DNA of 64,000 nt from Rhea pennata (Eukaryota > Chordata > Aves > Rheiformes > Rheidae): assembly GCF_028389875.1 (NCBI RefSeq), contig NC_084668.1, positions 16,325,993 through 16,389,992 of the forward strand, in the 5' to 3' direction. The first letter of the stretch is position 1; every line of letters starts with the position of its first letter. The notes below the pieces were generated by a model. That model saw only the letters and a program-made list of their open reading frames with translations, was not told the DNA's origin and ran no database searches. This document shows, piece after piece, positions 1 through 64,000 of this stretch. The translations under genes and the position numbers were made by a program.

Positions 1-3000
1 AGAATTTTTTCTTGCTTACTTAGTACCAACCTTGTCTCACACTTTCTTCCTATTTTCTTGGGCAATGATATCCAGTAGTAACTGTCATTTCCCTTTCCTC
101 CAGAAGGGAGTGAACATTACAGCTTTCAAGATGTCGAACAGAAATTTCTCTAATGTGGAGTATAAGTAGAAACACTTTCTATTTGCTGTCTGAGACAAGG
201 CATAAAGGGAGCACAAGCCTCTGAGGAAACGACTGTGAAGCAGATATTTTTGCCTGAAGCATGTGAATCAGAAATGTTGCTAGGTAAGATAGCTATAATA
301 CTTGATCACTGGAGTTTCATATTGCTTGGGTATGTGAGAATTCCTTCTCCTGCCTGCTAATGTAAGTAGTCAAATAAGTCTTCCCCTCACAGAGTGAGGT
401 GCATCCATGATGTGAAGGGATAGCGTGTAGCTCCATGCATGGTGCTGAATTTTCACAGGAGTTATTCTTTCATTACAAAAAAAAAGCGTGTGTCTGTGTG
501 TGGGGGGGGGATGTTCTTAGGTCCAAGCAGGCCAACATGGAAAGCCCTGAGCTGAACAAGTGAGAGAATTGGCCAACAACTTCTCCCTCAGGTCCCAAAA
601 CACCATTCATGAATTCCATATGAAGTTCATCTTCCAGCCCTCAGCCTTTCTGAATGCTCAGGGAATGACATCGCTCTGCCTACAAAGGATAAAAATTATG
701 TAGCAAAGGTAAGATCAGAAATAGCAAGGTCTTTATTAGTGGCTTGAGATGTACGTTCTTCACACTGGAGACCTCTAGTACTCCTTGTGAACTTCTAATT
801 GGTATTCCCCATTGTCAGTCTCTTTAGTACCGTGAAGGCCTACTTGGCTTGCTCACTTGTGTCTTGACAGCACAGTGGAAGCAGTGATCATGATTTGGAG
901 TGTCTTTGTTACAAGGTGTCCACCTTGAACCTAGTTTTCAGGGAGGGGTTTCCAGAAGTTAGCAAACTTAGAATCTTCATGTCTCAACCTGGCCACCAAG
1001 GTTTAGAAGGCTGAATGCTCCCCAGGAAAATGTAGCATAAGCACTAATGATCCACATTTCACAAGACCGTGCTGGGTAGCGTACAAATTTGTGTATCATC
1101 TGAATCTCTCCTTGAACCAACTTTGTGGTCATTCTCTAGAAGTTAGGCTTGCTAATTCATTTCATTTGCTTCAGTGGAAGTATGGGCATAACAGATTTTC
1201 AGTAGTAATAGAGTTAGGGGAAATTATTGAAGAGAACATCAGCCAGCAGATATATTCTTCTGCCTGAGGAAAGAGGAGAGGAGACACAGAATTTTGAGGA
1301 GGAAAGGATTTTTGGTGATGTAGCAATTGCATATGACTTGATGAACTTACTTCTGGGTCACATTCTACCATGTGAAGCATGAGAACTATCAGTGTTTTCT
1401 ATAAATTGAACCATTATTTTCCTGGTAGGGGCTGTACATGTAGACAAAAAGTCACCTTTAAAGGCATGTGCTTAATTAGAAATGTCATTGCCTTGCTTCA
1501 CGAGAAAGTAAAAGAACTAATCTTCTGTTCAGTCTTGGAGGGCAGCAACAGTATGATTTTTATGCTTAGCTCTGCCGAAGATCCATTTGGGGCCACTTAC
1601 TCGATGTCTCTGCCTCTTGATTATCCTTCGTTTGAAAATGGTGCAACTTTTTTGTGTGTGAAGTCTCACACAGAAAGCAATTGAAAGAGTTTTGAGAGAT
1701 TTGGATTGGATGTGACTTTATATAGAAAGGATATGTAGGTGTGAAATTTTAGTGGTAAAGGAGTTGGGCAAAAAGATAAATGAAGACAAAAAGCAAGTTA
1801 CTATAATGGTACCTGGGACCTTTAGAGAACATGATTATTAGTCTTGAGGAGAAGTAGAGCAGAGGGAATTCCAGTATATGTCTCAGAGGCAGCAGGAAAA
1901 TATCTGAGAGGCAGGTATTAGAAGACTAAGGTATTCTGGAAAAATGCACTATCAGTTATTCCACATAATGACTTTGAAAAGCAAAGAGAAGAAACAGATG
2001 AGGTTTCAAAGCTTATTACGTGAAAGAACAGGCTTTCTACATCTCTTTCACACTCCAAAAATAATGAGCTGTTTTAAACGATGAACATTTACTTACAGTT
2101 CTCCCAGACGCACATACATGTACGCTGACCTACTTTAAAATGCAAATGGCTACAGAGATCCCTTCAGGCAGTGACAAATCACTGGAGAAGGAATAGGGTT
2201 AGCCCAGCAAGACAACATCATGTAACTGTAGGGTGTCCAGGAAAGAGTCCTCAAGACTCGAGCAGTCCTCAAGAGATGGGAGCAACAGAGGCTTTAGTAT
2301 TTCAGTGACTGGCAGCTGAAGGTTTACACATGAGATTACGTATAATCACCCATTAACCTAAAGTTGATGATGACTTGGATAGCAGAACAACAATGAGACA
2401 GAGGACATATGAAAAAAACAAACATGAAGAGATAAAAGTATGCAGGAGTGACCATTTGTTAAAACAGGTCAATGTAACTTGAAACAACAGGAGTGAAACA
2501 ATGGTGTGCCCAAGGGGACCACTGAAAATTTAGGGAACACAATCACTGCGTAAGTACTGCATGTGCAATTGCACAGATTGTGTGTGTGCTGGAAAGCAGG
2601 ACTAGCATCACCTCCAGGACAGCTGTAAATTTCTCAAGGGAAGATTACTTTAAAGAACTTAATTCTTTATGGAATTGCTGTGGACAATTCCAGAAATTTA
2701 ATGTGAGAGAGAGGATTGAAAGACAGAGCTGGCTGTATAGAGAAACACATAATGAGTGTCATAATGAGTGTTCAAAGCAAATTGCATCCTTCTCCGTGTT
2801 CCACTGCTGATGCTATTGTGCAGGAATTTCCGTGACAGGATCAGGCCTTTAGGTTGCCAGTGTCTCTTCCTGAAAATGTCTGTAGGTCGGGCTGCAAATG
2901 GTTAAGGAGTGATACAAAAAACATTGAGGATTGGAACTGAAGAGAATAAGCTGTTGTGATTCTCTTGCTAGCTGCAGAATGACCAAAGTTGTCGGGGTGC

Positions 3001-4316
3001 AATTCTCTATTTTGCTTGGCCTTAAAGAACAGTGCCTTTCCCCTCACCTCCCTACTCCCAAATCCTGAGCAGATCCCAAATGCTCTGGCAGCAGCACTCA
3101 GGGAAGCTTGCTAAGCTACTGTGAATGCTGTTCCTTTCCAATCATTTGGGGAGCTGTGGGTACCCATCAAGCAGTGTGGAGCACAGTCCCACTGCTACAT
3201 GAATTAAGGGCAGCAAGGGAACAGAGAGAAAGAGAAGGGGAAAATAGCTTAAAACACACAGTTAGGGGTCAGAGATTAACTGAAAAATAGTGTTTCAAGA
3301 CAAGGAGGGGAAACTATTCAATGAATGGGGGTGCAACGTTTACGGTGAAAAGCAGGCAATTCGTATCTGTCAGCAAGCACATTGCTTTAGGATTCATTTA
3401 ACTGGGCACACACAGGCCCTAAGGAACATAGTACAAAAGAATGAAGAAGCATTCGTTCTTGGACTTTGCACGGCTTTCACAATTTAGTCATTTGTCATCA
3501 ACTCAAAATACTACCCAGTGATAGAGAGTTCTTACTATATGTGAAGATTGTCAATATTTGTAATTTATAAAACAGTCTCTGTTAACACACATTAGCTGTT
3601 TGTAGATAACACCAGTGTGTCCTAGAGCTGCAGGCTCTTAATCGGTTGTTTTTAACAATGATTATCCAGCTTGAATTGCTTACTAGAGCTACACAATTTC
3701 TGCAGTACTTCAGTCTTTTGATAAGCAATCATGCTTTCTGGACCACATGCCTCCAATTTTTTGCATTTATTCACTTGGTTAATTCAAAGCAAGTTTGTCA
3801 TTTCTGCTGGTACTGCTCTAGAAGCCTTAAAAATTGTATCTGGCCTGTCTGCATCTAGGATGCAGTTATGGGGATCAGGGCTGAGCAGTCCTGTAGCTTT
3901 GCGTCAGAGTTCTGAGGGTTGGATGCTCTGAGCATGGTTGTCCTTCCAGCCTGCCTGTGCAGCCATCCTTGGTAGCTACAGCTATAGCAAGATGTGAATA
4001 ATGTAGAGAAGAAAATAAATCAGAATGATGATGTGCACAGTGCTGGTGCTCTGTGCAATTGTCTTCTCTGAGGTCAACAGGATGGGAACTGTCTGGTGAT
4101 CCGTGGTCAGCTTCTCCAATTTCCCCTTCGTTTTCCTTGGGGCAGGTTGCCTCTGAGCAGGATGGTTGTGCTGTCTGGCCATGTGAATACACGTGCGCAT
4201 GTCACAGATGTTCCCACAGAAGCATGCAGCTCCGTAGCAGCACAGAACAGAAACACTGACATCTCCAAAATTTATTTTTGAAGATGTGAAATAGATTCTA
4301 GCATTTACCTCTATTT
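1..4316. other. Intergenic, no gene recognised
   Basis: Read on both strands. Open frames are short (the longest, at 1379-1684, has about 100 codons) with no recognisable domain. It contains a G9 run at 502-510 after a TG stretch and a 12-bp repeat (ATAATGAGTGT) near 2747-2770. Confidence 0.6.
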
Positions 4317-4392
4317 GCTTGCTGTTGTAATTTGGGATAAGAAGCAGTGAGTGGTTTATGAGCTGTCATAGCCTGTATATGACTTATTTAAC
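4317..4392 (+). repeat. Diverged direct repeat, copy A (partner at 4901)
   Basis: GCTTGCTGTTGTAATTTG and TATGAGCTGTCATAGCCTG align without large gaps to the stretch at 4901-4980. Identity is roughly 70-75 percent by eye. It is either an old local duplication or two copies of an unrecognised repeat. Confidence 0.6.
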
Positions 4393-4844
4393 TGATGCCC
4401 TGAGATCATCAATGGGGGTTTGCTGGCTGGCCAGCTGGCTGTTAACACCCTGGGAGGAAATACATGATTTGTATCAGAACTTAGAGACGCAGTCTCACTT
4501 AGCTCAAGCTCAGCAGGCCTTTGAGCACAAAATATGCGCAGGTAGTTTTCCTCTTCTGCATGGAACAGGCAGCAAAGCAACCTCTTCAACTGGATGATAT
4601 TTCTCTGTGCATTGTTTCTTTTAAGTGACAATGGTTTTGATAGTGGGTGTTTGAACAGGACTTTAATCCTCAGGCTTAAAGTGAGGAGACAGAGAAAATA
4701 CCACCATCCTAGCTTGGCAGAGCTGGTTTGGGAGTGACTTAGAGTGGCTTGGTGTGCTGAGAATCTGTAATGATATAGTAAGTGGAAGATATCAATGTAA
4801 AAATCTAGATGGCTTTGACTGCAAGTCCGATATGGTAAGGGACA

Positions 4845-4916
4845 TCATTTTGTTCTGTGTTTGTACAGTTCTTCCTTATACAATGCAGGATCTGGCTCAG
4901 GCTTGCTATTGTAATT
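4845..4916 (+). repeat. Old MIR/L2-type 3' tail
   Basis: ACATCATTTTGTTCTGTGTT, TGTACAGTTCTTCCTTATAC, then AATGCAGGATCTGGCTCAGG resembles the ancient amniote tail in which TTGTTCTGTGTTTGTACAGC precedes CCTAGCACAATGGGGTCCTG. No head was recognised. Confidence 0.4.
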
Positions 4917-4980
4917 TGAAATGAGAGGTAATGTGTGGTGCATGAGCTGCTATAGGCTGCATTTGAAGGCTTATGTTTTA
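4901..4980 (+). repeat. Diverged direct repeat, copy B (partner at 4317)
   Basis: GCTTGCTATTGTAATTTG and CATGAGCTGCTATAGGCTG align with copy A about 580 bp upstream. Copy B follows directly on the MIR/L2-type tail; copy A does not. Confidence 0.6.
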
Positions 4981-6329
4981 AATGCAACTGCCTTGCTGGT
5001 CAGCAGGAAGCAAAGCCATGATGGTTTCTGGGAATGTGATGTGATACGGAAATATGGCAAATTTTTAAATTCTTTGAGGTGTGCTTTCTCATTTCCCCAG
5101 ACTCCTTCACTTGCCATGTGAACTGCCTTTGAAGCACTTCTAAAATTATTTGCAGGTTCTTGGGTCTCTATCTGGTTTTGCTTATTTGTTCTCACTTCTG
5201 CCCTTTGGGTACTTGCAGCTGCAACCATATGACTGATCCCTCCAGCCTATACTCACTGCTGTGCTGCATTCCCAGGTCTCTCACCTTCAGCTGAAATCAA
5301 CTTTGTCTGCTATTGTTTCAGATTTGGGAGGCAAAGCCACTGGTTGCAGGAAATTGCCTTGTGATTCTGACTTCTGGGGACAAGAATGAGACCCTTCAAA
5401 TGCTTCTGACTTAATGGCTTTTCAAACTTGACCTCTTTAGGAAGGCGCAGAGGAAGCACCAAACCACTATTCTTCAAGCCCATGTCTCTCTCTACAGTGC
5501 TGTGTGATAGATGTCTTGTCAGTTTTTCATCTGTAGTGTTAGGATGCCCTCTTTACAGCTTTTCATCTGGTTCCTCCTGTACAATTAATCTCTGGTCTCT
5601 AGAACAACTGTCAACCTGGTAGTCTGTAGTTACCTGTCCCTGAATTTTTTTTGTGCTAATTCCTGAATGTCATTCTGGCCAATAAGATGAGAAGAACTTG
5701 CATTATATTGCTGCTTTATAAATGTTTTTGGTGTCAAGCATGTGTATTTAATTCCTGTCCAGAAATTTCTACAGATAACCAACAAAGGACTGAAGTTTTC
5801 CTGGGTTGTTTAATTTCTAGCTTGTATATTTTTTTTTAATAAGAATCTGTTAAAAAGATTTCAGGACTGTCTTCTGTGATTATTAATAACTCACTGGCAC
5901 AAAGTCCTCTAATAGCTTACTTTCATCATGAGGTTTTCAAAAGAAGGTTAGGTACTGCTCCTATTTTTCATCTGATTGAATTATAACATAGAGAGGTAAT
6001 ATCCACACCCATGGGGTTAATATGAGTAGAAATAACAGTGTTGGCAGGGCTAGATTGTGTCTGTGGAGGATTTTGAAGATGCTGCTTTTGGGTTGTGACA
6101 CCTTCAGCTGCAGATGCTCTGCTCTGCATACGTACTCTGTACATATACTGCTGTACCCATGTCCCAAGGTGCATCTCTTTCCTAGCAGAATTCACACAGA
6201 AAATGTTCTTTACTTGCAGGTATTGAGGGGTAAGTGTACTCAGATGTAGTCCTTAAAATAGGTTAGATCTGAACAAAATTCAGCAGAGGCAGGCTGGTTG
6301 TGCTGCTCCCTTAGTCCCTTGTTGCATCT
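4981..6329. other. Intergenic, nothing recognised
   Basis: No coding or repeat signature could be supported in this stretch. Confidence 0.5.
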
Positions 6330-6445
6330 GCTAGCCAAGAGGTTGAAGCATTTTCTAGAGATACAGAAGTGTCGAGTTCAAATCCTTTCTCAGCCTAATT
6401 TACTTTGGCTGTTAATTTTGGCTCTTAGACTTTCCTGCTGAAAGA
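6330..6445 (+). repeat. tRNA-derived SINE head, MIR-like
   Basis: A-box-like TAGCCAAGAGGTTGAAGCA is followed about 30 nt later by B-box-like GAGTTCAAATCC and then a TCTCAGCC core-like stretch, which is the order of a tRNA-related SINE promoter. No acceptor stem pairing was seen, so it is not a tRNA gene. It could be chance in old sequence. Confidence 0.4.
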
Positions 6446-8014
6446 GGTGCTCATTTCTATAAGTGTAATATTCACTGGGTAGCAAGCTAGGAGCTATATC
6501 TGTCAGGTGACTATTAAGTACCAGCCTGGATCTATATTTGCTAGGATATTCTCAGTCTCCTTTATAGACAACAATCCTTTTTTAGAGGGATCTAAGCAAC
6601 CTACTGCTCAGGAGAGAGCTTCCATTGCTTAAAGAGCAGTATCTGTCTGATGGCGCTGGAAATAAAGGAACCCTACATTTTGTACTTCAGGAGGAATATT
6701 TGTTAGGAAGGTGGAGGAACAAGGGTGAACTGAAAAAACTTCATAGTACAGGGGACCTTGATACAATTCTGGGTTGTGCCAGAGATAACTGTGTATCTTC
6801 AATTCAATGTTCTTGTTTTCTCCTATTCCTGATTTGCAGAGTGCCTGTTTATCAATGCAATGGATGAAACCTCTTGGGCATGGATGGGTGTCCCTTTCAG
6901 AGCCTGGCTGAGGTGGTTGAAGACATCACTGCTGCTTTGCTGGAAACTTGTCATTCCCACCAGCAGCTCTATGGTAGGAGGGAAGAAGCACAACCTAATT
7001 CATTGTTTTGCAAAGTCAGCCAGGCTAGTTCAGTCACCTCTATTGGTGAGTTGAACTGGATTGACTGGCTTTGGGGGACACTTGTGTTCTGTCTCACTAG
7101 TTCTAGTGTAAGGAGGCAGCAGTTGCTTAAATCAGTGATTAAAGAGTGCCAAGATACTGGCTGAATTGGGGCTGAATTGTAAGGCTGACTGATGGGGATT
7201 TGGAGCATGGTGCCCATACAGCTCATTTGAATCATAGTGGAAGTGCTGTATTTACTTGGTGACAGTTGCTCTTCCAGCTGCTCTGTGGAACTGAACTCTG
7301 CTCCATGGGCTAAGTCAAGTCATCCAGCTTGACACTTTTTTGCCATACAGTTTATACAGCAAAGCAGTGACTTTTATAGATCAAATAAGATCCAGCATAG
7401 ATGATTTTTTAATGAAGTGGTCTTTGTGCCTTGTTGTATTCACGTCGCGGGGAGACAAATACACTTAAGCTGCGAAAACTTGCAGCTATAATTAGATGAA
7501 TAAAGAGATTCATACTGATCTGTAGATCAGCAGGAGGAAGAAATGAGTTTCACCTATGTAAGCTTTTGAGACCAAAAACTAGTGTGGGCTTCAGACAAGC
7601 CAACTTGGATCTTGATGTTTCAGTAACAGTTCTAGGCAGCTCGTTTGGACTGGCTCCCACCAACTCTGAAAAGCTGGTGACACTGAGCTGAGCCTATGCC
7701 ACTGAAGTTTTTGGAGTCCCTATGTTACCCGCAAGCAACTGTGTCTGGAAGACAGAACCTGGCTGTGCTAGACCAGGCACTGAGCACTGCCTTTGCTGGT
7801 CTGGATCTCCAAAAAACCTTTCTGTAGCACTCTCCTTACTCCTTAGCACCAAGCTGGCATGTGCATAGCTCAGTGGCACAGGCAATAATTGGGTATCTCT
7901 AAATTCTGGGTCTAGATGTAGCTTAAGCGCTGTCATCCTATGCAACTGTTATTCCAGCTGGGCCTTTTGGAGGAAGGAGGGTACAGTCCTCAGATACAAC
8001 TGTAGGCTGACAAG
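6446..8014. other. Intergenic, nothing recognised
   Basis: Short open frames near 6625-7164 and on the minus strand near 7694-7945 show no domain and lack convincing splice context. Confidence 0.5.
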
Positions 8015-8185
8015 GAGAAGGCATATCTCTGCCACAGAGCTCTGTGGACCTCAGTCAAGTCACTTTGCTTCATCACTCTCTTCCTATCTATCTATCTTCT
8101 CCATTTAGATCACAACCTTTTTGAATCAGGAATCATTTCTTTGGTTATATCAGGGCTGTTTGGCCAGTCAGAACTCTCAGTAGCC
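8015..8185 (+). repeat. MIR-like SINE core plus tail
   Basis: CTCTGCCACAGAGCTCTGTG, GACCTCAGTCAAGTCACTTT, then ACAACCTTTTTGAATCAGGA follow the order of MIR core (CTCTGCCAC...CAAGTCACTT) and the ancient 3' tail (TGTAAGCTCTTTGAGGCAGG type). A short TATC repeat (8083-8098) has grown inside it. Confidence 0.5.
8083..8098. repeat. (TATC)n microsatellite, short
   Basis: About four units inside the MIR-like element at 8015-8185. Confidence 0.8.
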
Positions 8186-11100
8186 CAGGGACTAAAAATT
8201 TCAATAAAAAGGAGCTATTTTCTAATGTTGAGCTGAACAAAATTTTGGGAGAGGATATTGTTGCTTTGATGAAGTGTGTTTAAAATATTTTGTAGCATGG
8301 AGGGGAAAAGTCTAGGATTTGAGCCTTGTGTGGAAGTCAAGAGACTGGCCAAGAAGCAGGCAAGTCTCTGCGCATCTGAGCTGGGCAAGTCAAAACAGGT
8401 TGGAAGTGATGTTAATGTCTTCCCATGTGCCGTTGATGCAATGTCACACCTGGCTCAAAATCAGATATGGCAGCAAAAAATGGGCTTTTTGAAGTCTATT
8501 TAAACCATTGAAGATAAGCAACTGGTACCGCTCCTTTTGTAGTGATGCAGAGTACTTTATCTCGGATAACAATCTGTATCAGTGGGCTTTGCTCTACCAG
8601 CAGATCGTTTTTGATGCTAATTTGTCAATGGAGAGCTGCAGAAAGGGGCAACTGGAAAATCTGCAGGATGCAAATGATGTGAAAATCCAAATTGCACTGC
8701 AGAGATGGAGAAGAGGTAGAGAAACCGTGGGAGGGTGAGGAAGAGGATGACAATACATGCTGCAAGGCAGATTCTGAATTACTTCAAAAATACCCTTACT
8801 GTTCTGATTGCAGCATGTGTCTCTGTGGGCTCAAAATGTGCCTGCATTGAGACTAGCATTCTCCTGTCATCTTTTGTCAAAATTCAGCCTTTGATAACTC
8901 TCTAATCTAATCTTACTGAGCCTAATATAAGCTAAACTTTCTACCAACTCATCTTCTTTTTTCTATCTGAGCAGCTATAGTGGGGATGACATGGCAAAGT
9001 CTCTCATGAAATGCACCTTGGAAGTAAGCATGTCTTGCTTGCCTGTCTGGCTAAATATAGGATGAATCTGTAAAAGACAGTTCATATAACCAGAGAAATA
9101 CTGATTTTAAGCTCATGTGTTTGTAGTAACACCTTTAATCTTTGATGTAATTTGCAGAAAGGCCTTGAATTCTAGACAATCTGCTTTACATCATCAGCAC
9201 ATTTCTTGTAGTGATCTCAGTACGCTTTGGTGGACTGGTAGTAACCTTCACCTGCTCTGGTTTCCAGGTCTGTAATGTGTAGTTAAGTCATTTGCTTCAT
9301 TGCTCATAATTAATTAAAACGGCAATGGCAACAGAACTACAGACACTTGATTCTGACAATTTAGATCAAAATATGGAGGGAGTGGATGGATTTTTCCATA
9401 TATTGAAGTCTTCTGATCAATTTTATGGATGATTTTTTGGGAAATACATTATTAGCCAAATGAGTTAAGGGGCTCAGGAGAGAAGGTCAAAATAAATCAT
9501 CCAATTTTTGCTTCTCAGGTTAGAAATCTGCACAAACTGTGTCCAGTATGCTGGATCATGGAAGAACAAAGATGAAAGTGTCAAGCAGTTTGTTTTGCCT
9601 TGGACAATGTTAGTGTAAAATAGAGCAATGTTTTTGTCTCCTTCATCAATGTGGATTGGCTGAGGTTAGTGCAAGCTCTTGAATTTGGGGAAAGTGCAAC
9701 TTCTCCCCCCGTGTTATCAGTGGAGAAAGAAAAAGTATCTTATTTTTATTAAAGGTGGGTTTACTGGTCCTTTGCAAAGCATCTTAAATGGACTGTTGGG
9801 TTACTAGAAGCCATGCATGTGTGGCCCTTTTCTCTCTGGAAAAAATGCAACAATTAAAAAACAAGATATATGAAAATCCTTTATTGTTATCTGCTTAACA
9901 TATTTTAATATGATGCTGCTCTTTGACTGCTGAAGCCCACTGTATGGAGGTTTGCTGTCTCATGCAGCTGCCTGTGATTCTGACTCCAAAGGGAATAAAT
10001 GCATTCGCTTTCACTTAGGCCTGCACTCCCTTGATTGTTTTTTTTTTTAAAAAACTAAAAGAACGTTTTTAAAACTATCAAAGGAATTTAATCATCCATT
10101 TACTCTTAATTCTGTGAGAGCTTGCAAGAGGGCTTCAGACAGAAGTCATTTCAATGCAAGAGGTTGTTTTTGTACTGTGTCTGTTGCATCTTGGCTGACA
10201 GAGAAGGCAGTGTGAGAACATGTTAGTAGAGTTGATGTTGCTCTTTGCCTGGCTAATCAAAGCATACAAAAGCAGATTAAAGGTCTTACGTACTGGTAGC
10301 CAGATCTTATTGTGCTGGTAGTTAGTGGGAAAGGGAGGAGAAGGTAGTTATTTAGGGTTATGACTAGGATTCAATGTCTAGTTTTGCAGTGGGTTCTCCC
10401 TCTACCCCAGAGGCAAATGATTCAGGCCAACTGGGTGAGCTGAGCACTGAGGAGAACATTAGCTTCACAGTTCTCAGTGCTGTTCAGTACATGAGCTTGT
10501 TCACCATTGCTGATACATCCTTTGCTTTGTTCATTGTGCGCATGAGAGGCAGAGATACAGAGATGTTGACTCTATTCTAGACTCTTCCTCCTTTCAGTGC
10601 TCCCTTGTCAAGTGCAAACTATTGGCCAGTTGCTGAGTCCTTTGATGAGTTCAACACATCTTTTGCACTTTCTTGGGCCATGATCCTTTTTCTTTCTATG
10701 CTTCGGTGCATTTCAGAGGAAATATTTGGTTCAGATGTCACCTGTGAAAGTGCTGTGAAAATGCAGTATCTTGTGTTAAGTAAGTGAGATGGAGGGTTGA
10801 GAGAGAAAAGAATAATGATTTGGTTGAAGAGGAAGGTGTTAAAAGTTGTACCATATTATAGGTGGATGAAAGGAAAATCAATGCAAGTCAGAAATGAGTC
10901 TGAATCAAAAATCAGATCTAGTAGTCTCAAACCTAGATTGAGTCTTTGTCTCTTGAACTGAGCTGTTATAACAGGCTGAACTGAATGCTCATCTCCAGAC
11001 ATATGAATACTTTGAAAGTTCATCTGTAAATGTAAATCTCAAACCTGGGACTGATCCAGAATGTTAGGAGCAGTGTTGTTTTTTGATCCTATTTTTGCTG

Positions 11101-12373
11101 ATTTATCTACCGATAGTTTCATTGACATCAGCAGAGAGATGCTAATTTTTTATTGTGTTGTGAATAAAATCAGTCCTTGTGCATGTCTGCATGCATACAG
11201 TGGCTGTGACAAAAATAAGACAGCTACACTGCTGTAGCTGGCAAGCCAACTCAAAGACTACACAGCATCAGAGAAGAGTTGTTTGTTTTATTTTCCTGCA
11301 AAGAAAGACTCTTCCTCCTTTCATAGCTTCTAAATGTACAAATGAGACTCTCATGACACTGAGAACTGAGAATGTAATGACACTGAGAACTGAGAATGTA
11401 ATTAAGAAGTGTCTAATGTGCCAGTCTAATTAGTGCCTCTCTTCTCTCTCCATGACAATAATGCTATGTAAGTGGGGATGTTTGTTGGCTTGTAAGACAG
11501 GAACTAGAGTGTGGTATGTTCTTTGAATTACACTTTCACTATATCGCTGTGTATGGAGGAACAGGACAGAGGCGTGGTAGAGAACTGCTGATTTAATATG
11601 ACACTTGTTTTGCAGTGTATCAGGTTACACTGGCTACACCTGGTCTGTGCAGTGGAGAAAAATAACATCAGGACTTACCTTGAATTGATAGCGATAAGCA
11701 GGAAATTCTAAGCTAAAGTTATATGTGTATCCTCATCTTACCTTGCAGTGCCCAAATACTACAGGGACCTTGGATCAATGGTGTTCCTTAGAGTATGCTG
11801 TAGAAATTGGGATTTTAATGTTAATAAAACATAATTATTTCTTCTAACTTGAATCTTTGGAGGGAGCTATGAGTTTAACATTAAATGTCAACTTAGGAAA
11901 TAGGCCTAACCCTGAAACTCCAACAAAAAATCCCTGCCCTTGCAGAATGATTTCTTAGTTCTTTTCCTGAATGTGTGGTCTCTTTGGGCTAAATTGGAAA
12001 GGACTAGGGGAGAGTAACATCAGTTGAATGTGTGTTGCTTGGAAAGAATAGAAAGCAAAAAAAAAGCCCCTTCCCCTCTCCGCCTTAGATAAAACTGTCC
12101 CTTTGGTTTTTTGACTGATCTTTTGTTGAGTTGCAGGTGGAATCAGAAAATCTGACCCAAATCTCAGGTTGAATGATGGATCCACTCTGCAGTGGATACA
12201 CACGTCTGTACATATCTGTCATATCAACTGATCTGCAGAGACGAGCTTTCTGATTTATTTCCTAAAGATGGCTTAAAATACACTGGTAGAACATTAGCCT
12301 CCCCTCTCGCCCTTTGGGCTCTGAGGAACACAGTGCTCTGAAGAGATACTTGCATGAATCCAACCTCACTAAC
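8186..12373. other. Intergenic, AT-rich
   Basis: Apart from the tandem 24-mer at 11353 no supported feature was seen. Frames at 8276-8738 and 10374-10787 are methionine-led but short and without family resemblance. Confidence 0.5.
11353..11400 (+). repeat. Perfect 24-bp tandem duplication
   Basis: Two identical 24-bp units (each starting ATGACACTGAGAACTG and ending AGAATGTA) lie head to tail. Perfect identity indicates a recent duplication or active copy-number change. Confidence 0.95.
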
Positions 12374-12400
12374 TTTTTTTTTTTTTTTTTTTTTTTTTTT
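12374..12400. repeat. Poly(T) run of about 27
   Basis: Uninterrupted T homopolymer. No retrocopy body or poly(A) signal was recognised beside it on the minus strand, so it is recorded as a simple repeat. Confidence 0.95.
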
Positions 12401-15400
12401 CCTGGGATGGTTAGGGCACTTCTACCTGCTTCTGTACAGCATGATACAAGCATTCCATGAGACAGCAGAAGCTTACTTGAGCAGTAAGGGTTCCTTGTGT
12501 GTTTTGGTTACTCTTGAGAAATTTTAATTCCTGGAACATCTAGTCTGTCCTAATATCTCTTCCATTCTTCTCCTGGGAAATCTAGGTATGTATGTGGCAT
12601 CTGCCTCTCACCCTCCTTAGTTTACCTGGAGACAGAGAGTTATTAGATTTTTGCAAATAACCATTTTATCTGTTGGAAAGTGCCTTCCTACCAACTCCCT
12701 TTCAGGCCCATTTCTTTTCTTGAGTAGTTTCCTGTTCTTCCTGTAACTGGAAAAGCAGCCTGTTGCTTACTGTACTTGCAAATTTAAAGTTTCTTCCCTT
12801 CCAAAAAAGTTAGTAAACTCTTTTGCGACAGTCAGAGAATCGGTTTCTGTAAGTGAAAACAGAAGCAGTGTAATTAAACTTTTGGGGGGTTCAACCCCAT
12901 TTTGGGGGGGTTACTCTGTTTACCTTTACATACATTCTTCTTTCTCAATTACTGAACTAAAGACGCAGGAATAAAACATAAAGCAGGAGACCCATTGACC
13001 TAGGATATCCTTTTCCCTCTCTCTAAGGTGATTATTGAGCAGTGATTTCTATTGAGTGCAACAAGTCTAAACTTGTCAAAACTAAACAATCTAAACTCTT
13101 TCCTGTCCCATTCCAGCATGGATAACTGCAGCCTGCATTGCCTCCAGCTGCGGCTGCTCCTGCAAACAAGATTCTTCTCTTGTTGTCAGGAACAGAGCAG
13201 TGTTTAGTAAGAACTGTCATGCTTCAACATGCTGATGCCTGCAATTGACTGGCAAGCATTGGGATTGTTGTATTGTGGTCGGATTAGCTAATCATTGTTG
13301 ATAATTGTTAATAATCATTGTCTTAGATTCATGGTATAAAGAAGCTTTAGTGTCTCAGTTGTAACTATTTGTGGTGAAATGCAGGAACTGATTAACAGTG
13401 CATAAGTAGCAGGGGAATTGAAGGAAAGGCTGTTTTTCAGTCTTTCAAAAAGCAGTACCCTGTAGTGCAAGCATGCCAAACCACATGTTTAAGCTGCAGA
13501 GGCTCTGAAGATGGTTTGGTGTCCTCTAGCCAGTTTGCTGCAGAAGAAAGTTCTCTTTGGTGTCTCCTCACAATCTCATTGTGACCCAGCAATGCTGAGT
13601 CTGGAAGACTGAGGATGAGTGCAGACAGAGAAGGAAGGTAGTTTGCAGGCGGTGTAACTGATACGTGTAAAGCAAGAGAGTTTTGTGGATCTTTTCATCT
13701 GAGAGGTAAATCATCAGAAAAGTCCATGAAACTTATCACTTTGTGGGTGATTTTATTTGCATTTATTTTTTTGCTAATATAAAAGAGATTTTATCTGCCC
13801 AACTCCTGAGATTCCTGCAAGCTAAAATTCAGGAAATGTATATCATTGAAATTTTTAATTATTATTCGTTTACCTTTTTCTCAGTGCATTTTTTTAAACT
13901 AGTTTACCATGTCCCTGTTATGCCATATTCTTTGTGATATGATCTCTGTAGTTTTGTTTTATTTTTAAAATGGGAATCATGATAGAAGTAGAGGAGATTT
14001 CTAGCCACAGTCAGAACTGCCTCAATACCTTGCTATTACATTACCTGTTCTGAGCCCCTAATGTCTTATAATGCCTACTTTGGAGGCAAACTCATTGACT
14101 GAAGATGACTGAGCTATCATACCAAAGTTACTGTCAGTCTCTTCAACTGCAAGAATGTGATCACATGAGTGCACTTGAGCAAATATTTGTGGAACGTATG
14201 CAAAATGGTCACACAGTTGTTACTGCATGTCAGCTGATGAGGAAACTTGTTAAGCTCTGGCTGAGCAGTCAGTTTTGTTAACCAGAGTATGGGTCTGACT
14301 GACGACTCTGCCCTGTCATGAGTTACTCAAAGCCTGAACCTGCCCGTGCTGGTTTACAGCACCACCAGGGCAATGTACAAGGCCTCTTCAACAACTGTTC
14401 TTCCTCTGTGGTATGCAGTGCCATTCATCTGCAGGGGGCTGGTCTTCACTCTCCCCTATCCCTGTGAATGTACATTTGCATATTTATTCTTGTGCTGTGC
14501 ATGATGAAGTGGCTTTTCTGGGCTATCCTGATGAATGCTTCATTTCTCAAGAATTTTCCACAGCAATGACCTTTCCAAGACTGCTTTGGACTCCAGAGCA
14601 GGAAAACTAAAGGAGATGCTTTTCAGGGAGCAAAGGGTTGTCTATTTAGCAACTTGGGAGTTTTTCCATGGTGCACTGGGGCTGTATTTCTTTGTACTTG
14701 TAAGCTTTACTGTCGAAGACACCTACAGATTTTAAAGTGGAAAGCACTAATTCCTCCCCTCTCCACGTGGCTGAGGCAGATTTTCCCAACAACAGATTGT
14801 CAATATTTTTTGCTCTTAAGTGATCATGTAGTAGGGCTTTCCCCTTCCCACTGCCTTGCAAAGCAGTTCTGGAGTTTAGGATTTCTCACAGTAGAAAGTC
14901 CTTTGATCAGCTGCTGCTTCTGCTCCTCATGCCCTGCCTTTGTTCTTGATCCCCATGATTTGCGTCTGGTTTCTCAGATTCTACCTCAGCACTTAGACTC
15001 TCTCCTTGACCTGTTCGTGGGTGTGTTTGATTTGCCACCAGCTCTCGGGCAACTACTGTTGCTTTTTGTCTTTCTTTAAATGATGAACAGGGAAAAAAAA
15101 AACAGAGGAAGAGTTCAGCTCCTCATTGCATTTCCAACATCCTCCTTTGTCAGGACTGATTTCAACTGATCTGAGGAGAACAGATATTCAAGAGAGTGAA
15201 TTTGAACCCGTTCACTAAAGTGCGTAGAATTTGGACAAAACAGAAACAGGTCCCATGTCATCTTAACAATACTCTCAGCAGTTCATACCCTTTATGGAGA
15301 CTTTACTTCCTCTGATATTGAGAGGGGTAATAAGAAGGAGGTTAAACAGGAAGTTACAGTTGATAGGCCTCAGTATTTCATCAAAACATTAGTGCATCAT

Positions 15401-17251
15401 GTAGAGGATATTTTGAACTCTGTATCTGCTTTCCTGCCTCTGTTCTGGAGCTGTTTGAAGTGGTTTATTCTGCCAGCTCAGTCAGTGGTGCTGGTAGATT
15501 TACTGAGGACTCTGACAACTGATTGCTTTCAGATCTGAGAAGGTCTCATTGTCATCCATCGAAGTTTTAATTAATCAAAGAGGCAGATGGGTAGTATTGG
15601 CCTTGAATGCTGTTGTAATTAACTCATTCATTATTGTGTTCTTGCTCTGTGATGGTTCATAAAGGATATCTTTAATGTAGCTGCTATCATGCTGTCCCCA
15701 TAGTAGGAGTTAAATAGTTTTCATAACTCTTTATCATGGTTACCCTGTATCCCAGATACAAATAGGGAAAGTGTTAATTTTTGGCAATAAATACACGAGG
15801 CCCCCCTTGGCTTCAGATAAGCAAGTAGAGTTTGGCCTGCAAAGATGAGTGGGGCTAGTGAGGTTTAAGTTCCCATGGAAAGACCCTGTCTGGAATTTCT
15901 GTGCAACTCTCACAGCTAGCTCTCTTAGTGCCTCTGCATCACATGCCTGAACTGTCTGATCTCTTGGCTCTTCAATGTGTCAGGATGAAAAAGTGGTCAA
16001 CTGTCCCATTTTTCAGAGCACAATGGAGTCTTTTTACATTGCGGAAATAAAAAGAACACATGTTCTTAGGCCTTCAATAGTGGATGTGCAAATTGGTGCA
16101 GGAGTGTTTTGCTCATAGCTGATGAAGTCCTTGCTGGGGAATGGTTTCAGTTTGGGTGGAGTTTCTGGGGTCTTTCTGAATGTGCTTTACCAAAGTGGTT
16201 TGAGATATATCTTCTCTTGAGAATGAATGTAACCTTTCAATATCACCATAAGATGAAGACCTTGGATTCCTGTTTAATAATCAAGTGAAGACATACTGGC
16301 TCTGCCTATACCAGCAGAGAATGCTCCCAAGCACTGGAGGTATCTTGGTAAATTGTTTGTATGCCTCTTGGCATGCTTTTGGTCCAGACTGTATCCCAAA
16401 AAGTATACAAGCATAGTTCAGGAGTTAACACAGGCCACGAACAATAGGCAGTTTGGATGTGGCCAGCCTGTCTTGAGGGGTTAAAGCGTTTGGTCTCAGG
16501 TGAGTCTGTACCTGGTAGCCTTAGCACCAGAGAAAGGTCATGGGCACATTTAGTTTACTGGTACAGGTGTTGCTGTAGTTGCTCATCAAGTATGACCTCA
16601 GGAGTTTGGCATGGAACCAAAAGGAAAAAGATCAAAAGCCTCAAGTCTCATGCCTCTGTGGTATATACCATACCCAAGTCTTTATCTGATGCCTGAGAAG
16701 ACTACTGACTGCCTCAGGACAGTAGCTCCTTTAGGAGTTTAGACATCACATATATAACAGTTGGTGTCCAAATGGCTGGTTGCAGCCTAATATGAGTGCT
16801 GACAAGCTGCCTTTGCTTCCAGAAGAGATTTCCAGGATTGACCAGATGAGATGCAAAGGCAGGAGCTTTGGCTTTCTAAGGAAACCTTTTGTCCTGGATG
16901 CCCTTCCTGAGAAGAAAGGGAGAAAGGCTCCTGATCTTACCCCAACTGAGCCTCTTTACACGAGGCTGGGGGCAGGCTGTCCATGACACTGTCCAAGCTG
17001 TGAAGCCAGTGCTTTTTGTTAGCACTGACATCATCCTAAATAATGAAATTTGCCTATAATGTGGTGTCAAGGAGGCAAGCAAGAAATCTGCATCTCTGAC
17101 TGCTGCTTGAAGATTTTCTTCCACTGATTTCATGGTTGCTTTCCAAACCATTTAGTATGAACACAAAACCTATTAATATTTAGACCAAAGCCCTCAGCCA
17201 AATAAGTACTGTGGCTTTCTTAATCAAAAGGTTTGGGAAAGAAATAGTTTG

Positions 17252-17306
17252 ACTTTTTTTCTTTTTTTGTTTCTTTCTCTCTCTCTCTCTCTTTTTTTTT
17301 TTTTTT
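17252..17306. repeat. Polypyrimidine tract with (CT)n core
   Basis: T runs, then CT repeats, then a T run. A second T-rich tract lies at about 17507-17536. Confidence 0.9.
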
Positions 17307-18831
17307 AATTAAGATTCTACTCCTTTGGCAGATTAATTACCCAGAATTCATTACAAATCTCTGGATCCAGGGGTGATATTGATCCAGTCAGGCTGCCAGT
17401 TTGTGCTTGCAGAGATCTGTCTGTGATCCTTCTTCTGCAGGAATCTGGGGAGGGAGGGAGCAGACGACCAGTTATTAATAAAATCTGGAACAGTATTATG
17501 TGTTTCTTGGTTTTTATTTTTTTCTTTTTTTTTCCCTAGCTGGTTAAATTGAAATACTAGGCAGTTGCATAATCTCGTGCATCTCAGTAACAGCAGCAAA
17601 TACCACTACCAGAAATCAAGAGAAAAGTGTGGAAGTGTGGAGGTGGATGCCAAAGGCAATAGTAGTGAATTCTTTCTGGAAAGGTAAAGCTATGGGATTT
17701 TTAACGTGTTCAGAAACTGTGTTCTAAGAGATATACTGACCTGAGTTGTAGTTTTACCCCAACTTGATACATTCAAATCTAGCCCAAAACAAGAAACAAA
17801 GTACTGCTCCACTTTGATACCTGTATGAATTACAGGGGTGATCCCACGGCTGTTGCCAGTGCTTATGTGCTGAGGCCCTTTGGCCCACATCTGCTGGTGA
17901 TGTGACGGAGCAGTGATGGGACACCAGTGACATCTGCACCAACTCTGCAGAAGAATAGCTGCTTTTGCACAGCTCAAGCAGCTTCTCAGCTTTCCAAGAT
18001 GGGAGACTGAGACAGAGCCCATCCTTGATGCAGATCAAGTGATGGAAGAGGAGCACTGCTGTTCAGGTAGCTGAGAAGGACAGCCCAAGGAATGTCCTTT
18101 GGTGTGAGGCTCTCCCTGTAAAACTTACAGACCTTTCTGTTGGTTTGGAGGGCACCGGTTAGCAATTCATTGTATAACTGACCATTGCTTGCTGTGTGGG
18201 GTCATGGGTGGTGATTTCCTTCTATGGATCAGTTACTTTGGAAGATACAGTGGATGGCAACGTCTTTGGCTTGTTGAGCCCTGATCTCCTTTAGCCTTTC
18301 AAATACTATTTTAAAGCCTCAACACATCACTTTATGCCACTTCTTGTTTGCTTTGGCCGGCAGGCAAATGCCTTAGTTAAACATTTGCAGGGGTAATTTC
18401 TAATCCAGGGGCTATGTGTTTCATCAAGCCAGTGGGTTGAATGAATATGGTGGCTGTACTTGCTCCAATCTGTCTGGGTACATAGCCTCTCTCTGCCTTC
18501 CCTTCTCTAATGTGTCGAGTTTTTGTTTTTCCTGTACTGCAGTCTTAAAACAAGCAAACAAACAATTCCCCAAAGCTCTGAAAGATGCTTCTGATACAGA
18601 ATATGCTATAATGATTACAACTCTCTGCAGTATCACAAGCCACACATTTGTGATGATCATGGAACTAGCTGCCTTGCTGTTCAGAAAACAGTTTTTTGCC
18701 AGATTTCATTCACAGCCTTTCAGAGTTTGCTGTTTAAAAACCCCCCACTATTTTCTGCTCAGTATTTAGAAACTCAGACTTGAATTTTCAGGAGGTGGCT
18801 GTGACTTGAGGCCATAACTTGTGCCTAAAAA

Positions 18832-18870
18832 GACTTTTCTTTCTTTTTTTTCTTTCTTTTTTTTTCTTTC
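18832..18870. repeat. T/C-rich low-complexity tract
   Basis: CTTT and T runs, followed 40 bp later by a TTTTTTC stretch and an (AAAC)n stretch at about 18916-18932. Confidence 0.85.
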
Positions 18871-19013
18871 ACTTTTAGGAAAAGCTAAAGAATATCCTTT
18901 TTGTTTTTTCTCTTTTAAAAAACAAACAAACAACCCCCTCCCCAAACTCTATTAAATATTTTGAATTATGTCATCCTTTCTGCAAATTCAGAACAAATGT
19001 TATGAATCAGCAG

Positions 19014-19032
19014 CATCTGCAAGCAGCAGATG
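19014..19032. other. Short inverted repeat made of two E-boxes
   Basis: CATCTGC, spacer AAGCA, GCAGATG. Each arm holds a CANNTG E-box core (CATCTG, CAGATG). It may be chance. Confidence 0.5.
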
Positions 19033-22000
19033 TCATAAGCTGTAAGTCACAAGCACAATTCACTGCAGAGCTAGGGTGTTCAGTGGTTGGACTCTTGTAC
19101 TGACTGTGTGTTATAGGAGAACCTCACAAATTCTGTGGCTTTCCTTCTCCTTTCTTTGGTAGGATGAGTGAAGGAGCTGGTACTCCAAGGACTATGTATT
19201 GTATTCAGCCTGGTGGGCCTAACTTACTTTTTGTGATTAATAAAGTCAAAGGAAAGATGACTAATTCAGGCTACTGACTTCCCAACACAAGGATAGGAGA
19301 GGTGAGTGTGTTTTTCCAAACCTTATGAATGGGAGTCCATTTGAAATTAAGATATTGGAGGCCAGTCAAGCATCTCAAATTACACTAGACAACTGTGTAG
19401 ACAGTTTGGTGCTGAGTACAGTTTGGATGAATAATTCCTGGGAGGTTCCTATTTTTCTTTAGTAATTATGAAGGCAGCCTGGATAACTAGCTTAGAATTT
19501 GACATGTGGCCTTTGGATATATAAAACTGGGTGAGCTGTAGCTGTAGACACCTAAGTTAGATACCCATTTAGGCAGGTTGAAACATATGGCCTGTGTATA
19601 AGGTCCAAGCATTACTCAACTCCTAGAGGTGGTTACTGGAGATTGAGGCAGGACAGATGTAGCTTCCTTAGTCATTTCATGTACTGGTGAAGAGTGTCAA
19701 CTTCAGATCTGGCATTTTTCACTACCATGAAACCTTACCTGAATAGAGAGGACAAATACCTGGATTGTATGTGAAAGTGGGACTGTAGTGAACTGATTTA
19801 GCATCCCTTTATTCTGCTTGTAGCTTTGAAAAGGATCCATTATGCGCCTGCCTGAGACTGCTCTAAAGGATGATGAGACTTCAATGACACAATAAAGTTC
19901 ACAGCATTCACAAACTGGGGAAGGCTACTGGCATTTAAAATAATGAATGAGTTTGTACATGTTTGTTGCTATTTGGTGCATTAAATAACTGAGACATTGT
20001 TTATGTTAAGTAATTTGTATTTCTAGCGCTCCCAGCTAAGTTTAAAGTGAGAGAGAGAGGGAAACTTCAATTATTTTTCTTTATAAGATACTTAACTCAG
20101 TGACTGTGTCTTGTCTGGATGCATAGGGCTAATGTTGGCTAATTTTTGGCGGGTTATGGGTATATGGTAAGTTAGTGACCCTGGTAATGAACTCACAATG
20201 TTTCATCTAATCTACCATAACTGCGTATGAACAGACTCTTTTCCCATGGCAGATGTAAAGTAGCTTACTATGTTTCTGCGTAAGCTGCTGTTAGTTTACT
20301 GGGCAGCAAGACCATGCACAGCAGGTCAGGTCAGGAGTCATCACAGCATAGCTGGTGCAAGCTTGGACTTGCTTTGTACTAATCTCTTGTGTACTCTTAG
20401 CAACTTAAATGCAACTCACACAGGTGTGCATTTACACCTATAAGTGTGACCAGACCTAGGTGTGTAGATTCATGTGTCCTTTATTGCAAAGCTGGTGCTC
20501 TAACATCAATAGATATTAGTGCATTGTATGCATTATAATGCACTTTTGTAGTGGATGGTGAAAACAGTAGCTTTTGCAAACTATGCTATGAGGCTGACTT
20601 GGCCTAACAGAGAGATTCCGCTTGCTACTCTGCTCTGCTTTTGTCTCTTTGTTGTGAAATCAGAAATTGTGAATACTGAAGAGCTGGGCATACAAAATGC
20701 CCAGGGTACAGGCCTGATCCTAGGTGCGCACTGACTGATAAAGAATCCTGATGATTTCGGTCAGGTTTGTATCAGGCTCTTATGAGATCTCTTTCAAAAT
20801 AATCTGGTCATTTTACAGATCTATATTATTGGGAACTTTATCACTGAAATTGTAGATGGTTGTCAGCTGTGTTCTTCAGGGGCTGACATCCTCAGGATGT
20901 TGAACAAAATGTTGTTGGATCACTTCTGGAACTGATTCCTCTAGAGCAACTTCTATGTAGATGATAGTGATATTTGTTACTTGAAATTCTTGAAACACAC
21001 TATTTTCTTTTTAGGACCTTGGTAAATATATCCCCTACACAGATACACCTACATTCATTGTAGGTTAGTTTTGAAATGTTCGCCCATTTCTAAATCAAAA
21101 TACTCCTGTGTTCACAGTAGTTAAAAACTCTTCCTGCAACCATCCTGCCTGGAAATCACTTTAGTCTCAAGCCAATGATATTAAAAATTTGTTTCTGAAT
21201 TTTGCAGCTTGAGCTCAAACCCCAGTGTTTTGGCAATACTCCTATTTGTGTGTAGGAAATATAAGCTGCAATATCACTCAAACTTTCTCATTTTACAAAC
21301 AAGCTTTTATCTTTTTATAGCAACTCACCATTTCAATATTTGTGTTCTTCCAAAATCCAGTGAGTTGGCAAGGACCATAGTGTTATAGCTGCTACAATCT
21401 GGGAGAGTACTGGCTGACTGGTATAGGAAATTAGTTTTGGGCTGAGCAGGTGCTCACCACATTATGGTTTTAGTAATGTAGCTGAGTGGACAGAAATTAA
21501 CCCTGGGAGACCTTCTTAAATTAATAATAATACTTTTTAGCAAGAATAATGAGCAACAGGTAAGATGATATATGTAGTAATTTGCATTTGCCTAGCCTGG
21601 GTGATGCATCTTTGTGTTAATTGGGGTTTATAATTAACAAGAAGGTTGTTTGTCCAGCTGTAATGTGTGAAGAAGCTATTTTTGGCCATGGACTTATAGA
21701 AAGGCTGGTTGGACAGAACCTGGGAAGTCCAGTCTGCCAGTATTTCATAGTTCTCTTCATCCTTTCCTTGAAGAGCCTCCTGGGACTTGTCTTGCCCTCT
21801 TTTCTCCAAACCATCAATGTCATTATTTCAGTAATCAATAATTGCCACCAGCCTTTTCACACCTCATCTCTGTTCCCTGTTGTTTCTCCCTTCTCTCTAC
21901 CAGTCCTATCTCTGCTTCCTACCACCTTCTCAACCTAGTCCCTGCTCCCACTGTCTTATCTCCTCCATCCACTTTTTTTCTTTTATCCTCTGTATGTTTC

Positions 22001-22770
22001 TCTTTCCTTCTGGTTAGCACAGCTGTTTCTTTCCAAGCGGGTAATTGCCCTGCCCATTTTTTTTTCTTCCTTTCTCCATCTCTCTGTGTATTTCCATAGA
22101 CTTACTGGAATAGACCTATATAAAAGAAAGAACTTATCTGGCACTGTCTTCCTGAGGGAAGGAGGAGAGACTATAGCTGCCTCTCCAGGGCAGGATCCTC
22201 ACATATGCAACCATATGAAAGTTCTGTGCCCCTTCAGCGGGAGTTTTCAGAGCTTCTCAAGGTAATGTCCTTTGTGAGCCCTGTGTTCAGCAGGCACCAT
22301 GGGAAAAAAGGGGCAGCCTCAAAAAATATCCTGAGGTATGACTTGCCGTGATGTACTCAGCACTCAAGACAGGAGCTGCTGCTCTCTCTCAGCTCTCTAC
22401 CAACCCTTCCCACTGCGATGTTAATGGTTGCTTTCATTGTTCTCAATTTCTCTGTATATACTTGCTTGGCCCTAGTGAAAGGGCTGAGTCTACTGCTACT
22501 TGGACAGGAGACACTAAGTGTCAAGGGCATCTGTAGTTTCCCTGGGAGGGACCTAGCACACCATAGTGGGTAGCCTGAAAATACAGCATTTTTCCATACC
22601 ATAGTTGCTTTGAGCTTTCCGTGCTTTTCCTTTGCACACAGGGAATGCACTGTGCATGAGTCTTAGAATCAAGTTTGGCAAACTTTTTTTGCTATTTAGT
22701 AGTATAAACAAATGCTAAGTCACATTGCTAATATATTGTGCTGTGTATGTTAAACCATGGTCTTTTTCAT

Positions 22771-22797
22771 TTCTTTTTTCTTTTTTTTTTTCTTCCA
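22771..22797. repeat. T-rich low-complexity tract
   Basis: T runs with interspersed C. No associated element was recognised. Confidence 0.85.
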
Positions 22798-25446
22798 TAA
22801 ATCCTCTAAGTGAAATCTTGACCTCTGGCATGTGAAGGCAGAAGACAAAAGCTTACTATATAAGGCCCTGTGTGGATCATGACCAGAAAGAAAGAGACTT
22901 TTATTGACCAGGAATGGCAGTAAACAAACAAGGAGGAGGTAAATTTCACAGTGTGTGTTACAGGTTAACAGAGAAGGAGAGGAAAAGATTAACAGAGTCT
23001 TTAATTTGCTTTTTATTATGTATATTTTCATTAGAAAACAACCTTAAACACTCAGGAATAGTTTTCTAGTAAATGTAAGCTCATGAAGAGCACTTGGAAG
23101 TTTCCATTCTGGGTTCAAGAGAATGACGGGACAGTAACACAGTCAACATGGTCATTCCTCTTAGTCAATCCCTCCTTTATGGCTGATTGTTTGATTTTGC
23201 ATTACAGCCTTCCCTTCCCCCCCATGCTTCCTGCCTGAACAAAACCAATCCCCATCCCACCCTAACCCCACAGACATCTGTGTGGAAAGTCTCAAAGAGA
23301 ATATTTCTGCACGGACACACCATTGTCTCATTTTATCCCTCAGTGGACATAGTGATTGTTTAAGGCCCTATTCAAAACCCTACTATCAGGCCTCAGAGAT
23401 CCATGCAGAGACACCATTGATCTCTCCTGGGCAGACCCTGTAGTGAAGAATCAGTCTAGGGAATGATTTCAAAGGGGACTCATACCATGTGAGGAGATGC
23501 AGATTCAGCCTGCTGGGAATGCAGATCCAGGGAAGCGTTCTTTACAGCCACCTCTCTTCTTAACTCTCTGCCTCTCTGGGGCAGAAATCCTGAATCAGTT
23601 GATGCATAGCTATGGGCTGGTTGTACTTGTGGTGCGAGGAAGATTTTCCCCCTCAAGCTTGTCCTGTGTTACCTACTGAGGGTTTGTTTATAATAGAGAA
23701 CTGATGTGTATGAGCTAAAAACACTAGAGACAAGGCTATTTTGTTTTGTCACTGTATAAACCTTACAAAGCAGATTCTTGCTCCCCTCACACCCTGGCAG
23801 ACTTCATTTACCACCATCTGATATTCAAATGCTTTGTCCTTGCTCTGTTTTTGGCTTGTGTTCATCATCCACTCTAATTATCTTGAGGTGAAGAATCAAA
23901 CAAAAGGTTTCCCTTGCTGTTGTCCCACAGCTTGATAGCAGTGAAGGGAATGACTGAAAGTGTTTGCTCTTCTGGAACAAGAAGCCAGACTCCATGAATA
24001 AAGATTCTACTGGATATACCAGCCTAGAGGGATGTGGAGGAAGGTTTGTGGGCCTGTTAAGAAGGGCTGTCCACACTCTCGTATCAGAGAGATACTTCCT
24101 TGGGTAATGAATCACCCCTTTGCAAGGGAAAGTGGAGATTATAGAGTAGTCAGTGAAAGGGAAGGAAATATAATTTCATGAGAACAAAGACACTGAGATC
24201 AGCTATTTGGAGAACATAAATTTTTTTTTTGTGTGGGAAAGGACATCAGGTGGGAGTGTTTGTCCTGCTAAAGAAAAGGAATAAACTGAACCTCTGTAAT
24301 GTGCAGTGTGAAAACTTCTAGGAAAGTGTGACAGGCTGGGTATTAAAGGAAAGCTGTCTTTAGGGAAGAGCTAGGGCAGAATAGCTCTACTACCATCCTG
24401 GACTGTGAACGGATGAGATAGGGACATTCCCTGGGGCATATAGGTCGTTTGCAATTCTTGTGATTATTGATGTCAAAACTGATATAAATTGATAGATGCT
24501 CCCATTGCTCAGCAATGGCTTGCTAGCAACAGCCTTCTTCCTACTGGGAGATATCTTTCTTCTTGACTAGTTACCAGTATCCAAGCTGGTGCCTGCATAA
24601 ATGATATACTTGACCTTCATGAGGACTTTCAGCCCCTCTATACCAGCTCACCTGATGCAGATGTAATGTAGTAACAGACAGGGTGTTATCTTGCCATAGA
24701 GGAGTGCAACTGGAAGCAAAACACCTTTGGCTGGAGCTGGCTATCTCATCCACAGAAAACCTTTAATCCCTGCGGAAGTTTAAGCTCTATGAAGACTCAG
24801 ACTCCTCAATTATGAACAGACTCAGTTACTCAGACTTTCTTTGAGCAGGCAAAGAACAGAATTTGATAGCCTAGTTCTGTTTGGTAAAACACATCTTGAT
24901 GCATCACATAACAAAACATCTTCCCTTAGTACCTCTTCTCTGCTGTTATTTAATTCATAAGTCCTAGGTGTCATAACCTCCCCCTTTTTTTTAACCTAAG
25001 ATGCTTTGAAAAAAAAAGTGTTAATAGTAGGTAGTAAACAAGCTGAGAACAATAGTGTCAATGCAATTTGGAAAATAATTTCTCTCTCAGTCCTTCCCTG
25101 TTCAGAAATCCACCTCTTGTCAAACAATTGTGATGGCAGGTGTCTGTGCTTCTGCATTTTTGTGCTTGTTTGAGTATGGCTCAGATAAGTTTGGAGTCTT
25201 CAGTCTGTTTCCTACTGCTGTAACTGAGTGTCTGTTTTCCACAAACTTATGTGTTAATTAAATGCTATACAAGAATGAGTATGAACCAAGGATCACATAA
25301 AATCATTTCCCTCTTCTGTCTTGTCTTTGCCTGAAGTTGAACCATATGTAGTATTTTCCGCATAGCGACTGTCAAAACTTATTCAGTATAATTAGGTATT
25401 CTTTCAGGTTTATTTGTTGTTTTCTTTCTATTTTCAGGACAAGTTT

Positions 25447-25507
25447 TATATACATATATATATATGTGTATGTATGTATGTATAAAGTCATATATATGTA
25501 TATATAA
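25447..25507. repeat. (TA)n/(TATG)n microsatellite
   Basis: Alternating TATA, TGTATG and TATATATG units over about 60 bp. It is likely unstable and able to form cruciform structures. Confidence 0.9.
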
Positions 25508-28192
25508 AATCTTGCAATTCCAATTCTGGAAGAGAAAACATCATTCTTCTTCAAAGGAGAAATTCACCCACTGACCTGGAGGTAATTTGAATAATGAACT
25601 GAAATAGTTTTTGATGTTTGTGTAAACAGCACTGAAGTGTCAGATTCTGCTCTCCTTGTATCCAACATAACAGATAGGAGATCAAAGACTGTATTCAGTA
25701 ACTGCAGCATATCAGATTTGTGTTCCTAGAGCCATCAGCTTATTGCTGTCATATGGAAACCAACTGATGTTTTCACTATATCTCCCTCAAGCTGGAAGGA
25801 GAAATGGAGGTCAATGCAATAAGCTTGTACACTTTTTTCTGCTCTCTGGATTCAAATATGCCATTGGTCATCAGTGAACTGAATTTGCCTGTCTGAATGC
25901 ATGAAGGATCTGTAGCAAGACTGTAAAACTGGTCTTGAAGGAATCCTGTGTTTTTCTCTACTCAGGAGATCTTCAGAGTTAGGTACAGCAGAGAGGATGA
26001 TGAATCTGGTAACTCAGGAAAGAAAAGGAGGTGTCACGTGAGGTAAAGAGGAGAGGGGATGTTAGGATCCGCAGCTGCTGTCCACTAAGGCAAATGCACT
26101 GCTGTACATCAAGGCAATTACTGCAGGGATTTTTCCCTTCAGGGGCTTGACTGACAGATAATAAGGAATAGGTCCTCCCACCTTGTCCTCTCAGTCTTGA
26201 CCTGCATGAGTCCTGGTCGTTATTCCGCAGGTTGGAAGTGCTAGTAATGCACCCTGTTTGTACATCAAAGGACAGGTAGGGTTTCCATCTCCAGTGCTTT
26301 GCTTAGTCAAAATTGCTGCATTATGACCTGATGCACTTTTATACTCGCCTGTTTGGAACATGTCAAGGAGCCTGTGAGACATGGGAGAGGTCTGGCAAAA
26401 AAAATATATTTTTTTCTCTTGAAGAAAATAGAAGTTTGGATGACTAGGTGTGGGTAGAGAATGGTCTTTAGAATTGGATAATCTTCAGATGTCCTCCATC
26501 TGCAGGCATTCGCTCTGATGTTTCACTGCTGACAGATACGGGCTTTGAGCAATGTCGGAGAACTGGCAGACATGAGTAGTGTTTTGCCATCTACCTGAAT
26601 GAAAATGCAGCAGGCCACTGATGCCTCTTGACTCTAGCCTGTGTTGCTGACTTGCTCGCTCTTTGGGTCTGCCCACCATAGTAGGGTGAGATATGAACCT
26701 TTTCATCACCTTGCTTGGGAAACCACAGCCGTCACGTGAATTACCACAACTGAAAGGGAACATTCTTGATTTACTTGAAAGACAGCCCATCACTGCTGAC
26801 ATTTGAAATTGGAAGCCAAGTATTAGTTCAATGTATAGGTTTCTCTGGTGTTACAGTCTTTTGTGGCAACCAACTGGCAGCAGGCACTGAGAGGCAACAT
26901 GAATATATATCAAGTAAGACTGACTGCAGGTTACAGAATCTGACTGTAATATAGGGTCTTCATGGTCCCTGTATTCTCTGGTCACCCTTGGGGTTAGTGC
27001 ACATGCTTGAGCTGATGCAAGCATAGAAAAAGATTTGAACTTGGAAGTGGACTAAATGGCAAGAATGGAAGAGCCACGGAAGCTAGAGGCCAACGCTGAT
27101 GTTTCTGTAGGCAAAAGCAGCATTGACAACTCACACAGAGTAAAACACCTCTGAAAAACATTACCAGAAAGACCTGTCAAAACTGACAGAAAATCAAGAG
27201 ACTGTAGGAGAAATCACAAGAATGAGCAGGACCACACACACACACATAATCTTTGATGATGGCTGAATGCAGTCCTCCACACTGACCACCCTCAAACAGA
27301 GTTGAAGGATGACAAAGCCCAAGAATTGAGGGGTCTCCACAGTGATAGGACCTGGAATTCTCTCCATGAGGAGAAACAGCTGCCAAACTCTTTGCAAGCC
27401 TTGTTTGTTGGTGGAAGCTGGTCTGACTGCTTTGTAACAAAATACAAATAATGTCTCTTTAGGAGCCAACAGACAAGACCAGAGGAAAAATGTCAGTAAG
27501 AAGAGATACCTTCTGTAGCATAGCTCTGCCTCATCTTTTCAATCTGCCGGAACCCTCCTATACATGATGTACTTTACATGTCTCAGGAGTTTACTGTCTC
27601 CATTTGCACCTTTTGAAGTCCTGCATAGTAGCTCAAAGGGTATGGCACAAAGAGATTGGGGGAGATGAGAGAACTGTGCTATGGAAGGAAGAGACCCTCC
27701 TCAGTATTTCTGCTATCATGCTGTGGATGGGGGCAGAAAATCCCAAACTCGACACTTAATTTGTACTTGTTCTCTCTCTCAGGCTGGCAGCCTAGAAGTT
27801 CATAAACTCAGAAGCACCTTGTTCTGGAATAAACTGGTTTGGAAACAGCTTCCAATGGCTTCCCCGAGTTTGCTTTGCTGGTGGCAGCCCTTCGGCTCCA
27901 AGCTGGTATATATATGAAGCTCTTTGAACAAGTTTTTGCCCCTCTGCCCGTCAAGCCAGGTAATGACATGCTTTGTATTGCACAGAACACATACAATTGA
28001 CAAGTTCATAGTGTTTAAATATTAAACAATCTAGACAGGCTTTTGAGTCTTATGCCAATATGAAAAGGCTCAGACCATACCCATCTCTGAAATTGGGCTG
28101 CGGGATCATTTGCACAGTAAGACAGACAGTAAGACTTGTATACATTGCCATGCAACAGAAGAGACCCCGAACCACCAGCCCTAAGTGGAAAG

Positions 28193-28198
28193 TTTATT
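28193..28198 (-). terminator. MARCHF4: Candidate distal poly(A) signal AATAAA
   Basis: On the minus strand the hexamer lies in TTATAAATAAACTTTCC. About 20-40 nt later comes a G/U-rich stretch containing GGCTGGTGGTTCGGGG, which is the arrangement expected of a cleavage site. This is the basis for placing the 3' UTR end near 28170. It is unproven without transcript data. Confidence 0.45.
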
Positions 28199-28502
28199 TA
28201 TAAGCGCAATATATGGAAAAAACAAACCAAGAAACCCCACAGATATAGAAAACGTTGTAGCAAATCCCTGGTCAAGTAGGACTTCATGTCTGTCACTACC
28301 CTGCACCTCACAGCTGCTTGAAATTCATGCAATGGAGGAGAGGGGACTCAGATGATACCCTCCCCTTTTGATCAAGAAGGATCTCTGAGCAGAAGAGGTC
28401 CCATGGAACCCTCGCTGAGTGATTCAGACTGTAATAAGCAAAAGGGCAGCACTGCTCGCCCCCACTGCACGCTTTGTGATTACCTGTGGTACGCACGCAC
28501 CA

Positions 28503-28695
28503 GACTTAGCACTTCAACAGGCTTTATGAATGTGGATTCTCACAACACCCCTGTGAGGTAGGTACGTATTGTTATTCCCCCTTTGTGTGGATGGGGGACT
28601 GAGCCAAACAGCCCAAGGCTACAGAGTTGGTGGCAGAGCTGGAGTGAGAGTATACAGAGTCCTGTGTGCTCAGATTACTAGATCACGCCACTCTT
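28503..28695 (-). repeat. MIR SINE, antisense to + strand, sense in MARCHF4
   Basis: The plus strand shows the reverse complement of a MIR. CTCACAACACCCCTGTGAGG and TAGGTACGTATTGTTATTCC come first, then a diverged ATGGGGGACTGAG, CCCAAGGCTACAGAGTTGG and GGCAGAGCTGGA. It ends in the remnant of the tRNA-like head near 28690. It lies within the longer 3' UTR model, close to the distal poly(A) signal. Confidence 0.8.
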
Positions 28696-29893
28696 AGATG
28701 GCAAATTGTGCTTCTGACCTTGCAAACTTATAGCCTTTAGTCACATTAAAGGACTTTGACTTCTCCATATTAAATGTATGCAAGACAGGGAGGGAAATAA
28801 CATTATATCTCACAGCCGCCCCTTCTGTTGTGTATGCCTCCCCCTTCGCAAAGCCACCACGATTACCCATCTCTTGGAACAAGGACACCTTCGCGGACAG
28901 GCATGGGAATGAGAGGCTGCTGTGTTTGTTCGCCTTGACTGGGTTTCTTTCTATTGTGGAGCAGAAGTGGTTCTTCCAGAGACCTGTTTGTTGCAACACC
29001 TTCATTCTGGGGGTAGCTGCTTCAGAGATGATCAGAATTGCCTCTTCCCTCTCCCTTATCCCACCAGTATCCCTTTCTTCCCCTCAGCCAAAAGCACTCT
29101 TTGGTAGATAGTAAGATTGGTCAGATAAAGGTACAGTGGTCTCAGAAACCATGCTGTTCGCATGGATCCTCAGTAAGTCAGCTTTCTTGGCTGGTGTTTT
29201 CATCTCCCACATTCTTTGCCAGAGAAGTACCTGTTCTGTTGCATTCAGATATTCAAAGGGACACTGTCAAGTAATTGAGATGAAAAATATTACCTGCCGT
29301 AAGATGCTAACCTCCATCTTCTACATTGCACAGTGGTTGATATTTTCAAACACAGAACTTAAAAGTTTGACGTCTTCCCCAGTCCAGAAATACCTGACCC
29401 ACAACAGCCTAGCTGCCAAAGGAGCTGGTGACTCGCATCTATCCTGGCTCCTGAATTGTGAGAGATACTGGTATAGTGACAAAAGGGTAGTTGAACACGG
29501 CCATTGTACGGTTTTTCTCAGCACTTCTGCAAAACAGATACCGTTTGGCTAAAGTCCTTAAATTGATTTTGGGGGGGCGTAGTACAGGCTTGATCACTGT
29601 AAGCTCATTGTTTTGGAAGTGCTGAGCTGTTGCTCCTGAATTGGCTCATCTGTATTTTTAATGTTCCTACTTGTTGTATGCTTTCTTTGCAGCAGTTACA
29701 CTGGTAAGCTCAACCCCTTACAGCTGGGACATACCCTGCATGGTATGAGGACAGCAAACATGAGGTTGGTAACACGGAACCACGCTAGACTTCCTGTCGC
29801 AGCGGAACGGTGAAGATGATGAAAGGAACGGGGTGAGTGGAGAGAACAGTACATGTCCAAATGGAAAAGGACAAAATCAGTAGGGAAAGAAAT

Positions 29894-29899
29894 TTTATT
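29894..29899 (-). terminator. MARCHF4: Candidate proximal poly(A) signal AATAAA
   Basis: Minus-strand GAAAATAAAATTTC is followed within 15-40 nt by pyrimidine/U-rich sequence (CTACTGATTTTGTCC). It lies about 1.43 kb after the stop codon. It may be an alternative cleavage site that would remove the downstream MIR from the transcript. Confidence 0.4.
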
Positions 29900-30533
29900 T
29901 TCAAGCTTGTAAGAGAATATTACAAACAATGGAGAGTAAAAAAAGCCCAAATCCTAAAAACTATTTAAAAAGTACTTGACAGTGTCCCTTTAATATCCAC
30001 AAATGATTCAGCCATTGTGCATTGAAAGAGAATGTTCCTGAAGAGCAACCAGTACCTTTGTAGATATATCCCAGAAAAGGAGGCTTACTAGAAGCGTAAT
30101 ATATTCGGTTATCAACTGTGCTCCCTCTTCAGACCAACTCTCTGTTGAATGATTGAATGGAATAGACTCTACAATAAACTAACAAAATGGATATGGAAGG
30201 CTCAGCCTACAGGACTGAGTGAGACCCTGCTGCAAATAGAGCAGCAGAGATACACCAAAAAGATGTATATTTCTAATGTATGAGTGTCTGAATCAGCAAG
30301 GTAGAAGTAACCCCCTGCGGTGGGTCACCTTCCTGTGACTGGCGGAAAATGGAAAGAGATTAACTTGGAACGTATGCATGGAAAATGATGTGTGTGAGTG
30401 GGAAGATTTGGATGCTGGATTTGGGGTTATGAAGGCATAAATCACGCCAATACTTGTGCTTGAAACACCTGCGGAGCATTTGTACAAATCTGCCAGAAAC
30501 ATCTGTATGTCAAATAAAGGTCATGAAATGCCA

Positions 30534-30573
30534 CCCCCCCACCCTACCCCTGTAAGTCCACCCTCACAACCCC
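30534..30573 (-). promoter_or_regulatory. G-quadruplex motif in MARCHF4 3' UTR
   Basis: On the minus (mRNA) strand the G runs are 4 (30573-30570), 3 (30563-30561), 4 (30550-30547), 3 (30544-30542) and 7 (30540-30534). The 17-nt core GGGGTAGGGTGGGGGGG alone meets the usual four-run, short-loop rule. Formation in RNA is predicted, not shown. Confidence 0.6.
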
Positions 30574-30682
30574 TTTGTCAAGAACACTATGAAAAATCAA
30601 AATTTTTGTTTTGGTGAAATCTAGGTAGGCTTGGGTTTTGTTAGATTTTCTTGGTGAGGTGATTCAATTCTTTTTTCTTTAC

Positions 30683-30698
30683 TTTTTTTTTTTTTTTT
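30683..30698. repeat. Poly(T) run of 16
   Basis: Homopolymer inside the predicted MARCHF4 3' UTR, where it is transcribed as poly(A). Confidence 0.9.
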
Positions 30699-30868
30699 GG
30701 TAAATCAATATTGAAAAATCCCCAGCCATTTCTCTTCAAATATCCTATAGTAAATCAAACAAGGTTCCAGAATGACTCATGAAACAAAACGACTCATAGC
30801 CCTGGTTAATCACAGTCTGGAAAAAAATACCCCAAATATTTCATTCCCTTCGTTGTTTTTATAAATCT

Positions 30869-30912
30869 CACACTTGTGTGTGTGCATGTGTGTGTGTACG
30901 GGGTGTGTGTAT
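30869..30912. repeat. (TG)n/(CA)n microsatellite with interruptions
   Basis: Alternating TG with CATG and ACGGGG interruptions. In the predicted MARCHF4 3' UTR it reads as CA repeats, a known class of hnRNP L binding sequence. That role is inference only. Confidence 0.8.
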
Positions 30913-31020
30913 ACAGCATTACCTATTCCAGGTAATAGAATTTGAAAGACGTGCTAAACCATCTGTTCCTCTGCTTCCCCAGAACTCTGCCTACTCAGTT
31001 TTTAGTCTGTATTGCACTTG

Positions 31021-31094
31021 TTTTGTTGTTGGTTTTTGTGTTTTTTTTTTTGTGATTTGTTTTTTGTTTTTTTTTGTTTTTTGTTTTTTTTATT
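31021..31094 (-). repeat. T-rich (T)nG low-complexity tract, A-rich in the mRNA
   Basis: The plus strand consists of T runs broken by single G. In MARCHF4 RNA it reads as A runs broken by C and contains an AATAAA at its 5' edge (31094-31089). It lies about 100 nt downstream of the U-rich tract and is partly complementary to it. Confidence 0.85.
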
Positions 31095-31197
31095 GGCTGG
31101 AAAACATTAACCTCTTTAGCATGAGTGTGCAGCTCTCCCTCCACCTGTTTTTTCCTCAGCTGGCCAAGTGCCACCTCTTATATCTTGTGCAGTTACC

Positions 31198-31211
31198 GAA
31201 AAAGAAAAGAA

Positions 31212-31243
<32 letters not shown>

Positions 31244-31254
31244 GAAAGAAAAAG
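31198..31254 (-). repeat. Polypurine/polypyrimidine tract just after the MARCHF4 stop
   Basis: The plus strand is almost pure A/G, including an uninterrupted run of about 21 A at 31217-31237. In the mRNA this is a U/C tract starting about 75 nt after the stop codon. It would be a candidate site for PTB-like or ELAV-like proteins. Its length is likely polymorphic. Confidence 0.85.
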
Positions 31255-31328
31255 GCACACCATGCTCCTCTGTTTTATGAGTTCCTCGTCTCCTCCGCTT
31301 CGTGTTAAGGCCTCCTGAATTCCTAGGC

Positions 31329-31690
31329 TCAGACCGTCGTGACCCTCATGACGAGCTCTCTGTTACTACTAGACTGGCTCCTCTGTTCGTGAGGCCTCAG
31401 GTGGCTGAGTATATGCAGGATGGTATAAGCACAGTGGTGGTCAGAGAGGGTGCCTGTGGCATGGCCGGCAGCCCGGGCCCCGCTGTCGGCTGGAGCGGAG
31501 TTAGTGGCTGTACCACCAGTGGAGGACGAGTGGGTGGTTTGGGAGGAGGGGCGCTGATTTGTCCTGGTCCCTGTTTTTTGTTCCTCCATGTCCTTTGTTT
31601 TGTCATAGTTCAGCACTTTCCACTGCTGATTGACCGCCTGCCACCGTTTAAAAATCCGATAAACCGAGGGCCCTTCGTGTATTATTAGAC
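31329..31690 (-). CDS. MARCHF4: MARCHF4 last coding exon: end of TM2, cytoplasmic tail, PDZ ligand
   Basis: Seen: the minus strand has a polypyrimidine tract ending CCCTCTAG at 31691, then an open frame of about 120 codons to TGA at 31331-31329. Joined in phase 1 to the upstream exon it reads ...CIG/LIIHEGPSVYRIFKRW, so the intron cuts inside TM2. The juxtamembrane part (RIFKRWQAVNQQWKVLNYDK) is highly family-specific. A low-complexity T/S/G/A-rich linker follows, then a second conserved block (HHCAYTILHILSHLRPHEQR), ending ELVMRVTTV. Known: family members end in a short hydrophobic C-terminus; -T-T-V fits a class I PDZ ligand (S/T-X-hydrophobic). Inference: a tail for trafficking or partner binding. 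The HCAYTILHILSHLRPHEQR block and the VTTV end favour MARCHF4; my recollection of MARCHF11 ends in a different block. The intron to the previous exon is about 23.7 kb. No frameshift or stop interrupts it, so the gene looks functional here. Confidence 0.92.
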
Positions 31691-31851
31691 CTAGAGGGAA
31701 GGGGGAAAGAAATAAACATAAAAACAGAAGCAAAGCTTTAGGAAGTATAATAAACCTACCCCAGCATCACTCCCTCTAGCTAGCTGGTTAGCTCAGCTCT
31801 CTCTTAGCCAGTGTTATTCAATGATAAATCATGTTTTTTAATTACCGACTG

Positions 31852-31879
31852 GCAGAGCACCAAAGTGCTCCGGCTCTGC
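31852..31879. promoter_or_regulatory. Nested alternative hairpins upstream of last MARCHF4 exon
   Basis: GAGCAC (31855-31860), loop CAAA, GTGCTC (31865-31870) forms a perfect 6-bp stem. The overlapping GCAGAGC (31852-31858) and GCTCTGC (31873-31879) form an alternative 7-bp stem. They lie about 160-190 nt upstream of the acceptor, in a block that looks less random than its surroundings. Function is not known. Confidence 0.45.
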
Positions 31880-32534
31880 TGGATCCCTTTTCCCCTGAAT
31901 TACAGCTTTATCTTAGCAATCAATAAGCAGGTCTTAAATGCAGCAGGGTGAGTTATGCTCTTACAGCAAAACAATATCCATTTACCAATAAATGCCTGAG
32001 GTTTATCCATCACTGAACTGGTTTTGCATGCTGCATAGGCATGCTTCACCAAGCTAACGGTATGCATTTGGAGGGGGTGTCACTGGAACTGACGTGCTGG
32101 TGACATCTGCTGCACCAATGTCATGTGTGTGCACAGACCAAGTCTCTCTCCACACACACAGCAGCAGAACCAGAACAGACATGCGTATGGAGGCCAGAGA
32201 TAGGAATCAAACAAAAAAAAAGGATCTATACCTGTAAATTTTCTTTGTTGTCCTAGGCAAACTTTGCTCACCAGCAAACCAGGTACTATGATACTCTTTG
32301 CTCTCTTCCAAGGGGAGAAAACAACACGCTTAAAAGAAAATGCAGATGGACTTGTACAGTATGTGTGCTAACACCAAGTATGCACACGATACATATCCCA
32401 TTAGCAATCTGCATATAGCACAGTTGACATCTAGAGGCAGTAACTGGCCATTAGGACACCTTACTTCCAATGCTGCCTGCATTTTGAAGACACAGAGCAG
32501 CTCAGGCCTTTCTGTCCATCAATTAGTTCATCTC

Positions 32535-32655
32535 CCACTAGTTTCTGGCATTCTCCTCACCCTTGCAAGAGGGTTGGAAGGATTAGATAATGTTGGAAGT
32601 TGTTTAGAAGATGACATTACCTAAGCATTAAGCATAGTTATTATTCAAGCTACCA
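32535..32655 (+). repeat. MIR 3' portion
   Basis: GCAAGAGGGTTGGAAGGATT, AGATAATGTTGGAAGTTGTT and TAGAAGATGAC, ending in CATAGTTATTATT, fit the MIR 3' end (GGGTTGTTGTGAGGATTAAA, AATGTTTGTAAAGCGCTTTG, then TATTATTATT). It lies in the MARCHF4 intron close to the last exon. Confidence 0.45.
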
Positions 32656-35600
32656 GGCTCTGGTTAGATGCTTTGAATCCTTGAGAAACATCAGGGCCTG
32701 CAACAGTGTGTTGTTCTTATCCACTTAAGCTGGAGGAAAGTGAAACATCTCAAATAGACTAGCTTAGCTGACATGATACAGTACAACTAATAAGCTTTGC
32801 TAGAGCTATTTCATATAAGGGTAGGGTTTATGTAGAATGAAGGGTTCTGAGACTCTAAGTGAGACCTTTTGGGGTAGTTAGTAATCTGTCTGTTAGCGAA
32901 ATACCCTTGTGTTCTGTGTGACTGCAACCAAACCAGCAGGTAGGATATATGCTGAGCAAGATAGCACATGGTAAACTTCATTTTTTCTTAATAATGATGG
33001 CTTTACTATTACTTGATCAGGATCAAAATTATGAGAAATGTTTCTGGGAGGAGCAGCTGCCTTGTCTGTCTGTTGCAAGTGTATAAATACAAAAACAAAC
33101 AACAAAAGACTTTCAAGATCTAACAGTCAAGTTATGCCAAAACCAGGAGGTTTCCTTGACCAGCAGTGTGTGGGTGGAAGGTCACTGAACCAAGTGGATC
33201 ACTGTTATCCCTGATGAATCAAATGCAAGGGTTCTATCCTTCATCCAGCTTTTCCAGACTTCTCTGGTTTCTGATAGCAGCTGATTATTGGAGCAAACCT
33301 GTAATATATAAAAAATCAAAATATCCGAAGGTCATCCTACCCCTAGGGCTGAGCTCCCTTGTACTCACTTATGGGATACAGTCTCCTAGTTTCTTAGCAT
33401 TTGCATCAGATTTTACAGAGTTTGAACTCTAGCTTCAATACAGATTGAGTTTCTAGCCTTTCTGGTTCTAAACATAACTAGAAGCAATGCTGACTTGATC
33501 ACAGATTAGCTTTAGGGGAGCTCTTACATACATCTTAATGGGGTGCTGAGCCTGCTTAATGGCTGTATAAGTAATCATGTTAAATATATTAAGTATTCAA
33601 ATCTGGCTATTTTGGGACAGGGAATGGAGCTGGGCACAAAGATGAGCTTAGAATATGAGAGATATCCCATAGACCACTGAGACTGCACAGATATAATCCT
33701 GTAATGATGCCAGCTTTTCATAATTAAACACGATGATATTGTAACGCAAAAATGTGGGTTTTTGCTCCCAACTTTGAAATGCAGTTAAAAATTCTAACAT
33801 TTTCTGATCAAAGGATGAACCATAAAAAGCAGGACTTTAGGGACAATCTGCAGATCCAGTAGGATCTAGAAGGAAGCAGACCTTTGAAGCAGCTCTAAAA
33901 TGGATTGGTCCATGACAAGGGACGTTAGACATGTATTTAAATGAACTGTCTGATCTGTAATGAATGAAATTCCACTCTGATCAATGTTTCTCCAAATGTT
34001 TCTCTGAAACCACTTTAAGCCATGGATAGAAGAGCCCAAACTGAGTATTTCCTTTTTGGCTGTATAACATCCTCCATAGACTCAAAGCCATTCTCCCAAG
34101 TATTAAACAGTGAGCCAGGAATGTAAATCTATTCTTAATTACCTTATCACAAATATTTAATGCGCAGTCTGATTCAAGAGGGTTGTTTATAAAATTCTTG
34201 TTTGTTTGCCTTCTAATTATAAATGTTTATGATCTTATGCAATTAACTGTGTGATGCTGATGGATGGGTTGCTGAGTCAACTGAGCACCTGCTTTCTTAG
34301 ATAATTTTGGTTTCCAAATATTTATAAAAGTACAAAATAACTTATTTTCTTCTATATTTGCTGGGCTCTAAATTACTTATCGATTTCCCAGTGTCAAGCT
34401 CAGGAAGCTGTAAAATTAAAAAGGAACCAAGCAGAGGGATGGGCAGGGAGGCGGAAGTAACAGTGATTCATTTGCAACAGTGAATGCCAAGAGTAAGCAA
34501 GAATCCATCAGTTTATATCAAGCTACAGGAAGTTTAATGCTCCTTTCGAAACAAATTTTGTCCACCTGAGTTAAATTATGTTCAGCCAATTAAGTCCAAT
34601 GACTTCCTATGCTCAGCTTTGTGCACCCCCTTCCAGAAACATCCCCTGTTGAGGATCATTCTTGTTAACTGAGGTGAATCTTTTCAATTAAAGACCAGAC
34701 TTAAGTGGAAAATCCTTCAGGAATAACTATATTCTGCTAGAAGTACCCAGCTAGAAGCAACTATTCCAGAAGCCAAATCCTGTATATGTAGGGAAGATAA
34801 CATGTTGGTGTGAACTTCTCTCTTTTTTAGCTCAGAAATGTCTATATGAGAATTTCATATGGATTTTGGTAGTGGCCTAATCCTTCTGCACTCCTTCCAA
34901 GTTTATCTCCCTCTTCTTCACAAAATCTGTTCTCAATGAGTTCTCTGTGAAAGCCATCCTCTTGAGGAGGAAAACCTCTATGAATTTCATGTAGATCCAT
35001 GTTGGTCCAGATCGTTGTCTCATTCACAAAATTCCTTGTTTGTGATGTTCGTGAATTGAGGCTCCTTTAGACTGTGGGACATGAAGATTTCTGCTTTCAT
35101 TTGCCCTTTCCTATGCAGAGACCTGGCTGGACCAGCATCGGAGAAAATTCCTTGAGCTGAAGACTGAAGACTTACAGTTGAGGACTGGTGGGGGAGTGTT
35201 CAGGGGAAACATCACATAAAATTTCCTTGTTCTTGTTTTACATTTCAGTCTGTTTGTGGTCATTGATTGAAACAGGGTAGCAGGCAAGATGATCCTTGGG
35301 CCATTCCTATGTTCTTAGATTTTTTATTTGTAGAGAGTTGTGTCATGAGGAGACTTCCCAGATTGCTCTGGAACTGGATATGCTGGATATACACATACAT
35401 AGGTGGCCTATATATTGGGTGGGATCATTAGCCCTCCAGTGAAATCTGCAAAAACAGTCTGAGTCTGATTGCATTAATGTGGCTGTACTGTTTCCAGGAC
35501 AAGCAATAGTATCTCTGAGCTAAAACTGAAGGAGTAGGGGGAAGGAAGAGGTTAACCCAGTGCTGTGCTCTGAACTAATATATGCTGAATCTGGACCACC

Positions 35601-38504
35601 TGTATGCACAGGAAAACATACTGACGTTTTTTCATTGAGATCACTCTCGGTATATATTAGACTCAGATTTTCCTGCACTTTCTCATGTGGCTTTATTATT
35701 CATGATTCCATGCAGAGGCTTAGCCCATGCTCAGCTCTGAGGAGCTCTATAGAGTCCAGGCATGAAGGTGGATACAAGTCTGGACTGGTGATATTATCCT
35801 GGTTGGAGGTATTACTTCCCAGAGCCCAGAAGCTACTTTGTGCTTCCCAGCACAGGCAAACATGGCAATGCCTTGGCAATAGGTTATGCTCCAACCACAG
35901 TATATCACACTGTACACACTCCTTACACTCGTATCTTGTGCTTCCCTTTTTACATTATACATGGAAGAGTACCCAGCATGGAGATTCAGCTTCTGGTGGG
36001 GCACCAAGAGACTGTCTTTTGCAAAACCATCACAGTAAGTGATTCAGCCCCAGAGAGCACACAGGTGGTTTCAGATCAGATCTAAAGCAACAGGTGAGGA
36101 TCATCAAATCAAATCAATAGAGATTGGTTATGCAAGCGCTGTTTCAGTGCAGTTGTATACACAATCACTGCCTATCCACAGCATCCAGGAGAGCGTGCTG
36201 AGAAGTCTGCTGACTCTGGGGAAAGACCTGTCTCTTCAATTTATCCACTATCCTGCTTTCATTTTCATCCCAGAACAGGAATAATCAGGCTATTTCTTTT
36301 CTAGCTGATCAAGATGCAGTCTGCAAGAGAGGTAGCACTGAAATCAGTTTAATATCCGTGTTCTACTGATTGCCATAGCTAATCTGGAGCTTCTGCACAT
36401 TTAAAATACAAGAGAGCTGGGAATGGGAACATGATTAAGGGTGAGTATTAATACTCAGACACGAGTCTGATGTCACTGTAGCATTTGCCTGAGCCTGGCA
36501 ATACCTGCCTATGCTGCATCATGAACCATGTGGGCAGTGTCTGTGCCAGTGGGGAAAATATTCTTAGTGCTGAGGGAGGACATACAGGCGGTGTAGAGGA
36601 AGCCCTTCGCTAGAACAAGAGATAGAATTACTCAGGACAGAGGTTGCCATCAGCAGGCCTGCACCAAGACTACTTGAGAGAGAGGCCTTCAGGCTAAAAG
36701 GGTTGTTGGCAAAGCATGGGTGAAAACTAGGTATAACAGGGAGACCGGCATTTGTGGGGATCAGTTTATATCACCATCCTGTGAGATTAACATGAGCGGT
36801 TATGAGCCTTCAGTTTAAAGCAGCTTTGGAACAGCAGCTTCCCAGAAATGACAAGCAGTCAGCTTCTGCACATTGTCAGCCCCTACCACCAACTAATCTT
36901 TTCACCAGGACTTTCAACCTCTGTTTAACCTTCTGTTCTGTTCCAACAGTTGTAATATGTTTTTCCTAAAAGAGATGAATAAATTCTTTGGAGCAGAAGC
37001 CATCTCTCTCTGTTTGCCACTAAAGAAAATACCAAAATAAGGTTCCTGCTGACTGCGAGTAGTATACTACCCCTGCACTGTCACTCACATTATATACAGG
37101 AAGAAAAATCAGTCCAGTTCTTCATAGGTGCTCTGTCCCGCTTCTTGTAAAGCCTGTCCTGCCATCTGAGCCATTGCCTCTCATTACCTTCAGCAGCACT
37201 TTCTCCCTTTTGTTTCCTTCCAAATGCATTTTCATCTCAGCCAGATGACTGCCATGCTTCAGCCTATTTCTGCTACTTTCATTGCGGGGTTTGAAGGGCA
37301 GATTATGGCAACTGTGATTAAAGCTTAGTATTTGCATCCACAGCAGTGGTGGCTCAATCCAAGGCAAAATTTTATTGCTGGCCTTTCCCTTTATCAACAT
37401 CCTGGCTGAACACAAACCCTTCTCTCCCTTTCTGTGGATTATTTCATCTTTTCTGGCAATTTCCAATTCCCCCACCTTTGTTTCCAAAGCACCTGCAGCT
37501 TAGCCCTCACTTATCTCTTTGCCTTAATTTCATCCTATGTGATCAATCCTCACCCCGTTTTTATCTTAAGAACAGGAAAATGGTTGTACTGGTACAGGCA
37601 AAAGTCTGTTTATCATAGCATCCTGTTTCCAGCAGTGGCTAACAGTACAAGGAAGGGTATAAAAATAAGGGCAGCAGAATGATTTTTGGTGGGCTCTATC
37701 TACTGCAAAGGACATCCCTACTCATAGATGGTCCCTTTAGGCTCAGTTATATTCCCTAACCATAGGTCTCTAGTGCAGTATAGTAGACTGTACTGACTTT
37801 TGCACTGTGTTCTGCATTTGCTCAACCCACATTTGCTCTCCACATGCCAGGTTCTCATAATCCCTGTGAGATTGCTCCATTCCAAAGTGTTTTAGAAATA
37901 ACCATGAATCTGTCTCATGCCAGATTCGCAAGTACCTCACTGGGCTTGTGGGAGACAAATCAGTGAGCTCCCCAGTGCATCCTTCCAATACATACTGCTT
38001 TTCAGTGCAAAGTACTGTACTCCCTGTACATTATCCATCATTAATAATGCAAGTAGTCCTTGGTGATAAACCTAGATTCGAGAGTCAGAGGGATCTTTTC
38101 ATGGAAACATGGGCTGGGAAAAAGGTACCTAGTATCTGGCATCCCGCTGCATTGAAGCAGGGTGAATTCCAGCCAAACCCGACAAACTCTTGAAACAGCC
38201 TAACACATTCTTTAAAACTGCCAGTGGCCAAGACTTAAGGCTGCAGAACAACACTCAGCAGGGAATGGGGAACAGACTGAACCAGGGAGGAAGAGATGCT
38301 AGAATTCATTCTCCTCAGGCCTGTCCATTATGTCCAGAATCTCCTCAATTTGCCCCCCTTTATCTGCAAGCGAGGTCCCAAAGAGGGTGCAGTCCCCAGA
38401 GCAGAGAGAGAAAGGATCAGTACTCTTAGCATTCCTTTCAATACTCTCATGGACCAAACTGACCTATATTGTTACAGCATTGCCATCTTGACTTTGAGAT
38501 CTTG
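32656..38504. other. MARCHF4 intron, low repeat content
   Basis: No exon or recent transposon was recognised. The section at about 34100-34400 is AT-rich with TTAATTA, TAATTAT and TATTTATA words and no simple-repeat character, so it may be conserved non-coding DNA. Open frames (for example 160 codons at 35560-36042) have no domain and look like chance. Confidence 0.5.
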
Positions 38505-40075
38505 ATTTCTCCTTCTTAAGTGTAGCACTTTGCACTTCTCTTTATTGAATTTCATCTTGTTGATTTCTCCAATTTGTCAAGATCATTTCAAATTCTGATC
38601 TGATCCTCCAGAGTGCTTTCCAAGCGTGGTGTCATCTGCAAATTTTATAACAGCATTTTGTATTTCATCATCTAAACCATTAATAAAAATTATTGAAGAA
38701 AGCAGAGTCCAAAATAGTCCTACTTGAAATGTATTCCCAGTGTGACACCACTGACAACTACCATGAAAGCAGTTTTTTAATCAATTGTATGCGTACCTTC
38801 TAGTTATTTAATCTAGATGGCATTTGCCTGTTTTGTTTAGCAGAATCTTACGTAAAAGCAAAAAAAACATTGTTCAAGTCATGAGATATCAAACCAACTG
38901 CTTCCTCTTCAGCCACTAGAATAGTTATCCTCATAGAGTACGGTTATACTCTAGTGCTGGTCAGTTTGTTTTTTAATGATTTCTTCTAATACCTTTCTAT
39001 GAATCAGGATTAAGCTGATTTGCCCTTCATCTCCCTGATCCTCAGCTCCCACCTTCTTTAATGATGGAGATTATATTTAAAGCTAGATACCTAGCTTGCA
39101 TTTTCCCAGCTGCCTGGCACCTCCTGTATCCTCCCGAAGTTCCTCATGATAAAGTGCTTGTGGGTCAGAGACTGCTCCTAGAGCTTCCTCTGGAAGTTCA
39201 TGAGGATGTGCTGACAAGGACGCAGCTAACTCATCTGAATATTTTTGAGTCTGTTCTTTCCTGAGTCTGCCCTCGGCTCCTTTCTCCTCATTAAAATTAT
39301 TTTAGTTAAGTTTTGAAGACTGAAACAAAGGCAGCATTTAAGCCCCCCTTTTTTTTCATCAAATATTATTTGAGTTCTTAGACTTGCCTTTTCTCTCCTT
39401 TTACTTTACGTGTATTTATAGACCTGTTTCTTGTTGCCTTTTTTATCTCTGGATGGTCATCCTGGGGCTCAGCTCCCTAACTCTGCTTCCCCATGCCTAT
39501 TTGATTCCTAGAAACTTGTCATTAGTTGCCTGCCCTTTTTTCTGCCTTTTATTTGATTCCGGTTTCTGATTTTGGTCCTCAAAGGGCTCCTGATGCAGCC
39601 TCAATGCTCTCTTCCCACGCTTCTGAGCTTTCCCTTGCACAAGTATGATTTGCAGTTGTGCCTTTAGTATCATCCCTTTTGGCAACTGCAAGCTGTTTGA
39701 GGTTCTTTTATCCTTCAGATTCTCTTCCCAAGAGACACTCCCTGCTCTGGTCCCCTGAGGCTGCTGCTGCCTGCTTTTCTGGAGTCCATTATCCTCACAT
39801 CATACTTTTGTTCAGCTCAGGAATGCTTTCTTTGCACAATCACTTTTCATGCAAACTACTGGTAAATTCAGATTTTCAGGGAGTGCTTTATTTTCAGTCA
39901 AAATCAAATATAAAGTATCTACTCCTTCATAACTGGCTCTTCTGCCTTCTAGATTATAAATTTTGTTCCCAGCATGCTTCAAGATCCAAGTGGATAATTT
40001 ATCCTGCATGCAGGAAATGTTCAGGTAATTGATGAACTGGAACCCCTGGTGCTGTCTTTTAGACATTTCTGGTAG
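38505..40075 (-). mobile_element. Ancient CR1/L3-like LINE fragment (sense to MARCHF4)
   Basis: On the plus strand the text matches, in antisense, an old amniote CR1/L3-type LINE as I know it. Landmarks are GAATTTCATCTTGTTGATTT at 38548, CCAATTTGTCAAGATCATTT near 38570, GTGTCATCTGCAAATTTTAT near 38630, and the reverse-transcriptase part near 38840-39060. Then come GAAACAAAGGCAGCATTTAA near 39325, GTGTATTTATAGACCTGTTT near 39410, and an endonuclease-side block with GTGCTTTATTTTCAGTC near 39883. Divergence is high and every frame is broken. The section after about 39480 is assigned with less certainty. No CR1 3' terminal repeat is seen at its low-coordinate end. Confidence 0.7.
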
Positions 40076-40250
40076 TTGCTAGACACTGGACCTGTGAGAG
40101 AAAGCCTGTATTCAACAAGATGTATAGCAAAGGTCTGCTCTAGATAATACTGGAACTGTATGAGGAGGATGTGCAGACTGCAAAATGTCCAGCAATGAGA
40201 TGTGTATAGCATAAACTATATTATATTTAATTTATTTAATTATTATATTT

Positions 40251-40317
40251 TACCTGGTTGATCTTGCCAGTAGCATATGCTTATCTCAAAAATTAAGCCA
40301 TGCATGTCTAAGTACAC
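40251..40317 (+). other. 5' end of 18S rRNA (about 67 nt), retrotransposed fragment
   Basis: The sequence starts TACCTGGTTGATCTTGCCAG, which is the first 20 nt of vertebrate 18S rRNA with one transition. It continues through TAAGCCATGCATGTCTAAGT before breaking at AGTACAC. I count three differences from the universal 18S start, all C-to-T or G-to-A. It begins exactly at mature nucleotide 1, with AT-rich DNA instead of external transcribed spacer before it, so the template was processed rRNA rather than rDNA. It is not a functional rRNA gene. It runs straight into a CR1 3' end. Confidence 0.93.
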
Positions 40318-40687
40318 GAGTGAAAAAGTTTAGAAGACTGAGAGGGGATCTGATCAATGTGTATAAGTATCTGAAGGGAGAGTGTCAAAGGGATGGGGCT
40401 AAACTCTTTTTAGTAGTCCCATGTGAAAGGACTAGAGGCAATGGGCACAAACTGAACCACAAGAAGTTCCACCTGAATATGAGGAGGAATTTCTTTACTG
40501 TAAGAGTGACAGAGCACTGGACCAGGTTGCCCAGAGAGGTTGTGGAGTCTCCTTCTCTGGAGAATTCAAAACCTGCCTGGATGCAATCCTATCTAAAATG
40601 TTCTAGGTGACCCTGCTTGAACAGGGAGGTTGGTCTAGATGATCTTCAGAGGTCCCTTCCAACCTTACCAATTATGTGATTCTGTGA
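40318..40687 (+). mobile_element. CR1 3'-end fragment fused to 18S rRNA head
   Basis: A frame of about 85 codons from 40320 carries the CR1 C-terminal block ([47 protein letters not shown]). A one-base frameshift follows near 40560, then the CR1 3' UTR: GGTCTAGATGATCTTCAGAG, CCCTTCCAACCTTACC and a terminal ATTCTGTGA-type repeat. It is severely 5'-truncated. The truncation point is also the junction with the 18S sequence, with blurred microhomology at 40316-40330. It closely resembles the CR1 at 43.85-45.5 kb, so both belong to a similar subfamily. It is antisense to MARCHF4. Confidence 0.93.
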
Positions 40688-41754
40688 AACTGCAAACATG
40701 TATTCATAGTGATTTGAGCTTGAGCGAATGCTTAGCATATGGAAAAAGTAATTACCTGATTATAATCATGCATTTTGCTGTCAATCATTCTTCATACACA
40801 TATTTTATTTCTAAAAGGAACTGACTAAATATGTACAGGGCTAAATTTTGTCTTGGCTTGGCTGAACAGGGGAGGCTGCTGACTGTTGTTGATCACTGAA
40901 TGATGTGTGCCCTCATGCAGCCCATGAATTTAAGGAAGACAAATCCCTCCTTCTTCTACTTATCATCTTTTCAGTCTACTTACTGTAGAGGGACTCCACT
41001 GATACATAGCTTTCATACTGATGTGTATCTGATAGGGTGAGACCTTTGTGGTCAGAAGTATCGACTGGGCAGAGCCCTCACCCACATATGCAGAAATGTT
41101 TCTCCCAGCTGTCTTATTGGGGTATTTTCTGGAGGTATAGATTCTGCCTGGTATGATTTCTTCTCTTTAGGGTCACTAACAGCCCATGAAGGCTGGTCTC
41201 CAAGCCCTCATTTTCTGACTGACTAGCAAACCTTATGCTTATCATGGCTTGAATCTTCTTACACAGGCTGGGGTTCAAGGATGGCTATGCCTCAAAGCTT
41301 CCTCAGCACCAGGTGGGCTGGGACCCCCCACAAAGGCAGCGAGAGCCCTTCTCTTTCTCTGCCTCCTCTGCTCCATCTGGCAGAGCTACAGGAGCAGCAG
41401 CTCCCATCTGATAGGGTGCCTAGGCTATGCCCCAAGTTCTGTACAGCCATTAACACCCACCTTCTGACTCAGCAAGAGCCCTGCTGGATGAGAAATGGCT
41501 TCAGCACGTTGAGATCGCAAAGGGTCACCATAGTTGCTGTTCCGCCAGACTAGTGATCATTACTACCCTCACCCCATTTATTGCTGGGGCAGAGTGTGGG
41601 GGAGCTGGGGAAAGAAGGCAGCTCTTTCATTAAATCCTCTTTAGGCATTGATTAGAGTGCTTGGCCTGACAGCTGGGGACATTTCTCCTCCAAGCATACT
41701 GTGATTTTTGTGAATTAAGCAAGAAACAATTTCCAGGTCATGACCCTGCAACAT

Positions 41755-41830
41755 GTCATGCATTTATATAGCGTCTTTCTGAGGCAAGTATGCTGAAATG
41801 ATTATATGCACATGGGATGCTACAAGTTGC
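41755..41830 (-). repeat. MIR 3' fragment, antisense
   Basis: CATGCATTTATATAGCGTCT followed by TTCTGAGGCAAGTATGCTGA resembles the reverse complement of a MIR tail (TGCATTTATATAGCGCCTTT and then CATCCGAGGATCTCAAAGCG). Confidence 0.4.
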
Positions 41831-42424
41831 CCTCAGTGGCAGCAGCAATCCACCCCCACCTACACAGCATTTGTGGCTGGGCAAGGAGGAACATTTTATC
41901 CAGTGGGATCTGTTGATAAGATAGAGAGGGACTGCCTGCCATGGGGCTTGTGAAATATGTGGGTGCTGTATTGTATGAGAAGCAGGGAAGTTTTGTGGCT
42001 GTCAGGTAGATGGCAGCTCCTTTGAGACGTGGTACCTCCAGGCTAAGGCCACCATCCTCAGTCATGTCCTCTATCTACCCCTGCATTCATCTACACAAGA
42101 GTTGGGCTCTGCTGGGCTGAGCTGGTAAGACTCAAAATGAAGAAAGGGTGGCAAAATTAAGGAGCTGATAGGAGGTGTCTAAGAGACAGGAAATTCCTTC
42201 TCATTCAGCACTCCCACATGGTTTGTTTGAAACAGGAAAACAGCATCAGTTGTCTGCAGGATGCCATCTGTGACAGAGGAGCAGGAATGACCCCAGGAAC
42301 TGCACACAGCAGTTCTAAACTATTGCCGTAGTATTTACAACTCTAAGTGTATGAGCTACCAACCACCACAACTTTCTCTTTCCCACCCAGGCTCATGTTT
42401 TTACTCCCTGCCTCAAATCTGGGG

Positions 42425-42491
42425 CAAAGAAAAAAAAAGAAAAAAAGAAAAAAAAAACAAAATAAGAGCAAAAAAAGATAAAATAAAACCT
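42425..42491. repeat. A-rich low-complexity tract
   Basis: Runs of A separated by single G or C over about 65 bp. No LINE or SINE body was recognised directly upstream. Confidence 0.85.
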
Positions 42492-43849
42492 CACTCAGGA
42501 AATAGATAAACAGTAAACAAAAGCACTCCTGTAAATGCAGCTGGCTGTGAACAACTACAACAAAATGGATGTTGTGCCCTTAAGGGCTCTCATACTCCTG
42601 TGGTATTTAATTCACAGCACATGATAAAGTAGAGGATTAAAGGGCAGTGTCTAGCTATGCAGGCAGCAATAAATGAAACTCTTCTTGTACAAATAAATAA
42701 AGACAGGATCCCCACCAACAGAAAAGCCTTGCTTCAGAATCATATATCTCCAGCAGTCTTCTTAACTTGTGAGTCTACCCATAACTGTGTCAGTATAGGA
42801 GGGATGGGAATTAGAGGGATTTCCCATATATCCCCTTGTTTTCTTAAAGTTTCTCCTCCTTGCTGTGTAACTATAATTTTTTCCCTAATTTGAAAATGGA
42901 GAGAACAATGACACCCCACACTTTTTGAAAGGGCTTTGTGCGTCAGAGATGAAAGACACCAGTTGTCTGCATGTTAGATACTCATAAGTGATCAAAAGAA
43001 GGGAGCAGAAAATCATTACAAACTTGACTGAACAGAGCACTGGCCAAATGCATACCTTGGTATCCCTGATTTTTTGGGTCTTTTCTGCCCTGAGGTTTCC
43101 CAAACTTCCTGACAGAAATTGCAGGAGGTGGTTGCTCTTGGTGCAGGAGAGAAAGCATAATACTTCCTTTTCACTCTGCTTACACCATGGCAGTCAGTCC
43201 TCCAAGCCTGGGTCCTGAATCTTCCTTATCCTATTACTAATGTTACTTTATCCAAAGCACTGCCTTTGCAGTCAGGCTGTGTTCTTATCCACTCCTGAGA
43301 CATTTATTTAAAGACAAAGCTAGGCAACAGCTTTTTTTGTGTAGGGTTTTGAAATCCAGCATCACACCTGCTAGGAGTGAAATTTGAAAAAGTTGTGTTG
43401 TCATGTAAAACAGAAGTATATATACCTATGTGTTTTCAGACAAATCAGAAAGTTTCATTTTGACTTGAATTTTTTATGTTGTATTCTAATTATGATGCTG
43501 AATTTAAAATACTTAGCATGAAAAGTCATTTCTAAATGCTAAATCAGAATAATTTGTTCAAAAGTAATCAAAATATGACATTTAGTTATTGAAGGTTGAC
43601 TGCCTCCTCTAGTTTTATTAGGAGGAGGTTTTATTATTTTATTAGGGAATGAAATTCTGGAAGAAAAAGATGGATCAAGTCTCACAATGTTTCATTTTCT
43701 AAGGAGCTGCAGGCTGTTTGAGCATAATCCCCCCAAGCTGCTCTGGTCAACCAGGTGCTCGCCCACTACTATCAATAGGGACCAGTTGAGAAAGACAGAA
43801 AGGTGAGTACAGATTACCCTAAACAGAACATCCATAGAATAATGAAGGG

Positions 43850-45500
43850 TACTTATGCTAAACCAATGTATCTTGGAGGCAAGAGAGAAAGTCTGGAGAA
43901 AGGAAGTCTTTCCTGTGGTCAAGGAGGATCGGGCAAACTTGTCAAGATTGGGTGTCAAATTTAGGCAAACTTAACACTCACAAATCCAGGGGCCCTGATG
44001 GGATACACCCATAAGTGCTGAGGGAGCTGGCAGATGTTATTGCTAGGCTGTTCTCCATCATCTTTGAAAAGTCATGAAGAAAAGGAGAGGTGCCTGAGGA
44101 CTGGAAGAAAGCCAGTGCCACTCCAGTCTTCAAAAAGGGCAAGAAGGAGGACCCTGGAAATTACAGGTTAATCAGCCCCACCTCCATCCTTGAAAAGGTG
44201 ATAGAACAGCTCATCCTGAATGTCACCTCTAAGCATGCGGAGGAAACGAAGGTGATCAGGTGTAGTCAGCATGGATTCACCAAGGGGGAGTCCTGCTTAA
44301 CCAATCTGATAGCCTTCTATGATGGAAAGACTGGCGGGGTAGATGAGGGGAGAGCAGTGGATGTTGTCTACCTTGACTTCAGCAAGGCTTTTAACACTGT
44401 CTCCCAAAACATCCTCATAGGTAAGCTCAGGAAGTGCTGGTTAGATGAATGGACAGTGAGGTGGATTGAAAACTGGCTGAAACGCAGAGCTCAGAGGCTT
44501 GTCATCTGTGGTGCAGGCTAGTTGGAGGCCTGTGACTAGTGGTGTCCCCAAGGGGTCAGTACTGGGTCCCATCCTGTTCAACTTTTTCATCAATGACCTG
44601 GATGAAGGGACAGAGTGCCTCCTCAGCAAGTTTGCTGATGATACCAAACTGAGTGGAGTGGCTGATACATCACACGGCTGTTCTGCCATTCAGAGAGATC
44701 TGTACAGGTTGGAGAGCTGGGCAGAGATGAACCTCATGAAGTTCAACAAAAGCAAGTGCAGGGTCCTGCACCTGGGGAGGAAGAACCCGATGCACCAGTA
44801 CAGGTTGGGGTTGACCTTCTGGAAAGCAGCTCTGTGGAGAAGGACCTGGGAGTTTTGGTGGACAACAAATCAACCACGAACCAGCAATGTGCCCTTGTGA
44901 CCAAGAAGACCAATGGTATCCTTGGGGGGCAAGAAGAGTGTCAACAGCAGGTCAAGAGAGGTTATCCTCCCCCTCTACTCAGCCCTTGTGAGGTCATCTG
45001 GAGTACTGTATCCAGGTCTGGCTCCCCAGTACAAGAGAGACATGAAACTACTGGAGAGAGTCCACAGTAGGGCTACAAAGATGATTAGAGGTCTGGAGCA
45101 TCTCTCTTATGAGGAAAGGCTGCAAAGGCTGGGCCTTTTTAGCCTGGAGAAGAGAACACTGAGGGGGGAATCTTATCAATGTCTACAAATACCATAGGGG
45201 AAGGTGTCAAGAGGGCGGGGTGGGACTCTTCAGTGGTGCCAAGCAACAGGACAAGAGGCAACGAGCACAAATGGAAACTTGGGAAGTTCCCCCTGAGTAT
45301 GAGGAAAAACTTCTTTCCTGTGAGAGTGACAGAGCACTGGAACAGGTTGCCCAGAGAGGTTGCGGAGTCTCCTTCTCTGGGGATACTCAAAACCTACCTG
45401 GATGCAATCCTGAGCAATATGCACTAGGTGACCCTCGTTGAGAAGGGGGTTGGACTAGATGATCTCCAGAGGCCCCTTCCAACCTCAGCCATTCTGTGAT
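43850..45500 (+). mobile_element. CR1 LINE, 5'-truncated, dead ORF2
   Basis: Pieces of CR1 ORF2 run in order in the plus direction. Around 43875 is the linker LEAREKVWRKEVFPVVKED. From 44090 comes reverse transcriptase (MPEDWKKASATPVFKKGKKE, YLDFSKAF), then [12 protein letters not shown] near 44550 and the catalytic FADDTKL near 44630. After these come [13 protein letters not shown] near 44840 and the C-terminal block ending ESPSLGILKTYLDAILSNMH near 45420. The 3' end is the standard GATGATCTCCAGAGG plus ATTCTGTGAT. The pieces sit in at least three successive frames with in-frame stops (for example TAG at 44519), so no active enzyme can be made. The 5' limit is uncertain: similarity fades before about 43865. 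CR1 is the main non-LTR retrotransposon of birds. Confidence 0.93.
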
Positions 45501-46572
45501 ACCTGGGAGCACCTCTGCAGTCTCAAGTGGGAATGTGCATTGTGATTTCTTCTACCCCTTTATTAGAGGGAGATGTGAGCATCTTTCTCTTCTGCCTGGT
45601 GGGATGGTAGCCCAAGAACATGAGGCAGAAGGGACTCATGGCACTCTTTGGCCCGGCCTTTCATCTAGATAAATGTGACCCTGGGACACAGAGCCCATTT
45701 GCCTGTCAGTCTTCCCATGGCTTTCATGTTTCACCTGGAGTGCCTGTTCTAACCCCACCAATCCCCATGTGCCCTCTCTGGGTTCATTCAATACTTCCTG
45801 CTGGCATGAAGAAAGTGCTCACAAACACAGCCTGTCCTCACCCAGGGAGGGGGAAGCTGGTGATTCACGGATAAGTAAAATAACATGGCTCTGTCTTACA
45901 CTAAACTAGCAACAAATGGCACTGGGCCGATGGTTTGTTGCCTGCCTTTCACCATAGTGTGGTAGCTAGCCCTGCAAAACCTCCTTGTCACTATCCTTCT
46001 GTGATTTGGATCATCTCTTTCAGCTCTTCTCCCCAGAGCACAGTGCAGTATCTGTTCAGCAGCTTTGTCCTCCACAGCTATGACAGAAACTTTCATTCCA
46101 GCCCCCAGGATTCCAGTAGGATTTTCAGGTATCTTTCCTCTCAGGTGCTGCTGCCACCTCTCCCTGCTTCCCCACAACGTCCCTGCAACTCTTACATTGC
46201 TTTCTCACATTCAGATGTCTTCACCTTGCACACACGAGCACTATTCAAAACAAAGGAAAGAGGCAGGAGCCAAGAGAACAAGGGCAAGAGTTACTGTTTC
46301 TTTTTGGTATGGTTATTAGTTCTCATGTCTGTGAGTATTTGTATACTGCAACTGATCCACCACTAGGCAGTGATTCCCTGGAATGGCAACCCTTTCATGT
46401 TCTTGCTCTGGGTATACAAGTTTCTTCCACTAGAGCTGATGGCCTTTTGGGGTTAAAATGCCCAGTTGAGAGAATGCTGTTCAGACTGTAGGGGCAGGCA
46501 AGAATTCATATGCATTTATGGGGTCAGTCATTGCTGAACTGGGAAGAATGAAAACAGTGAAAGAACCTGAGA

Positions 46573-46695
46573 GTGGCTGAGCTTGCAGTCCATCTGGGGA
46601 AGAACTAAGCCTTACAGGTCAGTGGCTGAGCCTGCAGCAAAGGGAGCACTGGGCCAGCCCATTGCATCTGAGGAAGAACAAAGCCTTGCAGGTCA
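46573..46695 (+). repeat. Imperfect tandem duplication, about 49-74 bp unit
   Basis: Unit 1 (46573-46621) starts GTGGCTGAGCTTGCAG and ends CTTACAGGTCA. Unit 2 (46622-46695) starts GTGGCTGAGCCTGCAG and ends CTTGCAGGTCA, with an extra block of about 25 bp inside. A partial third start, CTGGCTG, follows. Confidence 0.8.
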
Positions 46696-47316
46696 CTGGC
46701 TGTGGCAGAGCTGAGTGAAGTATCTCACTGACATAGTAAACGTCCAGGCCTTTGTTTCTCAAGGCCTCTCTACATCCAACAGGTTGCTCCATGCTGGATC
46801 TGCTTGAGAGTTGTTGCTGTCAGTTTGTTGCTGACTGGAAGTCTCTGCATTTCCTCTTTCAAGAAGGTAAAGTGCTGGCTGGACTACTGAACACAGGAGC
46901 CCTGGTTTTATTTAATCTTATTGAATAACTTCATCAAACACTACATGGCCAAATGGTTATTGTACATCTAGTTCTGCCACTGGGCAGAGGAACTTAGGCT
47001 GTGGCTGTCACTGGTGAGTCTTGGTTCAGGAAGAAAAGCACTGCCTTAGGAAGTAACTTCCAGGTAGAATAAACTTAGCAAAGCCGAGACTTTTTCTCAT
47101 CAGTGAGGGAATGCAGGCAATGCTTGGCCTGAGATCACCCATGGGCCTGTCTACAGTATTCTTGCTTACGAGCTGTTCTATACAGATCTGAATCATGGCT
47201 GTGTTGGTAGGTAGCCATCCCTACAGTGGAGGAACCAATCAGTCATTACTTTAAAAAGTGATCCCAGAGCTGAATTAATGTGGCTTCTTCTTAGTCTCCT
47301 CTTACCTCTATCTCTG

Positions 47317-47343
47317 GCTCCTGTTCCCAGTAGGGAACAGAGC
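47317..47343. other. Inverted repeat / hairpin
   Basis: CTGTTCCC (47321-47328), loop AGTA, GGGAACAG (47333-47340) is a perfect 8-bp stem. It extends by GCT/AGC across one bulged C. It lies in the intron; no function is assigned. Confidence 0.7.
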
Positions 47344-50300
47344 AAAAGCAGCTCATCTACTCCAAGCTGGGAAGGACTCCCATGTGGTTTCATCTTTGAT
47401 TACAGAGTTGCTTCCTCTTGCTACAGCCACAGTAGCCTGCTACAGACCACAACCTCTCATCTCCAGGAGTAACGTGTGTGCTGGGACAGAGGCTCTAACG
47501 GGAAGAGTGATGAGAAAGAAGGCAGCTAGGGAAACACAGCCTGGTACACAGCTGAAAAACATTTTCTGTCCTTACTGTGCAGCACAATATCATATGTAGC
47601 TGATGCAGGAGGTCCTATCAGATGCTTATGAGGGAATCTCCTGCTGTGATACAGAAGCTGCAACAGGCAGGTGAGTGTTACTGTCTCTGCCTATGTATGG
47701 GAACTTAACTCAGAGATATCAAATACTTCCAGCACAGGATTTAATGACAGGGTAGCATCATTTTAGTTATCTTATCTTCCTCTAAAGCACAAGATGCACT
47801 TCACAAGCCAGAAGGATTTTCCCCCTCAGAAAATATTAATTATGTTGCCCTCCTTAATTGCTTAACACATTGATTCAGTGAAGCAGAGAGCACCATGTGA
47901 TTATTTATGACCAAATACATCTCTGGAGCCCTGTTGCAACAGTGGAAATCTGTGAAGATGGAGGTGGCAAAGGACCATGGAATTGAAGGGACACATGTAA
48001 AAGGCCCTATGCTGGAATCAAAGGCCCTACCTTGAAAAAAAGGAAGGCCTTCAGATCTGGGTACAAATCCTGTAGCTTTTTGCTCAGCAGTGATGTGCAC
48101 CTTCTACAAAGAGCTCCCAGAACTGCATTGGAGTTCAGTACACTGAAATATGTAGAGAATCAGAAATACCCGTTGGTGAGAACAGCACACATGCACACAC
48201 TCTGGCTGGCCCACTCTTCTTTCTTATTGAATAATCAATGCAGCATTAGATAAAAATAGTTCCCACCTTTCAGAAACAGAGAGGCTGCATGTCTTGGCTT
48301 TGTTGAGCATCTGACATTCCTGCCAAGAAGTCAGTGGGCAGATCAGCTGTGCAGCTTTGCTTCTTGTGCTGCTGGCCCAGGTATGAGCCCTGAATGATGA
48401 GTTCCTAGGGGAAGTTTCTGCCCAGCAAGGTTAGGAGCCCCACAACTTGTCCTGTCCCCCACTGTTCCCATTTCCACACCTCCTCCCCCACTTGCAGCTG
48501 ATAATCAGTGATTTGCTGCACATGCACATTGCAGCTGGGTGCATGCAATCCAAGATTCACAATGCAAAAAAAAGAGCGTGAGCTCCCTCTTTTTATCCAA
48601 TCTGTCTGCTCTGCTGGTAGCACCTGGATCTAGTCACTCCAGTTAGCTCTAGGCAGCCATGGAAAAATGTAGGGACTCTGAGGAATGAGGAAAGAAGAGA
48701 GTGTGAGGTAAAAGGTAATGAGGAAGAGGTATTAGGCTCTAACATGGGGGGACGACTTCAGTCCATGTTTCCCAAGCTGGCCTGCTCTTTATCCCTGTCC
48801 TGACTCTCTGGCCAGATAGACCTTGTGAGTTGCTATATTCTCATGACTCAAGGGAAAATAATTAAGACATGGGGTTTCTTGGAGCACACTGCCAAGGGAG
48901 GAACAGTTATGACTCCCCTTTCCCCCACGGTTTCCGTAGGAAGAACAGAGTGCTCAGATACAAAGAGTGGTTTAAGAGAGAGGAGAAAGAACAAAAGCAG
49001 GGAAATACCAGTTATGAGGTTGTTGTGAGCAGGAAAGCACAGTGTTGTCCACAGCACCCTTCTGCAGAACAACTGGTGAATGATCAGACGCTTCCCACCT
49101 GGCCATGCAATCATCTGGGGATGCTAACAAAAGAACATCCCCTTTCCATCATACTGATACATATGAAGCTGGGCTGTCCATCCTCACTCCTAAGGCACTG
49201 TTTTTCTGTCTTTTGGCCTGTTGGCTCCATTTTGGATATTATCTGAGAGAGGCCTCTCTGATGGCAGGGAAACCTTGGTTATATCTATTTTTAAAGAGAT
49301 ACCCTGGGATTGGCTGATAGCACACAAGATCATCATGCTCCCAGATCCTTCTGCCTCTATTTGCAGGCGGACTGGACAAGAAGAGTGTGAACAGTGTGGC
49401 AAGCAGTGCATTAAGACGAAGGGCGTGGAAGATCTGCATACTCTCATGGGTCTCTTCTAAGTGAGTTGAAGTCACTCATGTTTGTTGTTTGAGTTGGTCT
49501 CAAGCTTCTCTCCAAAGACTTTCACTCAACTTCTCTGCCTTGTACTCTGCATTTAGAATGTCATCAAATCAACACGTGGGTTTAGTGCCTCCCCAGAGAT
49601 TATTCTCTACTACTGTAGCAATTCTTCCTGCTTTCTACTGCAAGGGGACAGTACAGACCTGACAGACAACATTCACTTTCCTTTCAAAAATCAGATCATC
49701 ATTACAGATGAAGACCAAGACCCTCAAGACACTTAACTTTCTGATTTCTCTTGATTTTGTTGAGACATTGGCTCCTAAATCGTTTGGATGCACAGGGCCC
49801 AAGTGACTAGAAAACACTCTGAGGCTACCTCAGCCTGGCATCTCTTTGCTGAAGCAAAGTCCATTTAAAACAAAACCACATTAGTCTTGGCAGGAAGCTT
49901 GAATTGTGACCGTCTCAAGGAAGGTCCATTAATTACTGTTCCCATTGCACTATGAAAGATCAAATGCTGTGGATCAGTTTTAATTGGCTATTGATTTCTT
50001 ACGTTATTACCTACGGTTGCGCTGAGATGCCGTCAGATGTACTGGATGCTTTTGATTATTCTTGCTGGCAGCTAGGATTAAAAACAGGGGGCACACACTT
50101 CCTGATCTATAATGGATTGCCATGGTGTGCCAATAAAAATCGTTGGCAGGATGAATGGTCCTGCTTTGCTTGTCTCTTGTGCTATTGAGCTGCAGTGCAG
50201 TTACTGTTGTGAGGGCAAATACCTCAGGGACTGGCTGCCAAAGAAAGCTTCAAAGAACATGAGGATTTAATGCTTACAAAAGTGAGCAACTGACAACACC

Positions 50301-50416
50301 AAGGCAGGGGTGAGTCAGAGAACAAGGAGTGGATGGGCATGGACAAATCAACAGTTACCACCATGCAGTGATCCAAGGAAAGGCAGATCAGATTGCTGCT
50401 TGCATGGCTGCGGCTA

Positions 50417-50427
50417 CCCCCCCCCCC
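50417..50427. repeat. Poly(C) run of 11
   Basis: Homopolymer in intronic DNA. A similar G9 run following (TG)n is at 502-510. Confidence 0.9.
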
Positions 50428-51118
50428 AGCATACCAATGAAATGGATGCCCCTGTGTGAGCGCATACAGGACTGCCCACACAAACCATAACAGCTACAAC
50501 CCTGCGTGTATAGCCTGCTAATTGCCCCCCTGAGATGCGATTCCCCCTCAGAGCATATCTGGTGATTTCCTTAGCCTAGACTGTGACATGCTCTCATTAG
50601 CTGGCAGAGTTCCTCCTTGTTTAACAGGAGATTGTTTCCTGTCCTCCTGACCCCAAATGACACTTTAATCTACAAGCACTGACTTTCCCTAATTGCGCCT
50701 TGACGGAGAAGGAGGCAAATCCCTCCTTCCCCCGTCCATGGACTGCCATTTAATTAACAGGCAGGTATCTCTCAGGATTTACAGCCCAGCTTTAAGCTGC
50801 CACTCTCTCTACTCAGGATCTCAGGCCTGTGATGACTCACTCCACTTATTTTTACATTTTGATACCTGCATTTCTGCTAATCTCTCTCTATGCCAGCTTT
50901 CTGAATTTATCTCTCATAGAGCCATGGGGAAAGCAGTTATTCCAATGAACTATCCACATCTCACTTTTCATTCACTTTCTGGTTACTGATCTCAAATATT
51001 TATGTTGTAGATGCCTTCATAGAAGAACAATACCTATGCTGGCACTGTTACCAGATTCTAGTTTAATCCAGCTCTCATATCTGCCCTATAGACATGATCA
51101 GAAATAGCACACACAGAG

Positions 51119-51340
51119 AGAATCAGAATCAGAGATGTTTGGGCTGGCAGGATATCAAGAAGGCTAGTCCTCCTTCCCAACCTGGGATCAATTCTTCCCA
51201 ACTTGTTCTTGGCAGATGTTTTTCTCACTAGTTCTTAAAAAGTCCAGTGTTGGAGACTTCCACAAATCCCAAGCAATCCTTTCCAGTAGTTCCTGCCCTT
51301 CTGTTATACATCCGAGAGCAAAGGGGAGAATAGTGTTGAG
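51119..51340 (-). mobile_element. CR1 3'-end fragment, antisense on + strand
   Basis: The plus strand starts AGAATCAGAATCAGAGATGT, TTGGGCTGGCAGGATATCAA, the reverse complement of a degenerate CR1 terminus. It continues with GTTCTTAAAAAGTCCAGTGT, TGGAGACTTCCACAAATCCC and AAGCAATCCTTTCCAGTAGT, a block typical of amniote CR1 3' regions. It is more diverged than the two plus-strand CR1 copies and so probably older. Confidence 0.7.
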
Positions 51341-54300
51341 ACCAGCTTGCACATCTTGTTCAGAGGGATACGACTTCTGGCACCTGAGGCCAAATCCTTT
51401 GTCCTGACGGTGGTGAGCAGATTCATTTCACTTTGATTGTAGTTTTGTTTCCATGGTGGATGAAGGGATATCCCTTACAGTTGTCTTTGCTAAGCACGCT
51501 GAGATCTAGAGAAGTCCAAAGAAAACTAGCATATTACTGAATGTTAAAGGCTGAGGGTCAGTCCTAAGACCTCTGGATTTTAATGCATGGAGCAATAGTC
51601 TCTGAGTTAACAGCCCTACTTTGAGAGCACGTCTTGAAGCAAATTTCAGACTGTTTCAAATCAAGTGCAGTTCACGTAAAGATCATGAGCACCAAATGAT
51701 CCATGCAAATCCCACATTTGCACATGCACCTGAGGAAGTGTATGTGCAAGTGAGCACTTGTACCCTCACCTTTGACTCCACTTTGGAACGAACAATGTTG
51801 CCATGGCATTACTCATGCAAGCTGCTGTAGATACCTCTGCCTGGCAAATCCCTTGATCAATGGCAGGGACTTGGCAGAGAGGAGATCACACAAAGCAGCT
51901 GGGAAGGTGCCTTTGCTATTTGGTGATAGGCAGGATCTCTGGTGTCTTCTCCAGCTTTGAAACTAAGGTATCAGGCGTGCCTTGCTGGGCACCTCTAGTG
52001 ACAGGGTGTGCAAACTCGCCTTATGGACAAATATCACTAGCTCTTCAATGGACATAAGAAATCTTAGAACAACCAAAGTTGGAACTAGCAGGAACTGCAG
52101 AGGAGCTCTGCCCACATTTCAGTATGTGATATAGCATACCTACATTTCAGTAAACACTTGGCTTTTTAAACCTGTACCCTTCTGCCAGGGAAAACAAAGT
52201 GCAGGGGGAAGGAACAATTGGAATTCATACAATTAATGTAGAACCTACAGCATAACATTCTGCATACTAAAGCTGGCCAGCCTGTTACTAAGCAAGACCA
52301 GCCTGTAACCAAACAACTGCATGTTGCATTAGCTGAAAACAGCAAGTCTTACAGAACTGAGTGTATTTACTGTCCTGCTCTTTTCCCATCATTGAGCATT
52401 TCTTTTTTCCTAAATCTTGCCTATCCACCCACAGGCTGAAAAACAAAAGGGGAAAAGGGGCTGGAGAGTGGAAGAGGAAAAAACAAAATGCTCAGACTAC
52501 ACCCTAGTATTTCAAGAGCTGTTGTCACTGCAATTATCCATGAGAGGTTTTATCCTGAAGTTATAGAAGTGGAACTAAAGCCCAGGAAGGGATAACAACA
52601 GGCTTTGAGCCTTGCTAGCAGTCAGGAGCAGAACTTTGAATCTCCAGAGCCAGCTTTGCCCAGCTGTGATCAAAGACATTGCAGGAGGCTGCAAGGTTTG
52701 GGAGAAGTATAAACAAAGAGAAAATAGCTGTTCCATAGTGAGGAATTCACTATGAATCTTCTCTGGAGCTGACATTGCTGCATCCATTGCAGTCAAGGAA
52801 ACCTATAATTAATAAGGAATTAAACCCAGTTATTGAGTTCCCTTTGATCACCCCCAATTGCTGATTTGACCTGATCTCTTTGCAGGAAAAATCAGCCTTT
52901 TGACTAGTGCTGATGCAGCCCTCTGAAATCAGCAGGGCTATTGAGATGTCACTCGGAAAAAGATCTGACTGTATCAACAGCAAGGGAGTCACAATTCCCC
53001 ATGAGGACCTCATTTGTCACTCTGTTCAACCTGTGCAGAAAATGAAGAGGAGGAGGACACAGGGAGGTGAGTAAACAACTGATCTCAGCCTAGCACTGCT
53101 CAGAGCTGCCCTTCCCCTCCACCGCAGAGCAGCAAGTGGCACCAGCCCGTGTGGATTGTGGCTGGATTGCAGAGGGCTATTGATGCATGGTATGAGAAAA
53201 TTTTACATGGGGAGGACTCAGAGGGCTGGCTTCATGCATATACTGACATTTTAGTGAAATGTGTACAATGGCTCTGGTGGTCCCCAAAAATCACCTTTCC
53301 TGGCTGAATGTCAGTAGGCTGCCTGGCAGTACTGGCAAATGTGCTGCATACGACAAGTGGAGCCATCTCTTGTGGATACTGGGTGAGTGGAACCATGCAT
53401 AGACATGTTAACTCACTCCATCTGGACTCCTTCCCACTTCATTTTGAGTATATGGCCCATTGGAACTCCCAGCTGTGCAGGGAAGAGTGTAAGGGAAAGG
53501 ACTGCCTTAAGCCATGATTCTGAGACGTTTCTGGCAAGGGGGTTGCTGCTTGCTCTTCGGCTGTAAAAGTCAAAAAGTTCTAGTTTACGGCACTAAGCTT
53601 AAGGATGGAGATGCATCAATGGGATACAAAGGAGCTTTCTTCCCCCCAGAGCAGTTGGAGAGGATGAATTGATGTCAGATCCTTAAAAAAATAAAATAAG
53701 AAAAAAAATGAGAAACCTCAAATCCAAATCTATCTGCCTAGTTCCCTTTCAGTTCATGGCTGGCATGTTTTGTTCTCCACCAACCGTGTGGGAGGATTTT
53801 GCTTCTATTGACAGATGAGCTAATCAGTTCTCCTCAGCTCTTGAAGCTTTATCAAAGACAGCTAATCATGTTACTGACATCCACCCAGGCCAAAGCTCCC
53901 CACTTCCATCACCATCCAACGAGGTGGCACATATGTGCACACTGCACCAACATACGGATCATTTTGTTTCCAGTCCCAATTCTGCTGACAAGAGGATGTC
54001 AACAGTGGCTATATGTACCAATATGGATAATGCCTGTCTGCCTCTCACCTGCCTTTGCTACTCCTCATTCCTGGAGACATGTAACAGTTCTACCAGTATC
54101 TCATGGAGAAGCAGGATGATCTCTGTAGGCCAAGCTCATGTCTGGTTACCAGCACAGTACTGGGAACTGTAGGAAGAATTTGGCAGGCCCAGTCCTATCC
54201 TAGAAGGATGCTGAAGCCAAGAGCCATTTGAACTCAAGCACCGAGGTGTGTTGCCCAGATCTCTCTCATTGGCACTGGGTTTGTTTTACTTCTGTACCCT

Positions 54301-55419
54301 CATTTCACCAACTACTGCTCTGTGAAATAGTCTGTACTGCTGCTCCTGAAGGTCAAACTAGGAGCTGTGCTCTTTTCCTCAGGCGTGCTTCTACATAAAT
54401 ACAAATCTACCAAGTCAAGAGAAATGGCCTGTCGCACTGAGTTTCTGGGATTTACACCTTCTGTATTTACACCAGTTATGGAAGAAACCTGTCACAAGGA
54501 CCTCTCTGGGACCCTCTTTTCTTCCTGGTAGGGTCGCTTGAATCAATGTTACCTAGTAGCCTGTGCTTGGGTGGACAATGCTCAGGAGCACATCTGGAGA
54601 TGGCTGATGTTTACTGGACTATTTTGGTAAATACCACTTACAGTGACCTGAACTGATGAGTGCTTCTGCCATCAGGGATCACCAGCTATATCCCCCTTTC
54701 TGGCAAGCCTGCACTGAGGTTACAGCTTAGGTATTGGGGAGATACTGCTGCACCCAGGCTGTCTGTGGGCAGAGGTCTCACTCTCACCCCCACCTCCTCC
54801 CACATCTCCCTGCACAGCTGTCTGGCTCAGAGTTGCTTAGTGCTTGGGGTTTTCCCCTCTCTGACAGAGATCCTGGGCTGGGCCATGACTCAGGGTGGTT
54901 GGAACTTGCAGCTCCACGAGGGGCACCTACCCCTGCCAGGCAGAGACACTGGGCTGGGGAGCCAAGTGGTTGCATATGGATGACTTAGTACTGGTTGCTG
55001 GGTGCAAACAAGGCCCTGATGTACCTAAATACGGGGCTCTCCTTATGCTACTTATTTCAGAAGGGAAAGGAGTGTCTTTCCCATTGCTAGTCAATGGCCT
55101 CACGCTTCCCAGCCCCCTACCCCCACCCTCTCTGCTCTCTTTCCACTTTGAAGAGAGATATTTCCCTGGTTTGACTCTCAGTGTGTTTGTGCAGTTCCTG
55201 CAGGTCTCTCTGCCAGCCTGGCCAAGGAAATACCCCAGGGCTGCAGAGATGAGCAGAAAGCATTGTAAAAAAAAGGTGCCATGAAAGAAAGAGGGAGAAA
55301 AGCGGCGGTTCAATCTGAGTAGAGCTGTACAGGCCATCTGTCTGCATGCCAGCTCCCACTCCTTTCTGGGCGTGAGCGGGCAGGCAACATCCACCATACC
55401 ATGAGATGTGTTCACCCAC
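51341..55419. other. MARCHF4 intron adjoining the TM exon
   Basis: No gene was recognised. The longest minus-strand open frame here (about 199 codons, 55526 to 54927) reads the exon in the wrong frame and runs into the intron. Confidence 0.55.
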
Positions 55420-55612
55420 CTATACAGACAATGTCCATGAAGCCATACATTCCATAGCAGATCTGGAAGAGCAGGTCCTGGCGCTGCCATTTGGCTGAAG
55501 GACTGAAGGTTGACCAGATGAGCCACGAGATACTGGCGATGAGGAAGAGGGAACCCAAGATGGCCGCTGCTATCTGAACCTTCTCAATGACTGTCAGAGA
55601 GATGGCCTGCCA
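55420..55612 (-). CDS. MARCHF4: MARCHF4 internal coding exon: TM1, loop and most of TM2
   Basis: Seen: on the minus strand a pyrimidine-rich tract ends in CAG at 55615-55613. A 193-bp open exon follows, starting with codons for [13 protein letters not shown] and ending ...GFMDIVCI plus one base, then a GTGGGT donor at 55419. It holds a hydrophobic helix ([20 protein letters not shown]), a loop ([13 protein letters not shown]) and the start of a second helix ([19 protein letters not shown]). Known: MARCH4/9/11 proteins are membrane E3 ubiquitin ligases with an N-terminal cytosolic RING-CH domain followed by two transmembrane helices. They ubiquitinate membrane proteins such as MHC class I and CD4 in the Golgi/endosomal system. 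In this family the RING-CH ends just before the WQ(A/S)IS motif, so the exon start marks the junction between RING and membrane region. Inference: MARCHF4 fits better than MARCHF11 or MARCHF9, from recalled sequence of this exon and the last exon. The exon ends in phase 1, which the last exon requires. Confidence 0.9.
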
Positions 55613-58600
55613 CTGCAAGGGGAGGCAGGGAGAGAGGAGAAGGAACAGGTGGGAGGGAAGAGGAAAAAAAAAGAGATTAGTTACATGGTGGACAGCACTG
55701 TTTTACATCGTGGTAGTTGGAGATCCCAGAGAGCACCTGTGACTTGATATGTGTACCCTATGCGTAGATCCTTTCAGCCAGTGCTGAAATGCAGACATCT
55801 CTGGGCTGGAACACGGCAGTTGTTTCATGATAGCATGGCCCCATGTTTCCTGACAGCATTTCAGAAGACGAAATGGGGAAGAATCCTGCACCTCACCAAA
55901 AAAGGCATGGATAGCTGAGTCAGGCCGCATGGGCTGGGGGCAAGATACCAAAAATAGCATCCCCACAGCAATGGGTCTATGATGGCTATCACAAGCCAGG
56001 ACGTTCAGTTGCTACCAGAAATGGAGGCCAAGCAGCATCCTTTTGCTGTGAGCGGAAAGGCCCTAGAGAGCTGAGCTGTCCTTTAGGGGCCTCCAGTGTA
56101 AGCCATAAGCTGGTTTCTGTGCCACTTTGTGAGATCTGACAGGATCACAACACTAGATAGGATCTTGCTGAGGCAATGCATACCCCATAAAATGTGTTAC
56201 AAACAACACAAGTTGCTGTGGTCAGGACTCCTTGCCTTTAGGGCGATGACACATTTGCGCTGTATTCCAAGGTAAACAGCAGCACTTCTTCCTCAGAAGA
56301 ATGAAAAACAGAAATAACTCTCCCAAATCCCTTCATTATGTCAAATAGCACTGTATAACCTACAATGAAAATATCCTGAGTCTGGACTCCTCTCTGTCAT
56401 CCAGAATAAGCCCTCCCTACTCATATTTATGCTGCTGAGAGAATGGCCCTGTAAAAACCAAGAGCTGAAATTGCTTTCTCTAACAAGACTTGAGGACGTG
56501 GTCCATATAGCTGCTCCTGCAAATCAGAAATCAAATGCTTAAACAGGCTGAGGAGAGAGAGTCTCTTCTGGCATTGAAGTGGCAAGGCCACCTTTAGCTG
56601 TGTGACACATGCCCTTGAAATCTCAGTTGGACTGGCAGAAGGATAAATAAAGGTGGAATTCAGCCTCTTGCAGGCATAGAGGATTCAAAGGAACTGAAAA
56701 GCTTTAGCTTGGATTCAGCCCTCATTCAGTGTCCCTGTGGAGTGGTATTTCTGGAGAGCCCTTAGCACCCTGCCCATCTGTCAAACACATCCTGAGACAG
56801 CAGGGTCACCTGTTAAGCCTTGTGCCATCATTTCAGAGAGCAAGAAGGGAGTTCAGTTGCTGGGTCCCTCTAATGGTTGGTACTTCAGGAGAGTCCAGGC
56901 CAGCCAGGAGCTACCACTATTTTTGGGCTGTGGACATGACTTTGAGCCCTGCTCAAACAGCAAAGGATAACAGGAGACGTGCTGAGGCAGGCTCCATTAC
57001 TACATTACTACAAGTCCAAAGAGCAGAACCCTAAACCAGATGCAGCTCCCTGCAAAAGGCTGCCTTTGGAGAGGAACAAACGAGAGCTTCTGTTTGATGC
57101 TGAGGTGTATAGTTGCATCTGGAAGAAGATGGCTTGGCTTGGCTCAGAGGCGAGCTGAAGTGTCCACCTCTGCCAGCCTTAGTCCTTAGCTTACATCCTG
57201 CAGAGGCAGGCAGCCTTCAGATCAGTTGTCAGGGATGTGCAGTATCAGTGAGGTGGCTGATACTAGCTTATCTCTTAGTTGGCCAAAAGATATTATAGCC
57301 ATAAAGCTCCTGAGCAGAAACAGACTGTATCCTGCTGAGCCAGGCCTGGGCTTAGCTAACTGCAGTTTCCTTCCTATCATCCACTGCAATGGCATGCCCA
57401 GCCAAATACAAACATAGAGCACTGAAGACATACAATAATCTCTTAAACAGCCCATTCTCCCTCTGCCCAAAGACCTAGTCTGCTCCATACCTGCACCAAA
57501 GGCAACCACACCAGTGGCCCCTTCATGCCATGAGGAACATGAAGTAGTGAATAACCCTCTTTTGAGGGCTGGGAGCTTGGTGGTGCCATTTATGATGGCA
57601 GCATGAAGGCCAGATACTGGAGTCCAAAAGAGATGTACAGCCATGCAACTCCTCTCCTGTCATGAGACAAAGCAAAGGTCCCTCCAGAGCTAAGAGGGGG
57701 CAGCGGGCCTCCTAGCATCCATTTATCTCAAATTAGGATTCTAAGGATGGGACCAGCAGCTATGCAGTTCTCTCATCAGCACTCTTCAGCTTCATCCTCA
57801 CAAGACTGTAAGCAGATGCAGGGCAAATCAGCAACTGGTATCATCAGCTCAGAGCTCCAGGACTACAGGTATGGAGGGCTGGGTATGGGGTGGGTTTGTA
57901 CTTTCACTTTTGAAGCTTTCTCCAGACTTTGTCTCCCCTTCCATTAGCTCTGGCAAATGTTGAACAAGCAGGAATGCCTTTCAGTACCTAGTGCTATGTG
58001 CTAAGGTTTTATTAGTCGCTCATGCTGACCCATATGTGCCTGTGCCAACCAAATCTTTCTGCATCATTTCTCGCTTGAGAGGAGGTAATGGACTGGCCAC
58101 TCACTGTCTGTCTGGCAAACTGCAAGGCTTGTGGCAGCAACAGGTCCTTCCAAGGTAGTAATTAAAGAGAGAAAAAGAAGCAGCAGCTGATTTCTACAAT
58201 TAACAGCCATGTACAACTACTATCACTGATTTTCCCGAGACAGGGAATTAGGTATATAACTGAAACTGTTGTTATACTCCCCAAGGGGACATGGCTGAGG
58301 GCATAGAGAAGTTATGCTCCTGAGTGCAAACTTCAAACCCAGCTTCCTTCATCTGGGAACAGGGAGGCTGAAACACAGGCAGGACTGCTGCCTGACACTG
58401 CTGTGTTAGTAGCAGCTGCCGGGTAGTTCACTGTGGTGATAATGAATGAATCTGAAGTCCTTCAGCCATGCTGGGTAGTAGGAGACTCTCCCCCAGCATC
58501 CTGCACTAAGTGACTATGATACACACAGTAGCAGTCCTGATTCTGTTCAGGAGGTGGCACTGGGGTGTGATTACCTTCTGGCAAGGAAGTAAATGGGTCA

Positions 58601-61600
58601 GAGCTGAATGCTGGGCAAAATAACTGCTTGCAAAAGAATTTAATGTTTTCCAGAAAAAATACAACAAATGTTGTATTTCCTCTTTGGCAACTCTGAGAAC
58701 TGCAATTTAGCATCACACCTAACTACCAATAACCATCAAGAATTGGAGTTATTTTTTTTCATCTTTTAATTCCATCCATTTTATTATACATCCTAGGGTA
58801 AGAGGTACAGAGAGAAAAACAGGGGCCATTCAGAGGGTAAAGCATGTTACCCCAGTGAAAGCACAGAGAGAAATATCCAAGAGTTGTTCAGAGGTGGAAT
58901 GTGATGGTGAATTTTAGCTGCTAAAGGTGGGCCTGGTACATCCCTGCACTGGCAGTCTCAGGGGCTGATCTCTATCACAGTACTATGCCTTTCAGATTTC
59001 ATAACAACTCTTAGAAAATCATCCATTCTCCTAATTCATCTCTATGATCTTTAAGGCCAGCAGACCAGGGATTTGGTGGGTGACCCTATTGTCCTCAGGT
59101 CACTGCTACAGCTGCAAAAAGAAGGGTCTTAGCAACACTGCGACATCCTTTTACTGGCACTTTTGAAACCTCCCAAAGCTCTTTACTTGAATGCCTGGTT
59201 ATAGAGACAACCCCCTCCCTCCAAATCTCTAACTCAAACGTTCATGTTCTAGCAAGGTCACAGTGTCAAGCAGTCTCACCTTGCAGGAGAGAGACCTCAA
59301 AATGATCCTTTCTGTCCTCAGCTTATAATGACTGCCAAATCCCAGATAACTGCTGAGTTGTATTAGAAGTTCACCCTTAACAAGTGGCAGCTCACCCAAG
59401 TTGTCAATCAAGAGAATAATTTCTAGATGGGTAGAAAGCTCTACAGATGATCTGCCACTGCTGAACAGGGCAGAACTAAGGAGCTGGTGGTACCAAAAAT
59501 CTTTAAAGGCTCCTATGGGATAACAGGAGCAGCTTTGTGAAATCTGCTCTTACAATGGCTTCAGAGCATGCTGAAGCAGCTCTTTGCAGTGGTGTGCCAC
59601 CCTCACTGGAAAAAGGACTCCTTTCCTCCAGATCACTCTGAAAAAAAATGTCCTCTATCACTATTTTGTAATTTACATTTTAAACTTGGGACAAGGCTGT
59701 TTCCCTGTTTGCTTCAGTGCCTCTGCTAAGAGACTTGTCTCTGAAAACCCTTGTTGGAAATGTAACACTAATTAATAATGTCATTATTATATTTAAGGCC
59801 TGATCTGTATTTCCCTTTGTCTGGCACCTGCAGTCTCCTGATATTCAGAAGCACCAACACAAGCAAATCCAAGGCGCATATTTGCCGGCAGAAGAAATCT
59901 ATGTCTTACTGCAGCAACTTGCTAAGAAGACTTGCTTGCTAGAAAAGCCTTCCTACACTCCTCTGAGAGCTCCCCCATCCCTGCCTCAGGCAGTTCAGTT
60001 TATTTTTATTGCTGTATCTGACACGTCCCCTTAGTATGTATCATTAACATCCTGAGCTGTGCTAGTCAGCAATTTCATTTTCAGGCCCACAATCACAAGC
60101 AGGCAGTGTTTTTTTCCTAGAAGGATAATGCAGACCATTCCCAGCACTTCTTAGGTCTGCCTCTCCCCATGCTGCTGTCCCAAGGTCCTGGGAATCCTCT
60201 CTGATCACCTTTTGGAGGATGGCTTTTCTTTCTACAAATTCACCAGGCAAATTTATCCTACAGCTACAGTAGTTCCCTTGCTGTACATTTACAGATCATG
60301 TGGCTTATTCAGATACTGGGAAGGCAACAGGGAGGAAGAAGGGTCCTTTCCTAAAGCACCAGGGCTATGTAATGAAACACATGCAGTGTTCCCTCTCCCT
60401 CAGGTGCCACAGCATGTAATAAAACTCAGGTTATGGTATCCGTGTCCTAGAAAGCCCCTGTTACGAGGCCCATCCTATGATGTGTCTGTTGCTATGACTG
60501 CTCACATTGCTTGCAGGCTGGAGCTGAAGGGATGAGCTCAGCAGGAACCAACGAAGGTTCATACTCAGGACAAGAAATCCAGCAAGCTAGGACAACTAGG
60601 AGGTCCCAGTGAACTTGTCTCTGGCCTTTTGTTTGGGAGTTCAGGGTGAGGTTCAATCACTTTGGTGCCTCAGCTGCATTTCTTGTGGATGCGGGAGTCC
60701 TGATGAAGAGGCCACAACAAGTAAACATTCATCAGCTTTTAACAGACCACCACTAGAGTGGTGGCTAGAGGAGAACTGGTAACAGATTCCAACCCTAAGA
60801 CTGGATAACTGAGGGTCTTTGGAGCTGAAACAACCCATGAGACAGAAAGAGTCAGAAACAGCAAGTGTAATCAGAGCAGAAGTTTCCCAGACTTTAGATG
60901 GTTGTAAGTCTGGAAAGACTGGTTCAAACTGGTCTTGTTTTTGCTGAAATCAAAGGATCTTTGAAAAGTGAATGTATCATCTCTGCAGTCGTTACTAAGG
61001 AGAAGGATAGAGGAGATCCAATGCAGAGTCCTGTCATGGTGGATAACTCACCTACCACATGTCAGCACCAAAGAGCCTGCAGTATTATCACATGCTTCCA
61101 AAACCTTGTGTCTTCAGGATTTAAAAAACTTTTAAAAGTCATAGTTTTTGCACAAATATTGCAATGAAGAGAAAGATTTATTCCCCCCCGCCACTATACT
61201 CTTCTTTGGGACTGGTAAACTAGGCAGTGGGAACACAGATGTAGGGAAGAAGACTCTGTACCCTCTGGTTTGCCACAGCTTATGGGATATTTTTGTTCTT
61301 TTGCTGACTGACTGCTGCTTGGCAGGATGCTTTCGATGTTCTCTGACAACCTTAATCCCCCTGTCTCAGCAGGTCAAAGTATTGTTGCTTTAAGACCTTT
61401 GCTATTAAATCGCAGCAGTCCAGGGCTGGAGGTTAATTTATAGAGATTCGTTCTGTTCTGTCAGAATACCCAGCCAGAGGCCTCTCTCTGTATGAGACAT
61501 CGGAACAGCCCAGAGGTTGGAAGGAATCTATGTTAATTATATATGAACTGTGCTCCCCCGGCTGTAACTTCTCTCCCCACGTCATGAGTCTCCACACACA

Positions 61601-64000
61601 TCTGGCCCATGCCATGCTCCTAAACACTCCAAAAAATATGCATCATGTGTCAAAATGGGCAGAGGAACTTGCAAATCCAGGAGAGCATGTGGGCATCGGA
61701 TGTTCTAAAGTACAGCATCCGGATAGAACAGTTAGACTTGCTCCAGGGCCTGCTAGCTGCATGTGTTTGGCTTTCCAGTGGGCTGCCACAGGAGAGCAGG
61801 CAGCAACAGTGGCAGGGGATATGTAGGCCATGTTGCTTGGTAAAATCCAGCCAGAGCTGGAGCATCATCCAAATCAGTTTCACTTGATGGGAAGGAGGTT
61901 GAGTTCATGTGGTCCTTGCCTATGTGATACTTGGTGCAGAATAAACAGACGACTAGTTTCCTACAGCATTTGCCCTCCAAAACCTGTGACTGAGAAATTC
62001 AGAGCTTTCTAATAAGAATGAAATTGGGCACAAATTCCAGCAGACCCAGAGAAGAAAGGCCAGGGATTATTGCTTTACTTACAGGCATGCTTTTATGTCT
62101 GGGTGGAGCCTGTTATCTATATGCAAGGTGAGAAATGAGCAAAAGGGAGGCCCTTTCCAGTTACACACTATTACAACAACAATAATTTGTTATGGCACAG
62201 AGTGCCAGAGTACTGCCATCCCCTGTCCCTTTCCCAGCTTTGGAGGATAGAGGGAACCACAGAGGAATGAGGGAGACCCTGGTGGCATGCTTGATGCTGG
62301 GCTACCCGAGCCCTTAGCCCCTTAGTCCTCCTGGAAAGTCGGGGCATTGTACATTAACAACTGCCTGGAGGATTTCGCATGCTAGTGCTGGTGTAGCATC
62401 TGCTTCCTGGAAATGGCTTTGTGCTCACACTACACAGGCGCCTGCGCATGCAGCTGTAACTCTACACACACTGCATTTATTCCAGACCAAGTAGCTTTTC
62501 ACTCCAATTGCTCCTTGCCAATTCTCTTAGCATTTTTATCAGAAACGCTGTGAAGCCTAAGCCAGAAACATGAAGCCCTCAGAGCTCAAGGTTTACATGG
62601 TCCTCTGGAAATCTGTCTCTCAGAGCTACGCTTTGTGACTCAGTTACTTCTGCTGGTCAGTTTTTAGGTTTGTTGCAGAGGCCAATAGATTAGGCCACTT
62701 TCAAAGAGAGAAGCCTAAAAGAGCAACCATTTGTGCAAACATTTGAAACATGCATGTGGGAGGGTGGCTTCTCTGTGAATAGCTCTAGCAAATCTTGGCC
62801 AGTGAAGAGCAGGTGGAAGTCCCTGACCTGTTGCCCTCAGCCGTATAAAGGGGTAGGACATTTAGAGGTCATAGAGTATAGGCAGTGCTGGTTACATTCA
62901 CACTCACAAATCTGTACCTGTGAGCCTTCGACACTGTTCAGCATCACAATCCTGATCTGAGACACATGAAGCATTAGGGCACTCATGGACCAGCTTTCCA
63001 GAAATAAACAAATGTTGCTTTGTCCAAATCTTTCCTCCTGTTTTTAAATCTGGTCTGAGTTACTGAAGCCAAGAAATTAAAACACCACAGTCTGGGGTTT
63101 GGGATGAAACTGCTGATCTGTTTAGACCACAGCACGTGGAAAATTGAATCAGAAGTTTTAGAGCAGGGAGTCTTTTTTTTTTTCCTCCTCACAAAACTTC
63201 CCCATGAAAGCTCACTAATTTTGCCACTTCAGTTATGTATGGATTCCTAAAGAGCTGTGCCCGTTTCCTTATCATGTTTAGTGACCTTAGGATTGAAAAA
63301 AGACAGAGGCAGTAGTTTGGAGGAGAGATCAAAGCTTTACATTACCCTCTTCTCTCCACTAAAATGGGGTTGCAGCTCCTTTGTAAGGTCTTTGCCTCCT
63401 GTCAGAGAGCATCAAGATCATCAGAGAACCAAAGCCTCTCAGACAGGTGCTGGACAGAACAACATCCTTATAGACAGTCTAAACCATAGCATGCTGCTGT
63501 AATATCTCTCCAGTCCAGATGATGCTAATTAAGCAGAAGTACCTGAATCTAATGGGCTTCCTTACCTCTGAGGCACTAATGGTACTCAGCAAAGGCTTGC
63601 AGCAATTAGCCCAGCTTCAGGTGTTGTCCCAGCAATAAATCAATAGCTGTTAAGGATAAATTATCCAGTTTTTAACACTCACACAGTTCTCCCCATCCCA
63701 AATCTTGACTTTCAATTGCTAATTTGCATGGGGTTTAATAAACCTCAGTGCTTTTGAACTCAGAAAAGAAGGTCTTCCGATGCTTTACCTGTTGTGTCTG
63801 TCTCAGTGATCTGCAAATGATCACTGAGAATCAGGCTTAAAGAGACCAGAGCATCAGCTCCAGCTTCCTCACTGCCAAGCCAGGATGTATTTGCTTGTGG
63901 GTGAGCAGTAAAGCAAAGAGGTTTGCAGGATCAGAGGAGAAGCTAGAAGAGTCCTCCATCCCTCGTGCCAACACAGAAGAGTCCCAGGAGGAGGAGGTTG
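55613..64000. other. MARCHF4 upstream intron (3' part)
   Basis: The RING-CH exon (a CxxC / CxHC cysteine pattern before WQAIS) was looked for on the minus strand and not seen, so it should lie beyond 64000. A possible MIR remnant is at about 59140-59210 (TTTTACTGGCACTTTTGAAA, CCCAAAGCTCTTTAC). The block at about 63500-63740 has GCTAATTAAG, AATTAGC and CAATTGCTAATTTGCAT words suggestive of a homeodomain/POU-type element. Confidence 0.55.

Follow-up and report, generated by a model that had tools for sequence, protein, structure and literature searches.

The element under study occupies positions 40251–40687, on the + strand, of the window, i.e. the 64,000-nt stretch of Rhea pennata DNA analysed here; the genome searched was the 1.269-Gb assembly, in 180 contigs. 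Two coding-exon peptides were found on the minus strand, at window positions 55621 and 31691, which places the element antisense to its host gene and within the last intron of that gene. The gene is presumably MARCHF4, the gene named originally, to judge from the protein sequence of the two exons; Pfam searches of these exons returned no domain naming the gene (no families for one exon and a single sub-threshold match for the other).

Structure of the composite element

The first 65 nt of the element (40251–40315) aligned to nt 1–65 of 18S rRNA, with 62 of the 65 positions identical to a human-type vertebrate reference. The three mismatches, a number that agrees with the original prediction, are all transitions (nt 14 C>T, nt 33 G>A and nt 41 G>A). 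When an 86-nt segment was scanned with Rfam, the match to RF01960 started at model position 1, which corresponds exactly to 40251, and scored 66.3 bits (gathering threshold 50; E 2.6e-18); scans of 2001 nt and of the whole window gave no 18S head. The Rfam match makes the identity of the head independent of that reference. The possibility that the match was not to 18S rRNA was thus checked in two ways, both of which gave 18S, and the predicted start at mature nucleotide 1 was borne out. The head had been said to be ∼67 nt long; it measures 65 nt against the human-type 18S, and would reach ∼67 nt with an avian-type 18S, which would probably lengthen the match by ∼2 nt.

The 3′ part of the element (40332–40687) is a 5′-truncated CR1 3′-end, standing in the same orientation as the 18S head. 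From 9103 candidate relatives in the genome, 40 were scored; one was the element itself, and to the 39 others the CR1 part was 88–91% identical. Over 40332–40688 it differed at 23 of 357 positions from a consensus built from 27 of these copies, chosen as its closest matches; the 27 themselves differ from that consensus by 4.2–9.5%. Its 3′ terminus (40671–40687) is made up of the octamers ATTATGTG and ATTCTGTG followed by an A, as read in the sequence and aligned with the other copies; the CR1 octamer motif is given as 5′-AUUCURUG-3′ in PMC5729268. Together with the similarity to CR1 copies, these octamers support the claim that the CR1 3′-end finishes with its normal terminal repeat. Neither the CR1 3′-end (z –0.22) nor the head (z –0.27) is predicted to fold, as RNA, more stably than shuffled sequences. 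A longer and older CR1 lies 4 kb downstream (43901–45500, + strand, same orientation as the element); its reverse transcriptase is frame-broken, with RVT_1 pieces in two frames, and it differs by ∼17% from the consensus to which the element was compared. The CR1 part of the element is 79% identical to positions 45153–45500 of this second copy.

Between the two parts lies a ragged junction of 16 nt (40316–40331) that fits neither of them confidently. The 18S was thus predicted correctly to stand in the same orientation as the CR1, yet it does not run directly into it. In all 39 of the relatives scored (the element itself being the fortieth, out of 9103 candidates), CR1 similarity begins only at window positions 40331–40334, and all 39 lack the head, which is therefore no part of the CR1 family. 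Read as an extension of CR1, the junction was no better than chance (p 0.56); read as 18S, it was slightly similar if ∼10 nt are skipped (p 0.011–0.016). That the junction might be a normal 5′ variant of CR1 was rated low, since among 25 pattern matches allowing up to two mismatches this copy alone carried the exact GTTTAG-AAGACTGAG join.

Filler DNA at LINE 5′ junctions is known, and a ragged junction such as this one could also mean that a piece of rDNA was taken up as filler, at the DNA level, while the CR1 inserted, or else that the join arose in the assembly. We consider both very unlikely. The exact start at mature nucleotide 1 would not be expected from a random break in rDNA, and the old divergence is similar in the two parts, unlike what a join to live rDNA would give. 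The number of differences was 3 of 65 in the 18S part vs 23 of 357 in the CR1 part (Fisher p 0.78, a comparison of low power given a head of 65 nt); such similarity is compatible with both parts having arrived in one event.

Copy number and the SINE question

The original prediction labelled the element a proto-SINE and proposed counting the copies that share its join. In this genome the count gave one readable copy: an 81-nt query comprising the head and the junction returned a single candidate, the element itself, and so did a search for 18S nt 1–32 with up to three mismatches, while neither the opposite strand nor a reversed control gave any match. A search of viral_contigs with the 18S pattern gave no match. 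Identical 5.8S genes on contig C21 (nine listed) indicate that the rDNA array is present in the assembly; the single-copy count covers readable sequence, the stretch of the array expected to hold 18S reading N for 3000 of 4001 bases. Near-perfect 18S pieces, including young copies of the head, could thus be hidden elsewhere.

A small-RNA-like head joined to a LINE tail is indeed the layout of a SINE, and the element might be the founder of an 18S-headed family. A SINE family has many copies sharing the head–tail join, whereas here one was readable, and a scan for exact patterns found no Pol III A-box or B-box in the head (L054 1501–1565); exact matches to these patterns outside the head were at chance level. 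The proto-SINE label is accordingly not supported, and a founder role appears the least probable of all the explanations considered. The element looks like a one-off insertion rather than a new mobile family.

Flanking sequences and the order of events

No clear duplication flanks the composite. The best candidate for a target-site duplication is the 8-nt direct repeat ACTGCAAA, present upstream at 40177–40184 (+ strand) and in the 3′ flank at 40689–40696; repeats as good were found in 143 of 20000, 50 of 20000 and 56 of 8843 controls. The upstream copy does not abut the head, ∼66 AT-rich nt (40185–40250) lying between them. If the repeat is a target-site duplication, the 3′ flank would be part of the target rather than 18S, and the ∼66 AT-rich nt, which a switch from CR1 to 18S alone leaves unexplained, would belong to the insert.

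The same flank can be read in another way, because the 3′ boundary of the element (GTGAAACTGCAAAC, 40684–40697, + strand) resembles 18S nt 80–92. An 18S fragment covering ∼nt 1–92, with ∼10 nt of the GTAC...GTAC hairpin missing, might have arrived first and have later received a CR1 at nt 80–85, leaving GTGAAA on both sides. Once the CR1 is removed, the flanks do align to 18S nt 1–92. The sequence that follows the CR1, GTGAAACTGCAAA, was compared with 18S nt 80–92, GTGAAACTGCGAA; matches as good occurred in 0 of 907 controls at that fixed position and in 2 of 907 at any position, and the junction 16-mer carries the 18S on to the same GTGAAA (with the p of 0.011–0.016 given above). When the join could be chosen freely, however, the observed score was reached by 44 of 1000 controls with a random 3′ flank, by 13 of 1500 with both sides random, and by 15 of 330 control flanks that also began with GTGAAA. 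Moreover, GTGA belongs to CR1's own end, the AAC continuation is also seen in 4 of 28 other listed copies (L004, L010, L024 and L027), and the flank word ACTGCAAA recurs upstream at 40177. The two readings of the flank, as 18S or as a target-site duplication, compete, each at a level of a few per thousand. A nested insertion would also require two rare events, no unbroken 18S fragment starting at nt 1 was found elsewhere in the readable genome, and a second 18S fusion described below would be left unexplained. That CR1 is reported to insert without target-site duplications (PMC2169234) likewise counts against it. We regard this order of events as unlikely, albeit as the leading rival to a template switch; were it true, the CR1 here would be an unremarkable copy that landed in a pre-existing rRNA remnant, and the second fusion alone would bear on switching.

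Ribosomal RNA fragments elsewhere in the genome

Two 18S sequences of 692 and 1075 nt, which leave out ∼nt 693–794, were used as queries and returned four and five rows, grouped into six loci: the present element, L057, C1:37159098–37159952, C6:3506845–3506925, C28:708523–709036 and C3:116384571–116385063. A 5.8S/28S query returned 65 rows from the 40 of 83 candidates that were scored; all but three of these rows fell on C21 and C148. On the latter contig, diverged 28S and 5.8S copies (75–91%) stand by the dozen in both orientations between ∼155 kb and 781 kb and form a degenerate rDNA-derived array.

The flanks of the nine rRNA fragments lying outside C21 and C148 were compared by blastn with a library of 10 or 11 CR1/SINE sequences. 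A CR1-type tail in sense was found directly downstream of two of them, the present element and L057. At the C3 locus a CR1 in the same orientation lies ∼220 nt downstream, and at the C1 locus CR1s lie ∼0.3 kb away and more; blastn found no CR1 in the fetched flanks of the C6 and C28 loci, nor within ∼1 kb of each of the three 28S fragments. The chance of finding a sense CR1 start at two of nine fragments was estimated at 3.5e-6 to 5.5e-4 within 20 nt and at 8.7e-5 to 0.013 within 100 nt, for a CR1 density equal to that of the window (two CR1s per 64 kb) and for assumed numbers of 250,000 and 500,000 copies. Since the index case was chosen for its CR1, one of eight rather than two of nine is the fair figure; with this case left out, the chance of a directly joined CR1-type tail was 0.0025–0.031 within 20 nt under the assumed densities.

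Two of the other loci showed further features. The 18S fragment at C1 (from nt 526) abuts, at its 5′ edge (L051 near 1667; C1:37159952), an antisense 11-nt string resembling a CR1 octamer, and is possibly a twin-primed CR1 product; the string was considered too short for a third 18S/CR1 case, and the locus was counted as lacking a joined CR1. The C6 locus (L053 near 1500–1581) is a lone 18S fragment (nt 140–228, 85%) whose 5′ flank repeats ∼12 nt of the fragment's own 3′-end (ATTTATCAGAT), as if it had been inserted through microhomology or with a duplication.

In L057 (C11:11051279–11051423; fusion at L057 1503–1787), nt 1723–1868 of the 1869 nt of 18S rRNA are fused, in the same orientation, to a tRNA-Ile/CR1 SINE at the 5′-end of the latter. 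The 18S piece is 87% identical and lacks the last base of the mature 3′-end; in Rfam it scored 46.5 bits, below the gathering threshold of 50 (E 6.7e-10). The head of the SINE, which resembles TguSINE1, we take to be tRNA-Ile, on the basis of its sequence and of the structure published for TguSINE1 (PMC5729268); ARAGORN called no tRNA at this locus. A first look for relatives of the SINE gave 4832 candidates, of which 40 were scored and 41 matches listed. All 40 other SINE matches start at query positions 47–59, past the 18S (1–45), so that among those scored the 18S is private to L057. Most of the unusual bases at the 5′-end of the L057 SINE recur in L085 and L072, two members of an alignment of 29 relatives, which suggests that nothing is missing from the 5′-end of this SINE. 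Template switching predicts just such a jump, made on reaching the 5′-end of one RNA and resumed at the 3′-end of another, and L057 favours switching for this reason; the later insertion of a SINE exactly at the edge of an older 18S piece would be a coincidence.

Probable template switching by the CR1 reverse transcriptase

The element is probably, and with good confidence, the product of a single chimeric retroinsertion in which the CR1 reverse transcriptase left its CR1 template for 18S rRNA and copied this as far as its 5′-end. Priming at the CR1 3′-end is established CR1 biology, and target-primed reverse transcription would here have started at the terminal octamers, the 3′-end observed being intact. 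Some 356 nt of CR1 RNA, the length present in the element, would then have been copied before the enzyme moved onto mature 18S rRNA, presumably ∼65–85 nt from the rRNA 5′-end; a few bases may have been added or skipped at the join, as the 16-nt junction suggests. Copying would have run on to 18S nucleotide 1, at which the head is seen to start and which would be the end of the template if this was the mature RNA. Since the two parts are about equally diverged and one copy is readable, the product was presumably inactive from the moment it inserted and has been accumulating mutations ever since.

This switch is favoured by the start of the head at mature nucleotide 1, its sense orientation to CR1 and the intact CR1 3′-end, by the finding, in this genome, of another 18S piece fused to a CR1-type tail, and by the published precedents of 28S/L1 chimeras and of CR1 switching to tRNA. 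Against it count the ragged junction, the lack of a clear flanking duplication, the resemblance of the 3′ flank to 18S, and the fact that seven of the nine rRNA fragments outside the arrays have no directly joined CR1, i.e. that rRNA pieces also arrive without CR1. The switch originally predicted thus stands as the best explanation, with added support from L057, CR1 insertion into an older 18S fragment remaining its rival.

In the element a cellular RNA fragment stands 5′ of a LINE 3′ part in the same orientation, the arrangement of RNA/LINE chimeric insertions. The kind is already known, with 28S, U6 and 5S joined to L1 and tRNA joined to CR1. For 28S/L1 chimeras, PMC13174262 gives 18 loci, 83% of them in sense, and proposes template switching or RNA ligation; as here, an rRNA fragment precedes a LINE in the same orientation, although those cases involve L1, mammals and internal 28S pieces and the present one CR1, a bird and 18S. 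The main text of that paper mentions '18S rRNA' 0 times. U6/L1 and related small-RNA/LINE chimeras (PMC4476161) share the RNA head, the LINE tail and an origin by template switching in one event, and differ in carrying U6 where the present element carries 18S. The single such case with a CR1-like element given there, a turkey U6, was 5′-truncated and was left unresolved owing to a gap (PMC4476161). The CR1-mobilised passerine SINEs TguSINE1 and PittSINE have the same CR1 tail with terminal octamers; they bear tRNA heads and form amplified families, in contrast to the 18S head and single readable copy found here (PMC5729268). The same source proposes CR1 template switching onto tRNA for PittSINE and places the onset of TguSINE1-type tRNA-Ile/CR1 SINE activity in the ancestor of Eupasseres. 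SINEs with 5S rRNA heads (PMC3747384) and 28S rRNA heads (cited in PMC13174262) likewise carry an rRNA-derived head on a LINE-mobilised unit, and are amplified families, unlike the one readable copy of the present element. The literature search, which covered few subscription journals, recognised no 18S–CR1 chimera, in keeping with the original remark that none was known to have been described.

The second fusion hints that such template hops recur. From the two sequences, we give roughly even chances to the idea that the CR1 reverse transcriptase jumped onto 18S repeatedly in this lineage, to its 5′-end in the present element and from its 3′-end in L057, rRNA being a regular second template for CR1, SINE insertion included. 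If so, a clade-wide census would show a class of 18S/CR1 chimeras. The two 18S cases supply junctions for studying how the CR1 reverse transcriptase changes templates. The scarcity of retrocopies in birds was reportedly put down by Suh, in 2015, to the specific requirements of CR1. A switch made after initiation would bypass the need of CR1 for its own 3′-end, and rRNA–CR1 chimeras would thus reveal one way for foreign RNA to get into bird genomes and for new SINE heads to arise.
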